A stretch of 64,000 nucleotides of DNA from Limnohabitans sp. DM1. Its GTDB lineage: Bacteria > Pseudomonadota > Gammaproteobacteria > Burkholderiales > Burkholderiaceae_C. The DNA is taken from the NCBI RefSeq assembly GCF_001269385.1, contig NZ_CXOO01000011.1, forward strand, positions 62,001 through 126,000, in the 5' to 3' direction. The position numbers were made by a program, and so were the translations under genes. The notes under the pieces were generated by a model, which had not been told where the DNA came from, did not search any database, and saw only the letters and a list, made by a program, of their open reading frames with translations. Within the stretch, counting starts at the first letter, position 1. Each line of letters begins with the position of its first letter. Below, in pieces: positions 1 to 64,000 of the stretch.

Positions 1-560
1 TTGCGCAAACGGTAGCGCACTTGCGCCAGCAAGGGGTCGTGCGTGATGTTGGCCAAATCATCGATATCCACTTTGTGCGCCAAACGCTTGCCACCTGCTG
101 CGCCCACGGTCACAAATCCGATGCGGTTTTCAAGCGCCCATTGCGCCATGCACACCTTGGCCTTGACCTGATCACAGGCGTCAATCACGGCATCGGGCAC
201 GCTGGGCAGCAGTGCTGGCCAGTTTTCAGGTGAAACGAAATCATCCACTGCATCCACATGACACTGCGGGTGGATCGCGGCAATGCGCTCACGCATGGCC
301 TGAACTTTGGCCTGCCCGGTGGTGTGGGTCAGGGCATGAATTTGGCGGTTGATGTTGGACTCGGCGATGTGGTCCATGTCGATGAGCGTCAAACGGGCCA
401 CGCCACTGCGAGCCAGTGCTTCAGCCGCCCAAGACCCGACCCCGCCGATGCCCACGACGACAACATGGGCCTGACGTATGCGCTGCGCACCCAGCACACC
501 ATACAAACGGCTCAGGCCACCAAAACGGCGGGCTTCATCTGACTCGACAAGGGCTGTCAT
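1..560 (-). CDS. tcdA: tRNA threonylcarbamoyladenosine dehydratase TcdA (3' part beyond window)
   Basis: ThiF/MoeB/E1-like protein that cyclises t6A37 to ct6A37 on ANN-decoding tRNAs using ATP. Translating the minus strand from the ATG at 558-560 gives an unbroken frame to the window edge (about 186 residues; E. coli TcdA has 268). The nucleotide-binding glycine loop GIGGVGSW is at residues 37-44, followed by EALARSG and the ESNINRQ motif near residues 67-73, all typical of the ThiF fold. The start overlaps the stop of the upstream transporter gene as ATGA, so translation is probably coupled. The C-terminal part lies outside the window. Confidence 0.9.
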   Translation of the reverse strand, partial: MTALVESDEARRFGGLSRLYGVLGAQRIRQAHVVVVGIGGVGSWAAEALARSGVARLTLIDMDHIAESNINRQIHALTHTTGQAKVQAMRERIAAIHPQCHVDAVDDFVSPENWPALLPSVPDAVIDACDQVKAKVCMAQWALENRIGFVTVGAAGGKRLAHKVDIDDLANITHDPLLAQVRYRLR

Positions 561-1675
561 GCCAGGCGCTCCGCACGATACAGCTGCCATTTCAAGGCCA
601 GCCAGGCGCCCAAAACGATGCCGCCCACTGCCACCTGACTGCCCCAACTCAGGGTCGACAGGCCAGACAAGCCTTGACCAATGGTGCAGCCCATGGCCAT
701 TACCCCGCCCACGCCCATCAAGGCGCCACCCAGCAGGTGCCGGGCGAGATCGTCGGTCCTAGAAAAGCCCTCCCAACGAAAACTGCCGTCGAGTTTGGCG
801 CTGGCAAAAGCCCCCAGCAACACCCCCAGTGCCAACACCATGCCCGTGCTCACGCGCTTGCTGCCGTCACTGAAATACATGAAGGCGTCCCACCACATGG
901 CCACGGGTGCGGTGAAACTCATGCCCTCCATGCGGCCACTGGCGGTGCCCAAAAAGACCGCTTCGAGGGTGTCCGGGTGTTCAGGCACAAAACCCACCAC
1001 ACCACTGACCCACCACACGCCGACGAGGATGGCGCCCACCCCCAAACCGCCCGAAAATCCACGCGCTTGTCTGAAAGAGTGTTCTTTGAACACCCAGCCC
1101 GCCAAAGCAAGGCCGACCAGTCCTGCCGCCACTGCCCAAGACACCGGCAATCCCCAGCCCATCCAAGAAGACAGCGACTGACCGGCGAAGGCCCCGTGAG
1201 GCAGTGACCAGGCCACGGGGTCCAGGTATTGCACCCGCCACACCGCAGGCAAGCCGCGCATGGTGGCCAAGGCGCTGATGCCCATGACCATCAAAACCAC
1301 CAGCGATTTCAGGTTGCCCGCCCCCAAGCGCACCAGCGCTTTGCTGGCGCAACCCGACGCCAACACCATGCCGACACCAAACAGCATGCCACCCAGACCG
1401 AAAGACAGCCATGGCAATCGGTCAGCTGCGTAAACCGTGTTCATGGGGCTGATCCAGCCGAGCCCCGACATGGCGCCTACGCCCAAAATAGCCACAGCCA
1501 CAGCCAACCCCCATTGGCGCAAGCGGTGGGTGGCACCCATGATGACCAGATCACTCAAGGCCCCCATGGTGCAAAAATGACTGCGGTGCAACACCACCCC
1601 CGCCATCAAACCCAGCAAGAGTGACAAAACTGTGACCACCAGACTTTGGGTCTGCAATGGTGCCAAGGAGATCAA
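557..1675 (-). CDS. YeeE/YedE (TsuA-like) sulfur-compound transporter
   Basis: Integral membrane protein of 372 aa related to YeeE/TsuA, a family that imports thiosulfate or similar sulfur species through conserved membrane cysteines. Visible family marks are HRSHFCTMG (Cys35), ASGCASK (Cys109) and MGCTIGQGLSG (Cys330), each in a hydrophobic segment rich in Gly and Ala. The whole protein is strongly hydrophobic, with many membrane spans. It lies 13 nt after cpoB and overlaps tcdA by 4 nt. The exact substrate cannot be read from sequence; thiosulfate or another sulfur donor is inferred from the family. Confidence 0.82.
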   Translation of the reverse strand: MISLAPLQTQSLVVTVLSLLLGLMAGVVLHRSHFCTMGALSDLVIMGATHRLRQWGLAVAVAILGVGAMSGLGWISPMNTVYAADRLPWLSFGLGGMLFGVGMVLASGCASKALVRLGAGNLKSLVVLMVMGISALATMRGLPAVWRVQYLDPVAWSLPHGAFAGQSLSSWMGWGLPVSWAVAAGLVGLALAGWVFKEHSFRQARGFSGGLGVGAILVGVWWVSGVVGFVPEHPDTLEAVFLGTASGRMEGMSFTAPVAMWWDAFMYFSDGSKRVSTGMVLALGVLLGAFASAKLDGSFRWEGFSRTDDLARHLLGGALMGVGGVMAMGCTIGQGLSGLSTLSWGSQVAVGGIVLGAWLALKWQLYRAERLA

Positions 1676-1688
1676 AAAAATCGCTCCA

Positions 1689-2483
1689 TCAGCGCAGGCG
1701 CGACAAACGATCCCGGGCCGTGCCAGCGGTTTCTGAGCTGGGATAAGCCTTGATCAAATCCTCCAGCGTTTTACGGGCAGCCTTGACGTCTTTGAGCTCC
1801 AATTGCACGTTCGAGATGGCCAACAGGGCCTCGGGTGCGCGGGGGTGAGCCGGAGCTTCATTGAGCATGCGCTGGAAATGCCCCAAAGACTCTTTGTAGG
1901 CCTTGGTGGCGTATTGCGCATTGCCCAGCCAGAAAAGGGCCGAGGGCAGATAACCACTTTGGCTGTACCGCTGGACAAACTGACCCAAAGCACTTTGGGC
2001 TGCTGCGAAATCACCTTTTCGGAAGATCTCCATGGCCGCCTCGAATTCACGCTTTTCAGCCGGTTCGGCCATGAACTCCCTGCCGTCGACCGAGACTTTG
2101 AGGGGCTCGAAGCGGCGCAAGCGCTCGTCCAGGCCCGATTGGATGTCTTTTTGCCGCAGCTGGACATCCGTAACATCTCGCGCCAAACGCTCTTGGGCAC
2201 CCCGGCCTTGTGAAACGTCGGCTTTCAGGGCGTCTATTTGCGCCTGAAAATCCAGCAGTGAACGGCGCAATTGGGCGTTTTCTTCCCCCAAGGATTTGCT
2301 GGTTTGCTCCAGACGCTGGCGCAACTCCAAAATGGCGCGGCGCGCGTCATCGTCTTCAAACAGACCCGCCTGAGCGGTGCCCAGCACACCGGCCAAAGAC
2401 AAAGCCACCCCCCAACGAAGGCCTGGGCGGCAAGGTGCGCGGCTGAATGTGCGCGCGGCATTCAAAAGCGTGCTCATGGCCAT
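1689..2483 (-). CDS. cpoB: Tol-Pal associated periplasmic coordinator CpoB/YbgF
   Basis: Periplasmic protein of 264 aa that in E. coli links the Tol-Pal machine with peptidoglycan synthesis during division. The N-terminus is a basic then hydrophobic signal peptide ending near AQA. A Gln/Leu-rich coiled coil (about residues 45-110) mediates trimerisation in the family, and TPR repeats follow (about residues 140-260, e.g. ALFWLGNAQYATKAYKESL). The ATG at 2481-2483 overlaps the pal stop as TGATG, which is why it is chosen over an upstream TTG. It is the third gene of tolB-pal-cpoB. Confidence 0.9.
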   Translation of the reverse strand: MAMSTLLNAARTFSRAPCRPGLRWGVALSLAGVLGTAQAGLFEDDDARRAILELRQRLEQTSKSLGEENAQLRRSLLDFQAQIDALKADVSQGRGAQERLARDVTDVQLRQKDIQSGLDERLRRFEPLKVSVDGREFMAEPAEKREFEAAMEIFRKGDFAAAQSALGQFVQRYSQSGYLPSALFWLGNAQYATKAYKESLGHFQRMLNEAPAHPRAPEALLAISNVQLELKDVKAARKTLEDLIKAYPSSETAGTARDRLSRLR

Positions 2484-3010
2484 CAATACCTGATTTCAAC
2501 GCGACGGTTTTTCGCATAATCCAACTCGGTGGCGCCTTGGGCAGCCAGCTTTTCCTTGCCGTAACTCACTGCCTCCAATTGGCTGTCCGGGACCCCAAGC
2601 AAGGTCAGGGCCTGGCGCACGGCCTCGGCTCGTTTTTGTCCCAGCGCCAAGTTGTACTCGCGGCCACCGCGCTCGTCGGTATGACCTTCCAAATTGGCCT
2701 TGCGTTGCTTGTTGGCTTGCAGGAATCGCGCGTGGCTTTCAATCACCGGACGAGCGTCTGCACGCACGACAAAGCTGTCGTAATCGAAATAGACCACATG
2801 CGCAACACCCGCAGGCCCGATGCCGGAACCGACTTTGTCAGCATTGACATTGGACACACCTGTTTGCGAACTCATGTCCACGCCTTTTGCGGTCACCCCT
2901 GAAGGAGCGCGAGCAGATTTGTCTTCGACGGGCACCTCATCCAACTTCACCCCCGATGAACAACCGGCCAACAACGCTGCCAACAACATACCCGCCCAAA
3001 TTTTCTTCAT
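2483..3010 (-). CDS. pal: Peptidoglycan-associated lipoprotein Pal
   Basis: Outer-membrane lipoprotein of 175 aa binding peptidoglycan and TolB. The start at 3010 (MKKIWAG) is preceded by a clear GAGGTGG ribosome site at 3011-3020; an in-frame ATG four codons earlier lacks one. The signal peptide ends in the lipobox LAGC, with the lipidated Cys near residue 17. The C-terminal half is an OmpA-like domain with the peptidoglycan-binding stretch LEGHTDERGGREYNLALGQ and RRVEIRY at the end. It sits 36 nt after tolB and overlaps cpoB by 1 nt. Confidence 0.95.
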   Translation of the reverse strand: MKKIWAGMLLAALLAGCSSGVKLDEVPVEDKSARAPSGVTAKGVDMSSQTGVSNVNADKVGSGIGPAGVAHVVYFDYDSFVVRADARPVIESHARFLQANKQRKANLEGHTDERGGREYNLALGQKRAEAVRQALTLLGVPDSQLEAVSYGKEKLAAQGATELDYAKNRRVEIRY

Positions 3011-3046
3011 AGTCCACCTCATTGATAAAAAACAAATGCCTCTAAC

Positions 3047-4351
3047 TCATTTCCACATCGGGCCCCAATGGGGCTCCCGAATGTCACCGCCCTGCCCCGC
3101 CAGCCGGGCACGGATGCGCCCGTCCAAGGTGGTGGTCATCAGGGCCTCGCGACCTTGCTGCACCGTGGCATACATCACCAGGCGGCTGTTGGGTGCAAAG
3201 CTCGGGCGTTCATCGGCCGATGTGTCAGACAGCGCCGTGACTTGCCCCGAATTCACGTCCATCAGGTGCAGGCGAAATTGCCCACCGATACGCGAGATGT
3301 AGGCCAGCCAGCGGCCATCCATGCTGACGGCAGGCGATATGTTGTAGCTGCCCGAAAAAGTCACCCGTTCAGCCGGGCCGCCTTGCGAAGGCATGCGATA
3401 AATCTGTGGGCTGCCACCTCGGTCGCTGACGAAATACAGGGCAGTGCCATCTGGCGAGAAAACAGGCTCGGTGTTGATGCTGCCCGCCTGCGTCAAGCGG
3501 CGCGGCTCGCCCCCGGCCAGATCGATGCGAAACAGTTGCGATCCGCCATCGCGGCTCAGTGTGGCCACCAAAGACTTGCCATCGGGCGCCCAGGTGGGGG
3601 CGCTGTTGGAGCCCTTGAAGTTGGCCACGGCGCGGCGTTGGCCCGTGGCCAGCTCGTGCACATAAACCACGGGTTTGCGCGACTCAAACGACACATAAGC
3701 CAACTGTGTGCCGCTGGGTGACCAGACGGGCGAAATGATGGGCTCCGGACTCATCAAGGCAGACTTGGCCCCTTCACCATCGGAGTCGGCAATCCACAGG
3801 GTGTATCTGCCTGAGGTCTTGGTGACATAGGTGATGCGGGTGGCAAAAACACCCGGCAAGCCGGTCAACTGCTGATAAGCCCAGTCGGCCACACGGTGTG
3901 CCGACAAACGCAAATCGGCGGCCACCACCGTGTCTTTGTAATCGGCTTTTTCCTGACCCTTGACCGCATCCCACAGGCGTGCGCGCACGTCATAGCGGCC
4001 ATCGGCCAAACGGGTGATGGAGCCAGCCAACAAAGCCTCAGCTGACAACTGCCGCAATGCAGACCAATCGGGACGACTCATTTCATCGAGCTGGACGCTG
4101 CCAAACGCCAAGCCTTTGAACTGACCACTGCGCTCCAGATCATTTTGCACAATGCTGGCAAATTTCTGTGGCGCTGTCGCTTCACCTTTGAATGGCGCGA
4201 TCACCACGGGCAACTGCGTCATGCCTACGCCCGTGACTTCGACGCGAAACTCGGCCTGAGCTGACACACTCATGCCGCCCGCCAGACACAAGGCCATCAA
4301 CCATTTGAACAAGCCGCCAGACGGGCTCAAGTGCAGCAAAAAAAGCTTCAT
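3047..4351 (-). CDS. tolB: Tol-Pal system beta-propeller protein TolB
   Basis: Periplasmic protein of 434 aa that binds Pal and TolA during outer-membrane constriction. The signal peptide ends at about AQA (residues 31-33), then comes an N-terminal alpha/beta domain and a six-bladed WD40-like propeller with repeated motifs such as PVWSPSGTQLAYVS, PTWAPDGKSLVAT and PVFSPDGTALYFVS. Length matches the family (about 430). It heads tolB-pal-cpoB here; tolQ, tolR and tolA, usually directly upstream, are replaced by the divergent msbA. Confidence 0.95.
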   Translation of the reverse strand: MKLFLLHLSPSGGLFKWLMALCLAGGMSVSAQAEFRVEVTGVGMTQLPVVIAPFKGEATAPQKFASIVQNDLERSGQFKGLAFGSVQLDEMSRPDWSALRQLSAEALLAGSITRLADGRYDVRARLWDAVKGQEKADYKDTVVAADLRLSAHRVADWAYQQLTGLPGVFATRITYVTKTSGRYTLWIADSDGEGAKSALMSPEPIISPVWSPSGTQLAYVSFESRKPVVYVHELATGQRRAVANFKGSNSAPTWAPDGKSLVATLSRDGGSQLFRIDLAGGEPRRLTQAGSINTEPVFSPDGTALYFVSDRGGSPQIYRMPSQGGPAERVTFSGSYNISPAVSMDGRWLAYISRIGGQFRLHLMDVNSGQVTALSDTSADERPSFAPNSRLVMYATVQQGREALMTTTLDGRIRARLAGQGGDIREPHWGPMWK

Positions 4352-4520
4352 AGGGGCAGCAGCGTTGTGGACAAAATTCGAAGGCCCGATCGTACACCGT
4401 CAAGATGCCCCATTGGCAGGATGCACACGCCTTGTTACGGTCAAAAAAGGCTGCTGTTGCGCCTGCGCAGGCCCAAATCGCTCAGTGGCCAGGAATGCCC
4501 TGCTTACAATCAAAGCGCCC
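4352..4520. promoter_or_regulatory. Divergent tolB/msbA control region
   Basis: This 169 bp spacer separates tolB (minus) and msbA (plus) and must hold promoters for both. On the plus strand TACAAT at 4505-4510 resembles a -10 box only 10 nt before the msbA ATG; no convincing -35 is visible 17 nt upstream. If it is used, the msbA message would have almost no leader. No clear box was found for tolB. Confidence 0.35.
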
Positions 4521-6302
4521 ATGACGCCAAATACCCCCGAACGCCCCCCCCAGACCATCCGCAGCCGACTGGTCCGCCTGGCCCCCTACTTTGCCAAGCA
4601 ACGTGGCATCTGGACGGTGGCCACCATGGCCACGCTGGTAGGGGCGCTGACAGAGCCCTTGATACCGGCGCTGTTTCAGCCCTTGCTGGACAAAGGCTTC
4701 ACTGAAAACAGCCTGCCCTGGTGGTCCATCCCGATCGCCGTGATCGGTTTGTTCACCCTCAGAGGCATCGCACACTTTGTCGGGCAATATGCCCTGGCAC
4801 GCATCACCAACGATGGCATGGAAAACCTGCGCAAAGACATGTTTGCCCAGTTGTTGCGCGCCGACATCAGCTTGTTTGGCCGCCAATCGGCCAGTGCCTT
4901 GTCCAACACCGTGGTCTACGAAGTGCAAAACGGCACCAACCAGCTGATATCTGCCCTCATTGGCCTGGCCCGGGACAGCTTCACTTTGCTGGCCTTTGTC
5001 GGCTTTCTCATGTGGATCAACTGGAAACTGACCCTGGTGGTGTTCACCGTGGCTCCGGCCTTGAGTTGGACCATGAAAGTGCTGTCCAAACGGCTTTACA
5101 GGCTGACCAAGGCAGGCCAGCAAGCCACCGATGATCTGGCCTATGTGGTGGAAGAAAACGTGCTGGTGCACCGCATGGTTCGGTTACATGGCGCTCAAAC
5201 CCAGCAAATGAACCGATTCGCAAGCCTTGGCCACCAGCTCAGACGGCTGGCTCTGAAATCGACCGCCTCATCTGCGGCCATCGCACCTTTGACCCAGATC
5301 CTCGCCGCCATCGCCCTGTCGGTGGTTCTGGTGATCGCCCTGATGCAAAGCAAAAGCGGGGCTTCTGGTGCCACCGTGGGCGGCTTTGTCGCCTTCATCA
5401 GCGCCATGCTCATGATGGTGGCCCCCATCAAACGTCTGGCCGATGTGGCCAACCCGCTCACCCGTGGACTGGCCGCGCTGGAGCGCTGTCTGGCTTTGCT
5501 CAGCGATGCACCGGCCGAAACACAGGGCCAACACCAGGTGGACAAAGCCCAAGGCGCCATCGAGTGGAAAGCCGTGCATGTGCAGTTCAACCCCGACAGC
5601 GCTCCGGCATTAAGCGGTGTCGATCTGTTGGTGCAACCGGGCGAAACCGTGGCGCTGGTGGGAACCTCTGGGGCAGGCAAAACCACCCTGGTGCAACTGT
5701 TGCCCCGTTTTGTTCAAGCCACTGCCGGTCAGGTGTTGCTCGATGGCGTGCCACTTGAAGAGTGGCAACTGGCCAGTTTGCGCCGACAAATGGCGATGGT
5801 CAGCCAGGATGTGGTCATGCTCAACGATACCTTGGCGGCCAACGTCTGCCTGGGCCAAGTCCAGGATCGTGCGCGTATCCAGTCATGCCTGGAAGCGGCC
5901 AATTTATCGGGCCATGTGGCGCAACTGCCCCAGGGCATGGACACCCTGCTCGGCCACAACGCGGGCGAGTTGTCTGGCGGTCAGCGCCAACGCCTGGCGA
6001 TTGCCAGAGCCCTGTACAAAGACGCGCCGATTTTGATTTTGGACGAGGCCACGTCGGCCTTGGACAATGCCTCCGAGCGCCTGGTGCAAGAAGCCTTGCA
6101 GCAACTCATGAAGGGCCGCACCACACTGATCGTGGCGCACCGACTGTCCACCATCGAGCACGCAAACAGGGTGGTGGTCATGGACAAGGGCCGCATCGTG
6201 GAACAAGGCGCACCGGCTGCACTGCTGGCCGCAGGCGGTGCCTACGCCAGGCTGCACAACCGGGGTGAGTGGATCACGGGCGAAGACAACAAGCCTTCAT
6301 AA
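4521..6302 (+). CDS. msbA: Lipid A export ABC transporter ATP-binding/permease MsbA
   Basis: Half-transporter of 593 aa that flips lipid A-core across the inner membrane. The start at 4521 (MTPNTPERPPQ) is chosen because the ABC membrane domain begins directly after it; the upstream in-frame extension is not family-like and runs into the tolB promoter region. The membrane domain covers about residues 30-330. The nucleotide-binding domain has Walker A GTSGAGKTT, signature LSGGQRQRLAIARAL, Walker B ILILDEATSALD and the H-loop VAHRLST. It is convergent with rng, with only 73 nt between them. Confidence 0.92.
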   Translation: MTPNTPERPPQTIRSRLVRLAPYFAKQRGIWTVATMATLVGALTEPLIPALFQPLLDKGFTENSLPWWSIPIAVIGLFTLRGIAHFVGQYALARITNDGMENLRKDMFAQLLRADISLFGRQSASALSNTVVYEVQNGTNQLISALIGLARDSFTLLAFVGFLMWINWKLTLVVFTVAPALSWTMKVLSKRLYRLTKAGQQATDDLAYVVEENVLVHRMVRLHGAQTQQMNRFASLGHQLRRLALKSTASSAAIAPLTQILAAIALSVVLVIALMQSKSGASGATVGGFVAFISAMLMMVAPIKRLADVANPLTRGLAALERCLALLSDAPAETQGQHQVDKAQGAIEWKAVHVQFNPDSAPALSGVDLLVQPGETVALVGTSGAGKTTLVQLLPRFVQATAGQVLLDGVPLEEWQLASLRRQMAMVSQDVVMLNDTLAANVCLGQVQDRARIQSCLEAANLSGHVAQLPQGMDTLLGHNAGELSGGQRQRLAIARALYKDAPILILDEATSALDNASERLVQEALQQLMKGRTTLIVAHRLSTIEHANRVVVMDKGRIVEQGAPAALLAAGGAYARLHNRGEWITGEDNKPS

Positions 6303-6375
6303 ATGCAAGCTGCCTCTCAAAGGGCACCGCAAGCAGTCTCATTTCGCCTGGGCACCCACCAACCACCGATTCAAC

Positions 6376-7848
6376 TCACATCAACACGATGTCGTACTGC
6401 TCGGGCCCCATGGAGGCCTCGACTTGCAGGGATATCGGTTTGGCAATGAAGTCCGACAAACCGGCCAGGTGCTGGCTTTCTTCGTCGAGCAACAAATCAA
6501 TCACCGCTGGCGCTGCCACGACCCGGAACTCTCGCGGATTGAACTGCCGAGCCTCACGCAGGATTTCGCGCAGGATGTCATAGGCCACCGAACGCGGGGT
6601 TTTGACAATCCCCTTGCCCTGGCAGCTGGGGCACGGCTCGCACAGCATGTGGGCCAGGGATTCGCGGGTGCGCTTGCGCGTCATCTCCAGCAGGCCCAAT
6701 GAGGAAAAGCCCCCCGCCATCGTCTTGACGCGGTCGCGCGCCAGTTGCTTGCGAAACTCGGCCAGCACCTCATCCTTGTGTTCAGCACGGGACATGTCAA
6801 TGAAGTCGGCAATGATGATGCCCCCAAGATTGCGCAGCCGCAATTGCCGTGCTATGGCCTGTGACGCTTCCAGATTGGTTTTGAAAATCGTGTCCTCAAA
6901 GTTGCGCGCCCCCACATAACCACCCGTATTCACGTCCACCGTGGTCAGCGCTTCGGTCTGGTCGATGATCAGGTAGCCACCAGACTTCAAGTCCACCCGA
7001 CGCCCCAGCGCCTTGGCGATTTCCTCGTCAATGGCATACAGGTCAAAAATCGGGCGCTCGCCCTTGTAGTGCTGCAAACGCTCGGCGGCTTTGGGCATGA
7101 ACTCACGGCCAAACTCGACCAACTTGCCAAATTGCTCTTGAGAGTCAATGCGAATGCTTTGTGTGGCCTCCCCCACCAGATCTCGCAAGACGCGCTGCAA
7201 CAGCGTCAAGTCCTGGTGCAGCAAGGAGGGCGGCGGCAGGCGCATCGAAGCCTCCTTGATGCGTGCCCAGGTCTTGCGCAAATAGGTGATGTCGTCTTGC
7301 AGCTCTTCGTCGCTGGAGTCCTCTGCATTGGTGCGCAAAATGAAGCCGCCACCTGCCGGCCCGGCCAAGGCCTGCACGCGTTTGCGCAAAGCATCGCGCT
7401 GCTCAGAGGGGATTTTTTGCGACACGCCAATGTGATCGTCTTGCGGCAAAAAGACCAGATGACGGCCCGCGATGCTGATCTGCGTTGAAAGCCTCGCCCC
7501 CTTGGTGCCCATCGGGTCCTTGATGACTTGCACCATGATGGCGCGGCCCTCAAACACCTGCTTTTCGATCGGCACCAGTGGCTGGCCCGTGCGGGCGGCT
7601 GCGGCCTCGCCTTCGGCGTGCTTTTGCCACACATCGGCCACATGCAAAAAAGCCGCTTTGCCCAGACCAATGTCAATGAAGGCCGATTGCATGCCAGGCA
7701 AGACGCGGGCCACCTTGCCCAAGTAGACATTGCCCACCAAACCGCGCTCGAGCGTGCGCTCAACGTGCAGCTCCTGCACCGCGCCAAACTCCACCACCGC
7801 CACCCGGGTTTCCTGGGGCGACCAATTGACCAAAATATCTTGTTGCAT
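6376..7848 (-). CDS. rng: Ribonuclease G
   Basis: RNase E/G family endoribonuclease of 490 aa that matures the 16S rRNA 5' end and contributes to mRNA decay. It opens with the typical MQQDILVNWSPQETRVA and an S1 domain (VGNVYLGKVARVLPGMQSAFIDIG). The catalytic region carries TTVDVNTGGYVG and IIIADFIDM, whose acidic residues bind Mg2+ in the family, and the Zn-link cysteines appear in CEPCPSCQGKG. It ends near residue 490 without the long degradosome scaffold of RNase E, supporting RNase G. It lies 118 nt after maf. Confidence 0.95.
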   Translation of the reverse strand: MQQDILVNWSPQETRVAVVEFGAVQELHVERTLERGLVGNVYLGKVARVLPGMQSAFIDIGLGKAAFLHVADVWQKHAEGEAAAARTGQPLVPIEKQVFEGRAIMVQVIKDPMGTKGARLSTQISIAGRHLVFLPQDDHIGVSQKIPSEQRDALRKRVQALAGPAGGGFILRTNAEDSSDEELQDDITYLRKTWARIKEASMRLPPPSLLHQDLTLLQRVLRDLVGEATQSIRIDSQEQFGKLVEFGREFMPKAAERLQHYKGERPIFDLYAIDEEIAKALGRRVDLKSGGYLIIDQTEALTTVDVNTGGYVGARNFEDTIFKTNLEASQAIARQLRLRNLGGIIIADFIDMSRAEHKDEVLAEFRKQLARDRVKTMAGGFSSLGLLEMTRKRTRESLAHMLCEPCPSCQGKGIVKTPRSVAYDILREILREARQFNPREFRVVAAPAVIDLLLDEESQHLAGLSDFIAKPISLQVEASMGPEQYDIVLM

Positions 7849-7966
7849 GGTGGGTAATCAGAAGGGAACAGTTGAAATCAAGGACATCCGCGAAACAGCA
7901 CACACCCGCGCTTGATCACCTCGCATCCATAACGGCACGAAGACACGACAAACGGTCATGACAGGC

Positions 7967-8569
7967 TCAACAGCGCACACCCAGCGAGCGCAACAAAGCA
8001 GCGGTCTCAAACAGCGGCAAGCCCATGATGCCTGAATAACTGCCTCGGATCTGCTCAATGTGGGCAGCTGCCCTGCCCTGTACGCCATAAGCCCCGGCCT
8101 TGCCAAGAGGCTCGCCCGTGGCCACATAGGCCTTGATCTGCGCGGCGGTCATGGGCGCAAAACGTACCCACGACTCGGACACCGCGGCCACCCTCTGCTT
8201 GCCTTTTTGTACCGCGACAGCGGTCAACACCCGGTGAGATTGGCCCGCCAACCGCTTGAGGATGCGCACCGCATCGGCTTCGTCAGCCGGTTTGCCCAAA
8301 ATGTCACGGCCCAAGCACACGGTGGTGTCAGCGCACAACACCGGCGCTGCGGGCAGGCCTTGGCGTTTCAAACGTTGCACAGCCGCATCCAGTTTGAGGC
8401 CCGTGACACGCGCCACATAACGCCCAGGCGCTTCTGCATCGCGCACCGCTTCCAAAGACTCGGCGTCTTCATCAGGACCCGCCAAAAGCAGTTGGTGGGC
8501 CACGCCGATTTGATCCAGCAATTGGCTGCGCCGTGGGCTTTGGGATGCCAGATAAATGAAGTCGCTCAT
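7967..8569 (-). CDS. maf: Maf family nucleotide pyrophosphatase
   Basis: House-cleaning nucleoside triphosphate pyrophosphatase of 200 aa, hydrolysing non-canonical or modified NTPs such as dTTP/UTP or 7-methyl-GTP, depending on subfamily. The signature [16 protein letters not shown] is at residues 7-22 and the catalytic acidic residue lies in [11 protein letters not shown] (about residues 97-107). [18 protein letters not shown] and [10 protein letters not shown] are further family blocks. The ATG overlaps the rlmH stop as ATGA. Maf next to rlmH and rsfS is a common order in betaproteobacteria. Confidence 0.92.
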
Positions 8570-9033
8570 TCGCGGTGGTAGGGATGGTTGGCGTTGATTG
8601 ACCAGGCCCTGTAAAGCTGCTCTATCAAGAGCACCCGGGCCATGGCGTGGGGCAATGTCATGTCTGACAAGCGAATGCGCTCGTGTGCCGCTTGGCGGAA
8701 CTCGGGCTCCAGCCCGTCGGGGCCTCCAATAACCAAGGCCACATCGTCACCACTGAGCTGCCAACTGGTCAGCCGTGTGGCCAGGGCCTGTGTGGTCAGG
8801 TGGGTGCCACGCTCGTCGAGCACCACAATGCGGGTGCCACGAGGTATGGCCGCTTCGATGCGCTGGCGCTCTGCGGCGTACAGGTTAGGCAGGGTTTTCG
8901 AGCCCCGAGGCTCGGTTTTCACGGCCTTGAGCTCAACCTTGAGCTCAGGCGGAAAACGTTTGGCGTAGTCGTCCCAGGCGGTTTGCGCCCATTCGGGCAC
9001 GCGCAGGCCGACCGCAACGATCAGCAGCTTCAT
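8566..9033 (-). CDS. rlmH: 23S rRNA (pseudouridine1915-N3)-methyltransferase RlmH
   Basis: SPOUT methyltransferase of 155 aa that methylates pseudouridine 1915 in helix 69 of 23S rRNA on assembled 70S ribosomes, using AdoMet. The length is exactly that of the family. The trefoil-knot motifs are [11 protein letters not shown] and [23 protein letters not shown], and the C-terminus ends in the conserved NHPYHRE. It begins 6 nt after rsfS and overlaps maf by 4 nt, so the three genes are almost certainly cotranscribed. Confidence 0.96.
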
Positions 9034-9039
9034 GCAAGA

Positions 9040-9804
9040 TCAATCGGCTTTGCGACGGGTCGCAGCTTGCACGGCCTTGCGCGCTGGCGCCTTTTTGGCC
9101 GCTGTTTTCGTGGCGGGTTTGGCTGCCGATTTGGCTGCTGGCTTGGCCGTTGGTTTGCCTACCGTCTTCACGGTGGGTTTGCTGGTTTTGGTCGCTGGCT
9201 TGGCCTCTGACTTGGCAGACGGCTTGGCCGCAGATTTGGCTGCTGGCTTGGCCGATTTGACCGGGGCTTTCAAGGCGGGCTTGGCCTTGCTGACGGGTTT
9301 GGCTGCTGGTTTGGCCGCAGCAGTTTTTGCTGAAGTGGTTTTGGCTGCACCGGTCTTGGCGCTGGCTTTGACGCTTGATTTTTTGGCCACCGAATTTTTG
9401 ATGTGGCCTTTGACCTCGGCAGCCGCCACAGGCTTGGGCGCACCGAACTTCAGGCGCACCGGTGTGCCACCCCAGATTTCTTCGAGGTTGTAATACGTGC
9501 GGATGGTGGGTTGCATGATGTGCGCCACGGCTTGACCGCAGTCCACGATGATCCACTCGCCGTTGTCTTCGCCTTCCATTCGGGGCTTGCCAAAACCGGC
9601 TTCACGCACCTTGTCGCGCACACTCGCGGCCAAGGCCTTGGTCTGGCGATTGGAAGTGCCCGAGGCAATGATCACGCGCTCAAACAAGGGGGAAAGGTGT
9701 TCGGTGTCAAACACCTGAATGTCCTGGGCTTTCACATCTTCCAGCGCGTCCACAATGGCACGCTGGAGTTTTTGGGTGTCTTTTTTGGCAGCAGTTTCGG
9801 TCAT
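9040..9804 (-). CDS. rsfS: Ribosomal silencing factor RsfS with Lys/Ala/Pro-rich tail
   Basis: RsfS binds ribosomal protein uL14 and blocks subunit joining in starved cells. Residues about 10-125 are a normal RsfS domain, with KAQDIQVFDT, ASGTSNRQTKALA, GEWIIVDCGQAVAHIM and YYNLEEIWGG. Residues about 126-254 are an added low-complexity tail of KPAAK, KSAAK and KTAAK repeats resembling histone H1 or AlgP, doubling the usual length (105-130 aa). The ATG at 9804 overlaps the nadD stop as TGATG; a TTG one codon upstream is less likely. The tail is probably a basic disordered RNA- or ribosome-contacting extension (inference). Confidence 0.93.
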   Translation of the reverse strand: MTETAAKKDTQKLQRAIVDALEDVKAQDIQVFDTEHLSPLFERVIIASGTSNRQTKALAASVRDKVREAGFGKPRMEGEDNGEWIIVDCGQAVAHIMQPTIRTYYNLEEIWGGTPVRLKFGAPKPVAAAEVKGHIKNSVAKKSSVKASAKTGAAKTTSAKTAAAKPAAKPVSKAKPALKAPVKSAKPAAKSAAKPSAKSEAKPATKTSKPTVKTVGKPTAKPAAKSAAKPATKTAAKKAPARKAVQAATRRKAD

Positions 9805-10436
9805 CAATGGGGCCTGTAGAGGTGGTGTTCGTGAATATAGCGTTCAACAGCGGTGGGCACCAGACCTGAAATTGCTTGGTCTGTGGCCACGAGCACACGG
9901 ATGTCCGTGGCGCTGTGGGGCATCAGCGGCATGTTCAAAATCTGAATGCGCGCTTCGATGGCGTCAGAAAGGGGCTGTGAAGGGGTGGAGCCGGAATCGC
10001 TCCAGGCCTTGACGCCTGTATCACGGCTTGCGGCGCAGATTATAGCGATGCGGCCGATTTCCTCGATCTGGTGCCAAGCCGCTAAAGAGCGCCGCTGGTC
10101 ATTGCCGAGCAACAAATAAAGCTGTGCCTGCGGAAACTCGGTCTGCAACTCATGCAAGGTGTCCACGGTGTAACTGGGGCCCAAACGCATGATTTCACGA
10201 TCATCCACCACGACCCGGCTTTGCCCTTCAAAGGCCAATCGGGTCATGGCCAGGCGATGTGCTGCTTCACTCAAAGTGCGGGTTTTGTGCCAGGCCTGCC
10301 CTGTGGGCAAAACACGGACCTGGTCGAGTTGCAACTGGGTCAGTGCCGCCTGCACCAGCGCCACATGGGCCTGATGCGGGGGGTCAAACGCCCCGCCAAA
10401 TACGCCCAGGCGCTGTACACAGGGCGCTTGCGTCAA
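9804..10436 (-). CDS. nadD: Nicotinate-nucleotide adenylyltransferase NadD
   Basis: Adenylates NaMN to deamido-NAD in NAD biosynthesis. It has the nucleotidyltransferase motif [14 protein letters not shown] near the N-terminus, [15 protein letters not shown], and a C-terminal [18 protein letters not shown]-like end ([15 protein letters not shown]). The frame extends up to an ATG at 10517, but that would overlap hemF by 85 nt. A TTG at 10434-10436 overlapping the hemF stop (TTGA) gives a normal 210-residue protein and fits the tight coupling of neighbours; another TTG lies two codons upstream. The start is therefore uncertain, the identity is not. Confidence 0.88.
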
Positions 10437-11353
10437 ACCCAATCCTTGGGCACCAGAAAGTGGCTGAGCAAACGCGCTTCGTGCGAATCCGGCGGATCTT
10501 GCCGCTGGTAAGACCAACGCACTTCCGGCGGCATGGACAGCAAGATGGATTCGGTGCGCCCGCCCGACTGCAAGCCGAAATGGGTGCCCCGGTCCCAGAC
10601 CAGGTTGAACTCGACATAGCGGCCCCGGCGATAGAGCTGAAAGTCGCGCTCACGCTCGCCATAAGCCATGTCCTTGCGGCGCTGCACGATCGGCATGTAG
10701 GCGCTCAGCAAAGCGTTGCCCACGCTTTGCAACATGGCAAAGCTCTGGTCCATGCCCAATTCGGAAAAATCGTCAAAGAAAATGCCGCCCACACCGCGCT
10801 GCTCATGGCGGTGCTTGTTGCAAAAATAGTCGTCACACCAGGTCTTGAAGCGCGGGTGCAGGCCTTCGCCAAATGGGGCCAGCGCATCCTTGCAGGTCTG
10901 ATGGAAATGCACCGCATCTTCGTCAAACCCGTAGTAGGGGGTCAGATCCATCCCGCCCCCAAACCAGGCCACAGGGGCCTTGCCTTCGGGCTTGGCAGCG
11001 ATCATGCGCACATTCATGTGCACCGTGGGCACGTAGGGGTTGCGCGGATGAAACACCAAGGACACCCCCATGGCCTCAAAGGCACAACCAGCCAACTCGG
11101 GGCGGTGCTGTGTGGCAGAGGGCGGCAATTGCGGTCCGGTCACATGAGAAAAACCGCAGCCAGCGCGCTCAAAAATCGGGCCACCTTCCAAAATCTGCGT
11201 GATGCCCTGGCCTTGCAGCTTGTCGCCGGGTTCCTTTTGCCAGTGGTCCACCAAGAAGGGCGTGCCGTCCATGTCTGTCAAAGCCTGGGTGATGCTGGAC
11301 TGCAAGTTCACCAGGTACTGGCGGGCGGCGTTCAAATCAAAAATGTCGTTCAT
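10433..11353 (-). CDS. hemF: Oxygen-dependent coproporphyrinogen III oxidase HemF
   Basis: Converts coproporphyrinogen III to protoporphyrinogen IX with O2 in heme synthesis. The 306-aa protein matches the family in length. Signature blocks are [56 protein letters not shown] and [13 protein letters not shown]. The start at 11353 ([11 protein letters not shown]) overlaps the acyltransferase stop as ATGA; a longer frame has no family similarity. An O2-dependent enzyme fits the aerobic, low-oxygen-capable respiration seen elsewhere in the window. Confidence 0.96.
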
Positions 11354-12003
11354 GAATGACCTTTGTTGGATTCTGTGGGTGCTGGCAAAGCCGTGCCAAG
11401 CCAAGGTTGCACGGGCCCCATTTGCTGTTCATGAAAGCCTTGAACCCCCTTAAAAACCTGAGCCATATGAGCGTAGTCCTCTTCTACACGGCCCGTCAGC
11501 TGATAGACATCCATGAGGGAAAAGGTACGTCGCCCCCAATCAAACTTGACCAGCACCAGGGGCACATCGGCCTTCAGGGCCACTTGGTAAAAACCGCTGC
11601 GCCAGCCGGGGGTCAGGCTGCGCGTGCCTTCCGGGGCCAGGCCCAGCCACAGCAAGCGCCCTGACCTTTTGTACTGCTCGAACAGTTCCACCATGTCGCC
11701 CACCACGCCTTTGGGCGAGCTGCGGTCAATCGGCAAGCCCCCGACCCAGCGCAGCCAGGCACCAAACACCGGAAACTTGAACAGCGAATCCTTGGCCCAG
11801 AATTTGGCCGGAATGCCCAGGCCCCACTTGGCCAAAATACCAATTGGAAAGTCCCAGTTGCTGGTATGGGGGTAGACGATGGCCACGCCCTGAAGCGTGG
11901 GAAAGCCCTCGAACTCCAGCTTCCAGCCCAGCAGCTTCAACAGCCAGCGTGCCAGGCGGGAGCCCTGGAATGAAACGGAGCGAACAGCGTGTTGCGGGTT
12001 CAT
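11350..12003 (-). CDS. PlsC-like 1-acylglycerol-3-phosphate acyltransferase family protein
   Basis: Protein of 217 aa with the PlsC acyltransferase motifs: HTSNWDF (H-x4-D catalytic block, about residues 46-52), a central GGLPIDR block, and PEGTR (about residues 124-128). It is shorter than full PlsC and resembles the compact acyltransferases often annotated as lysophospholipid acyltransferases in Burkholderiales. The acyl acceptor is unknown. It sits 17 nt after purD and overlaps hemF by 4 nt. Confidence 0.75.
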
Positions 12004-12020
12004 GGGCTAGCCGTCCTGGC

Positions 12021-13301
12021 TCAATGTTTGATGGCACGGTAGCCGATGTCCTTGCGGTACTGCATGCCGTCAAAACCAATGGCTTCCAGCGTTTCGTAGG
12101 CTTTTTGCTGGGCCAGACGCACCGAATCGGCCAGCGCTGTGACGCACAGCACGCGGCCACCCGACGTGAGCGTTTTGCCATCTACCGCCGTGGTGCCCGC
12201 ATGAAAGACAATGGCATCGTCGGCATCCTTGGGCAGGCCGTTGATGACATCGCCTTTGCGGGGATTCATGGGATAGCCTGCAGCAGCCATCACCACACCC
12301 AGCGCCACACGGCGGTCCCACTCCATGTTGATCCTGTCCAGCCCCGACGAGGTAGCGGCCAGCATGACTTCCAGGAAGTCGGTCTTCAAACGCATCAGGA
12401 TCGGCTGGGTTTCGGGGTCGCCCATGCGGCAGTTGAACTCCAGCGTTTTGGGGCGGCCCTGCTCGTCAATCATCAGCCCGGCATACAAAAAGCCGGTGTA
12501 GGGAATGCCGTCTTTTTCCATGCCCCGGATGGTGGGCAGGATCACCTCGCGCATGGCGCGGGCGTGCACTTCGGCTGTGACCACCGGCGCGGGCGAATAA
12601 GCCCCCATGCCGCCCGTGTTGGGGCCCCGATCTGCATCCAGCAAGCGTTTGTGGTCCTGGCTGGTGGCCATGGCCGCCACGTTCTGGCCATCGCAGATCA
12701 CAATAAAGCTGGCCTCTTCGCCTTGCAAAAACTCTTCAATCACCACCCGTGCGCCGCCCTCGTTGTGCGCCACGCCCAAGGTATTGTCCAGCAGCATGAA
12801 GTCAATCGCCTCATGCGCCTCGGCCAAGGTCATGGCCACCACCACACCTTTGCCTGCAGCCAGTCCGTCGGCCTTGACCACGATGGGCGCGCCTTTGCGC
12901 TCCACATAGGCGTGGGCCAGGGCCGCATCGGTGAAGGTGTCAAACTCAGCCGTGGGAATCTGGTGGCGGGCCATGAAGGCCTTGGAAAAGGCCTTGGAGC
13001 TTTCCAGCTGCGCCGCCTTTTGCGTAGGACCAAAAATGCGCAACCCATGCGCACGGAAATCATCCACGATGCCTACGGCCAAGGGAGCCTCGGGACCCAC
13101 CACGGTCAAACCAATCTGGTTGTCCAGCGCCCATTGCCGCAGCTGTGTAATGTCCGTGATGGGGAGGTTGTGCAGCATGGCATCGCGGGCAGTGCCGCCG
13201 TTACCGGGGGCCACATACACCTGCTGCACGCGGGGAGACTGGGCCAATTTCCAGGCCATGGCATGTTCACGGCCACCATTGCCGACCACCAATACTTTCA
13301 T
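12021..13301 (-). CDS. purD: Phosphoribosylamine--glycine ligase PurD
   Basis: ATP-grasp enzyme of 426 aa catalysing the second step of de novo purine synthesis, joining glycine to phosphoribosylamine. It starts MKVLVVGNGGREHAMAWK, the family N-terminus, and has VGPEAPLAVGIVDDF, the ATP-grasp lid VVKADGLAAGKGVVVA, and LEFNCRMGDPETQ near the metal site. Length is normal (about 425). It lies 9 nt after yebC. Confidence 0.97.
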   Translation of the reverse strand: MKVLVVGNGGREHAMAWKLAQSPRVQQVYVAPGNGGTARDAMLHNLPITDITQLRQWALDNQIGLTVVGPEAPLAVGIVDDFRAHGLRIFGPTQKAAQLESSKAFSKAFMARHQIPTAEFDTFTDAALAHAYVERKGAPIVVKADGLAAGKGVVVAMTLAEAHEAIDFMLLDNTLGVAHNEGGARVVIEEFLQGEEASFIVICDGQNVAAMATSQDHKRLLDADRGPNTGGMGAYSPAPVVTAEVHARAMREVILPTIRGMEKDGIPYTGFLYAGLMIDEQGRPKTLEFNCRMGDPETQPILMRLKTDFLEVMLAATSSGLDRINMEWDRRVALGVVMAAAGYPMNPRKGDVINGLPKDADDAIVFHAGTTAVDGKTLTSGGRVLCVTALADSVRLAQQKAYETLEAIGFDGMQYRKDIGYRAIKH

Positions 13302-13310
13302 CCGATGTCC

Positions 13311-14036
13311 TTATTCTTCAATGTCGGCGTTGTGAAAGACGTTTTGCACGTCATCCAGATCTTCCAAAATATCCAGCAGTTTTTGCATTTTTGCAGCATC
13401 TTCCCCCGTCAGGGTGATGGTGTTTTCAGCGCGCATCGTCACCTCGGCCATGTCGGCCACCAAGCCAGCAGTTTCCAGGGCGTTTTTCACGGCCTCAAAG
13501 TCGGCAGGCGCCGTCAGGACCTCAATGGCGCCCACCTCATCGGTGATCACATCTTCGGCGCCCGCCTCCAGAGCCACTTCCATCACTTTGTCTTCGTCGG
13601 TGCCCGGGGCAAAAATCAACTGACCGCAGTTTTTAAACTGAAACGCTACCGAGCCCTCTGTGCCCAGGTTGCCGCCATGCTTGCTGAAGGCATGGCGCAT
13701 TTCGGCCACGGTACGCACCCGGTTGTCGGTCATGGTGTCGACAATGACGGCCGCGCCGCCGATGCCGTAGCCTTCGTAACGGATTTCTTCGTAGCTCACA
13801 CCTTCGAGGTTGCCGGTGGCCTTGTCCACGTTGCGCTTGATGGTGTCTGCCGGCATGTTGGCCGCTTTGGCCTTTTCGATGGCCAGGCGCAAACGTGGAT
13901 TGGCGCTGACATCACCGCCGCCCGTGCGGGCGGCCACCATGATTTCCCGAACCACGCGGGTCCAAATACGTTGTCTTTTTTCGTCTTGCCTGCCCTTGCG
14001 GTGCTGAATATTTGCCCATTTACTGTGGCCAGCCAT
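13311..14036 (-). CDS. YebC/PmpR/TACO1 family protein
   Basis: A 241-aa member of the YebC/PmpR family, annotated historically as transcriptional regulators and more recently linked to relief of ribosome stalling (TACO1-like). It starts [20 protein letters not shown], the highly conserved family opening, and contains [18 protein letters not shown]-like and [19 protein letters not shown] blocks. Length is typical. It is the promoter-proximal gene of the nine-gene minus-strand run ending in rng, and its start faces the HerA-like gene across 70 nt. Confidence 0.95.
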
Positions 14037-14106
14037 CGGGAATTCCTTGATTGTTGATTTAACCTATAGGCTCGATTTTACTTTTGAAGCCAGGGAACCT
14101 ATTTTC
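14037..14106. promoter_or_regulatory. Divergent yebC / HerA-like control region
   Basis: A 70 bp spacer between outward-facing genes. It is more AT-rich than its surroundings and centres on the 8-bp palindrome CCTATAGG at 14062-14069, which reads as a TATAGG -10-like box on both strands. No clear -35 boxes are visible, so the promoters are inferred from position. Confidence 0.35.
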
Positions 14107-15636
14107 ATGTCTGAACCCATGCTGATTGCAAAAAACAAGCACGCGCTCTGCGAACTCTTGCCTGGCCTGGCCAACCGCCACGGCCTGATCACGGGGGCCA
14201 CCGGTACGGGCAAAACCGTCACGCTGCAAACGCTGGCTGAAAGTTTTTCGCGCCTGGGCGTGCCGGTCTTCATGGCCGACGTCAAAGGCGATCTGACCGG
14301 GGTCAGCCAAGCGGGCAAGATCGGCGACAAACTGGCCGCCGTGCTGCAAGACCGTGGACTTGCGCTGCCTGAGCCCCTGGCCTGCCCCACCACTTTGTGG
14401 GACGTGTTTGGCGAGCAAGGCCACCCGGTGCGCGCCACCATCTCCGACATGGGGCCCTTGTTGCTGACCCGCATGCTGGGCCTGAACGACACCCAGGCCG
14501 GGGTGCTGAACCTGGTGTTCAAGATTGCCGACGACAACGGTTTGCTGCTGCTGGACATGAAAGACCTGAGGGCCATGCTGCAGTACGTGGGGGACAACGC
14601 CAAACAGTTCACCACCGAATACGGCAACATCAGCGCCGCCAGCATCGGGGCCATCCAGCGCGGCCTGGTTCAAATTGAGACCCAGGGCGGTGACCAGTTC
14701 TTTGGCGAGCCCATGCTCAACATTGAAGACTTCATGCAGACCGACGCACAGGGCCAGGGTGTGGTGAACATCCTGGCGGCCGACAAGCTCATGAACTCGC
14801 CGCGCCTGTACGCCACTTTTTTGTTGTGGATGCTGTCGGAGTTGTTCGAGGTGCTGCCCGAAATCGGCGACCCGGTCAAACCCAAACTGGTCTTCTTTTT
14901 TGACGAGGCGCACCTGCTGTTCAAGGACGCGCCTGCGGTCCTGGTCGAGCGCATCGAGCTGGTGGTGCGCCTGGTGCGCTCCAAGGGCGTGGGGGTGTAC
15001 TTCGTCACGCAAAACCCGCTGGACATCCCCGACAGCGTGCTGGGCCAGTTGGGCAACCGGGTGCAACACGCCCTGCGTGCCTACACACCGCGCGACCAAA
15101 AAGCCGTGAAGTCCACCGCGCAAACCATGCGCCCCAAGGCAGGCCTGGACATCGAAGCGGCCATCACCGAACTGGCCGTGGGCGAGGCCCTGGTGAGTTT
15201 TCTGGACGCCAAGGGCCGCCCCTGCGAGACCGAACGCGTGTTTGTGCTGCCCCCGGGCAGCCAGCTGGGCCCCATCACCCCCGCCCAGCGGCAGGCGCTG
15301 GTTCAGGGCTCTTTGGTGGCCGGGGTTTACGAACAAGCACAGGACCGGGAGTCGGCTTACGAAAAACTCAAGGGCCAGGCCGCTGCATCCGGCCAAGCCA
15401 GCGCCGCCAGCCCCTTGCCAGGTCAGGCACCGGGGGCTGCCGAATCAGCCAGCGGCGGCCTGATGGGGAGCCTGACAGAAATGCTGTTTGGCAGCACCGG
15501 CCCCCGGGGTGGACAACGAGACGGTGTGGCGCAAATGGTGGTCAAAAGTGCCGTGCGCACCGCAGGCTCGGCCATTGGCCGGGAAATCGTGCGCGGCGTA
15601 CTGGGCAGCTTGCTGGGGGGAAGTCGGCGCAGATAA
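14107..15636 (+). CDS. HerA-like DUF853 ATPase (YjgR type)
   Basis: HerA/FtsK-superfamily ATPase of 509 aa, related to E. coli YjgR (DUF853), whose cellular role is not established. Walker A GATGTGKT is at about residues 30-37, Walker [14 protein letters not shown] at about 260, and the sensor-like [22 protein letters not shown] follows. The C-terminal third has an Ala/Gly/Ser-rich linker and a short GxxxG-rich tail ([17 protein letters not shown]). The start at 14107 ([10 protein letters not shown]) matches the family; an upstream in-frame ATG adds 20 atypical residues. It stands alone and ends at a strong terminator. Confidence 0.85.
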
Positions 15637-15657
15637 GCGTATCGGCTGCATCCCACC

Positions 15658-15684
15658 AAAAAAGGCCCTGACGGGCCTTTTTTT
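15658..15684. terminator. Bidirectional intrinsic terminator between HerA-like gene and clpA
   Basis: AAAAAAGGCCC-TGAC-GGGCC-TTTTTTT: a GC-rich stem flanked by an A-run on the left and a T-run on the right, so it can end both the plus-strand HerA-like transcript and the convergent clpA transcript. Confidence 0.88.
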
Positions 15685-15731
15685 GTGCCCCTACCCCAGA
15701 AACGGGGAGCGGGGCCATGGATTCACGGAAC

Positions 15732-18071
15732 TTAGCCCGCTGTGGCCTCTTCGGGCTCGGCGGGCTCCGAACGCGAAGAGCGGCTGTCCTTTTTCGGGTT
15801 GGGCGTGATGTCCAGCAAGACCTCGTCCTTGTCGTCGATGTCCACCATCAGACGCCCGCCTTCGGTCAGGCGACCAAACAGCAATTCGTCGGCCAAGGCC
15901 TTACGGATGGTGTCCTGGATCAGGCGCTGCATGGGGCGTGCGCCCATGAGCGGGTCGAAGCCCTTCTTGGCCAGGTGCTTGCGCAGCTTGTCGGTGAAGG
16001 TGACGTCCACCTTCTTTTCACCCAATTGCTGCTCCAATTGCAGCAAGAACTTGTCGACCACACGCAAGATGATCTGCTCATCGAGCGGCTTGAAGCTGAC
16101 GATGGCGTCCAGGCGGTTGCGGAACTCGGGGGTGAACAGGCGCTTGATGTCGCCCATCTCGTCGCCCGCCTGGCGCGGGTTTGTGAAACCTATGGTGGCC
16201 TTGTTCATGGTCTCCGCGCCCGCGTTGGTCGTCATGACGATGATGACGTTGCGGAAGTCGGCCTTGCGCCCGTTGTTGTCGGTCAGCGTGCCGTGGTCCA
16301 TGACCTGCAACAACACGTTGAAGATCGCGGGGTGCGCCTTTTCGATTTCGTCGAGCAGCAGCACGCAATGCGGCTTTTTGGTCACCGCTTCGGTCAACAG
16401 GCCACCTTGGTCAAAACCCACATAGCCCGGAGGCGCGCCGATCAGGCGGCTCACAGCGTGTTGCTCCATGTACTCGGACATGTCAAAGCGGATCAACTCA
16501 ATGCCCATGATGTAGGCCAGTTGCTTGGCCGCCTCGGTCTTGCCCACGCCCGTGGGGCCCGAGAACAGGAAGGAGCCAATGGGCTTGTCGGTTTTACCCA
16601 AGCCCGAACGCGCCATCTTGACAGCAGACGAGAGTACTTCGAGCGCTTTGTCCTGACCGAACACCACCGACTTGAGGTCGCGCTCGATGGTCTGCAGCTT
16701 GCTGCGGTCGTCGTTGGACACGTTGGCCGGAGGAATGCGTGCAATCTTGGCAACGATGTCTTCGATCTCTGCCTTGCCAATGGTTTTTTTGCGTTTGGAT
16801 GCGACCTGAATCCGCTGCGCAGCACCGGCTTCGTCGATGACATCAATCGCCTTGTCGGGCAACTGCCGGTCATTGATGAACTTGGCCGACAGCTCGGCAG
16901 CGGCCTGCAAGGCAGCGATCGTGTATTTGACGCTGTGGTGATCTTCAAAACGGCTCTTGAGGCCTTTGAGGATGTCCACGGTCTCGGTCACCGTCGGTTC
17001 GACCACGTCCACTTTCTGGAAACGACGCGAGAGGGCCGCGTCCTTTTCGAAGATACCTCGGTACTCGGTGAAAGTCGTTGCACCAATGCACTTGAGCTGA
17101 CCGCTGGACAGGGCAGGCTTGAGCAAGTTGGAGGCGTCGAGCGTACCGCCCGAGGCCGCACCCGCACCGATCAAGGTGTGGATTTCGTCGATGAACAGGA
17201 TGGCGTGCGGCTTGTCCTTGAGTGACTTGAGCACGCCCTTGAGGCGCTGCTCAAAGTCGCCACGGTATTTGGTGCCCGCCAGCAAGGCCCCCATATCCAG
17301 CGAATACACCGTGGCTTCGGTCAGGATGTCGGGCACAGTGCCTTGGGTGATGCGCCAGGCCAAGCCTTCTGCAATTGCAGTTTTACCCACACCGGCCTCC
17401 CCCACCAGCAGCGGGTTGTTCTTGCGACGGCGGCACAGAATCTGAATCGTGCGCTCCACCTCGTACTCGCGCCCGATCAGGGGATCGATCTTGCCTTCTT
17501 TGGCCGCTTGGTTCAGGTTGTTGGTGTATTGCTCCAGAGGTGAGGCTTTTTCACTGCGCTCACCACCTTGCCCGCCTTCTTCACTTTCGCTGCTGGCGGG
17601 GTTCTCAGCCGATTTGGCCGCTTCTGGCGGGTCGCTCTTGCGGATGCCGTGGGCAATGAAGTTGACCACGTCCAGCCGCGTGATGCCTTGCTGGTGCAGG
17701 TAATACACAGCGTGCGAGTCTTTTTCGCCAAAGATGGCCACCAGCACGTTGGCGCCGGTCACCTCTTTTTTACCACTGCCGGTGGACTGCACATGCATGA
17801 TGGCGCGCTGAATCACGCGCTGAAAGCCCAGCGTGGGTTGCGTGTCCACCTCTTCGGTGCCGGCCACCTGCGGGGTGTTGTCCTTGATGAAGTTGCTCAA
17901 GGCCTTGCGCAAATCATCGATGTTGGCGGCGCAAGCGCGCAACACTTCAGCCGCACTGGGGTTGTCCAGCAATGCTAGGAGCAGGTGCTCAACTGTGATG
18001 AACTCGTGGCGCTGCTGTCGGGCCTCAACAAAGGCCATGTGCAAACTGACTTCCAATTCCTGGGCAATCAT
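15732..18071 (-). CDS. clpA: ATP-dependent Clp protease ATP-binding subunit ClpA
   Basis: AAA+ unfoldase of 779 aa partnering ClpP and the ClpS adaptor to degrade N-degron and SsrA-tagged proteins. The start at 18071 (MIAQELEVSLHMAF) has AAGGAAAT just upstream; the open frame continues through clpS antisense codons but is not family sequence. The Clp N-domain is residues 1-145. D1 Walker A is GEAGVGKTAIAEGL and D2 Walker A is GPTGVGKTEAAKQL; Walker B segments are ILFIDEIHTLIGAG and VLLLDEIEKAHP. It lies 55 nt after clpS. Confidence 0.97.
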   Translation of the reverse strand: MIAQELEVSLHMAFVEARQQRHEFITVEHLLLALLDNPSAAEVLRACAANIDDLRKALSNFIKDNTPQVAGTEEVDTQPTLGFQRVIQRAIMHVQSTGSGKKEVTGANVLVAIFGEKDSHAVYYLHQQGITRLDVVNFIAHGIRKSDPPEAAKSAENPASSESEEGGQGGERSEKASPLEQYTNNLNQAAKEGKIDPLIGREYEVERTIQILCRRRKNNPLLVGEAGVGKTAIAEGLAWRITQGTVPDILTEATVYSLDMGALLAGTKYRGDFEQRLKGVLKSLKDKPHAILFIDEIHTLIGAGAASGGTLDASNLLKPALSSGQLKCIGATTFTEYRGIFEKDAALSRRFQKVDVVEPTVTETVDILKGLKSRFEDHHSVKYTIAALQAAAELSAKFINDRQLPDKAIDVIDEAGAAQRIQVASKRKKTIGKAEIEDIVAKIARIPPANVSNDDRSKLQTIERDLKSVVFGQDKALEVLSSAVKMARSGLGKTDKPIGSFLFSGPTGVGKTEAAKQLAYIMGIELIRFDMSEYMEQHAVSRLIGAPPGYVGFDQGGLLTEAVTKKPHCVLLLDEIEKAHPAIFNVLLQVMDHGTLTDNNGRKADFRNVIIVMTTNAGAETMNKATIGFTNPRQAGDEMGDIKRLFTPEFRNRLDAIVSFKPLDEQIILRVVDKFLLQLEQQLGEKKVDVTFTDKLRKHLAKKGFDPLMGARPMQRLIQDTIRKALADELLFGRLTEGGRLMVDIDDKDEVLLDITPNPKKDSRSSRSEPAEPEEATAG

Positions 18072-18126
18072 GTGATTTCCTTTTGCCTTGCGTGAGAGAT
18101 AAAAACGATGTGGGGTAGTTTGCCCA

Positions 18127-18486
18127 CTATTCAATGGGCTCGCTGACACATTGCAACGGGTGCCCGGCTTGTCGGGCCGCATCCAGCACCTGGTCCACCT
18201 TGGTGGCCGCCACGTCGCGGGAATAGACCCCACAGACGCCTTTGCCGTCCAAATGGATCTTGAGCATGATCTGGGTGGCCGCCTCGCGGTCTTTGCCAAA
18301 AAATTCCTGGATGACCATGACCACGAACTCCATGGGGGTGAAGTCATCGTTGAGCATGGCCACCTGATACATCTGAGGTGGCTGAATTTTTTGAGCACGG
18401 CGCTCGAGCACGACAGCATCGCCCCCATCCGGGGTGCGGGGCGTCACTGGCGGCAGCGTTGGGTTTGCAGGTTTTTTCGTTGCCAT
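18127..18486 (-). CDS. clpS: ATP-dependent Clp protease adaptor ClpS
   Basis: Adaptor of 119 aa delivering N-degron substrates to ClpA. A Pro-rich disordered N-terminal arm (about residues 1-35) precedes the core, which carries [17 protein letters not shown], where the N-degron pocket Asn-Asp pair sits, and [18 protein letters not shown]. Length is normal. It is cotranscribed with clpA and divergent from cspD, the same arrangement as E. coli cspD-clpS-clpA. Confidence 0.96.
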
Positions 18487-18586
18487 GAATTCATTCTATA
18501 GAGGCTTTGAACCCCTTTTGGACAACGGTCATAAAAGACTTTTCCGGCCTGCGTGAAAACCCCGTGATCTCGGGGAAAACCTCACA

Positions 18587-18615
18587 TTGACAAAAACAAC
18601 AAGCCCGCCTCAAAT
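18587..18615 (+). promoter_or_regulatory. Sigma70-type promoter for cspD
   Basis: TTGACA at 18587-18592, a 17-nt spacer, then TCAAAT at 18610-18615. The ATG follows 28 nt after the -10 box, with GGAGA as ribosome site. Just upstream, CCCCG-N6-CGGGG (about 18560-18575) can form a small hairpin of unknown role. Confidence 0.65.
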
Positions 18616-18643
18616 GAATGTCAATCAATAACGGAGACATCGC

Positions 18644-18904
18644 ATGCCCAGCGGTACGGTCAAGTGGTTCAACGATGCCAAAGGTTTCGGATTCATCGAG
18701 CCTGACGGCGGCGGAGCCGATGCTTTTGCTCATTTTTCAGCCATACAGGCTGACGGCTACAAAAGCCTCAAGGAAGGCGCCCGGGTGACTTTTGAGCTCG
18801 CAGAGGGCAACAAAGGCCTCATGGCCGTGAATATCCGGGCTGAAAACGCCGCCGAGCAAACCGAGTCAACCTTGTCCAATGAAGATCCCGGCCCCGCTTC
18901 CTGA
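18644..18904 (+). CDS. cspD: Cold-shock domain protein (CspD-like)
   Basis: Single-strand nucleic-acid-binding protein of 86 aa. Residues 1-66 form a cold-shock domain with RNP1-like [10 protein letters not shown] and RNP2-like [10 protein letters not shown] short acidic, Ser/Pro-rich tail (residues about 67-86) follows, as in CspD, which in E. coli inhibits DNA replication in stationary phase. Position beside divergent clpS-clpA supports the CspD label, but a general Csp role is possible. A good promoter and GGAGA ribosome site precede it. Confidence 0.85.
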
Positions 18905-18990
18905 TTATCCCGGCGGGTCTGGGCAAGATCATCATGACCGCTTGCCCTTATGCTTGAGGGCTTATCGCCAGCGCGAGCAATGATTTCACC

Positions 18991-19476
18991 ATGACCCCGA
19001 GCAAAATTTTCACGACGCGGACCTTTCGCCAACTGGGCGCCCGACTGATCACATCAGCCTGTTTGATGAGCGCCCTGCACAGCCTGGCGCAGCCCGCACC
19101 GCAACTTCAATTGCCCCGCACCAAATTGAGCGCAGGTATGCATGTGCTAGACGTGCAATTGGCACAAACGCCCGAGCAACGCCAAATTGGACTCATGTCA
19201 CGCAAGGACATGCCCCAGCACGAGGGCATGTTGTTCGTGTTTGAACAGCCCGCCACGCAGTGTTTTTGGATGCGCAACACCCTGATTCCCTTGACAGCCG
19301 CCTTCGTGGACGATGACGGCACAATTGTCAATTTGGCCGATATGAAGCCCCAAAGCGACGATTCGCATTGCTCGGCCAAGCCCGTGCGCTTTGTGCTGGA
19401 AATGAACGAGGGCTGGTTTGCAAAACGGCAAATCAAGGCGGGCTACAAACTAAGGGGGGATGCGTTCAAGCGCTGA
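18991..19476 (+). CDS. DUF192 domain secreted protein
   Basis: A 161-aa protein with an N-terminal signal peptide (basic start, hydrophobic core, cleavage around SLAQP) followed by a DUF192 domain. Domain blocks are LAQTPEQRQIGLMSRKDMP, MLFVFEQP, FWMRNTLIPLTAAFVD and VLEMNEGWFAKRQIKAG. DUF192 proteins are small exported beta-barrels of unknown function, found widely in bacteria and archaea. It follows cspD by 86 nt and could share its transcript. No functional claim is made. Confidence 0.8.
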   Translation: MTPSKIFTTRTFRQLGARLITSACLMSALHSLAQPAPQLQLPRTKLSAGMHVLDVQLAQTPEQRQIGLMSRKDMPQHEGMLFVFEQPATQCFWMRNTLIPLTAAFVDDDGTIVNLADMKPQSDDSHCSAKPVRFVLEMNEGWFAKRQIKAGYKLRGDAFKR

Positions 19477-19508
19477 GGCGAAAGCCTGCGCCCTACCGTC
19501 AGAGCGCT

Positions 19509-19847
19509 TCAAACACCCCAGACCATATCCACGTCTTGAGCTCGGCAACGCTCCAGCATATTGATCATGGGGCGTGCTCTTTGCGCCAGACGAACGGGGT
19601 CAAGTTGCCCCTCTGGCGTGTCATCTGCCGGGGCAACACCTGCCTGCGCCTTTTCAGAACGTGACTGTCGTGTGGCCTCGTCCTGTGCCACAGCAGCCTC
19701 CAGCGTTGCGATCACTCCCGCCAGGTTTTGGGCCAGCACAATGCCCTTGACAGGATCATCACCCAGCATGATCTTGAGCAGCCTGCGGGCATCGTCCTCC
19801 AGCATGATGAGGTCGCTGGTGGCTTGTGATTTGAATTTGAACAACAT
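19509..19847 (-). CDS. DUF1840 domain protein
   Basis: Small soluble protein of 112 aa typical of Burkholderiales. It starts MLFKFKSQATSDLIMLEDDARRLL, the family opening, and includes KGIVLAQNLAGVIATLEAAV and a C-terminal QRARPMINMLERC. Function is unknown. It lies 24 nt downstream of ihfA on the same strand and converges with the DUF192 gene. Confidence 0.78.
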   Translation of the reverse strand: MLFKFKSQATSDLIMLEDDARRLLKIMLGDDPVKGIVLAQNLAGVIATLEAAVAQDEATRQSRSEKAQAGVAPADDTPEGQLDPVRLAQRARPMINMLERCRAQDVDMVWGV

Positions 19848-19871
19848 GACGCAACTCCTGTGAATGGATAT

Positions 19872-20225
19872 TCAGGACTTGCCCAACTCCGTCACATCAT
19901 CCCCGTCAACGGCGTCGCCCTGAATCAAGGCCTTTAGTTTATGACTGGCATGGAAGGTCGCCACACGACGTGCATCAATAGGAATCAATTCTCCCGTCCG
20001 GGGGTTGCGTCCCGGACGGGCTGCCTTGGTGCGAATCTGAAAATTGCCAAAACCAGAAATTTTCACATCCTCACCTGAGATCAGGTTCTCGACCACCAAG
20101 TCAAAAAAGGCATCCACCATGTCTTTGGACTCGCGCTTGTTCAAGCCAATCTGGTCAAACAGCAAATCGGCCAATTGCGCCTTGGTCAGCGCCGGGGTTT
20201 CCAGAGATTCAAAGCTGATTTGCAT
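19872..20225 (-). CDS. ihfA: Integration host factor subunit alpha
   Basis: DNA-bending protein of 117 aa that pairs with IHF-beta. The HU/IHF fold is complete, with [20 protein letters not shown], the GFGNFQIR turn and the DNA-intercalating arm GRNPRTGE. It has about 15 extra residues at the C-terminus and 12 at the N-terminus relative to E. coli IHF-alpha. It follows pheT by 30 nt, the conserved pheST-ihfA order. Confidence 0.93.
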
Positions 20226-20255
20226 GAGCGCGTTCCAAGTTGGTATGAAGACGCA

Positions 20256-22685
20256 TCAGCCGCGCAGCCGAGCGGCAACCTCGACGCCAAGCTTCTCTAT
20301 CACAGCCGCCATGGCCGTCTCAATCTGGGTATCGGTCAAGGTAGCTTCGTCGCTGTGCAAACTCAAGCGAACCGCCAAGCTCTTTTCACCCACAGCCAAG
20401 CCGCCGGTCGACTCGGTTTTGGGGCGGTAAATGTCAAACAATACCGCATCGCGCAGCAAACCCTGGGTGGGTGCCGCATGGATGGCCGCCATCAATTGGC
20501 CGTGCGTGACGTGCTCGTTCACGATGACCGCGATGTCTCGCTCCACCGACTGGTGTTTGGCCACCGCTTGAGCCACTGGCACTTTTCTGGCCGTGACGGC
20601 GTCCAGTGACAACTCAAACACCACGGGCGCACTGCTCAACTCCCAAGCCTGTCGCCAGCGAGGGTGCAGCTCACCCACATGGCCAATCACCACGCCATCA
20701 AGCAACACCTGGGCCGAGCGGCCCGGGTGCATGGCGGGGTGTTCAGCGGCCGCAAACTCCGCCTTGCGCGGGGCCAGCAATTTCTCCACATCGGCCTTGA
20801 CGTCGTAAAAATCGACATTGCGGGACTTGCCCTGCCAACCCAAGGGCTCCACTGGGCCCCAGGCCATGCCGGCCACGCGCATGGGCTGCTCGAACCCCTC
20901 CACGGTGGTGTCGGTGCTTTGCACGGCAGCATCACGCAGGAACACGCGGCCCAGCTCGAACACGCGCACGCGGTCAGCCTTGCGGTCAGCGTTGAACTTG
21001 ACCACCTGCAGCAGTGAGCCGATCAGGCTCGAGCGCATCACGCTCATCTGGCTGGCAATGGGGTTGAGCAAGCGGATCGGGTGGGCGTTGCCCGCCAAGT
21101 CTTTTTCCCACGCTTCTTCGACGAAGCTGTAGTTGATGGTTTCCTGATAACCCAAAGCGGCAATGGCACGGCGTACAGCCGATGGGCTGCGCTCGGTCTC
21201 TGGGCGCACCTTGGCGGTGATGGGGGCCAGAGGCGGGTTCGTGGGCAGGTTGTTGTAACCCACCATGCGGGCCACTTCCTCGATCAGGTCTTCTTCAATC
21301 TGCAAATCGAACCGGAAGCTGGGCGGTGTGACGGTGACGGTGCCCTCGCCTTCAGCCACTTGCAAGCCCAAGCCGCGCAAAGCGTCGGCGCACTGCTGCT
21401 GGGTCAAAGGCATGCCAATCACCTTGACCGCACGGGCCACGCGCAGGGTCACTGGCGTGATGGCGGGCAAGTTCAAAGTTTGGTCATCGATGGGGCCGAC
21501 CTTTGTCTCAGGGGTGCCGCAAATGTCCAGCACCAGCTGGGTGATGCGCTCGATGTGCTCCACCGTCAGCTGCGGGTCCACACCGCGCTCGAAACGGTGG
21601 CCTGCATCGGTCGAGAAGTTGTAGCGGCGCGAGCGGCCAGCAATCGAGGTGGGCCACCAGAAGGCCGCTTCGATGTAGATATTTTGGGTGTCGTCGGACA
21701 CGGCGGTGGCGTCACCGCCCATGATGCCGGCCAGCGATTCGACCTGGCTGTCATCGGCGATCACACCCACCTTGTCGTCCACGGTCACGGTGTTGCCATT
21801 GAGCAGCTTGAGCGACTCACCGGGCTGGCCCCAGCGCACCTGCAAGCCGCCGTGGATCTTGTCGAGGTCAAAAATGTGCGAGGGACGACCGAACTCGAAC
21901 ATCACGTAGTTGGAGATGTCCACCAACGGGCTCACGCTGCGCTGACCGCAACGGGCCAGGCGGTCGACCATCCACTGCGGAGTTTGCGCCTTCGTGTTCA
22001 CGCCCCTCACAACGCGACCGCTGAAGCGACCGCACAGCTCGGGGGCCTTCACATTCACGGCCAGCTTGTCGCTGATCTGCGCGGCCACAGCCGGGAAAGT
22101 CGGGGCCTTCAAAGGCGCGCCGGTCAGGGCCGACACTTCTCGGGCAATGCCGTAAACACTCAAGCAATGCGCCAGATTGGGCGTGAGCTTGAGCGTCATC
22201 AGGGTGTCGTCCAGATTCAGGTACTGGCGGATGTCCTGGCCCAGAGGAGCGTCAGCGGGCAGCTCCAACAAACCGCCATGGTCGTCGGCGATTCGCAGTT
22301 CTTTGGCTGAACACAGCATGCCGTGGCTCTCCACACCACGCAGCTTGCCCACTTTGATCTGGAAAGGCTTGCCGTCTTCGCCAGGCGGCAACTCGGCGCC
22401 GACCATGGCGCAAGGCACGCGGATACCCACGCGGGCATTGGGCGCACCACAGACGATGTTCAGCAGACTGCCCTGCCCCACGTCCACCTGGCACACGCGC
22501 AGGCGGTCGGCGTTGGGGTGCTGCACGGCTTCCTTGATTTCGCCGACCACGATCTTTGTGAAGGGTGGGGCCACGGGCTCGAGCTCTTCCACTTCAAGGC
22601 CGGCCATGGTCAAGGTATCGGCCAGTTGCTGGGTCGTCAGGGGCGGGTTGCAGAACTCGCGCAACCAGGATTCAGGAAATTGCAT
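20256..22685 (-). CDS. pheT: Phenylalanine--tRNA ligase beta subunit
   Basis: Large subunit of PheRS (809 aa). The N-terminal tRNA-binding OB domain lies around residues 40-150 (VVGEIKEAVQHPNADRLRVC, VCGAPNARVG), then the B3/B4 editing region, B5, the catalytic-like core (PSFRFDLQIEEDLIEEVARM), and a C-terminal anticodon-binding FDX-ACB domain (VERDIAVIVNE to RLRG). It starts 27 nt after pheS. Length is normal for bacteria. Confidence 0.97.
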   Translation of the reverse strand: MQFPESWLREFCNPPLTTQQLADTLTMAGLEVEELEPVAPPFTKIVVGEIKEAVQHPNADRLRVCQVDVGQGSLLNIVCGAPNARVGIRVPCAMVGAELPPGEDGKPFQIKVGKLRGVESHGMLCSAKELRIADDHGGLLELPADAPLGQDIRQYLNLDDTLMTLKLTPNLAHCLSVYGIAREVSALTGAPLKAPTFPAVAAQISDKLAVNVKAPELCGRFSGRVVRGVNTKAQTPQWMVDRLARCGQRSVSPLVDISNYVMFEFGRPSHIFDLDKIHGGLQVRWGQPGESLKLLNGNTVTVDDKVGVIADDSQVESLAGIMGGDATAVSDDTQNIYIEAAFWWPTSIAGRSRRYNFSTDAGHRFERGVDPQLTVEHIERITQLVLDICGTPETKVGPIDDQTLNLPAITPVTLRVARAVKVIGMPLTQQQCADALRGLGLQVAEGEGTVTVTPPSFRFDLQIEEDLIEEVARMVGYNNLPTNPPLAPITAKVRPETERSPSAVRRAIAALGYQETINYSFVEEAWEKDLAGNAHPIRLLNPIASQMSVMRSSLIGSLLQVVKFNADRKADRVRVFELGRVFLRDAAVQSTDTTVEGFEQPMRVAGMAWGPVEPLGWQGKSRNVDFYDVKADVEKLLAPRKAEFAAAEHPAMHPGRSAQVLLDGVVIGHVGELHPRWRQAWELSSAPVVFELSLDAVTARKVPVAQAVAKHQSVERDIAVIVNEHVTHGQLMAAIHAAPTQGLLRDAVLFDIYRPKTESTGGLAVGEKSLAVRLSLHSDEATLTDTQIETAMAAVIEKLGVEVAARLRG

Positions 22686-22712
22686 GTCGCGTGTCTCGGA
22701 CTTGGAAGGGAA

Positions 22713-23750
22713 TTACTGGAACTGGCTCAGAAAGCGCACATCGCCGTCAAAGAACAGGCGCAGGTCGTTCACGCCGTAGCGCAGCATGGTGAAACGGTCC
22801 ATGCCCATGCCAAAGGCAAAACCAATGAACTGCTCGGGGTCCAGGCCCATGTTGCGCACCACGTTCGGGTGCACTTGACCGGAGCCGCCCACTTCAAGCC
22901 AGCGACCGGCCAGCGGGCCGCTTTGGAACTGGATGTCAATCTCAGCGCTGGGCTCGGTGAACGGGAAGAAACTCGGGCGAAAGCGCAGCACCAAGTCGTC
23001 GCTCTCAAAAAAGGTGCGGCAAAAATCGGTGACCACGACCTTGAGGTCCTTGAAGCTCACGTTCTCGCCAATCCACAAGCCTTCGCACTGGTGGAACATG
23101 GGCGAATGGGTGGCGTCGGAGTCAACGCGGTAGGTACGCCCGGGAGCAATCACGCGGATCTCGGGCATCCCTTGGCCAGCATCGAGCTGGTTGCGGTAAC
23201 GCTTGACGTGCTGCACCGCATGGCGAATCTGCATGGGGCTGGTGTGCGTGCGCAGCAAATGACCACCTTCGACATAAAAAGTGTCATGCATGGATCGCGC
23301 GGGATGGTCTTCGGGCGTGTTGAGCGCGGTGAAGTTGAACCAATCGGTCTCGATCTCGGGGCCTTGGGCCACCTCAAAACCCATGGAGCCAAAAATATTC
23401 TCGACCCGCTCCAGCGTCAGCGAGACAGGGTGCAAACCACCGACATTGGCGCTGCGGCCAGGCAGCGACACATCCAGCGCTTCGGCCTTGAGTTGCGCTT
23501 GCAACTCAGCATCAGCCAGGGCTTGGCGGCGGTCATTCAAGGCCGCCTCGATCGCCTGCTTGGCGAGGTTGATGGCGGCGCCTCGGGTTTTCTTATCTTC
23601 CACGCTCAGAGCGGCCATGCCCTTCATCAACTCGGTGATGCGACCGGCTTTGCCCAAAAACTGGGCTTTGGCGTTTTCGAGGTCTGCAGGTGTCAGTGCC
23701 TGCACAAAACTCTGGCGGGCGGATTCGACCAGGGTGTCCAGCTCGTTCAT
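22713..23750 (-). CDS. pheS: Phenylalanine--tRNA ligase alpha subunit
   Basis: Catalytic subunit of PheRS (345 aa), class II aminoacyl-tRNA synthetase. An N-terminal coiled coil binds tRNA. Motif 2 includes [24 protein letters not shown] and motif 3 [25 protein letters not shown] and the Gly-rich [14 protein letters not shown] block are also typical. It is preceded by a strong terminator-like hairpin in the 120-nt rplT-pheS spacer, suggesting attenuation or partial termination. Confidence 0.97.
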
Positions 23751-23783
23751 GGTGTGGGAGATCGGTGATCTGTGTGAGAAAGA

Positions 23784-23824
23784 ACAAAAAAGGGATTGAA
23801 GCTTTTGCGAGCCTCAATCCCTTT
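23784..23824 (-). terminator. Intrinsic terminator/attenuator between rplT and pheS
   Basis: Read on the minus strand, AAAGGGATTGA and TCAATCCCTTT form an 11-bp stem, extendable by GC pairs, followed by TTTTTTGTTC. It lies after rplT and about 35 nt before pheS, so it should reduce or regulate read-through into pheST. Confidence 0.75.
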
Positions 23825-23870
23825 GATCGAGTGCGTGGCACAGGCCCGAGGGCCCATGTCACTCATGGAC

Positions 23871-24233
23871 TCAAGCTGCGGCCAGTTTGGCTTTGACTTG
23901 GTTCACGATGCCAGCAAAAGCGGCCTTGTCGTGCACGGCGATGTCCGCCAGCATCTTACGGTCGATTTCGATGGCAGCCTTTTTCAGGCCGTTGGCGAAC
24001 TGGCTGTAGGTCAGACCGCATTCACGCGCAGCGGCGTTGATACGGGCAATCCACAACTGACGGAACACACGCTTTTTGGTGCGGCGGTCACGGTAGGCGT
24101 ATTGGCCGGCCTTCATCACCGCCTGTTTGGCGATGCGGAAGACATTGCCGCGGCGACCGCGGAAACCTTTTGCAAGGGCCAAAACTTTCTTGTGACGGGC
24201 GCGTGCCGTTACACCACGTTTAACGCGAGGCAT
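23871..24233 (-). CDS. rplT: 50S ribosomal protein L20
   Basis: bL20, 120 aa, an early 23S rRNA-binding assembly protein and, in E. coli, the autogenous repressor of rpmI-rplT. The basic N-terminal arm [32 protein letters not shown] is present, followed by [16 protein letters not shown]. It lies 25 nt after rpmI. Confidence 0.98.
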
Positions 24234-24258
24234 ATTTATTCTCCTTGTTCGTCAGTGA

Positions 24259-24462
24259 TTACAGGCCAGCCATGGGCAGCATTTGCGCGATGTGACCCAT
24301 ATTGGTCTCATGCACAGACACGGAACCGCGAAGGTGACGCTTGTTTTTGGTGGTCTTCTTGGTCAGGATGTGACGTTTGAAGGCTTGGCCGCGTTTAACG
24401 GTTCCACCTGGACGAACACGGAAGCGCTTTTTAGCGCTGCTTTTGGTCTTCATCTTGGGCAT
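24259..24462 (-). CDS. rpmI: 50S ribosomal protein L35
   Basis: bL35, 67 aa, basic: [20 protein letters not shown] at the start, then [19 protein letters not shown]. It has a good AAAGGAG ribosome site and sits in the standard infC-rpmI-rplT order, 136 nt after infC. Confidence 0.98.
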
Positions 24463-24494
24463 GTGAATGCTCCTTTAATTGTGCTCGTGAGGCG

Positions 24495-24563
24495 TCTGCA
24501 AAAAATTTGCAGCCTTGTTGGCCCCGAGCCACTTTTAACAAAAGCCGCCCAAAGGCAGCTTTT
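24495..24563 (-). promoter_or_regulatory. Structured rpmI leader (two hairpins)
   Basis: Between infC and rpmI, read on the minus strand, AAAAGCTGCC/GGCGGCTTTT forms a hairpin at 24540-24563. CTGCAAA/TTTGCAG forms a second at 24495-24511, about 33 nt before the rpmI start. In E. coli this spacer carries the L20 operator; equivalent use here is inference. Confidence 0.5.
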
Positions 24564-24598
24564 GACTCAACCTGCCCGAAAGCCGGTCAAATTCTTTG

Positions 24599-25198
24599 TC
24601 AAGCCGATTCGGCCGGTGCAGACGCGTCTGCAGCCTTGCCACCCACAGCAGGCTTTTTACGGCCTGGTGCGATCATCATGATCATCTGGCGGCCTTCCAA
24701 CTTGGGAAACTGCTCCACGATGATCGAGTCAGCCAGCTCATCGCGGATGCGGTTGAGCAAAGCCAGACCCAGTTCCTGGTGCGTGATTTCACGACCACGG
24801 AAACGCAAGGTGATCTTGCACTTGTCGCCATCGGCCAAAAACCGGCGGATGTTGCGCATCTTGATGTTGTAATCACCGTCGTCCGTGCCTGGGCGGAATT
24901 TGACTTCCTTGATGTCAATGACCGTTTGCTTGGCTTTGGCTTCCGCCGCACGCTTTTGCTCCTGGTATTTGAACTTGCCGTAGTCCATCAAACGGCAAAC
25001 CGGTGGGTTGGCCGTGGCGGCAATTTCAACCAGGTCCACATCCATCTCGCCGGCCAAGCGCAAGGCTTCAGCCAGTGACAAAATGCCCATGGGCTCATTT
25101 TCAGGGCCGGAAACACGGACCTCTGGGGCCATGATTTCACGGTTCAAACGGTGTTTACGTTCTTCGCGTTGGCGACGATCACGAAATTCGGTAGCGAT
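24599..25198 (-). CDS. infC: Translation initiation factor IF-3 (AUC start codon)
   Basis: IF-3, 199 aa, prevents premature 50S joining and proofreads the start codon. Blocks such as [38 protein letters not shown] and [15 protein letters not shown] identify it. No ATG, GTG or TTG sits at the family N-terminus. Instead the frame [17 protein letters not shown] begins at ATC (25196-25198), two codons after an in-frame TGA and 7 nt after AAAGGA (25206-25211). A TTG at 25147 would remove 17 conserved-looking residues and has no good ribosome site. E. coli infC uses AUU, which IF-3 itself discriminates against. Confidence 0.93.
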
Positions 25199-25205
25199 GA
25201 CTCAA

Positions 25206-25211
25206 TCCTTT
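25206..25211 (-). promoter_or_regulatory. Ribosome binding site deciding the infC AUC start
   Basis: AAAGGA on the minus strand, 7 nt before the ATC at 25198-25196. An in-frame TGA at 25204-25202 excludes any earlier start, so this site supports initiation at AUC. Confidence 0.8.
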
Positions 25212-25284
25212 ACGGAACAAAACTGCAACAAGCAGCCCATCCATCTTTGTGCCCACGGGCCAAAGCTTGTGGCGAAAAACACCT

Positions 25285-27204
25285 TCAGGCTTTAGAAGCA
25301 ATGTCGGCAGCAATGAGTTCAATGAACGCATCGATCGACATCACACCGAGGTCTTTGTTACCTCGGGCGCGCACTGCGACGGTACCTGCTGCCTTTTCTT
25401 TGTCGCCAGCGACAAGGATGTAAGGCAGCTTTTGCAACGAATGCTCGCGTATTTTATACGTGATTTTCTCGTTGCGCAGGTCCAACTCGACCCTAAGGCC
25501 TTGATTTGACACTGATTTTTGGAGTTTTGCAGCAATTTCGCGACAGTAGTCGGACTGCGCATCGGTGATGTTGAGCACCGACACCTGAAGAGGTGCCAGC
25601 CAAGTGGGCAAGGCACCGGCATGCTGCTCGACCAAAATACCAATGAAGCGTTCCATGCTGCCCACGATGGCGCGGTGCAGGATGACAGGACGCTGGCGCG
25701 AGCCGTCTTCGGCCACGTACTCCGCATCCAGACGCTCGGACAGGTTGAAATCGACCTGAATCGTGCCGCACTGCCACTCTCGGCCAATGGCGTCTTTGAG
25801 GGTGTATTCGATCTTGGGGCCGTAAAACGCACCATCGCCTTCAGAAATCACGAATTCGCAGCCTGACGCACGCAAGCTGTCCATCAAGGCTTTTTCGGCC
25901 TTGTCCCACAGCTCGTCAGAGCCGATGCGCGCGGCTGGACGGGTGGAGACCTTGTAGAGGATGTCGGTGAAACCGAAGTCGGAATAAACCTTCTTGAGCA
26001 CCTTGGTGAAGGTACCGCACTCGGGCAAGATCTGGTCTTCGGTGCAGAAGATGTGACCATCATCCTGCGTGAAACCACGCACGCGCATGATGCCGTGCAG
26101 GCCACCCGAAGGCTCGTTGCGGTGACACTGGCCAAATTCGCCATAGCGCAAAGGCAAGTCACGGTAGCTCTTGATACCCTGCTTGAAAATCAGGATGTGA
26201 CCTGGGCAATTCATCGGCTTGAGGGCGTAATCGCGCTTTTCCGACTCGGTCGTGAACATGTTGTCACGGTACTTGTCCCAGTGACCCGTCTTTTCCCAAA
26301 GGCTCTTGTCGATGATCTGCGGGCCTTTGACCTCTTGATACCCGTTGTCACGATAAACCTGACGCATGTATTGCTCGATGGTTTGCCAAACGGTCCAGCC
26401 TTTGGGGTGCCAAAACACCAGACCCGGTGCATGCTCGTCGATGTGGAACAAGTCCAATTCGCGCCCCAGCTTGCGGTGGTCGCGTTTTTCAGCTTCTTCC
26501 AGGCGCACCAAGTACTGTTGCAGATCATCCTTGCTGGCCCAAGCCGTGCCGTAGACACGCTGCAGCATTTCGTTTTTGCTGTCACCGCGCCAGTAAGCGC
26601 CAGCCACTTTCATGAGTTTGAAGTGCTTGAGTTTCCCTGTACTGGGCACATGAGGGCCACGGCACAGGTCCTCAAAATTGCCTTCGCGGTACAAGCTGAC
26701 TTCCTGATCGGCCGGAATGCTGGCAATGATTTCGGCCTTGTAATGCTCACCCAAACCCTTGAAATAGGTCACAGCTTCATCGCGGGGCAGAACTCGGCGC
26801 ACCACAGGCTCATCCTTGTTGGCCAGCTCGGTCATGCGTTTTTCGATGGTGACCAGGTCGTCTGGCGTGAACGGACGGGAATAAGAAAAATCGTAATAAA
26901 AACCGTTGTCGATCACGGGACCAATGGTGACTTGCGCCTCAGGAAACAAATCCTTGACGGCATAGGCCAACAAGTGGGCCGTTGAGTGGCGGATCAGTTC
27001 CAGACCCTCAGGATCTTTGGCGGTCACGATGGCCAAGTTGGCGTTGGCCGACATGCTGAAACTGGTGTCCACCAGTTGGCCATTGACTTTGCCGCCTAAA
27101 GCAGCTTTGGCCAAGCCAGCGCCAATGGAGGCGGCCACGTCAGCCACGGTCACAGGACCGGGAAATTCACGCAATGAACCGTCGGGAAGAGTGATCTGAA
27201 CCAT
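25285..27204 (-). CDS. thrS: Threonine--tRNA ligase
   Basis: ThrRS, 639 aa. The domains in order are TGS ([21 protein letters not shown]), editing domain with the [16 protein letters not shown] zinc-type motif, class II catalytic core ([40 protein letters not shown]) and the C-terminal anticodon-binding domain. The ATG at 27204 ([10 protein letters not shown]) is the family start. It lies only 10 nt after the T-run of an intrinsic-terminator hairpin (27215-27242), which also overlaps an earlier in-frame ATG at 27231. Confidence 0.96.
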
Positions 27205-27214
27205 GAGTTTGCAA

Positions 27215-27242
27215 GTAAAAAAGCGCGGCATAGGCCGCGCTT
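27215..27242 (-). terminator. Terminator hairpin after aceA, abutting thrS
   Basis: On the minus strand AAGCGCGG-CCTATG-CCGCGCTT is followed by TTTT, an intrinsic terminator. It can end aceA transcription, but its T-run lies just 10 nt before the thrS ATG, so it may also act as a thrS leader attenuator or structural operator. Confidence 0.8.
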
Positions 27243-27308
27243 GGGGGAAATGTCTAAACGCTGAGGACAGATTTTACGCCGCCCTCGCCTTCAGCATGCC
27301 AAAGTTGA

Positions 27309-28640
27309 TCAGTGGAACTGCTCTTCTTCGGTCGAACCGGTCAAGGCTTTCACGGAGGACGAGCCGCCCTGGATCACGGTGGTCACGTCGTCGAAGTAGC
27401 CTGCACCGACTTCTTGCTGGTGCGACACGAAGGTGTAACCCTTGTCGCGTGCTGCGAATTCAGGCTCTTGCACCATGTTGACGTAGTGCTTCATGCCTTC
27501 GCCGTTGGCGTATGCATTGGCGAACTGGAATGTGTTGTACCAGTTGATGTGGATACCAGCCAATGTGATGAACTGGTACTTGTAACCCAATGCAGACAGG
27601 TCTTCTTGGAACGAAGCGATTTGGCTGTCGTTGAGGTTTTTCTTCCAGTTGAAAGAAGGTGAGCAGTTGTAAGACAAGAGCTTGCCTGGGCAAGCGGCGT
27701 GCACGGCTTGTGCGAATTCGCGGGCAAAGCCGATGTCTGGCACGCCGGTTTCGCACCACACCAAGTCAGCATAAGGCGCGTAGGCCACGCCGCGGCTGAT
27801 GGCTTGCTCCAGACCGTTTTTGACGCGGTAGAAACCTTCTTGTGTGCGCTCGCCTGTCAAGAATGGCTTGTCGTTGGCGTCGTGGTCAGAAGTGATCAAG
27901 TTCGCAGCTTCAGCATCGGTACGGGCCAACACGATGGTGGATGTGCCCATGACGTCAGCCGCGAAACGTGCAGAGATCAATTTCTCGCAGGCTTCTTGTG
28001 TTGGCACCAAGACTTTGCCACCCATGTGACCGCATTTCTTCACCGCAGCCAATTGGTCTTCGAAGTGAACACCAGCAGCGCCGGAGGCGATCATGTTCTT
28101 CATCAGTTCGAAAGCGTTCAACACGCCACCGAAACCGGCTTCAGCGTCTGCCACGATGGGCAGGAAGTAGTCGATGAATTCCTTGTCGCCGGGGTTGATG
28201 CCACGGCTCCACTGGATTTCGTCGGCGCGCTTGAAGGTGTTGTTGATGCGGCGAACCATGGTGGGCACCGAGTCGTAGGCGTAGAGCGACTGGTCGGGGT
28301 ACATGGTTTCCGATGTGTTGCCGTCAGCAGCGACTTGCCAGCCCGACAGGTACACGGCTTCGAGGCCAGCTTTGGCTTGTTGCATGGCTTGACCAGCGCT
28401 GATGGCGCCGAAAGCGTTGACGTAGCCTTTTTTGGCACCGCCGTTGACCTTTTCCCAGAGCTTTTCAGCACCGCGCTTGGCCAAGGTGTGCTCGATGGGC
28501 ATGCTGCCGCGCAGACGCACGACGTCGGCAGCGGAATAACCGCGCTTGACACCCTTCCAACGGGGGTTGGTCGCCCAGTCTTTTTCGAGGGCGGCGATTT
28601 GCTGTTCACGGCTGAGTTGTTGAGTGATGTCGGCTGGCAT
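27309..28640 (-). CDS. aceA: Isocitrate lyase
   Basis: Glyoxylate-cycle enzyme of 443 aa splitting isocitrate into succinate and glyoxylate, needed for growth on acetate and fatty acids. The catalytic signature [15 protein letters not shown] is present, along with [40 protein letters not shown] and [14 protein letters not shown]. An AGGAG site precedes the ATG at 28640. It is monocistronic, with no aceB or aceK next to it, and its upstream region is unusually AT-rich with two palindromes. Confidence 0.97.
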
Positions 28641-28743
28641 GGAAAACTCCTGTGGTCAAGTTGAAATCAGGCGATGTGGGCAGCGGTTTCTGCTTTGTCG
28701 ATGTTTGAATCTTAACTCTTCTACAAGACCTTTATCCATTCTT

Positions 28744-28761
28744 ATGTCTTATATAAGACAT
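28744..28761. promoter_or_regulatory. Perfect 18-bp palindrome, candidate aceA operator
   Basis: ATGTCTTATATAAGACAT is its own reverse complement, 104 bp upstream of the aceA start. Its size and symmetry suit a dimeric regulator such as a GntR-type protein. The regulator cannot be identified from the window. Confidence 0.6.
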
Positions 28762-28803
28762 TTTTTTATTTGTTATAAATCAATAACTTACAAAAAATAT
28801 TTC

Positions 28804-28832
28804 TCAATATGAAATATATTCTTTCATATTGA
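28804..28832. promoter_or_regulatory. 11-bp inverted repeat upstream of aceA
   Basis: TCAATATGAAA - 7 nt - TTTCATATTGA, a perfect inverted repeat. It is a possible second operator or an upstream AT-rich element. Confidence 0.5.
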
Positions 28833-29050
28833 AAAATTTTTCCATTACTCACCACCAATAAATCTCACATCATGAAATTGTAAGATCAAATGATGAAATG
28901 TCATGCGAGTCTTCAACCATCTTTCGGGAGGATGGATGTTTTCACCTTTTGACGCAGGCCTCATGTCAGGATCTGTAACCGCCGACAAAAGACAAGCCCT
29001 CGTCAGTACTCAAAGCATGTCAGAACCGGCTCAAGCCCTAAAATCAGCCC

Positions 29051-31048
29051 GTGACTCTTCAACAAACCCCGGCTTCCGCGCGCCGCCCCATCCGCGAACT
29101 CCCCGATGAACTGATCAGCCAGATCGCCGCTGGCGAGGTGGTCGAGCGCCCGGCATCTGTCGTGCGCGAGCTGGTGGACAACGCCATGGACGCGGGCGCA
29201 CGCAGCATCACGCTGCGCCTGATGGGTGGCGGCACCCGGCTGATTTCGGTGGAAGACGACGGCGGTGGCATTGCCCCGGACGAATTGGCCACCGCTTTAA
29301 AGCGCCACGCCACCAGCAAGATCGGCAACCTCGATGAACTCGAATCGGTCATGACCATGGGCTTTCGGGGGGAGGCGCTGGCCGCCATCAACTCGGTGTC
29401 CGAACTCACCTTGCTCTCGCGCATGGACGGCCAGCCCACGGCCTTTGCCCTGGACGGCCGCACGGGAGAGATCCGCCCCGCCGCTCGCGCTGTGGGCACC
29501 ACGGTGGAAGTCAAAGAGCTGTTTTTCTCGACCCCCGCCCGCCGCAAGTTTTTGAAAAGCGACAGCACCGAGCTGGCGCACTGCATCGAGGCCGTGCGCC
29601 GCCACGCCCTGGCCCGCCCCGACGTGGGCTTTGCCATCTGGCACGAGGGCAAGCTGGTCGAGCAGTGGCGCGTGCACCCCGGCGCTGCGGGGCTGGAGCA
29701 GCGCCTGGCTGATGTGCTGGGCGAAGAATTCGTGGCGCAGTCCATCGCCGTGGCATACAACGCAGGACCGCTCAAAGTGATCGGCCGCGCTGGTTTACCC
29801 GATGCCGCCCGCTCGCGCCCCGATCACCAGTTTGCCTATGTGAACGGTCGCTTTGTCCGCGACAAGGTGGTCATGCACGGCGCACGCAGCGCCTACGAAG
29901 ACGTGCTGCACGGTCACAAGCAGCCGGCCTATGCGCTGTTCATGGAGATTGATCCGACCTTGGTGGACGTGAACGTGCACCCCACCAAGATCGAAGTGCG
30001 ATTCAGGGATAGCCGCGCTGTGCACCAGGCTGTGCGACACGCGCTGGAAAAAGCGCTGGCTGCGCCACGCTCGCAAAACCTGTCTGACGAGCCGCCAACC
30101 TCAGCCAGTGACTTCGAACTGAAAAACGGCCCCGCCCCCAAAGCCCTGCCCGAATCGGCCAGTTGGCAGCAAGGCGGCATGGCGTTTGAGCGTCCCGGCC
30201 CCTCCACCTTCAGCGCCCCTACCTACAAACCGGCTGATTTTGTGCGACCCCGTGTGGACGGTGAGCAGGCCATGGCTGATCTCAAGGCACTGTGGAACCC
30301 GCCCGAGCGCGGCGAAAGCCTGAGCGCTCAGGAGCGCCCCACGCCAGCCTGGCTTCCAGTTGCCCGAGCAGAAACTGCCCCCGTCCCAGCGGACACCGTG
30401 AGCAGCGCCACCGCCTCCCTGCCAGAGCCCACACCCCTGCCCGCAGGCGACTGGCCCCTGGGCCGCGCCATCGCGCAACTGCACGGTGTCTACATCCTGG
30501 CCGAAAACAAGCAAGGCCTGGTGGTGGTGGACATGCACGCCGCGCACGAACGCATCGTCTACGAGCGCCTGAAAAACCAACTGAACACGCCTGGCAGCGA
30601 AGGCCCGCGCATCGCCAGCCAACCCCTGCTGATCCCGGCAACCTTTGCCGCCAACCCCACCGAAGTGGCCACGGCCGAATCCTGCGCCGAGGCGTTGGAA
30701 CAACTCGGCCTGGAAATCTCGCCCCTGTCGGCCAAGACCCTGGCCGTTCGCGCCGTGCCCACGAGCCTGGCGCAAGGCGATGCGGTGGAGCTGGCCCGCA
30801 GCGTGCTGGCAGAGTTGTGTCAGCACGACGCCAGCACGGTGGTGCAACGCGCCCAAAATGAAATTTTGGCGACCATGGCTTGCCACGGCGCAGTGCGCGC
30901 CAACCGCCGCCTGACGCTGGACGAGATGAACGGTTTGTTGCGTCAGATGGAGGAGACCGAACGATCTGACCAATGCAACCACGGCCGCCCCACCTGGCGA
31001 CAGATGACGATGCGGGATCTGGATGCGCTGTTTTTGCGGGGTCGGTGA
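29051..31048 (+). CDS. mutL: DNA mismatch repair protein MutL
   Basis: MutL, 665 aa, couples MutS recognition to strand removal. The GHKL ATPase has Glu40 and Asn44 in RELVDNAMDAGA, VEDDGGGI, and HATSKI/GFRGEAL. After a long Pro/Ala-rich linker (about residues 340-475), the C-terminal domain carries DMHAAHERIVYE from residue 494, resembling the DQHA-x2-E-x4-E endonuclease motif of MutL proteins from MutH-less bacteria. The start is a GTG at 29051; no ATG is available before the conserved IRELPDELISQIAAGEVV. It overlaps the MFS gene as TGATG. Confidence 0.95.
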   Translation: MTLQQTPASARRPIRELPDELISQIAAGEVVERPASVVRELVDNAMDAGARSITLRLMGGGTRLISVEDDGGGIAPDELATALKRHATSKIGNLDELESVMTMGFRGEALAAINSVSELTLLSRMDGQPTAFALDGRTGEIRPAARAVGTTVEVKELFFSTPARRKFLKSDSTELAHCIEAVRRHALARPDVGFAIWHEGKLVEQWRVHPGAAGLEQRLADVLGEEFVAQSIAVAYNAGPLKVIGRAGLPDAARSRPDHQFAYVNGRFVRDKVVMHGARSAYEDVLHGHKQPAYALFMEIDPTLVDVNVHPTKIEVRFRDSRAVHQAVRHALEKALAAPRSQNLSDEPPTSASDFELKNGPAPKALPESASWQQGGMAFERPGPSTFSAPTYKPADFVRPRVDGEQAMADLKALWNPPERGESLSAQERPTPAWLPVARAETAPVPADTVSSATASLPEPTPLPAGDWPLGRAIAQLHGVYILAENKQGLVVVDMHAAHERIVYERLKNQLNTPGSEGPRIASQPLLIPATFAANPTEVATAESCAEALEQLGLEISPLSAKTLAVRAVPTSLAQGDAVELARSVLAELCQHDASTVVQRAQNEILATMACHGAVRANRRLTLDEMNGLLRQMEETERSDQCNHGRPTWRQMTMRDLDALFLRGR

Positions 31049-32304
31049 TGCGCCCATCAAACCCGCCCAACATGTCCCCCCACCTCATCGTTCTGATCCT
31101 CGCCCTTCTGCTGGGCATGCAGGCTGTGAGCACAGACATGTACCTGCCCGCCCTGCCCGCCATCACGCATGACCTGGCGGCAGGCATGGGCCAAGCGCAA
31201 CTGACACTGTCAGCCATGCTGCTCGCGTTTGGCCTGTCGCAACTGGTCTGGGGGCCCCTGTCTGACCGCCATGGCCGACGACCAATCCTCCTGTGGGGCA
31301 TTGGGGCCTATGTCCTGGCCTCTGTGGCCTGCGTGCTGGCCCCCAATATCGACTGGCTGATCGCGGCTCGCGCATTGCAAGGGGCCTCGCTGGGTGCTGG
31401 CGTCATGACCGCCCGCGCCGTGGTGCGCGACTTGTTTGAGCCCGCGAAAGGGGCCCATGCCATGTCGCAAGCCCTGACCGGACTGGGCATCATCGCCTGC
31501 ACCTGCGGACCTGCCGGCGGCTTTTTGACCGATTTGCTGGGCTGGCGTCTGGCGCTTCTGAGCGTTGCCTTTTTCGGCTTGATCACCTGGTGCCTGCTGT
31601 ATGGGCGCTTTCAGGAAACCCTGGCGCACCCCGACCCCCATGCCTTGGCCTGGCGCTCCACGCTGCGCGCCAACCGGGACATCCTGCGCCACCCCACATT
31701 CCTCAGTTGGTGCGCCATGTCCACCACCACCTACCTGGGCCTGTTCACCATGCTGGCCTGTTCATCCTTTGTCTTCATCCAGGACATGGGACTGAGCAAA
31801 ACCGCCTACGGCTTCCTGATGCTGAGCATGTCGCTGGCCTACATCCTGGGCACCTTCTGGTGCCGCTGGATGCTCAAGCGCACCAGCGTGCAACGTGCCA
31901 TTGCCGCTGCCGCCGTGCTGACCTTGAGCGGCGGCGTGCTGCTGACCGTGCTGGCCTATGCGGGCCAGGGCCAAGCCTGGTATGGCCCCTGGGCTGTGAT
32001 GCTGCCGGTGTGCATCTACATGCTCGGTCATGGCGTGAACATGCCGTGCAGCCAAAGCGGCGCCGTGGCGCCCTTTCCTGCGCGGGCGGGCACAGCCTCG
32101 GCGCTCAATGGATTCATCATGATGCTGGGGGCCTTTGGCATGGGCGGCTGGCTGGGCGCACACATGGATACACCGCTGTTTTCCATGGTTCACGGCATGC
32201 TCCTGTGGAGCGTGTGCGTGAGCCTGATCGCCTGGACCGCCGTTCAGCGCCACGGCCGCCCGGTGGTGGTCAAGCCCACGCTGACGTCCGAAGCCCTGTC
32301 ATGA
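31048..32304 (+). CDS. Bcr/CflA-family MFS multidrug efflux transporter
   Basis: Proton-driven efflux protein of 418 aa with 12 expected membrane spans. Family marks are [12 protein letters not shown] in TM1, [17 protein letters not shown] (MFS signature loop 2-3) and [23 protein letters not shown] in TM4-5, all typical of Bcr/CflA drug exporters. The substrate is unknown. The ATG at 31048 overlaps the mutL stop, and its own stop overlaps miaA as ATGA; a later ATG at 31072 is possible. It separates mutL and miaA, which are adjacent in many proteobacteria. Confidence 0.85.
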
Positions 32305-33254
32305 GCCGAGCCATCGACGCCATCGCCATCGTGGGCCCCACGGCCAGTGGCAAAACCGCTGCGGCCTTGGCCTTGGCGCACAGCCTGCAGCGCCAAGGCG
32401 GCGCAGAAATCGTCAGCATGGACTCGGCACTGGTGTACCGAGGAATGGACATTGGCACCGCCAAACCCAGCCGCAAAGAACTGGCCGCCGTGCCCCACCA
32501 CCTCATCGACACGCTGGACCCGCTGCACAGCTACAGCGCCGCCGAATTCGCCAAAGACGCCAGTCGGCTCATTCATGACATCCGCTCACGCGGCAAAACA
32601 CCGCTCCTGGTGGGCGGCACGATGCTGTATTTGAAAGCGCTGCTGGAAGGTCTGAACGACATCCCCGCCGCCGATCCGCAGGTGCGCGCCGACATCCAGG
32701 CCCAAGCCGAACAAGTTGGCTGGCCCGCCCTGCATGCCCAGCTCATGCAAATCGACCCCATCACCGCTGCACGCCTGGCCATGGGTGACAGCCAACGAAT
32801 TGGCCGCGCCCTGGAAGTGTGGACAGCCACCGGCCAGACCTTGTCGTCTTTCCACAAAAGCGCCAAGGCCGCTGCGCCCGCCTGGCACATCCCGGTGTTG
32901 AGTCTGGAACCACTGGACCGCGCCTGGCTGCACCAGCGCATCGCCCAGCGTTTTGATCTCATGATGGCGCAAGGCTTTCTGGACGAAGTGCGCCAGTTGC
33001 GCGCGCGCGGCGACCTGAACTCTGAGCTACCCTCGATGCGCTGCGTGGGCTACCGGCAGGCTTGGCAAGGCCTGGATGAAGGCTGGAGCGAGGCGGAAAT
33101 TAGCGAGCGCGGCATCTTTGCCACCCGGCAACTGGCCAAACGCCAGATCACCTGGCTGCGCAGCATGGACCAACGCCATGTGATTGCTGCCGATAAGACG
33201 GATGCTTTGGAGCAGACACTGCAAACAGCCTTGGGTACGCTCACACGCGCTTGA
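32301..33254 (+). CDS. miaA: tRNA dimethylallyltransferase MiaA
   Basis: Transfers a dimethylallyl group to A37 of tRNAs reading UNN codons. The 317-aa protein has the P-loop GPTASGKT at residues 12-19, [41 protein letters not shown] and the C-terminal [12 protein letters not shown] and [13 protein letters not shown] blocks. The start overlaps the MFS stop by 4 nt. Confidence 0.97.
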
Positions 33255-33280
33255 TGACAAGACGGGTAACGGCGCGACCT

Positions 33281-33404
33281 GCATGGATTGCCGCGCTGCG
33301 CTCGCCATGACAAAAAAGTCAGCGCGTGAAGAGCAGCAATGTGGCGGTGCATGCACAACAAAAATACGTCATCGCGAGGAGCGCAGCAACGTGGCGATCC
33401 ATGC
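33281..33404. repeat. REP-like palindromic repeat cluster
   Basis: Three related units of 31-37 nt in the miaA-arfB gap. One inverted copy is at 33281-33311; a direct degenerate copy at 33318-33354 and a direct copy at 33368-33404 share the layout GTCA-CGCG-GAGCAGCAA-GTGGCG-CATGC. Similar GTCAT-GCGAGGAGCG elements are common dispersed REP/BIME sequences in proteobacteria. The cluster sits between convergent genes. Confidence 0.75.
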
Positions 33405-33431
33405 ATGAATAAACGGGTTACGGCACCTTCT

Positions 33432-33830
33432 TCATTCGTTTGAACGACGCGAAGCTTTCAGTTTGGCATGCATCGCCTTGCCCTCCAGCCGCCGCTGCAC
33501 CGAACTCCGTGTGGGTTTGGTCGGTTTACGTGGTTTGGGGGGCTTGGCGTACTGGTCAAGCAACTCGTAGAGCCGCATCCAGGCATCGTGCCGATTGGCT
33601 TCCTGCGTGCGGTAGCGTTGTGCCTTGAGGATGAACACACCCTCTTGCGTCATGCGGCTGTCGCCGGACTGCAACCAGCGCTGCTTGAGGTCATCGGGCA
33701 AGGATGAATTGGCCACATCGAAACGCAACTGGATGGCGCTGGAGACTTTGTTGACGTTTTGCCCGCCTGGACCTTGGGCCCGGATGGCGGTCAGTTCGAC
33801 TTCTGTGTCTGGGATGTGGAACGTGTGCAT
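33432..33830 (-). CDS. arfB: Alternative ribosome-rescue factor ArfB (YaeJ)
   Basis: Peptidyl-tRNA hydrolase of 132 aa that frees ribosomes stalled without a stop codon. The catalytic GPGGQNVNKV motif is near residues 20-29. The basic C-terminal tail (KPRKPTKPTRSSVQRRLEGKA then KLKASRR) matches the part of ArfB that enters the empty mRNA channel. The start at 33830 (MHTFHIPDTEVEL) is family-like; the frame stays open upstream without similarity. It stands 206 nt after the DUF1178 gene. Confidence 0.92.
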   Translation of the reverse strand: MHTFHIPDTEVELTAIRAQGPGGQNVNKVSSAIQLRFDVANSSLPDDLKQRWLQSGDSRMTQEGVFILKAQRYRTQEANRHDAWMRLYELLDQYAKPPKPRKPTKPTRSSVQRRLEGKAMHAKLKASRRSNE

Positions 33831-34036
33831 GGGCTGTCGTGAGTATGCCGCAGACGATTGGGGCTGGCGGTGATGACAAACACATGACGGCCAACTGAAA
33901 AGAAAATTGCAAATCGGTGGCTTCAGCCGCAACATGGGTTGGTGCCGCACACGCATTATCGGCGCTGAAATTCCAAGCTAAGGGGCATCTGTATTGCAGG
34001 GCTTTACTCGCCATGAGCACCAGAAATGCGGCAGCT
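33831..34036. other. arfB-DUF1178 gap
   Basis: A 206-bp gap with no gene, terminator or repeat recognised. It may carry a promoter for arfB, but no box was convincing. Confidence 0.35.
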
Positions 34037-34537
34037 TTATTGCAGCGGACCCTTGAGGTTTTCCGGCACAGGCAAGGCCAGGATGTCAATGCCCTCGTCC
34101 AGCAGTGCCTCGGTCTCTTCGCGTGTCGCCTGCCCCCGGATGTTGCGTTCCTGAGCTTCGCCGTAATGGATCTTGCGCGCTTCTTCGGCGAATTGGCTGC
34201 CCACATCTTCGGTGTTGGCCATGACGTGGCGCACCATGTTCATCATGGCCGTTTGCATCTGCGCCAGGCTGGGCAACTCGGTGCCAGAGGAGACAGGCGT
34301 GAACTCAGCCGGACCTGCAGCAGATGCTGCAGCGGGTGCTTGCGGGGCATCTGCAGCAGGGGCCACGCCATACCCCAGGTTCAAACGGGGCGCTGACAGT
34401 TTTTTGGTGATGTCACTGTCGTTGCAGATTGGGCATGTGACCAAACCCCGCGCACGCTGCGCGTCGTAGTCGTCTTGCGAGCCAAACCAGCCTTCGAAGC
34501 TGTGGCCCTGACGGCACTGGAGGTCAAGGACTTTCAT
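34037..34537 (-). CDS. DUF1178 family protein
   Basis: A 166-aa protein starting MKVLDLQCRQGHSFEGWFGS, with a zinc-ribbon-like pair of cysteines in LQC...GH and VTCPICND. A Pro/Ala linker (about residues 60-85) separates it from a helical C-terminal half (HVMANTEDVGSQFAEEARKIHYGE). The family is widespread in proteobacteria and of unknown function. It follows the Nudix gene by 13 nt. Confidence 0.8.
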   Translation of the reverse strand: MKVLDLQCRQGHSFEGWFGSQDDYDAQRARGLVTCPICNDSDITKKLSAPRLNLGYGVAPAADAPQAPAAASAAGPAEFTPVSSGTELPSLAQMQTAMMNMVRHVMANTEDVGSQFAEEARKIHYGEAQERNIRGQATREETEALLDEGIDILALPVPENLKGPLQ

Positions 34538-34550
34538 GGGGTGAGTGGTT

Positions 34551-35135
34551 TCAGGCGACGCTTTGCCAAGTCAGGGGCCAGTCACCTGAGAGCATATTTT
34601 GCAACCAAAGCACCCCAGTCAGGGTTTTGGCGTCAGTGACTTGCCCTTCCCGGCACCAGGTCATCAACTCGGCCGGTGTGGCGGTGAACACATCCAGAAA
34701 CTCACCGTCGTCGAGTTGACGATCGCCCAAATGCAGGTCACGGGCAAACCAGATTTCAATCACTTCAGTGGAGTAAGCAATGACAGGGTGCAGTACCCCT
34801 GCCCTGGCCCATTGCCGGGCGGTGTAGCCGGTTTCTTCGAGCAATTCACGTTGTGCGCAGCGCCAACGGTCTTCACCAGGATCGAGTTTGCCCGCAGGAA
34901 ACTCGATCATCACCTGTTCCACAGGGTAACGGTATTGCCGCTCCAGGACCAGCTTCAAGCCATCGGACCCTTGCAAGAGCGGGATGATCATGACCGCCCC
35001 CGGATGCACCACATACTCACGGGTGGCCGTTTGCTGGTTGGGCAGGCGAACCGTGTCCCGAAAGGCATGCAGAAAATGACCACGCAGCAGCTCTTGCTGC
35101 GCAATGCGGTGTTCGATCAGGTGATCGTCAGACAT
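34551..35135 (-). CDS. Nudix hydrolase, ADP-ribose pyrophosphatase type
   Basis: Protein of 194 aa with a complete Nudix box, GKLDPGEDRWRCAQRELLEETGY, in which the Gly and the RELLEE acids bind the metal. The layout (hydrophobic LVLERQYRYPVEQVMIEFPAGKLD before the box) matches NudF-like ADP-ribose pyrophosphatases, which yield AMP and ribose-5-phosphate. Its place behind the NADH dehydrogenase operon suggests a link to NAD breakdown products, but that is inference. Confidence 0.85.
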   Translation of the reverse strand: MSDDHLIEHRIAQQELLRGHFLHAFRDTVRLPNQQTATREYVVHPGAVMIIPLLQGSDGLKLVLERQYRYPVEQVMIEFPAGKLDPGEDRWRCAQRELLEETGYTARQWARAGVLHPVIAYSTEVIEIWFARDLHLGDRQLDDGEFLDVFTATPAELMTWCREGQVTDAKTLTGVLWLQNMLSGDWPLTWQSVA

Positions 35136-35173
35136 GAGGAAAGCACAAAAGGCACACCATTGAAGACACCGCT

Positions 35174-35476
35174 TCAGTGCGTCCGGTGCATCAGGTAGCG
35201 AAAAACAAAACCCGGAAAGGCAAAGGTCACGAACATGGTGGCGGTGATGGCGTAAAACTCCCAGCCTTGAGACGCAATTTGGCCAGCTTGTTTTTCAAGG
35301 GCCAAACCCAGTACACCGATCACAAAATACAAGACCATCAATTCGATCAGACGCACGGCCAAAGATTTGGTGCTGCGTTGTGGCCCAAGCACCAAGATGC
35401 GTTGGTTCACAAAGGGTAGATTGGCCGCGAACACGGCCAGCACGACCAAGGACACTGTTTGCCAATGACTGCCCAT
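35174..35476 (-). CDS. DUF2818 membrane protein, linked to nuo operon
   Basis: Small membrane protein of 100 aa (start MGSHWQTVSL) with about three hydrophobic segments: VVLAVFAANLPF, LIELMVLYFVIGVLGLALE and YAITATMFVTFAFPGFVF. It begins 2 nt after the nuoN stop. DUF2818 proteins are restricted to betaproteobacteria as far as I know, and this location suggests a role in complex I assembly or function, which is inference. The longer frame to 35515 would overlap nuoN. Confidence 0.75.
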   Translation of the reverse strand: MGSHWQTVSLVVLAVFAANLPFVNQRILVLGPQRSTKSLAVRLIELMVLYFVIGVLGLALEKQAGQIASQGWEFYAITATMFVTFAFPGFVFRYLMHRTH

Positions 35477-35478
35477 GA

Positions 35479-36966
35479 TCAGATGGCCAACATGCGGGCC
35501 ACAGCGTTGGCGCACAAGGCCATCAAAGCCCCCGGCACAATGCCCAGCAGCAGCACCAGTAAGCCGTTCACGGACAAGACCACACGCACGTCAGCGTCAG
35601 CCGACACGGTGGTAGCCGTCAAGGGCTGGTCAAAGTACATGACTTTGACCACGCGCAGGTAATAGAAAGCGCCGATCAGGGACATGATCACCGCAAAGAT
35701 CGCCAAACCGATGTAAAAACCCTGCCCCGACACGATCAAGGACTGCAAAACAGACAACTTGGCATAAAAGCCCACCATGGGTGGAATGCCGGCCATGGAG
35801 AACAGGCAGATCGCCATCACGCCTGCGTACAGGGGGCTGCGTTGGTTGAGACCTGCCAAGTCGGTGATTTCTTCGCTCTCAAAGCCCTGACGCGCCAGCA
35901 ACATGATCACGCCGAAAGCCGCCAAGGTGGTCAACACATACGAGACGATGTAAAACATGGCCGAGCTGTAGGCGTTGGCGGCCAAGGTTGTTTGCCCGTT
36001 GATGACACCGGCCACAAAACCCAACAAGACAAAGCCCATTTGCGCGATGGTCGAGTAAGCGAGCATGCGCTTGAGGTTAGTCTGGGCGATGGCCGCCAAA
36101 TTACCTACGAGCAAAGACCCGATGGCCAAAAGCGACAACATTTGCTGCCAGTCAAATGCCAAGGGCAGCAAGCCTTCCACCAACAAGCGGATCATGATGG
36201 CGAAAGCCGCCAACTTGGGGGCACCACCGATCATCAGGGTGGCCGCAGTGGGTGCGCCTTGGTAGACGTCGGGAATCCACATGTGGAAAGGCACTGCACC
36301 GATCTTGAAAGCCAGGCCAGCCACAATGAACACCAGACCAAACACCAGCACCCGGTGGTTGACTTGACCAGTTGCAATCGACTTCAAGACTTCAGACAAC
36401 TCTAGGCTGCCGGTCGCGCCATACATCATGGACATGCCGTAAAGCAAGAAACCCGAGGCCATGGCACCCAGCACAAAGTACTTCATGGCCGCTTCGGTCG
36501 CTTGCGTGTGGTCACGGCGCAAGGCCACCAGCGCGTAGCTGGACAAAGTGAGCAATTCCAGGCCCAAATAGATGACGATGAAGTTCTGCCCCGAGATCAT
36601 GAAGCTCATGCCCAGCAAGGCGAACACATTCAGGCTGAACAGTTCTCCGCCGCGCAGCATGTCGCGGTCTGCAGCATAGGGGCGTGAATAGACCAAGGTG
36701 ACCATCACTGCGATCGTGGCAAAGCAGCGCAGCCAATGACCCATAGGATCGCTGACCACCAAGTGGCCAAAGCCGTACAAGGTTTGGCCTGCGTCGGCGT
36801 ACAGGGCATGCAGCACGGCCACACCGCCCAATGACAACAAGGTCAAGGCATATGTGGCGGTGCGCTTGGGGCTTTTCACGAAGAGGTCGGCTAGCGCGAT
36901 CACGCAAGCCATGACCAGCAACACGATCTCGGGGTAAACCGTCATCCAGCTGGAGTTGTCCATCAT
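35479..36966 (-). CDS. nuoN: NADH-quinone oxidoreductase subunit N
   Basis: Antiporter-like membrane subunit of complex I (495 aa), one of the three proton-pumping modules. It shows the family pattern of 14 membrane spans; blocks include LELLTLSSYALVALRRD with the conserved membrane Glu, AVPFHMWIPDVYQGAPT with the key Lys/His region, and RMLAYSTIAQMGFVLLG. It starts at tandem ATGs (36966/36963), 49 nt after nuoM. Confidence 0.96.
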   Translation of the reverse strand: MMDNSSWMTVYPEIVLLVMACVIALADLFVKSPKRTATYALTLLSLGGVAVLHALYADAGQTLYGFGHLVVSDPMGHWLRCFATIAVMVTLVYSRPYAADRDMLRGGELFSLNVFALLGMSFMISGQNFIVIYLGLELLTLSSYALVALRRDHTQATEAAMKYFVLGAMASGFLLYGMSMMYGATGSLELSEVLKSIATGQVNHRVLVFGLVFIVAGLAFKIGAVPFHMWIPDVYQGAPTAATLMIGGAPKLAAFAIMIRLLVEGLLPLAFDWQQMLSLLAIGSLLVGNLAAIAQTNLKRMLAYSTIAQMGFVLLGFVAGVINGQTTLAANAYSSAMFYIVSYVLTTLAAFGVIMLLARQGFESEEITDLAGLNQRSPLYAGVMAICLFSMAGIPPMVGFYAKLSVLQSLIVSGQGFYIGLAIFAVIMSLIGAFYYLRVVKVMYFDQPLTATTVSADADVRVVLSVNGLLVLLLGIVPGALMALCANAVARMLAI

Positions 36967-37015
36967 CTGTGATCTCTCAATTCTTCTAATCAGGCTAAAC
37001 GTTCAGAAACGCTGC

Positions 37016-38491
37016 TCAAGGCAGCTTGGACAGGGCCACATGCGCGAGCAAGTCGGCCACCGAGGTTTCCATCACGTCGGTGAAAGGTTTGGGGTAGACA
37101 CCCATGTACAGCACAGCGGCGGCCAGCAAGGCCAGCATCAGGAATTCGCGGCCATTGATGTCTGTCAGTTCCTTGACATCGTTGTTGGCTACTGGCCCCA
37201 AATACACGCGCTTGAACATCCACAGCGTGTAAGCAGCGCCAAAGATCAGGGCCGACGCAGACAGCAAGCCGATCCAGAAGTTGAACTTCACGGCGCCCAA
37301 AATGACCATCCACTCGCCCACAAAACCGGCTGTGCCTGGCAAACCGCAGTTGGCCATGGCAAAGAACAGGGCAAAAGCTGCGAACTTGGGCATGGTATTG
37401 ACCACGCCGCCGTAGCTGGCGATTTCACGCGAGTGCACGCGGTCGTACAACACACCAATCGACAAGAACATGGCTGCCGACACAAAGCCGTGGGCGATCA
37501 TTTGCACGATGCCACCGGACACGCCCAGCGGGTTGAAGATGAAAAAGCCCAGGGTCACAAAACCCATGTGCGCCACCGACGAATAAGCCACCAGCTTTTT
37601 CATGTCTTGCTGCACCATGGCCACCAGACCCACGTAGACCACAGCCACCAGCGACAGCACGATGATGAACATGCCCCACTCGCGTGCGGCATCGGGTGCG
37701 ATGGGCATCGAAAAACGCAGGAAACCATAAGCACCGAGCTTGAGCATGATAGCCGCCAGCACGGCCGAGCCGCCTGTCGGTGCTTCCACGTGCACATCGG
37801 GCAGCCAGGTGTGCACTGGCCACATGGGCACCTTGACGGCAAAAGCCGCAAAGAAAGCGAAGAACAACAAGGTCTGCACCGAGCCCGACAGGGGCAGCTT
37901 GTGCCAGGTCAGGATGTCAAAACTGCCGTTCGATGCGGTGTACAGATAGATCAGTGCGATCAGCATCAACAAAGAGCCGAGCAAGGTGTACAGGAAAAAC
38001 TTGAAGGCCGCGTAAATCTTGTTCGGGCCACCCCAAATGCCAATGATCAGGTACATTGGGATCAGCGTGGCTTCGAAGAAGACATAGAACAGGATGCCGT
38101 CCAGTGCACTGAACACGCCAATCATCAGACCCGACAGGATCATGAAGGCGGCCATGTATTGGTTCACTTTGCGGGTGATGACTTCCCAGCCCGCGATGAC
38201 CACGATCACGTTGATGAACGCGGTGAGCAGCACGAGCCAAAGCGAAATGCCGTCCACGCCCAGGTGGTAGTGCACATTGAAGCGCTCGATCCACGAGGAT
38301 TTTTCGACAAACTGCATGGCCGATAAACCGAGCTGAAAGCCCGAATACAGCGGCAGTGTGACCAAGAAACTGGCAATCGATCCGACCAGGGCCAACCAGC
38401 GCACGGCGCGGGCTTGGCTGTCACGACCGAGGGCCAGCAAGACGACGCCGAAAGCGATCGGCATCAAGATGGCAAGGCTTAACAATCCCAT
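37016..38491 (-). CDS. nuoM: NADH-quinone oxidoreductase subunit M
   Basis: Second antiporter-like subunit (491 aa). Conserved segments are FYVFFEATLIPMYLIIGIWGG with the essential membrane Glu, KVPMWPVHTWLPDVHVEAPTGGS, and KKLVAYSSVAHMGFVTLG. The N-terminal MGLLSLAILMPIAFGVVLL is a membrane span. It follows nuoL by 22 nt. Confidence 0.97.
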   Translation of the reverse strand: MGLLSLAILMPIAFGVVLLALGRDSQARAVRWLALVGSIASFLVTLPLYSGFQLGLSAMQFVEKSSWIERFNVHYHLGVDGISLWLVLLTAFINVIVVIAGWEVITRKVNQYMAAFMILSGLMIGVFSALDGILFYVFFEATLIPMYLIIGIWGGPNKIYAAFKFFLYTLLGSLLMLIALIYLYTASNGSFDILTWHKLPLSGSVQTLLFFAFFAAFAVKVPMWPVHTWLPDVHVEAPTGGSAVLAAIMLKLGAYGFLRFSMPIAPDAAREWGMFIIVLSLVAVVYVGLVAMVQQDMKKLVAYSSVAHMGFVTLGFFIFNPLGVSGGIVQMIAHGFVSAAMFLSIGVLYDRVHSREIASYGGVVNTMPKFAAFALFFAMANCGLPGTAGFVGEWMVILGAVKFNFWIGLLSASALIFGAAYTLWMFKRVYLGPVANNDVKELTDINGREFLMLALLAAAVLYMGVYPKPFTDVMETSVADLLAHVALSKLP

Positions 38492-38513
38492 TTTTATCTT
38501 GTCCTCAAAACCG

Positions 38514-40547
38514 TTAAGCGAGCCAGACGAAATACGTCATCAGCACGAACACACCCAAGATCATGACCAGGGCGTAGTGGTACAGGAAACCTGACTGGAA
38601 CCAACGCACCACGCCAGACACCAGGCCCACGACTTTCCATGAGCCGTTGACGAAGAAGCCGTCGATGATGGCGCGGTCGCCCACCTTCCACAGGCCCATG
38701 CCCAAGCCGCGTGCGCCCTTGGCCAAAATGTTCTCGTTGATCCAGTCCATGAAGTACTTGTTCTCCATGACCACGATCAAGGGACGCAAAGCGCGGGCAA
38801 AGAAGGCGGGGACCTTGGGGTTGACGAGGTACATGTACCAAGCCGTGACCACACCGGCCAAAGCCAACCAAAACGGTGCCGTGCTCAGACCGTGCAGCGC
38901 CATGGCCACGGGGCCGTGGAACAACTCGCCGAGTTTCTGCATCGCGGGGTGCTTGGCCGCATCGATGAAGATCACGTCTTTGAAGAAGTCACCGTAAAGC
39001 ATAGGCTGGATGGTCATGAAGCCGATCACCACCGAAGGAATGGCCAGCAAGACCAGCGGCACCGTCACCACCCAAGGCGACTCGTGAGGCTTGTCGTGGC
39101 CATGATCATCATGACCGTGGTGGTCATCGTGACCATGGTGCGCGTCCGGGTTCTGGTCGTAACGCTCTTTGCCGTGGAAGACCAGGAAATACATGCGGAA
39201 CGAGTAGAAGGCGGTGACGAACACACCGGCCAGCACCGCGAAGTTGGCAAAGCCAGCGGCAGGCAGCGTGCTCAGGTGCACCGCTTCGATGATGCTGTCC
39301 TTGGAGTAAAAACCCGAGAACAAAGGCGTACCAATCAAAGCGAGTGAGCCCAGCAGCGAAGTGATCCAGGTGACGGGCATGTACTTGCGCACGCCACCCA
39401 TCCAGCGGATGTCCTGGTTGTGGTGCATGCCCATGATGACCGAGCCTGCCCCCAAGAACAGCAGCGCTTTGAAGAACGCGTGGGTCATCAGGTGGAACAC
39501 TGCCACCGAGTAGGCCGATGCGCCCAACGCCACGGTCATGTAGCCCAATTGCGACAAGGTGGAATAAGCCACCACGCGCTTGATGTCGTTTTGGATGATG
39601 CCCAAAAAGCCCATGAACAAGGCCGTGATCGAGCCGATGACCATCATGAAGTTCAAAGCCGCGTCAGACAATTCGAACAACGGCGACATGCGGGCCACCA
39701 TGAAGATGCCGGCCGTCACCATGGTGGCGGCGTGGATCAGCGCGGAGATGGGCGTGGGGCCTTCCATGGAGTCAGGCAACCACACATGCAGCGGGAACTG
39801 TGCCGACTTGCCCATGGCACCAATGAACAGGCAGATGCAGATCACGGTGATCAGCATGGCGTCCATGCCAAAGATGTACCAAGGAAAATCAATGGCGGCT
39901 AACTCATTGGCTTTGGCAAACAGCTCGGTGTAGTTGAGTGTGCCGGTGTATGCGGCGATGAGGCCAATGCCGAGGATGAAACCGAAGTCACCCACACGGT
40001 TGACCAAAAAGGCCTTCATGTTGGCGAAGATGGCGGTCGGCTTGTTGTACCAAAAGCCGATCAGCAAATAGGACACCAGGCCCACGGCTTCCCAGCCGAA
40101 GAACAGCTGCAGCAAGTTGTTGCTCATGACGAGCATCAACATGGAGAAGGTGAACAGCGAGATGTAGGCGAAGAAGCGGTTGTAGCCTTCGTCTTCTTCC
40201 ATGTAGCCAATGGTGTAGATGTGCACCATCAGCGACACGAAGGTCACCACACACATCATCATGGCGGTGATGCCATCGACCAAGAAGCCAATTTCCATCT
40301 TCAAGCCGCCCACCACCATCCAGGTGTAGAGGGTCTCGTTGAAACGGGCGCCGTCGATGACGCTCTTGAGCGTCATGGCAGACAGGATGAAAGCCAACAG
40401 CACACCCAAAATGGTGAAGGTGTGCGACAGGCGGCGACCAATCCAGTTGCCACCGAATTGGGTGCCCCAGATACCGGCCAGCAAAGAGCCCACAAGCGGG
40501 GCCAGGGGGATGGCCAGCAGTGTGCTGGCGTTGAGGGTTTGACTCAT
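38514..40547 (-). CDS. nuoL: NADH-quinone oxidoreductase subunit L (His/Asp-rich loop)
   Basis: Largest antiporter-like subunit (677 aa), whose C-terminal helices brace the membrane arm. Markers are FFGWEAVGLVSYLLIGFW with the conserved Glu, AQFPLHVWLPDSMEGPTPISALIHAATMVTAG and VVAYSTLSQLGYM. The start MSQTLNASTLLAIPLAPL at 40547 is 7 nt after nuoK; the frame upstream overlaps nuoK. Residues about 468-489 form a loop with nine His and six Asp, unusual for a transporter core. Confidence 0.96.
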   Translation of the reverse strand: MSQTLNASTLLAIPLAPLVGSLLAGIWGTQFGGNWIGRRLSHTFTILGVLLAFILSAMTLKSVIDGARFNETLYTWMVVGGLKMEIGFLVDGITAMMMCVVTFVSLMVHIYTIGYMEEDEGYNRFFAYISLFTFSMLMLVMSNNLLQLFFGWEAVGLVSYLLIGFWYNKPTAIFANMKAFLVNRVGDFGFILGIGLIAAYTGTLNYTELFAKANELAAIDFPWYIFGMDAMLITVICICLFIGAMGKSAQFPLHVWLPDSMEGPTPISALIHAATMVTAGIFMVARMSPLFELSDAALNFMMVIGSITALFMGFLGIIQNDIKRVVAYSTLSQLGYMTVALGASAYSVAVFHLMTHAFFKALLFLGAGSVIMGMHHNQDIRWMGGVRKYMPVTWITSLLGSLALIGTPLFSGFYSKDSIIEAVHLSTLPAAGFANFAVLAGVFVTAFYSFRMYFLVFHGKERYDQNPDAHHGHDDHHGHDDHGHDKPHESPWVVTVPLVLLAIPSVVIGFMTIQPMLYGDFFKDVIFIDAAKHPAMQKLGELFHGPVAMALHGLSTAPFWLALAGVVTAWYMYLVNPKVPAFFARALRPLIVVMENKYFMDWINENILAKGARGLGMGLWKVGDRAIIDGFFVNGSWKVVGLVSGVVRWFQSGFLYHYALVMILGVFVLMTYFVWLA

Positions 40548-40554
40548 ATTCTTG

Positions 40555-40863
40555 TTAACCCTTGAGCGAATTGAGTTCGTCCACGTTGATGTTGCGTTGA
40601 TTACGAAACAACAGCACCAAGATCGCCAGACCAATGGCCGATTCGGCCGCAGCCACTGTGAGGATAAAGAACACAAAAACTTGGCCGTGCATGTCACCCA
40701 GGTAGTGAGAGAACGCCACAAAGTTCATGTTCACAGCCAGCAGCATCAGCTCGATGGCCATGAGCAAAACGATCAGGTTCTTGCGGTTCAGGAAGATGCC
40801 GATCACGGCCAATGCAAACAGCATCGCGCCGAGCGACAGGTAATGTCCGAGTGTCAGTGTCAT
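40555..40863 (-). CDS. nuoK: NADH-quinone oxidoreductase subunit K
   Basis: Small subunit of 102 aa with three membrane spans. It contains [21 protein letters not shown] with the conserved Glu, and [19 protein letters not shown] with the second Glu. Tandem ATGs at 40866 and 40863 both overlap the nuoJ stop; the second gives the usual family length. Confidence 0.97.
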
Positions 40864-41513
40864 CATTTCTTCACCTCTTCGGGCGTAGCTTCGACCGCTA
40901 CCACAGGGGCAGGCGCCGCTTGGGTCGGAGCCATCTTGACCACTTGCATGCGGTCAGCGGCACGCACCCGAACTTGGATGGACGGGTCAATCGCCTTGCT
41001 GTCCTTGCGCTCGCGCAGCGTCAGGGCAATCGCGGCAATCATCGCCACCAACAAAATGGCCGCCGCAATCTGGATCGGCATCAGGTATTCGGTGTAGAGC
41101 AAGATGCCCAGGGCCTTGGCGTTGTCCACCGGCACCGCACCCGGGGCCATGGCTGGCGCTTCTGACAAGCGGAAACCGGACAACAACACGGCGGCCATCT
41201 CCAGGGCCACGATGGCACCCAGAGTGGCAGCCAACGGGAAGTTTTTCCAGAAGCCCTTGCGCACGGTGTCGATGCCAATGTCCAGCATCATCACCACAAA
41301 CAAGAAAAGCACCATCACCGCGCCCAGGTACACCAGGACCAGCAAGATGGCCAGGAATTCGGCATTGAGCAAGAACCAAACCGCCGAGGCTTGCGAAAAA
41401 GCCAGCATGAGATAAAGCACTGCATGCACGGGATTGCGTGCGGTCACCACACGGAAGGCTGCAAACAGCAGCACCACCGAGAAGAGGTAGAAGAAACCGG
41501 TCTTGACGTCCAT
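40863..41513 (-). CDS. nuoJ: NADH-quinone oxidoreductase subunit J
   Basis: Membrane subunit of 216 aa with five expected spans, close to the quinone/E-channel. [20 protein letters not shown] is the typical pi-bulge helix region. The C-terminus has an extra Ala/Pro-rich tail of about 30 residues. It follows nuoI by 37 nt and overlaps nuoK. Confidence 0.96.
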
Positions 41514-41550
41514 AGGTCTGTCTTTTTAAGTGTTCAGGACTGGGCGGCGT

Positions 41551-42057
41551 TCAACGGTAAGGAGCGTCAGCGGCCTTGGCGGCAGCGATCTCTTTTTCGT
41601 AACGGTCGCCCACAGCCAGCAACATGTCCTTGGTGAAGTACAGGTCACCGCGTTTTTCGCCGTGGTATTCAAAAATGTGTGTCTCGACGATCGAGTCCAC
41701 CGGGCAGCTTTCTTCGCAAAAGCCGCAAAAGATGCACTTGGTGAGGTCAATGTCATAACGCGTGGTGCGGCGCGAGCCGTCTTCGCGCTGGCCCGCTTCG
41801 ATGGTGATGGCCATCGCAGGGCACACGGCTTCGCACAGCTTGCAGGCGATGCAGCGCTCTTCACCGTTGTCATAACGGCGCAGCGCGTGCAGGCCACGAA
41901 AACGCGGTGACAGCGGGGTTTTTTCTTCCGGAAACTGCACCGTCACCTTGCGGGCAAATGCATAACGTCCGGTCAGGGCCATGCCCTTGAACAACTCCAC
42001 GAGCATGAAGCTCTTGAGGAAGTCCTTGATGGAGAAAGAAGATGTCATGGTGGTCAT
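41551..42057 (-). CDS. nuoI: NADH-quinone oxidoreductase subunit I
   Basis: Peripheral-arm subunit of about 168 aa holding two [4Fe-4S] clusters (N6a/N6b). The two ferredoxin motifs are [12 protein letters not shown] and [13 protein letters not shown]. The start is chosen at 42057 ([13 protein letters not shown]); an ATG three codons later is equally possible. A longer frame overlaps nuoH and is not family-like. Confidence 0.96.
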
Positions 42058-42071
42058 GTTCTGTACACCGC

Positions 42072-43154
42072 TCATTTCCAGATGTTCCAGGGTGAGAACA
42101 GCCAAGCGCCCACCACCAGCAGCCACACCAAGGTGACCGGAATGAAAATCTTCCACCCCAGACGCATGATCTGGTCGTAACGGAAGCGCGGGAAGGTGGC
42201 ACGGATCCAAATGAACATGGACACGACCAGGAAGGTCTTGAGGCCCAGCCAGATCCAGCCCGGAATGGCATTGAACAAGGCGCTGTCGATGGGCGACAAC
42301 CAGCCGCCCAGGAACATGATCACCGCAAGAATGGACACCAACCACATGCTGGCGTATTCGGCCAGGAAGAAGATCGCAAAGCCCATGCCCGAGTACTCGA
42401 CCATGTGACCGGCCACGATTTCGGCTTCGCCTTCCACCACGTCAAACGGGTGACGGTTGGTTTCGGCCACACCCGAGATCAGGTACACCAAGAAAATCGG
42501 CAACAGGGGCAGCCAGTTCCATGACAAGAAGTTCAAGCCCATGTGAGCCATGGTGCCCTTGTCTTGTCCCAGCACGATATCGGTCAGGTTCATGCTGCCA
42601 GTGACCATCAGGACCACCAGGAAGCAAAAGCCCATCGCAATTTCATAGCTGACCATCTGGGCCGATGCACGCAGCGCACCCAAGAAGGCGTACTTGGAGT
42701 TGGAGGCCCAACCCGCAATGATCACACCGTAGACCTCGATGGAGGTGATCGCCATCACCAGCAACAAGCCGGCATTGATGTTGGTCAGTGCCTGCTCGGG
42801 GCCAAAAGGAATCGCGACCCATGCAGCCAAGGCCGGCATGATGGCCATGATCGGACCCAAGCGGAACAAGCCCAGACTGGCAGCAGATGGGTTGATCAGT
42901 TCCTTCGTCAAAAGCTTGAGCGCATCGGCAATGGGCTGCAACAAACCCATGGGGCCCACGCGGTTGGGGCCATGGCGCACTTGCATGAAGCCCAAGAGCT
43001 TGCGCTCCCACAGCGTCAAGTAAGCCACAGCACCCATCAGCGGCGCGAGGATCGCAACGATCTTGATCAAGATCCAGAGCACTGGCCAAACCAAGGTGGC
43101 CCACCAGCTGGCTGCGACCAAGTTCAGGCCGCCGTTGTACAGCGCGTCAATCAT
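42072..43154 (-). CDS. nuoH: NADH-quinone oxidoreductase subunit H
   Basis: Membrane subunit of 360 aa forming much of the quinone-binding cavity. Conserved segments are [51 protein letters not shown] and [27 protein letters not shown], which includes the acidic loop facing the quinone. It overlaps nuoG by 4 nt. Confidence 0.97.
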
Positions 43155-45259
43155 GGGGTCACCTCCTGGCGGGCGTCTGCGGTCAGCTGCAAGGACGGCG
43201 CACGGCGCACGATGCCGTCGAGCTGGTAAATCGAAGCGCTCACGGGTCCGGTCGTCGTGGCGGTCAAGGTGATCGCGGCACGCGTGGCATTGGATGCAGT
43301 CATGGGCTTGGCAGTGGCACGGGCCAAGACGTCTTGCGACGTTTCAAAAGCCACGCCAGGAACATCCAGCAGATTGGCCAGCACGCGCAACACTTTCCAG
43401 GCGGGACGTGTTTCAGCCAAAGGCTTGACCACGGCATGGAAGCTTTGCAAACGGCCTTCGGCATTGACAAAGCTGCCCGAAGTTTCGGTGAATGGTGCAA
43501 TCGGCAACAACACGTCGCTGAAAGCCATGTTGGCCTTGAAGGGGCTGAGCGTCACGACCATCTCGGCCTGACCCAAAGTCTGGGCTGCGGCGGCACCTGC
43601 GGCGCTGTCGTACTCGGGTTCGGTGTTCAGCAAAATCGCTGCCTTGAGGCCACCGGCCAGCATCTGACCAGCGTGCTTGCCACCGGTTTGTGGCTGGGCA
43701 CCGACCCACTGTGCGCCGACGGTGTTAGCCGCTTCTGTCAGGTAACCCACGGTCGCACCGGTTTGCTCAGCAATCCAATTGGCCAGAGCCAACAGGCTCG
43801 ACGCATTCGAAGCGTGCGCAGCAGCGTTGCCCAGCAACACGGCTTTGCGCTCGCCGCCCAGCAAGGACTTGGCGATGGCTTGTGCTTGCGCTGTGGCGTT
43901 CCCAGCAGCGGGGGCAGCAACGCCCTTGTCAGCGGCGATGGCTGCAGCCACATCGGCCAAGGCTTGTGCCCAACCCGAAGCGTCGGACAGCACGGCCTGC
44001 GCGATGGGCATGGCCCAAGCGTCGGCGTGGCTGAAAGCCGCAGGTGTGGTGATGACGTTCAGCTGAGCGCCATGGCGCACAGCGTGGCGCACGCGCAGGG
44101 CAAACAGCGGATGGTCCTTGCGCAGGTTGGAGCCCACGACCAGCACGCGCTGCAGTGTGCTCAGTGAAGCAATCGGTGTACCCAAAGTGCGCACGCCTTC
44201 AGCAGCGCCAAATTCGGCGTTGCGCAAGCGGTAGTCGATGTTGTCAGAGCCCAAGCCGCGCATCAATGCGCCGGCCAGGTACAACTCTTCCAGGGTGCTG
44301 TGCGGGCTGACCAAAGCGCCGATGCTGTTCGCACCGTGGTCACGCTGGATGTTGCGCAGGCCATTGGCCACGTATTCGAGGGCAGTTTGCCAGTCAACCT
44401 CTTTCCACTCGCCACCCTGCTTGAGCATGGGGCGTGTCAGGCGGTCGGAGCCGTTCAGGGCTTCGTAAGAGAAACGCTCACGGTCGGCAATCCAGCACTC
44501 ATTGACGTCTTCGTTCTCAAGTGGAACAACACGCATGACCTGGTTGCTTTTGACCTGCATGATCAGGTTGGCACCGGACGAGTCGTGTGCAGCCACCGAC
44601 TTGCGGCGCGACAGCTCCCAAGTGCGGGCGTGGTAGCGGAAAGGCTTGCTGGTCAAGGCACCCACGGGGCAGATATCGATCATGTTGCCCGACAACTCGG
44701 AGTCAATCGTCTGGCCCAAGAAGGTTTCGATCTCGGCATGCTCGCCGCGGTGGGACATGCCCAGCTCCATGGCACCGGCCACTTCTTGGCCAAAGCGCAC
44801 GCAGCGTGTGCAGTGGATGCAGCGGCTCATCTCTTCCATCGAGATCAGCGGGCCAACTTCCTTGTGGAAGACCACGCGCTTTTCTTCTTCATAGCGCGAG
44901 GTGCTGCCGCCGTAACCCACGGCCAAGTCTTGCAACTGGCACTCACCGCCTTGGTCGCAGATGGGGCAATCGAGTGGATGATTGATCAGCAAGAACTCCA
45001 TGACCGACTTCTGGGCCGCAATGGCTTTGTCGCTCTTGGTGCGCACGATCATGCCTTGCGTCACGGGCGTGGCGCAGGCGGGCATGGGCTTGGGGGCCTT
45101 TTCGACCTCCACCAGGCACATGCGGCAGTTGGCCGCAATCGAGAGTTTCTTGTGGTAGCAGAAATGGGGAATGTAGGTGCCTGCTTTTTCAGCGGCATGC
45201 ATGACCATGCTGCCCTCGGCAACTTCCACTTTCTGACCGTCGAGTTCTATTTCAACCAT
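43151..45259 (-). CDS. nuoG: NADH-quinone oxidoreductase subunit G
   Basis: Peripheral-arm subunit of 702 aa. The N-terminal 2Fe-2S domain has Cys34, Cys45, Cys48 and Cys62 (N1b). Next are [20 protein letters not shown] and [16 protein letters not shown] for N5/N4-type clusters, and then a degenerate molybdopterin-like domain rich in Ala. It is shorter than E. coli NuoG (about 900 aa), as usual for betaproteobacteria. It overlaps nuoF by 8 nt. Confidence 0.97.
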
Positions 45260-46628
45260 GGGTCTTCACCGCTGTTGCATCGGCGTTGACCATGGAGGTC
45301 TTGTGCTCGATAAGGTGTACAAATTCGTGACGGAAATGCTTGAGCATGCCGCGCACCGGCATGGCCGCGGCATCACCCAAGGCGCAAATCGTGCGGCCCA
45401 TGATGTTGCCGGCCACGCTGTCGAGCATGTCGATGTCGCTGGGTCGGCCCTGGCCGTGTTCAATGCGATCCACCATGCGCCAGAGCCAGCCCGTGCCTTC
45501 ACGGCAAGGCGTGCATTGGCCGCAAGACTCGTGCGAGTAAAAGTAAGACAAACGTGCCAGAGCCTTGACCATGCAACGCGTCTCGTCCATGACGATCACC
45601 GCGCCCGAGCCCAACATCGAGCCGCCTTCTTTGGCGATGCTGTCGTAGTCCATGGTCAGCTTCATCATCAGCTCAGCGGGAACGACTGGCGAAGAAGAGC
45701 CGCCAGGGATCACCGCCTTGAGTTGGCGACCACCACGCACACCGCCAGCCAATTCGAGCAGCTTGGCAAACGGCGTGCCCATGGGCACTTCGTAGTTGCC
45801 GGGGCGCTCGACGTCACCGCTGACCGAGAAGATCTTGGTGCCGCCGTTGTTGGGCTTGCCGCATTCCAAGTAGGCCTGGCCACCGTTGCGGATGATCCAG
45901 GGCACCGCCGCGAAGGTCTCGGTGTTGTTGATGGTGGTGGGCTTGCCGTACAAGCCAAAGCTGGCCGGAAACGGTGGCTTGAATCGGGGCTGGCCTTTTT
46001 TGCCTTCGAGCGATTCGAGCAAGGCGGTTTCTTCGCCGCAGATGTAAGCGCCAAAACCATGCGAGGCGTGCAGCTGGAAGCTGAACGACGAACCCAGAAT
46101 GTTGTCGCCCAAATAGCGTGCGGCACGGGCTTCTTCCAGAGCTGCCTCAAAACGCTCGTATGTATGGAAAATTTCGCCGTGGATGTAGTTGTAACCCACG
46201 CTGATGCCCATGGCATAAGCCGCGATGATCATGCCCTCGATCACCGTGTGCGGGTTGTACTCCATGATGTCGCGGTCTTTGCAGGTGCCCGGCTCGCCCT
46301 CGTCCGAGTTGCACACCAAATACTTTTGACCGGGGAACTGGCGGGGCATGAAGCTCCACTTCAGGCCCGTGGGGAAGCCCGCACCGCCGCGACCGCGCAG
46401 GCCGGACTCTTTGACGGTGGCGATCACCTGGTCTTGCGTGAGACCCTCGCCGCCATCTTTGCCCAAAATTTTGCGCAAAGCCGCATAGCCCCCGCGTGCT
46501 TCGTAATCTTGGATGCCCCAATTGCGACCATTCAAACCCGCATAAATTTGCGGGTTGATGTGGCGGTCATGGAAGCAGGTTTCCACGCCCGTGGCCTGGA
46601 ACTGGCTCAGAATCTGTTCGACTTTCAT
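45252..46628 (-). CDS. nuoF: NADH-quinone oxidoreductase subunit F
   Basis: NADH-oxidising subunit of 458 aa that binds FMN and cluster N3. The FMN/NADH region is [18 protein letters not shown] and [36 protein letters not shown] follows, and the N3 cluster cysteines lie in [14 protein letters not shown] plus a later Cys ([10 protein letters not shown]). It overlaps nuoE by 1 nt. Confidence 0.97.
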
Positions 46629-47116
46629 CAGGCGGCCTCGGCTTTCTTCAGGCTGTCAACAAGTTGGTCGAGTTTTTCGTGGTTCATGAAGCTGCACATG
46701 TGGCGGTCATTCACCAAGAGCACGGGTGCATCGGCGCAAGCGCCTTGGCACTCGCTGGGCTGCAAAGTGAACATACCGTCGGCTGTGGTCTCGCCCACGT
46801 GCACACCCAATTTGTGCTCCAGATGCGCCAGTGCCTGCGCACCGCCACGCAACTGACAAGGCAGGTTGGTGCAAACGTTCAGCTTGAACTTGCCCACCGG
46901 CTTTTGGTTGTACATGTTGTAGAAGGTGGTGACTTCGTGCACCGCCATCACAGGCATGCCCAAGACTTCTGCCACCACCTGCTCACTGTCGGGGCTGACC
47001 CAGCCTTGTTCCTGCTGAACGATAGCCAGACAAGCCATGACGGCCGACTGCTTTTGGTCTGCAGGGAACTTGGCGACTTCACGCGCAAAGCGTGCTTTGG
47101 TTGACTCAGAGATCAT
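46628..47116 (-). CDS. nuoE: NADH-quinone oxidoreductase subunit E
   Basis: Subunit of 162 aa with a thioredoxin-like [2Fe-2S] domain (cluster N1a). The ligands are in [12 protein letters not shown] and [12 protein letters not shown]. The N-terminal helical part includes [19 protein letters not shown]. It overlaps nuoD by 4 nt. Confidence 0.96.
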
Positions 47117-48366
47117 CGGTCAATCTCTCCAAAAACGATGTCCATGGTCCCGATGATCGCGACCGCGTCGGCCAGCATGTGGCCTCTGGCCATTTCATCG
47201 AGGGTGGCCAGATGAGCAAAGCCCGGGGCGCGGATTTTGAGGCGGTACGGTTTGTTGGCACCGTCGCTCACCATGTAAATGCCGAACTCACCCTTGGGGT
47301 GTTCGACCGCAGCGTAGGCCTCGCCTTCGGGCACATGAAAACCTTCGGTGAAGAGCTTGAAATGGTGGATCAAGTCTTCCATGTTGGACTTCATGCCTTC
47401 GCGCGAAGGCGGCGCCACCTTGTGGTTGTCGGTGATGACCGGGCCGGGGTTGGCACGCAACCACTTCACGCATTGCTCGATGATGCGATTGGATTCGCGC
47501 ATCTCCTGCACGCGCACCAAATAGCGGTCGTAGCTGTCACCGGTTTTGCCCACAGGCACGTCGAACTCGACCTGGTCATACGCGTCGTACGGCTGCTTTT
47601 TGCGCAAGTCCCAAGCGAAGCCGGAGCCGCGCAGCATGGGGCCGGTCATGCCCAAATTCAGGGCGCGCTCGGGTGCCACCACGCCAATGCCCACGGTGCG
47701 CTGCTTCCAGATGCGGTTGTCGGTCAGCAGGGTTTCATACTCGTCCACGCACTTGGGGAAGCGCTGGGTGAAGTCGTCAATAAAGTCCAGCAAGGAACCG
47801 TTGCGGTTGCTGTTGAGCTGCTCGATGGCCTTGGCATTCTTGATCTTGCTGACCTTGTACTGCGGCATGCTGTCCGGCAGGTCGCGGTACACACCGCCAG
47901 GCCGGAAGTAGGCCGCGTGCATGCGGGCACCCGACACAGCCTCGTACATGTCAAACAGGTCTTCACGCTCACGGAAGGTGTAAATCAGGATGGTGGAGCT
48001 GCCGCAGTCGTTGCCGTGCGAGCCCAGCCACATGAGGTGGTTCAGGATGCGGGTGATTTCCGAGAACATCACGCGGATGTACTGGGCGCGCATCGGCACT
48101 TCCAGGCCCAGCATCTTCTCGATGGCCAGGCAGTAGGCGTGCTCGTTGCACATCATCGACACGTAGTCCAGGCGGTCCATGTAGGGCAGCGACTGGATGT
48201 AGGTTTTGCTTTCGGCCAGCTTTTCGGTGGCGCGGTGCAGCAAACCGATGTGCGGGTCGGCGCGTTGTACCACCTCGCCGTCGAGCTCCAACACCAGACG
48301 CAGCACACCGTGCGCAGCCGGGTGCTGAGGACCAAAGTTCAGGGTGTAATTCTTGATTTCGGCCAT
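47113..48366 (-). CDS. nuoD: NADH-quinone oxidoreductase subunit D
   Basis: 49-kDa subunit homologue (417 aa), part of the quinone pocket. It starts [23 protein letters not shown], where the His of HPAAHG lines the pocket. It also has [20 protein letters not shown]-like text ([14 protein letters not shown]) and the C-terminal [10 protein letters not shown]. It follows nuoC by 1 nt. Confidence 0.97.
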
Positions 48367-48367
48367 A

Positions 48368-48982
48368 TCAGTTCAGGCCTCCGTAGTGTTCTTCACGGAT
48401 GATGCGTGGCGTGATTTCACGCGGCTCGATGCTCACCGGTTCGTAAATCACGCGCTGACGCTCGGCGTCGTAGCGCATTTCAACGTGACCCGACAAGGGG
48501 AAGTCCTTGCGGAAGGGGTGACCGATGAAACCGTAGTCGGTCAGGATGCGGCGCAGGTCGTTGTGACCTTCGAACACGATGCCGTACAGGTCAAACGCTT
48601 CGCGCTCGTACCAGTTGGCGGAGTTCCAGATGTCGTTGACCGAATCCACCAAAGGCAGGTCGTCATCGGGGCACAGCACCTTGACGCGCACACGCTGGTT
48701 CAGGCTCACCGACAGCAAATGCACGGTCACGCCGAAACGGGGACCGTCGGTGCCCACTTCGCGGTAAGTGGAATAGTCCACACCGGCCAGATCGATCAGT
48801 TGTTCAAATTGGCAGCCTGGCGCATCGCGCAGGGTTTGCATCACGCTCAGGTAATGCTGTGCGTTCACATGAACGGTCACCTCAGCCAAACCGATGGAAA
48901 TTTTCTGGACCCGGTCACCCAAGGCCGCAGCCAGGGTGTCTTGCAGGTCTTCGGGGCGAATGGCGAAATGGGTCATCGTCAT
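48368..48982 (-). CDS. nuoC: NADH-quinone oxidoreductase subunit C
   Basis: 30-kDa subunit homologue (204 aa) of the peripheral arm. Blocks are [57 protein letters not shown] and [19 protein letters not shown]. The start is taken at 48982; a second ATG two codons later is possible. It is separate from nuoD, unlike the E. coli nuoCD fusion. Confidence 0.96.
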
Positions 48983-48987
48983 TCCCT

Positions 48988-49467
48988 TCAAGCACGCGCA
49001 ATGGTGTGCGTGCGGCGAATTTTCTGCTGCAGCTGGATGATGCCGTAGATCAGCGCTTCTGCCGTGGGCGGGCAGCCCGGCACATACACATCCACCGGCA
49101 CAATGCGGTCGCAACCACGCACCACCGAGTAGCTGTAGTGGTAGTAACCACCGCCATTGGCGCAAGAGCCCATGGAAATCACCCAGCGCGGCTCGGACAT
49201 CTGGTCGTACACCTTGCGCAAGGCCGGGGCCATCTTGTTGCACAGGGTGCCGGCCACAATCATCAAGTCGGCTTGGCGGGGGCTGGCACGAAAAACTTCG
49301 GCGCCAAAGCGGGCCAAGTCATAACGCGCTGTGGCCGAATGCATCATTTCAACCGCGCAGCAAGCCAGACCAAAAGTCATGGGCCAAAGCGAGCCGGTCT
49401 TGGCCCAATTCACCACAGAGTCGTAACTCGTGGTGATGAAGCCTTCCTTCATCACACCTTCAATCAT
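48988..49467 (-). CDS. nuoB: NADH-quinone oxidoreductase subunit B
   Basis: PSST homologue (159 aa) holding cluster N2, the electron donor to quinone. The four expected ligands are Cys36, Cys37, Cys102 and Cys132, in [20 protein letters not shown] and VPGCPPTAE. It lies 44 nt after nuoA. Confidence 0.98.
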
Positions 49468-49511
49468 TTGGATTCCTCAAACAGGCAGTTTGCTGTTGTG
49501 CGTCAAATCGG

Positions 49512-49871
49512 TTATTCCCAGTCCAAGGCGCCTTTTTTCCATTCGTAGACAAAGCCCACAACCAGAATTGTCAAAAAAATCACCACGGCCACAAAACCGG
49601 CCATACCCACTTCCTTGAGCGCAATGGCCCAAGGGAACAGGAACGCGATTTCCAGGTCGAACAAAATGAACAGGATGGCGACCAAGTAATAGCGCACATC
49701 GAACTTCATGCGAGCATCTTCGAAGGCTTCGAAGCCGCATTCGTAAGGGGAATTTTTCTCCGCGTCAGGTTTGTTGGGGCCGAGGATGTAGCCTAAAACC
49801 TGGGGAATGATGCCGACAGCAATGCCGACCAAAATGAACAAGAGAATGGGAAGGTACTGGTCGAGGTACAT
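49512..49871 (-). CDS. nuoA: NADH-quinone oxidoreductase subunit A
   Basis: Membrane subunit of 119 aa with three spans, first gene of the nuo operon. The loop [32 protein letters not shown] is the conserved, quinone-cavity-facing region. A perfect 10-bp hairpin lies between it and the upstream tRNA-Leu gene. Confidence 0.97.
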
Positions 49872-49896
49872 TTTGGGACTTGCGGTATCACCGAAG

Positions 49897-49928
49897 GAAC
49901 AGCCCAGGCTTTTCAGCTTGGGCTGTTC
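49897..49928 (-). promoter_or_regulatory. Hairpin between tRNA-Leu and nuoA
   Basis: GAACAGCCCA - 12 nt - TGGGCTGTTC, a perfect 10-bp inverted repeat. No T-run follows it in the nuo direction, so it is not a classic terminator for that strand. It may be a tRNA 3'-processing or mRNA 5'-stabilising element. Confidence 0.5.
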
Positions 49929-49936
49929 TGTTTATC

Positions 49937-50021
49937 TGGTGCCGTCGGCGAGACTCGAACTCGCACAGCTTTCGCCACTACCCCCTCAAGATAGCGTGTC
50001 TACCAATTTCACCACGACGGC
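49937..50021 (-). tRNA. tRNA-Leu(GAG)
   Basis: A complete 85-nt tRNA on the minus strand, with acceptor arm GCCGTCG pairing with CGACGGC, encoded A-CCA, the leucine-type D-arm TGAAATTGGTAGACA, anticodon stem CTATC/GGTAG with loop TTGAGGG (anticodon GAG, reads CUC/CUU), a long variable arm and GTTCGAGTC T-loop. It lies between secG and nuoA, a conserved order in betaproteobacteria. Confidence 0.93.
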
Positions 50022-50164
50022 TGGATACATTTATCCGGTTTGCAAGAGGTACATCGCTTGATGCATTTGGCTCTCCGGACAATCCCGTAGTTTACTCCGA
50101 AAAAACCTCAATTACTTATCAGAAAGTCGGAAATTTGTGCACAGCAACAAAGCTGAACAGCAGC

Positions 50165-50548
50165 TTACTTGGCAGGTGCTGCAGGCACACTGTTATCGGT
50201 CTTGGCAGCAGTGCCATTGCCAGGAATTTGAGAGGCCGTACTGGCATCCACAGGCGCTGCGGGCGCTGTGACAGCAGCACCTTCGAGCACGCTGCCCGAA
50301 GCCACGGGACGTGCATTGCTGAAGTACGCCAACAACAAAGTGCACACAAAAAACACCGCAGCCAAAACAGCTGTGGTGCGCGACAGGAAGTTGGCACCAC
50401 CCGTGGCACCAAACAAGCTGCCCGAGCCACCACTGCCAAACGCGGCCCCCATGTCGGCCCCCTTGCCTTGCTGGATCAGGATCAAGCCAATCATGGCCAA
50501 AGCCGACAGCATTTGTACCACCAGAATCAAAGTCAACATCACACTCAT
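50165..50548 (-). CDS. secG: Preprotein translocase subunit SecG
   Basis: Small Sec translocon subunit of 127 aa. Two membrane spans (MLTLILVVQMLSALAMIGLILI and TAVLAAVFFVCTLLLAYF) flank the conserved cytosolic QQGKGADMGAAFGSGGSGSLFGATG loop. An Ala/Pro/Thr-rich tail of about 45 residues follows. The ATG at 50548 has GGAG six nt before it, preferred over ATG/TTG codons slightly upstream. It lies 36 nt after tpiA. Confidence 0.94.
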   Translation of the reverse strand: MSVMLTLILVVQMLSALAMIGLILIQQGKGADMGAAFGSGGSGSLFGATGGANFLSRTTAVLAAVFFVCTLLLAYFSNARPVASGSVLEGAAVTAPAAPVDASTASQIPGNGTAAKTDNSVPAAPAK

Positions 50549-50584
50549 CTGCATCTCCAAAAATTAAAAAATGAAACCTAAAGC

Positions 50585-51331
50585 TCAAAAAGAAGCCGCT
50601 TTGAGCATGCTCAAAAAGTCAGGCGCCTTGAGCGCTGCACCGCCAATAAGACCGCCATCCACATCTGGCTGGGCCAGCAACTCAGCTGCGTTGGTAGCAT
50701 TCATGCTGCCGCCATACAAAATCGACACACGGTCTGCATGAGCAGTCGCCGCCTGCAGTTGCGTACGCAACACCGCGTGCACTTGTTGCGCCATCTCTGG
50801 CGTCGCAGTTCGACCTGTGCCAATGGCCCAAACCGGCTCATACGCCACCACAATTTCACTGATGCAGTGACCATTGGTATGGATCACTGCCGCCAATTGC
50901 CGCTTGACCACAGCCTCGGTTTGACCTGCTTCACGCTCCGCCAAGGTCTCCCCCACGCAAACAATGGGCGTGATGCCTGCAGCCAAGACACGCTGCGCCT
51001 TGGTAGCCACATGTGCATCGGTTTCACCATGGTACAGACGACGCTCCGAATGCCCCACGATGGCATAACGCACGCCAAAGTCGCGCAACATGGAAGCCGA
51101 CACCTCGCCCGTGAACGCCCCGGAGTCGTGCATGGACACATCTTGCGCACCACTGGCCACAGACGATCCGGCCAGCAAGGCCTGAAGCTGTGGCAAATAC
51201 ACAAAAGGCGCGCACACCGCGGCACGGCAAGTGACACCCGCCATGCCCGCCAAAACATCGGACAGCAAAGAAGCATTGGCAGCCAGGCTGCCATTCATCT
51301 TCCAGTTACCCACCATCAACTTGCTGCTCAT
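50585..51331 (-). CDS. tpiA: Triosephosphate isomerase
   Basis: Glycolytic/gluconeogenic TIM barrel of 248 aa interconverting DHAP and GAP. Catalytic residues appear in NWKMNG (Lys), VGHSERR (His) and [11 protein letters not shown] (Glu); the phosphate loop LIGGAALK is near the C-terminus. The start at 51331 ([11 protein letters not shown]) lies 5 nt after the oxidoreductase gene. Confidence 0.97.
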
Positions 51332-51336
51332 CGTCG

Positions 51337-52347
51337 TCACCAAGTCACCACCAACTTGCCCACATGCTGGTTGGTCTCCATCAAGGCATGGGCTTGGGCC
51401 GCACCCGATGGCAAACCACCACCCGCCTGTGCCGCAGCGAACACGCTGTGGATGACCGGCTTGATGCGGCCCGATTCGATCCAGGGCCAAACGGTTTTGC
51501 GCAAAGACTGGGCAATCGCCGCCTTGAACGCCACAGGACGTGGACGCAAGGTGGAACCCGTGATCGTCAAACGGCGGCGCAAGACCAAGCCTGCATTGAA
51601 CCCGCTTTGGATGCCGCCTTGCACCGCGATGATGACCAGGCGGCCATCTTCGGCCAAGGCCTCGACCTCACGCGCCACGTAGTCACCCGCGACCATGTCC
51701 AAAATCACGTTCACACCCACGCCGCCGGTGAGGCGTTTGACCTCGGCGACGAAATCGGTGGTCTTGTAATTGATGGCGTGGTCCGCACCCAAGGCCAGGC
51801 ATGCCTGGCACTTGTCGTCAGACCCTGCGGTGGTGATCACGGTCGCACCAGCTGCCTTGGCCATCTGGATGGCCGTGACGCCAATGCCGCTGGTGCCACC
51901 CTGAATCAACAGGGTCTCACCCGCTTGCAAACGACCACGGTCAAACACATTGCTCCACACGGTGAAGAAGGTCTCGGGCAGCGAAGCGGCTTCGGTGTCG
52001 GTCAGGCCCTTGGGCACGGGCAAACACTGGGCCACCGGGGCCACGCACAGCTGCGCATAACCACCACCGGCCACCAAGGCGCACACGCGGTCACCCACGG
52101 CCAAGCCAGCCTCGGCCATGGCCGCCGCATCACCCGACACCACCACGCCCGCAACCTCGAGGCCCGGAATGTCCGAGGCACCCGGCGGCACGGGGTAGTT
52201 GCCGGTGCGCTGCAGCACATCGGGGCGGTTGATGCCGCTGGCCGAGACGCGAATGAGCAACTCCCCTGCCCCAGCCACAGGATCGGGACGGGAGCCGGGC
52301 ACCAGCACCGCAGGGGCGCCGTAGCTTTGGATTTCGATGACGTTCAT
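51337..52347 (-). CDS. Zinc-independent NAD(P)H quinone oxidoreductase family protein
   Basis: Medium-chain dehydrogenase/reductase of 336 aa, PIG3/QOR type. Blocks are [32 protein letters not shown], the nucleotide-binding [20 protein letters not shown] and ITGSTLRPR. Catalytic zinc ligands are absent, as expected for QOR. It probably reduces quinones or enones with NAD(P)H. It lies between pnp and tpiA; the 120-nt gap before it is filled with 7-nt repeats. Confidence 0.85.
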
Positions 52348-52356
52348 GGGTTGTCC

Positions 52357-52456
52357 GTTCAGCGTTCAGCGTTTGGCGTTCAGCGTGGATCGTTGGTTGA
52401 GCGTTGAGGGGGGGTAAAAGCATCTCGCTTAACGCTCAACGCTCAACGCTCAACGC
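52357..52456. repeat. 7-nt tandem repeats with inverted arms in pnp-qor gap
   Basis: GTTCAGC occurs three times with variants (52357-52384), GTTGAGC/GTTGAG at 52396-52408, and AACGCTC three times at 52431-52451 followed by AACGC. GTTGAGCGTTGAG at 52396-52408 pairs perfectly with CTCAACGCTCAAC at 52435-52447, giving a 13-bp stem. The array fills most of the spacer. Confidence 0.75.
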
Positions 52457-52467
52457 AAAACCCCTCA

Positions 52468-54573
52468 TCAGCCTTGTGCAGGACGGTCCAGCAACGCCTT
52501 CATCGACAACTTGATGCGGCCTTTTTCGTCGGTTTCCATGACCTTGACTTTGACGATCTGGCCTTCGCTCAGGTAGTCGGTCACTTTTTCAACGCGCTCG
52601 TGGGCGATCTGGCTGATGTGCAGCAAGCCGTCTTTGCCAGGCAGCAAGTTGATCAGGGCACCGAAGTCCAGGATCTTGGTGACCGGGCCTTCGTAGACCT
52701 TGCCGATTTCGACTTCGGCGGTGATCTGCTCGATGCGCTTTTTAGCGATGTCAGCTTTTTCGCCGTCGGTCGCCGCGATGGTGATCGTGCCGTCTTCTTC
52801 GATGTTGATCTGGCAGCCGGTTTCTTCGGTCAGGGCGCGGATGGTCGCGCCGCCCTTGCCGATCACGTCACGGATTTTCTCGGGGTTGATCTTCATGGTG
52901 AAGAGCTTGGGCGCGAAATCAGACACTTCGGTGTTGGCTTCGCTCATCGCTTCTTGCATCTTGCCCAGAATGTGCATGCGCGCTTCTTTGGCTTGAGCCA
53001 AAGCGACTTGCATGATTTCCTTGGTGATGCCCTGGATCTTGATGTCCATCTGCAAAGCGGTGATGCCGTGGGTGGTACCGGCCACTTTGAAGTCCATATC
53101 GCCCAGGTGGTCTTCGTCACCCAGGATGTCGGTCAACACCGCAAAGCGGTTGTCTTCCTTGATCAGGCCCATGGCGATACCGGCCACGTGGGCTTTCATC
53201 GGCACACCAGCGTCCATCATCGACAAGCAGCCGCCGCAGACCGAAGCCATGGACGAAGAACCGTTCGATTCGGTGATCTCGGATACCACACGCACCGTGT
53301 AGGGGAACTCTTCTTTGCTCGGCAGCACAGCGGCCAAAGCACGCTTGGCCAAACGGCCGTGGCCGATTTCGCGGCGCTTGGTGCTGCCCATGCGGCCCAC
53401 TTCGCCAGTGGCAAAGGGAGGCATGTTGTAGTGGAACATGAAGCGGTCTTCGAACTCGCCGGCCAGCGCGTCGATGCGCTGCGCGTCGCGCTCGGTGCCC
53501 AAAGTGGTGATGACCAAAGCCTGGGTTTCGCCGCGTGTGAACAGGGCCGAGCCGTGGGTGCGGGGCAGCACGCTGTTGCGGATTTCGATGGGGCGCACGG
53601 TGCGTGTGTCGCGGCCGTCGATGCGGGGCTCACCGGCCAGGATCTGGCTGCGCACAATGCGCGCTTCGATTTCGAACATCAGGCCGTCGAGCTTGACGCT
53701 GTCAAAGGCCACGCCCTCTTCGGCCAAAGCCACTTTGACCGAAGCGTAAGCCTCGCGGCAAGCGTGTGTGCGGGCTTGCTTGTTGCGGATCTGGTAGGCG
53801 GCACGCAGCTTTTCTTCGGCCAAAGAGGCCAGCTTGCTTTCGAAAGCCGTGTCACGGGCAGGCGCTTGCCAGTCCCACACAGGCTTGCCGGCTTCGCGCA
53901 CCAGCTCGTGGATCGCGTTGATGGCAATCGCCGACTGCTCGTGGCCATACACCACGCCGCCCAACATGATTTCTTCGGACAGTTGCTGGGCTTCGGATTC
54001 GACCATCAGCACAGCGGCTTCGGTACCGGCCACCACCAGATCCATCACGCTGTTTTTGCGCTGGGTCTGACCGGGGTTCAGGACATACTCGCCATTGATG
54101 TAACCCACGCGGGCCGCACCGATGGGGCCGTTGAACGGAATGCCCGAGATGGACAAGGCGGCAGACACGGCGATCATCGCAGCGATGTCGGCATCGACTT
54201 CAGGGTTCAAGGACACGGTGTGGATGACCACGTGCACGTCGTTGTAGAAACCTTCGGGGAACAGCGGACGGATTGGGCGGTCGATCAGACGGCTGGTCAG
54301 GGTCTCGTGCTCGCTGGGCTTGGCTTCACGCTTGAAGAAGCTGCCAGGAATCTTGCCTGCGGCGTAAGTCTTCTCGATGTAATCGACCGTTAGCGGAAAG
54401 AAGTCTTGACCGGCCTTGGCGATCTTGGAGCCCACTACGGTGGCCAGCACCACGGTGCCTTCCATGTCGAGCAGCACTGCGCCGCCAGCTTGGCGAGCAA
54501 CTTCGCCGGTTTCCATCTTGACCGTGTGCTGGCCCCACTGGAATGTCTTGGTAACTTTGTTGAAAATGGACAT
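52468..54573 (-). CDS. pnp: Polyribonucleotide nucleotidyltransferase (PNPase)
   Basis: 3'-5' phosphorolytic exoribonuclease of 701 aa. Two RNase PH domains flank a helical domain; [15 protein letters not shown] and [30 protein letters not shown] mark the second. A KH domain ([19 protein letters not shown]) and an S1 domain ([34 protein letters not shown]) follow. The start at 54573 ([14 protein letters not shown]) is the family start. It follows rpsO across a terminator, as in many bacteria. Confidence 0.97.
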
Positions 54574-54722
54574 GTTCAGAACTCCTGAAAACAAAAGTGC
54601 ATGAGGCTGCACTGTGGGCCCGGAAGTTGACGCTCTGAACTCGATGCCATTCCACAAAACCTTGCAAAACTTTGCTGTAAAGCCTTGTGGAATGACACAG
54701 CGCGAGATCGCCCTGACAAATT

Positions 54723-54776
54723 CCGACTGAAAAAAGAATAAAGCGCCTGAGCTAGTGAACTAACTCAGGCGCTTTT
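54723..54776 (-). terminator. Terminator between rpsO and pnp
   Basis: AAAGCGCCTGAG and CTCAGGCGCTTT form a 12-bp stem at 54740-54775. On the minus strand it is followed by ATTCTTTTTT, so it ends or reduces rpsO transcription before pnp. Confidence 0.82.
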
Positions 54777-54791
54777 CATCTGGACAGACGA

Positions 54792-55058
54792 TTACTTACG
54801 CAGGCCAAGCTTGGCGATCAGCGCAACGTAACGGTCAGCATCACGGGACTTGAGGTAGTCCAGCAGTTTGCGGCGACGGCTCACCATGCGCAGCAGACCG
54901 CGGCGACCGTGATGGTCTTTGGCGTGTGTTTTGAAGTGAGGTGTCAGCTCGTTGATACGGGCTGTCAGCAAAGCCACTTGGACTTCTGGGGACCCAGTGT
55001 CGTTGGCTGCACGTGCGTTGGCCTTAACGACCTCTGCCTTGATTGAGGATGCAATCAT
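54792..55058 (-). CDS. rpsO: 30S ribosomal protein S15
   Basis: uS15, 88 aa, binds the 16S central domain and often regulates its own mRNA. It shows [35 protein letters not shown] and the C-terminal [10 protein letters not shown]. The start at 55058 ([11 protein letters not shown]) gives the standard length; the frame ten codons upstream is not conserved. Confidence 0.97.
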
Positions 55059-55171
55059 GGGTTTTCCTTGTTTTTCGCCTGGATTCAAGAATGAATTTCA
55101 GCGGGTTAATGACTTGCGCCACCTGCCGGAAAAGCGGATGGCGTGCGTTTTGCAAATCGCAAAACAGTCGG

Positions 55172-55177
55172 ATTATA
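55172..55177 (-). promoter_or_regulatory. Candidate -10 box for rpsO
   Basis: A perfect TATAAT on the minus strand, 113 nt before the rpsO ATG. The -35 position falls inside the adjoining dispersed repeat and does not match consensus. TTTTGC/GCAAAA forms a small inverted repeat just downstream (55148-55164). Confidence 0.4.
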
Positions 55178-55192
55178 GCCCGGAACCCACCC

Positions 55193-55260
55193 TATCGGGG
55201 CTGAAGCCACCCACCGACAAGGGAGAGGTATTTGTAGGTCGGCGGCTTCAGCCCCGACAA
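55193..55260. repeat. Palindromic dispersed repeat, unit 1
   Basis: A 68-nt unit made of two inverted arms, TCGGGGCTGAAGCC and GGCTTCAGCCCCGA, around GGGAGAGGTATTTGTAGGTCGG. The same design recurs in unit 2. It is BIME-like and non-coding, in the rpsO upstream region. Confidence 0.78.
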
Positions 55261-55282
55261 GTGCCAACGCCAGAACCACCCA

Positions 55283-55350
55283 TGTCGGAGCTAAAGCTAC
55301 CGACCTACAGGGGAGAGGCATCTGTAGGTCGGCGGCTTCAACCCCGACAT
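55283..55350. repeat. Palindromic dispersed repeat, unit 2
   Basis: A second 68-nt unit, arms TGTCGGAGCTAAAGC and GGCTTCAACCCCGACA around GGGGAGAGGCATCTGTAGG. It begins 90 nt after unit 1 and differs at several arm positions. Together with unit 1 it occupies most of the 432-nt gene-free stretch 55059-55490. Confidence 0.75.
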
Positions 55351-55443
55351 GAAGCCTGCGCCAAAGCCTGCAAGGTCCGAACTACCGAACTATGAGGACA
55401 AAGGCCAACACACATGGGTGACAGTCAAAGGGTTTTCACCATC

Positions 55444-55464
55444 GGGGCTTGGCTTGCCAGCCCC
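55444..55464. promoter_or_regulatory. Hairpin upstream of broken Bug-family gene
   Basis: GGGGC-T-TGGC-TT-GCCA-GCCCC folds as a tight hairpin 26 nt before the ATG of the following gene, whose AAAGGAG site is at 55477-55483. Its role is unknown. Confidence 0.4.
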
Positions 55465-55490
55465 TAAAGTGGCACAAAAGGAGCCTTTTT

Positions 55491-56466
55491 ATGAAATTCC
55501 CGTTCGTTCACACCGTGTTCAGCACCCTGATCATCGGCCTCAGTGTCTTGCAAAGCACGGTGGCCATGGCTCAGACCTACCCCATCAAACCCATTCGCTT
55601 AGTCGTCACCTTCCCCGCAGGTGGCGCACCCGACATCCTGGCCCGACTCTTCAGCGAAAAAGCCCAACTCGGCCAACCCGTCGTCATTGACAACAAACCC
55701 GGCGCGGGCGGCAACATCGGTGCTGACATCGTGGCCAAATCCCCCCGGCGACGGCTACACCGTGGTCATGGGCACTGTGGGCACGCACTCCATCAACGGT
55801 GCGCTTTACGACAAGATGCCCTACGACATGGTGAAGAACTTCTCCCCCATTTCGCTGATCGCCTCGGCCCCCAACTTGCTGGTGGTCAACAACGACCTGC
55901 CCGTCAAAAGCGTGCCCGAGCTGATCTCCTACATGAAGGCCAACCCCAACAAACTGTCGTTTGGCTCACCGGGAACAGGCACCTCGGTGCATGTCTCGGG
56001 CGAATTGTTCAAATCCATGACCGGCACCAGCATGACGCATGTGCCCTACAAAGGCCGCCAGTTCGCCATCCCCGACCTGATGGGCGGCAGCATCCAACTC
56101 ATGTTTGACAACATGCCATCGGCCCTGCCCATGGCACGCGAGGGCAAGATCCGCGCGCTGGCCCAAACCACGGCCAAACGCTCTCCCGCCGCCCCCGATG
56201 TGCCCACCATGGCCGAATTTGTGCCCGGTTTCGAGGCCACCACCTGGTTTGCCATGTTTGCACCGGCCAACGTGCCCAAACCCGTCATCGACAAGCTCAA
56301 CGCCGAGGTTGTGCGCGTCTTCCGCCTGCCCGAAGTACAAGACCGCCTGAAAACCCTGGGCCTGGACCCGGTGTTGTCCACCCCCGAAGAACTGGCCCGA
56401 TACCAAGCGGTTGAAATCACCAAATGGGCCAAAGTGGTCAAGGAATCGGGGGCCAAGGCCGAGTGA
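55491..56466 (+). pseudogene. Bug/TctC-family tricarboxylate-binding protein, frameshifted
   Basis: Periplasmic substrate-binding protein of the tripartite tricarboxylate transporter family, about 324 aa if restored. From ATG 55491 (good AAAGGAG site) frame one gives a signal peptide and the conserved IRLVVTFPAGGAPDILARL and NKPGAGGNIGADIVAKS. At a run of six C (55741-55746) the frame is lost. The next frame continues directly as GDGYTVVMGTVGTHSING, then HVPYKGRQFAIPDLMGG to the end. Removing one C restores one continuous protein. It is either a real pseudogene or a homopolymer sequencing error. No transporter membrane genes are nearby. Confidence 0.85.
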
Positions 56467-56496
56467 GCTGCGACATCAAAACGCTGTTTCTTGAGC

Positions 56497-56531
56497 AAAA
56501 AGCCCGATTCGTTTCGTATTCGGTCTTTTTT
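56497..56531. terminator. Terminator-like hairpin after the Bug-family gene
   Basis: AAAAAGCCCGATT and ATTCGGTCTTTTTT can pair with two mismatches. A T-run on the right and an A-run on the left suit convergent transcripts from the Bug-family gene and the YcaQ-like gene. Confidence 0.5.
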
Positions 56532-56644
56532 CTGGACCACTGCCGCCCATGTCTTCTGGCAAGGCAGCAAGTCTGTGCAACATCCATTCGCCATTTTCAG
56601 CCCAACAAACACGGCACGGCACGACATGACGACGGCCCTTTACA

Positions 56645-57757
56645 TCAGGCCCTCAAGCCCAAAAACACCGTCATCCGTTGCAACTCTTCATCCAGGGCCA
56701 CCCCAAAGGCTTTTTCGCGGGGTGCTGAGGCCACAAAGCCCACATTGGGTGTCAGCACATCGCCCTTGACACTCAGATTGGCCCAAGCAATCACCTGATC
56801 GCGCCACAACAAAGGCAGGGCATAGTGGCCACGCACGCGCTTGGCCGCTGGGGTGTAGGCCTCAAAGCGGTAAGGCCAGCCCCACAGCAGTTCAAAGCGA
56901 CGCCTGTCCCATACCACCGGGTCAAACGGCGCCAGCAAACGCACTTGCTCATCCACCGCATAGCGCCCAGAAGCCGGGTTTTCGCCATCGGGCCAGAGCC
57001 ATGTCACACCCTCAAGCACCGCAGTGCACAACCTGGCCCGCGCCCGCTGCAAGATCGCCTGGCGCTGACCACGACATTGCGGCACCCCACCACCCAGCAG
57101 CAACCCCACCAGCTGCCCCAGACTGGCCGCAGGCAGTGGCGCGTACTTGGCGACGATCACATCCACCAGCGCATCCACTGCCGCATCGGGGCTCAGTGCT
57201 GTGGGCTGGTGCTCGCGCACGGCATAAAGGCGCTGCCCGCCTTCGCGCCGCGCCACGCGCAAGAGGCCCCGGTAATGCATGCCGTCCAGCAGCTGGGTGC
57301 TGGCCCTGCTGCGGCCACCGAACCAATTGCTCACCGTGCCGTGATCAAAATGCGCATCCACCTCGGCAGGCCGCACCACGCCCCGCTCGCGCACAAAAGC
57401 CAAAACCTCGGCGGCCTGCTGCATGCGGTGGGCAGGCCACACAGAGCGGGCCGTGCGCGGGTGCATCAGGTGGTGAACATCGCGCGGAACAAAGCCATAG
57501 TTGACGAAGAAATCCTCTTCGACATCGAGCTGCGGGTAGCTCGCCAGCAGATCCCCTGCCCGATACCCGGCCACGCGGTGGCGCAATGTCAAATCCTGCG
57601 CAAACGCGGGCGCCCGCAAGGGATCGGCCTGCACAAAGCCCAGGCGTTGCAGCGCCTTGGGCAAGGTCGTGGGCGCAAACAGACTGCGGGCGACCGCATG
57701 GCGGCGCAAATGGTCCAGACTCATTGAAGATGCATACATGGGTGGATGATGCCGCAC
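56645..57757 (-). CDS. YcaQ/AlkX-like winged-helix DNA glycosylase family protein
   Basis: A 370-aa protein of the HTH_42 family (COG3214) whose E. coli member YcaQ unhooks DNA interstrand crosslinks. Family blocks are LQRLGFVQADPLRAPAFAQDLTLRHRV, YPQLDVEEDFFVNYGF, HYRGLLRVARREGGQRLY and LLAPFDPVVWDRRRFELLWGWPYRFEAYTPAAKRVRGHYALPLLW, the last ending near a QVI/QVE-type motif (RDQVIAWANL). The start is uncertain: ATGs at 57757, 57739 and 57724 are all possible and none has a clear ribosome site. It is divergent from the next gene. Confidence 0.8.
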   Translation of the reverse strand: MRHHPPMYASSMSLDHLRRHAVARSLFAPTTLPKALQRLGFVQADPLRAPAFAQDLTLRHRVAGYRAGDLLASYPQLDVEEDFFVNYGFVPRDVHHLMHPRTARSVWPAHRMQQAAEVLAFVRERGVVRPAEVDAHFDHGTVSNWFGGRSRASTQLLDGMHYRGLLRVARREGGQRLYAVREHQPTALSPDAAVDALVDVIVAKYAPLPAASLGQLVGLLLGGGVPQCRGQRQAILQRARARLCTAVLEGVTWLWPDGENPASGRYAVDEQVRLLAPFDPVVWDRRRFELLWGWPYRFEAYTPAAKRVRGHYALPLLWRDQVIAWANLSVKGDVLTPNVGFVASAPREKAFGVALDEELQRMTVFLGLRA

Positions 57758-57907
57758 AAGCCATGGCCTGCCACTTGCTTTTCAAACATCAACGGCCTTC
57801 ATCGCTGCAGACCCTGCGCAAGCGAGACTTGACCAGTGGTGCAAAGCCCTAAAATTGGCGCCGTTCTGCGCTCGCTGTTCGAGTCCACCCTCCACTGAAG
57901 CTTCACC

Positions 57908-58801
57908 ATGTCCGAATCTGTGGGCCACAGCGCCACCCCACACTTGCCCCCCACCAGCGCATTGCTGGAGTTTGCCAACCACCAATGGCGCGTTCGCAGG
58001 CCCAAGCCCTTTGTGCTGGTCATTGAAGGCGAAGTCGGCCAAGAGACCGCAGCCCCCAGTGACTACCTGCACGACAAACTTCTGCTGCCCGAATGGCGCG
58101 AAGCCTTTTACCAATTGGTCGATGCCACCGGCTTGGTCGTCTGCCTGAATTCGCACACCCAACACCCCACCTACCGCGATGTGCGCGGGCGCTCCAGCAA
58201 AGGGCGCCTGAGCCAAGGCGAGTACTACCACCACGACGGCTGCACCGGGCCTGTGAAGCCGCGCTTTGTGGAAATTCGCTGCCCCATTCAGCCGCAAACT
58301 CGCGGCGTGGCCACGGCCGTGGCACCGCACCGCGATGTCGTCAAAGCCATGGTGCAAGTGCTGCCCGCCGAACTGGTCGCCACGTCGGCGCTGGCCACAC
58401 AAGACATGCACCCCGAGGCCTTGGACCAGATGGACGCCGCCGCGCTCGACCACTTGCAAGGCCTCATCACGCGCACCGTGCGCAAAAAGCTCAACGCCGA
58501 AGGCGCACGCAGCTACTTTCGTCAGGTGGACGCCGCGGCCAACGCCTACTTTGAACCCTGGGCCTTGGGCGAAAGCCGCTTCATCGCCAACGCCAACAGC
58601 GGAGTGACCATGCAACACCGCCGCGCCTACCAAGCCCCCCACACCGGTGGCGTGGCCAATGGCCACTTGGTCAAGCGCTGGACGAATGAAGAGCTGCTGC
58701 TACCTGGCCAAGTGGTGGACCAAGCTTTGATTGCGGCGCTGTGCAGCGAAGAAGGTGATGAAACCGAAGGCGTTGAGGGGTGCTACCTCGGGGCGCATTG
58801 A
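57908..58801 (+). CDS. Unrecognised protein, possible Fe(II)/2-oxoglutarate oxygenase fold
   Basis: A 297-aa soluble protein without signal peptide or membrane segment, not recognised as a named family. It has a near N-terminal RRPKPFVLVIEGE strand, then YYHHDGC (His108-His109-Asp110) and, about 127 residues later, MQHRRAY (His237, Arg238/239). This HxD...H-R layout resembles the iron and 2-oxoglutarate sites of TauD/TfdA-like oxygenases (compare the LHGR-type distal motif), which is inference only. The last residues (GCYLGAH) are encoded by a copy of a 28-bp dispersed repeat. It stands alone, divergent from the YcaQ-like gene. Confidence 0.6.
   Translation: MSESVGHSATPHLPPTSALLEFANHQWRVRRPKPFVLVIEGEVGQETAAPSDYLHDKLLLPEWREAFYQLVDATGLVVCLNSHTQHPTYRDVRGRSSKGRLSQGEYYHHDGCTGPVKPRFVEIRCPIQPQTRGVATAVAPHRDVVKAMVQVLPAELVATSALATQDMHPEALDQMDAAALDHLQGLITRTVRKKLNAEGARSYFRQVDAAANAYFEPWALGESRFIANANSGVTMQHRRAYQAPHTGGVANGHLVKRWTNEELLLPGQVVDQALIAALCSEEGDETEGVEGCYLGAH
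58774..58801. repeat. 28-bp dispersed repeat, copy 1 (inside coding end)
   Basis: TGAGGGGTGCTACCTCGGGG plus GCGCATTGA, matching the copy at 63258-63285 at 26 of 28 positions. It supplies the last codons and the stop of the preceding gene. Confidence 0.75.
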
Positions 58802-58847
58802 CTTGGCATTAAGCCACTTTCGAAGCTGAACCAGCCGCCTCTGTGCC

Positions 58848-58865
58848 CAGGGCCGTTCAGCCCTG
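58848..58865. other. Short hairpin between convergent genes
   Basis: CAGGGC-CGTTCA-GCCCTG, a 6-bp GC-rich stem between the unrecognised gene and cydB. There is no T-run, so it is at best a weak or Rho-assisted end signal. Confidence 0.35.
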
Positions 58866-58882
58866 AACCAGACGTGTGACGC

Positions 58883-59881
58883 TCAGCCGTACTTCAGCGC
58901 GGTCGCCTTGCCCCAAAACACGCGGTACATGAACACCGTGTAGCCGATGATCACCGGCAGCGTGATCGCCACGCCGAAAAAAATCACATTCAGCGACGCG
59001 GTGCTGATGGCAGCTTCCCACACCGTCATGCGGCCGATCACGATGTCGGGGAAGATGCTGTAGGCCAAGCCGAAAAAGGCCAGCACAAAAATCAGCACGG
59101 TATTGGCGAATACCAGCCAACCGTAACCCGCGTTGACCAAGTTCGGGCGCGTGAGCACCCAGCGCATGGCAAAAAAAGCCAAGGCGCACATGAGGGGCAC
59201 GGGCAGCAAGGCAAACACCTGGGGCACACCGAACCATTTCTCCAGCACGCCCTCTTTGACCAGTGGCGTGGCCGCCGAGATAGCCAGCAAGGCAGCCGCC
59301 ATGGGCCACAGCACAAGCCGCGCCCAGCGCACGGCCTTTTGCTGCAGATCGCCTTCGGTTTTCATGATCAACCAGCCCGAACCCAGCAGCACATAAGCGG
59401 CGGGCAAGGTGACGGCGATGCCCAAGCTAAATGCCCAGCCCAGCGGCCCACTGGCAAAACCGGTGATGTAGCTGCCCAGCATCCAGCCCTGCGACGCACT
59501 GGCCATGAGCGAGCCTGCGAAAAACGCGCGGTTCCAGAACGGCTTGTACTTCAGCGGTGCTTTCGCTCGGAAGTCAAATGCCACGCCTCGCAAGATCAAG
59601 CCAATCAGCATCATCGCCACGGGCAGGTACAAGGCCTGCAGCACCAGACCATGGGCCATCGGAAAAGCGATCAACAACACACCCACGCCCAGCACCAGCC
59701 AGGTCTCGTTGGCGTCCCAAAACGGTCCGATGCTGGCGATCATGGTGTCCTTTTCAGCGTCGGTCGCTTGCAAGAGCAACAAACCAACGCCCAGGTCGTA
59801 ACCATCCAAAATCACGTAAGCCAGCAGGGACAGACCCATCACAGCCAGGAAAAACAATGGCAGAAATTCAGCCCAGGTCAT
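58883..59881 (-). CDS. cydB: Cytochrome bd-type quinol oxidase subunit II
   Basis: Membrane subunit of 332 aa, shorter than E. coli CydB (379) and closer in size to the cyanide-insensitive CioB type. It starts MTWAEFLPLFFLAVMGLSLLAYVILDGYDLGVGLLLL, the family opening, and has FWDANETWLVLGVGVLLIAFP and FDFRAKAPLKYKPFWN. It lies 39 nt after cydA. No CydX-like small ORF was found behind it. Confidence 0.93.
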   Translation of the reverse strand: MTWAEFLPLFFLAVMGLSLLAYVILDGYDLGVGLLLLQATDAEKDTMIASIGPFWDANETWLVLGVGVLLIAFPMAHGLVLQALYLPVAMMLIGLILRGVAFDFRAKAPLKYKPFWNRAFFAGSLMASASQGWMLGSYITGFASGPLGWAFSLGIAVTLPAAYVLLGSGWLIMKTEGDLQQKAVRWARLVLWPMAAALLAISAATPLVKEGVLEKWFGVPQVFALLPVPLMCALAFFAMRWVLTRPNLVNAGYGWLVFANTVLIFVLAFFGLAYSIFPDIVIGRMTVWEAAISTASLNVIFFGVAITLPVIIGYTVFMYRVFWGKATALKYG

Positions 59882-59920
59882 GGTCGCCTTTCAGTATCAG
59901 ATTCACAAAGACAAGCTTCA

Positions 59921-61285
59921 TCACACCCCCGCTTTGCCCAACAGGGCACCCGTGGGCACATCCTGTCTGTGTTCTTTGGGGTTCTCGGCCATGTACTTCA
60001 ACACGCCGACATAAGTCACCAACAGCAGGCCGTAGACCACCAGGTAGGCCGTCAAGGTGAGCGCAATGTAGGGCGGCGGCAAGGTGGTGGCGGCTTCGCT
60101 GGTACGCATCAAGCCATGCACCAGGAAGGGCTGGCGACCGATCTCGGTCACGTACCAACCCGCCAGCGTGGCAACCCAGCCGGAGAACGCCATGCCCGAG
60201 AGCACCCACAACAGGGGCTTGGGCAGTGTCACTTCTGGCTGCCTGCGCTGAAGCCACAAGCGCCAGGCGGTAAAGCCCGCCACCAGCAGCATCAACGAAC
60301 CCACACCCACCATCACGCGAAAGGCATAAAACACGGGCGCCACCGGTGGATGCACCCCTTCAAATTCGTTGATGCCCTTGACTTCGCCGTCCAGCTCGTG
60401 GGTCAGGATCAAGCTGGCCACTTTGGGGATCTTCACCGCGTAGTGGGTGGTGCGAGCTTCTTGATCAGGAATGCCAAACAGCGTCAGCGGTGCGCCACGC
60501 TCGGTTTCCCAAATGCCCTCCATGGCAGCGACCTTGGCCGGTTGGTGCTCCAGGGTGTTCAGGCCATGCATGTCCCCCACCAGGAACTGCAGAGGCATCA
60601 CGCAAGCAGCGGTGAAAACGGCTGCACGCATGGCTTTGTGGGTGCCGCGCGTGGCGCTGCCTTTGATCAGTTGCCAAGCGCACAGCCCAGCGATCAGGAA
60701 CGAAGCTGTCAGTGCCGAAGCGAGCAACTTGTGCGAGAAACGGTAGGGAAACGAAGGGTTAAAAACCACCGCCAACCAATCGGTGGGGATGAACTGGCCG
60801 TTGACGATTTCGAAACCCGCCGGGGTGTGCATCCAGGAGTTCAGGCTCAAGATCCAGAAGGCCGACATGGTGGTGCCAAACGCCACCAAAAAAGTGGCGA
60901 TCAGGTGCACCCGCTCGCTCACCCGGCCACGGCCAAACAGCATGATGCCCAGAAAGCTGGCCTCCAGAAAAAACGCTGTCAGCACCTCATAGCCCAGCAG
61001 CGGCCCTGAAATATTGCCCGTGCGTTCCATGAAGCCTGGCCAATTGGTGCCGAACTGAAAGCTCATCACAATGCCCGAGACCACACCCAGCGCAAAGGTG
61101 AGCGCGAACACCTTGGTCCAAAAATAGTAAGCCTCTTCCCACGCCTGGTCTTGGGTGCGGGCGAAACGCCAACGGAAGAACAGCAAGAACCAACACAGCG
61201 CGATGGTGATGGTGGGGAACAGGATGTGGAAGCTGATGTTCGCAGCAAACTGGATGCGCGAGAGGATGAGTGCGTCGATGTCCAT
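59921..61285 (-). CDS. cydA: Cytochrome bd-type quinol oxidase subunit I
   Basis: Heme-bearing subunit of 454 aa; reduces O2 to water at high affinity using quinol. His20 in FAANISFHILFPT is the expected heme ligand. GRGRVSERVHLIATFLVAFGT and FIPTDWLAVVFNPSFPYRFSHKLLAS (second His region) follow. The length indicates the short Q-loop, cyanide-insensitive (CioA-like) subfamily. It starts 18 nt after the GbsR-type regulator, so it is probably one operon. Confidence 0.94.
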   Translation of the reverse strand: MDIDALILSRIQFAANISFHILFPTITIALCWFLLFFRWRFARTQDQAWEEAYYFWTKVFALTFALGVVSGIVMSFQFGTNWPGFMERTGNISGPLLGYEVLTAFFLEASFLGIMLFGRGRVSERVHLIATFLVAFGTTMSAFWILSLNSWMHTPAGFEIVNGQFIPTDWLAVVFNPSFPYRFSHKLLASALTASFLIAGLCAWQLIKGSATRGTHKAMRAAVFTAACVMPLQFLVGDMHGLNTLEHQPAKVAAMEGIWETERGAPLTLFGIPDQEARTTHYAVKIPKVASLILTHELDGEVKGINEFEGVHPPVAPVFYAFRVMVGVGSLMLLVAGFTAWRLWLQRRQPEVTLPKPLLWVLSGMAFSGWVATLAGWYVTEIGRQPFLVHGLMRTSEAATTLPPPYIALTLTAYLVVYGLLLVTYVGVLKYMAENPKEHRQDVPTGALLGKAGV

Positions 61286-61303
61286 GGTGGCTTTCTTTGG
61301 GTG

Positions 61304-61900
61304 TCAAGCGCTGTCGCGTGTCTGGCTGATGACCGGTGCTTTGTTACCGCGACCGGTCAGGCGGTCTTTGAATTCGAGCACTTTGGTCACCGTGGTGCCC
61401 ATGCTCATGAGCTGCATGGCGGTCTCGGGCGCGAGCTTTTGCACGTCGTCAAACCAGGTCATGAGGCGGTCGATCAGGTCGTGCATTTCGCGCATGCGCT
61501 GCTGAGCATGTCGCTCTGCGTCGGTGCTGGGCGTCTCCAACAAGGCGGATCTCAGCATGCTCAAGGTGGGTTCGATTTCACGGCGGCGACGCTCCTCGGC
61601 CAGCACCCGAAAGATTTCCCACACATCTGCCGGCGCCTCAAAGTATTCGCGCCGGTCACCCGTTTGGTGACGCAAACGGACCAGCCGCCAGGCCTGCAAC
61701 TCTTTGAGGCCCATGCTCACGTTGGAGCGCGAGAACGCCAGCGCCTCGGCAATCTCATCGGCGTTCAAGGCCTGCGGCGACACATAGAGCAGCGCGTAAA
61801 TCTGACCCACGGTGCGGTTGATGCCCCACTTGCTGCCCATTTCACCGAAATGGGCGATGAACTCGCGGTTGAGGGCGGGAATTTGGTCTGAAATGGTCAT
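61304..61900 (-). CDS. GbsR/MarR-type transcriptional regulator of cydAB
   Basis: A 198-aa winged-helix protein of the GbsR subgroup of MarR regulators. The HTH is in ALNADEIAEALAFSRSNVSMGLKELQAWRLVRLRHQTGDRREYFEAP, about residues 43-90. The helical C-terminus (RRREIEPTLSMLRSALL and later) is probably for dimerisation. It is the first gene of a gbsR-cydA-cydB cluster and is preceded by a 7-4-7 palindrome, so control of cydAB and itself is likely. The ligand is unknown. Confidence 0.85.
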   Translation of the reverse strand: MTISDQIPALNREFIAHFGEMGSKWGINRTVGQIYALLYVSPQALNADEIAEALAFSRSNVSMGLKELQAWRLVRLRHQTGDRREYFEAPADVWEIFRVLAEERRRREIEPTLSMLRSALLETPSTDAERHAQQRMREMHDLIDRLMTWFDDVQKLAPETAMQLMSMGTTVTKVLEFKDRLTGRGNKAPVISQTRDSA

Positions 61901-61928
61901 ACCGCAATTCTAGCCTCGCCTTTTGAAT

Positions 61929-61946
61929 TTTCAGTAATGACTGAAA
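61929..61946. promoter_or_regulatory. 7-4-7 palindrome, candidate operator of the GbsR-type regulator
   Basis: TTTCAGT-AATG-ACTGAAA, a perfect inverted repeat 28 bp upstream of the regulator start, in an AT-rich patch. Size and spacing suit a MarR-family dimer, giving likely autoregulation of gbsR-cydAB. Confidence 0.62.
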
Positions 61947-62136
61947 TATCAGGAAACATCATAGGGTTATCCCTTGTGCATCGAACGAAGCCCGCGAGAT
62001 GCGCAAGCGTAACCAAAGGCGCTGAAGATCGACGCCATCGAAACACGCTGGCCTTGCAATCGGCTGTTTGATCACCAATTAGCCACTCGGTAGCAATTTT
62101 TCTTACCGATCTTCAACCTTGATTCAAATAATTCCT
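61947..62136. other. Gap between gbsR operator and old-yellow-enzyme gene
   Basis: About 190 bp with no gene or clear RNA. It should hold the promoter of the plus-strand reductase; no confident -35/-10 pair was seen. Confidence 0.4.
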
Positions 62137-63192
62137 ATGCTGTTTAGCCCTCTTCAAATCGGCTCCGTTGCCCTCGCCAACCGCATGCTCATGGCACCGC
62201 TGACCCGAGCGCGTGCCAGTGCAGGGCATCTGCCCAATCCGCTCATGGCCGAGTACTATGCGCAGCGCGCCAGCGCCGGTCTGATCATCACCGAGTGCAC
62301 CATGATTGCCGAGAACACCTCGGCCTTTGTCAACGAACCCGGTATTTACAACGCCGCACAAATCGAAGCCTGGAAAGAAACCACTGCCGCTGTTCATGCC
62401 AAGGGCGGCAAAATCTTCATGCAAATCTGGCACGCCGGCCGCGCCGCACACCCGGCCAACAATGACGGGGCTCCGATTGTTTCGTCCAGCAAACTGCCGC
62501 TCCAGGGCGATGCCCACACCGCGCAAGGCATGTTGCCCCAAGCCACACCCCACGCCTTGCTGGAAAGCGAAATTGCCACCATCGTGCAAGCCTTTGCGCA
62601 GGCCGCCAAAAACGCCATGGCTGCAGGTTTTGACGGCGTGGAAGTACACGGTGCCAACGGCTACTTGATTGATCAATTTCTGCGCGACAGCGCCAACCAA
62701 CGCAGCGACAGCTACGGCGGCACATTGGAACAACGCGCACGCTTCCTGTTTGAGGTTTTGACCGCCGTGTGTGCGGCCATCGGCAGCGACCGGGTGGGCC
62801 TGCGCCTGTCGCCCCTGAACAGCTACAACGACATGAAAGACAGCGACCCGCTTGCCTGGACAGCCTACCTGGCCGAGCAACTCAACCGCTTTGATTTGGC
62901 CTACTTGCACATCATGCGGGCAGACTTTTTTGGCCTGCAAAAAGCCGATGTGATGCCCCTTGCACGCGCCCACTACAAAGGTGTGCTGATTGGCAACATG
63001 GGATACACCCCAGCCGAGGCCGAGGCGGCCACCACCGAAGGCAAGCTTGACGCCGTCGCCTTTGGCAACGGCTTCCTCGCCAACCCCGACTTCCCTGCCC
63101 GTGTGAAAGCGGGTGCGGCCATGAACGTACCCGACCAAAGCACCTTTTACACCCCCGGCGCCAAGGGCTACACCGATTACCCAACGCTGTAA
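62137..63192 (+). CDS. Old yellow enzyme family alkene reductase (NemA-like)
   Basis: FMN flavoprotein of 351 aa reducing activated C=C bonds or nitro compounds with NAD(P)H. Blocks are LFSPLQIGSVALANRMLMAPLTRARA, MQIWHAGRAAHP, DGVEVHGANGYLIDQFLRD with the His/Asn substrate-binding pair, and RSDSYGGTLEQRARF. The C-terminal AFGNGFLANPDFPARV binds the FMN phosphate. The ATG at 62137 (MLFSPLQIG) is the family start; a TTG six codons upstream is less likely. It is probably a stress or detoxification enzyme; the substrate is not inferable. Confidence 0.9.
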   Translation: MLFSPLQIGSVALANRMLMAPLTRARASAGHLPNPLMAEYYAQRASAGLIITECTMIAENTSAFVNEPGIYNAAQIEAWKETTAAVHAKGGKIFMQIWHAGRAAHPANNDGAPIVSSSKLPLQGDAHTAQGMLPQATPHALLESEIATIVQAFAQAAKNAMAAGFDGVEVHGANGYLIDQFLRDSANQRSDSYGGTLEQRARFLFEVLTAVCAAIGSDRVGLRLSPLNSYNDMKDSDPLAWTAYLAEQLNRFDLAYLHIMRADFFGLQKADVMPLARAHYKGVLIGNMGYTPAEAEAATTEGKLDAVAFGNGFLANPDFPARVKAGAAMNVPDQSTFYTPGAKGYTDYPTL

Positions 63193-63208
63193 TCAACGCT
63201 GAAGAAAA

Positions 63209-63238
63209 AAAGCCCGAACTGGGAACGGTTCGGGCTTT
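63209..63238. terminator. Bidirectional terminator after the reductase gene
   Basis: AAAGCCCGAAC - 8 nt - GTTCGGGCTTT forms an 11-bp stem. The A-run on its left gives a long T-run for minus-strand transcripts coming from the DUF2130 gene; on the plus strand the T-run is only three nt. Confidence 0.78.
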
Positions 63239-63257
63239 AAGCGGATGTGGAGCGGGC

Positions 63258-63285
63258 TGAGGGGTGTTACCTCAGGGCGCATTGA
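63258..63285. repeat. 28-bp dispersed repeat, copy 2
   Basis: TGAGGGGTGTTACCTCAGGG plus GCGCATTGA, matching 58774-58801 at 26 of 28 positions. Here it lies between genes and can form a TGAGG/CCTCA hairpin. Confidence 0.75.
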
Positions 63286-63293
63286 GCGCCGTC

Positions 63294-64000
63294 TCAGTCG
63301 GGGATGTTCCCCGGCAACTCTGCAAACTTGGCCGCCATCGTGGGGTTGCCGCGCGTCAGCTTCTTGATCGTCAAGTCGTCGGCCTTGTCGTTGGCCAGGC
63401 GCAAATTGTTGGCTGACTTGTGCAGCGCTTCCTTGGTTTTTTCCAGGTCCTTGATGGCTTCGTCAATGCGTTTGACGGCTTCTTCAAAGCCCTCAGAGGC
63501 CAGACGCCAATTGCGGTCAAACGCCGTCTTGAATTCGTCCAGCTGGGATTCAAACTTGGTGATGTCCACGTTCTGCGAGCGCACCAGGGCCAGCTCGGAC
63601 TTGTACTTCATCGCGTTCAAAGCGGCATTGCGCAGCAGCGTGATCAGGGGCACAAAGAACTGGGGCCGCACCACGTACATCTTGGGGTAGCGGTGCGACA
63701 CATCGACGATGCCGCTGTTGTACAACTCGCTCTCCGGCTCCAGCAGGGACACCAGCACCGCGTACTCGCAGGCCTTTTCAGTGCGGTCTTTGTCCAGCTC
63801 TTTCAGAAAATCTTCGTTCCGCTTCTTGGTGGCCGTTTCGTCGCTTTCGTTCTTCATCTCAAACATGATGGAAACGATCTCGGCACCCGACTCGTCTGAG
63901 TCGCGAAAAATGTAGTCGCCCTTGCTGCCGTTGCGGGCGTCGTTGTCTTTCTCAAAATGCGCCCGTTGAAAAGCGGCTGCACGGATGCGGTTGAACTCGA
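63294..64000 (-). CDS. DUF2130 protein, C-terminal part (5' end beyond window)
   Basis: The minus-strand frame runs to the right edge with no start inside, giving about 235 residues of the C-terminal domain. [50 protein letters not shown] and [22 protein letters not shown] match the DUF2130/COG4487 family. After it comes a coiled coil (about the last 90 residues). The nuclease-like acidic/EMK pattern in the domain has been suggested for the family, but function is unproven. The N-terminal coiled coil expected in this family is outside the window. Confidence 0.82.

Follow-up and report, generated by a model that had tools for sequence, protein, structure and literature searches.

A conserved palindrome ahead of a GbsR-type regulator gene and cydAB in Limnohabitans: probable operator of a CydE/CioR-type repressor, and a proposed residue-base rule for its recognition

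An exact inverted repeat, TTTCAGT-AATG-ACTGAAA, lies upstream of a GbsR-type regulator gene and the two subunit genes of a bd oxidase in Limnohabitans sp. DM1, within a 64,000-nucleotide stretch of DNA that was analysed as a whole (the window). This arrangement raises the question of whether the repeat serves as the operator of that regulator, forming a dedicated control circuit for the oxidase as had originally been predicted, and of how it might then be recognised. We put at roughly nine in ten the probability that positions 61929-61946 are the operator of the downstream-encoded GbsR-type repressor, an orthologue of CydE/CioR, which would cover a -35 element and shut off both its own gene and the bd oxidase until released by an inducer. 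In general terms, a repressor of a known type, one that controls a stress-resistant respiratory enzyme, almost certainly binds at the palindrome. The features concerned are as follows.

58883..59881, minus strand: cydB/cioB, bd oxidase subunit II, 332 aa (PF02322)
59921..61285, minus strand: cydA/cioA, bd oxidase subunit I, 454 aa (PF01654)
61304..61900, minus strand: GbsR-type MarR regulator, CydE/CioR orthologue, 198 aa (domain, fold and relative searches)
61712..61717, minus strand: codons of Ser62-Met63 in the recognition helix (residues 58-70), which would read bases 3 and 5 of the half-site (natural variation and model)
61907..61912, minus strand: probable -10 hexamer TAGAAT, its end 6 nt short of the ATG (promoter scan and 52 promoters)
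61929..61934, minus strand: probable -35 hexamer CTGAAA, identical with one operator half-site (promoter-like site scan)
61929..61946, no strand: predicted core operator TTTCAGT-N4-ACTGAAA (exact palindrome, conserved before orthologues, same core as CydE footprint site 1)
61924..61951, no strand: palindrome extended to 28 bp, with TGAATTTTCAGTAATTACTGAAAATTCA as the family consensus (two 12-bp arms, 83% complementary; 52 de-duplicated promoters compared column by column)

The letters and coordinates of the core agree exactly with the original prediction, as does its distance from the regulator gene; the ATG of this gene is at 61900 on the minus strand, such that the 28 bp of 61901-61928 separate site and start. 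The gene order also holds, with the regulator gene co-oriented with, and directly 5' of, the bd oxidase subunit genes (all three on the minus strand) and an 18-nt spacer at 61286-61303 before cydA. The palindrome extends outwards into imperfect 12-bp arms, 61924-61935 and 61940-61951, that are 83% complementary. At fewer than three mismatches, TTTCAGTN4ACTGAAA has its sole match within the window at 61929-61946, and the same position is the only place in the 4.9-Mb genome with an exact TTTCAGN6CTGAAA. With one mismatch allowed, 24 places are found in the genome versus 17 for a reversed-pattern control; we therefore claim no site beyond 61929-61946, and the idea of a larger regulon in this genome was dropped.

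The regulator belongs to the GbsR-type MarR fold (PF12802), a winged helix joined to a helical part for dimerisation, with 5jbr (Z 10.9), 1ku9 and 4nb5 (both Z 10.8) as its closest structures in the PDB; 1ku9, the archaeal protein Mj223 of Methanocaldococcus jannaschii, is also its best sequence match among solved folds. The NCBIfam model CudC (GbsR-like) matches it below the cut-off only. At E up to 0.001 the genome has a single regulator of this kind, and one gene for bd subunit I was found in it. The genomic context of the regulator is that of a bd oxidase, not of osmoprotection, and its conserved His17 and Glu20 might fit a metal site.

A precedent for this arrangement is the CydE protein of Alishewanella sp. 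WH16-1, which PMC6096048 describes as a GbsR-type repressor of cydEAB with DNase I-footprinted sites; there, as we would expect here, the GbsR-type gene heads cydAB in one operon. Footprint site 1 of CydE, TATTTCAGAAATTTCTGAAAGTTCA, has in common with the palindrome the TTTCAG-N6-CTGAAA core and the outer TTCA, and since the core equals that of a DNase I footprint, we place the operator with high confidence among real sites of the described CydE/CioR kind. The second footprinted site, GGGATGCGCATATGCAAAT, has no match in the window at up to three mismatches; because it is described for one strain, its absence is treated as a difference rather than as the lack of a defining trait. In the Alishewanella relatives L319-L322 a CydE site 2 can be seen by eye near the start codon. 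Another conserved element, GGATAACCC, was weighed as a possible counterpart of CydE site 2 and dropped, as the Alishewanella-like relatives have site 2 at the start region (again by eye).

CioR of Chromobacterium violaceum is a further precedent: according to PMC11837568 it is a direct autorepressor of the cyanide-induced operon cioR-cioA-cioB, which has the same gene order and, likewise, a short bd subunit I, with the difference that in C. violaceum cioRAB is additionally under quorum-sensing and OsbR control; the passages on CioR give no operator motif. The type of circuit is thus already described, in Alishewanella (2018) and in Chromobacterium (2025), and a 2018 survey has 34 of 179 GbsR genes adjoining cyd genes. 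More distant are OpcR and GbsR of Bacillus subtilis (PMC7396694 and PMC6207618), which likewise are GbsR-type repressors whose operators are inverted repeats. OpcR acts on a -35 region by blocking it, the mode that we propose here; both proteins differ in controlling choline/betaine genes and in their operators and spacers. The B. subtilis GbsR senses choline, and the residues of the aromatic cage for choline or betaine are given as missing from CydE in PMC6207618.

If the palindrome is an operator of this kind, it should recur ahead of orthologous clusters, and the original prediction had named its non-conservation there as grounds for refutation. One scan of species genomes gave 390 relatives of the regulator, of which the best 80 were kept; cydA lies directly downstream in 66 of these 80. 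Of these 66, 60 carry the 12-letter core without a mismatch and the other 6 with one. An exact core was seen in 0 of 4050 shuffled upstream regions and in 0 of 2935 control tiles, and a one-mismatch core in 0.05% of the shuffles and in no tile. The conserved columns of 52 de-duplicated promoters cluster in the 28-bp palindrome TGAATTTTCAGTAATTACTGAAAATTCA, which is followed downstream by a -10-like hexamer and preceded, 17-24 nt upstream, by a weaker element. The exact core is found with regulators down to about 48% identity, across class and phylum. Conservation before orthologues, together with the footprinted CydE core, thus supports the predicted operator and its circuit.

In the window, the weaker element (GGGATAACCCT, coding strand) is at 61963-61976; it recurs in Limnohabitans and partly in Hydrogenophaga (columns -24 to -17).

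The remaining 14 of the best 80 relatives (13 Variovorax and 1 Xylophilus) are without cydA directly downstream. In ten of them a cydCAB stretch, with a longer CydA, is convergent to the regulator, and in the other four no cydA was found within the stretch read; no exact site stands before the regulator in any of the 14 (one mismatch in 2, two in 9, more in 3). The cydD promoter could be read in two genomes that have the regulator gene beyond the far end of cydDCAB (a third, L334, was left out, as its contig ends soon after the regulator), and in both an exact site stands immediately before cydD (L333:10095-10112 and L335:7484-7501), with a second exact site kept before the regulator in the L335 genome. 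Because the exact site fronts cydD where the regulator gene stands elsewhere, it appears that the site stays with the bd operon.

By eye, one CydE-like regulator (L091, 53% identity) lies near an open reading frame resembling cytochrome bo subunit II; no site was found before this regulator.

A different factor, be it FNR/ANR, ArcA or another MarR protein, might instead bind the palindrome and control the regulator gene, with the GbsR-type protein acting elsewhere. That OsbR likewise represses cioRAB (PMC11837568) lends this some colour, as do FNR-type boxes at 27 of 105 CydE-type loci outside the best-80 set. The palindrome, however, does not resemble an FNR site and is identical to the core footprinted with CydE, its letters vary together with the recognition helix in the GbsR-type regulator (see below), and it stands before cydD in the two genomes where the regulator gene is elsewhere; we consider binding by another factor very improbable. 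FNR-type control of the promoter itself was rejected, there being no FNR-type box (TTGATN4ATCAA) at it; the nearest upstream match in the window at up to two mismatches, 62119-62132, has two and lies about 220 bp from the start codon. Within one mismatch, such a box was found at 1 of 65 cydA-adjacent loci from the best 80 of 390 relatives (65 rather than 66, as L074 is absent from this count), at the said 27 of 105 other CydE-type loci and at 2 of 110 paralogues, versus about 1% in shuffles. The original suggestion of a circuit distinct from FNR control therefore stands for this class of promoter and falls for the CydE-type family as a whole.

The cydE promoters of the Alishewanella-like L319-L321 have, by eye, an FNR-type box (e.g. 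TTGATCTGGATCAA) upstream of the CydE site.

Where the palindrome lies relative to the promoter bears on how it might act. The probable -35 and -10 hexamers agree with consensus in 9 of 12 letters across a 16-bp spacer and form the one promoter-like site found in the region, versus 0.3 expected from shuffles. In 46 of the 52 promoters, a hexamer sharing four or more of its six letters with TATAAT has its end 6-10 nt short of the start; 500 shuffles gave 5.2 such promoters on average and never more than 13. With the -10-like hexamer so close to the start codon, the transcript is predicted to be leaderless or nearly so. An inverted repeat with 4 nt between its arms could also be a hairpin, in RNA or as a terminator, instead of a protein site; yet the probable transcription start lies downstream, which would leave the palindrome outside the transcript of the gene, nothing resembling a terminator was found at it, and its letters are kept as sequence, beyond what pairing alone would ask for. 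On the position of the probable start we rejected this hairpin reading, which is scarcely credible.

For the operator, we suggest that the palindrome is occupied by a dimer of the repressor, which masks the -35 hexamer of the sole promoter-like site found before regulator-cydA-cydB and would thereby shut off its own gene along with the bd oxidase, through steric hindrance and as a case of negative autoregulation. An inducer, perhaps metal or sulfur related, would then release the repressor; Zn or Fe is reported to release CioR in vitro (PMC11837568) and sulfate to be the signal for CydE (PMC6096048), and a search of the literature found no reported inducing signal for the present organism. Each recognition helix would read one TTTCAG half-site, with Ser62 and Met63 specifying bases 3 and 5.

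This last step derives from natural variation among the relatives, which include a paralogue group marked by Ala57 and about 35-54% identity. No cydA-like neighbour was found for paralogues within the stretches read; DCC1-like, DoxX-like or SDR-type neighbours accompany 70 of 110 paralogues versus 0 of 108 CydE-type loci. Their sites are mostly TTTCTGN6CAGAAA (loci L094-L108, L176-L195 and L199-L215). Among the 28 genomes in which both regulators were read, 20 have the A/T split between the two sites, 2 are A/A (with Met63 in both regulators) and 6 are unclear.

The recognition helix spans residues 58-70 in a structure model built on a shallow, 38-row alignment (mean pLDDT 79.8). At residue 63, Met or Ile goes with the half-site TTTCAG and Thr or Asn with TTTCTG; at residue 62, Ser, Gly and Ala go with TTT, TTC and TTA, respectively. 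The rule was fixed before further loci were read, in the form Met/Ile/Leu63 to CAG and Thr/Asn63 to CTG, and Ser/Gly/Ala62 to TTT/TTC/TTA. Sites were typed by minimum mismatches as TTTCAG-type or TTTCTG-type, which reduces the six patterns of the rule first noted to two. In all, 100 places of relatives were read by position; tblastn gave no regulator match at L109 and L260.

The 137 discovery loci (L082-L235), on which the rule was built, have all 110 clear sites with Met, Ile, Leu, Thr or Asn63 fitting, one Val63 locus of CAG type, and ties at seven Met/Thr loci and one Val63 locus; 18 of the 137 are without either site type, six of these being Gly62 or Ala62 loci with half-sites of their own. 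The 82 held-out rows count as 81 distinct loci, since L261 re-reads the gene of L255, and 60 of their 62 clear sites (at most one mismatch) fit the residue-63 rule, with L243 and L253 as misfits, 7 ties and 12 loci without a site; this set is not random, as families f202 and f203 were chosen for holding switches, and in it there is no Gly62 or Ala62, so these counts bear on residue 63 alone. Allowing two mismatches gives 61 fits, 5 misfits (L243, L251, L252, L253 and L278), 10 ties and 5 loci without a site. The best 80 of the 390 relatives all carry Met63, with 68 sites of CAG type and 12 loci without a site, and seven of the eight plasmid loci read (from 172 matched plasmid records) fit, the eighth, L328, having no site. 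For residue 62, among the CydE-type loci with a site, TTT accompanies Ser in 157 cases out of 158, the remaining one being a tie, while Gly is paired with TTC in 5 of 5 and Ala with TTA in 1 of 1; at 22 Ser62 CydE-type loci no site was found.

The exceptions deserve naming. L243 has Met63 yet a perfect CTG-type site, and L253 an A-type site with Thr63. Half-sites are mixed, one of each type, at ten Thr63 loci, one Val63 locus (L183) and one Met63 locus (L279), and six loci with Met, Ile or Leu63 (L083, L091, L131, L160, L164 and L226) have no site within two mismatches before the regulator.

At several Met63 loci, an overlapping second palindrome lies 9 nt downstream.

Could the operator be real, and its link to residues 62 and 63 be a by-product of ancestry, arising from two subfamilies that differ in many residues? 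The main split between CydE-type and paralogue-type is a single event, other columns score high in mutual information (Tyr35 0.78; Phe18 and Ser57 0.73), and the residue-62 rule comes from one family (five Gly loci) and one Ala locus. Independent pairs number 3-4; in nearly all pairings the site changes in the same direction, and in none in the opposite one (sign test p 0.25); such independent switches stayed few because an order-level enlargement for L247 gave one genome. Against this, residue 63 is the top alignment column for operator base 5 (weighted mutual information 0.876; next 0.775), and dependent evolution is favoured over independent (LR 31.0, 4 df, p 3e-6, 240 tips). The tree omits L110, L261 and L262, along with every row shorter than 120 aa or no more than 33% identical. 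Sites also follow residue 63 where it departs from its subfamily: the paralogues L192 and L280, and the alphaproteobacterial paralogue L247, have Met63 and CAG sites, and L268, with a CydE-like helix and Asn63, has a CTG-type left half. Five other columns predict these four loci as well, with at most 80% accuracy elsewhere versus 98% for residue 63; the four were picked for a departing residue 63, and L243, where the site departs and residue 63 does not, is not among them.

We accordingly regard common ancestry as a somewhat unlikely source of the pattern. What we favour, with reservations, is a two-residue, two-base code in the GbsR-type recognition helix, in which residue 62 (Ser, Gly or Ala) would read T, C or A at base 3 and residue 63 (Met/Ile versus Thr/Asn) would read A versus T at base 5, such that a change of one base per half-site may separate the bd oxidase repressor from its paralogue in the same cell.

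What this locus offers is a well-supported predicted operator for a repressor-oxidase pair found in Comamonadaceae and other Proteobacteria, with a consensus that can be used to seek CydE targets. The part that we propose as new is the residue-base rule, drawn from comparison of sequences; it bears on the point, made by the authors of PMC7396694 and PMC6207618, that closely related proteins of the OpcR/GbsR group must contact their operators differently. Within the literature searched, no publication with any of three operator strings was found, nor one that brings together GbsR, recognition helix and specificity.

Two neighbourhoods may be noted in addition. A divergent old-yellow-enzyme/NemA-like gene at 62119-63192 shares the intergenic region in which the palindrome lies. 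On the Chelatococcus plasmid pCO-6 (L326), a regulator-cydDC cluster adjoins sulP and a gene for a YeeE/YedE thiosulfate transporter, which may point to a link with sulfur.
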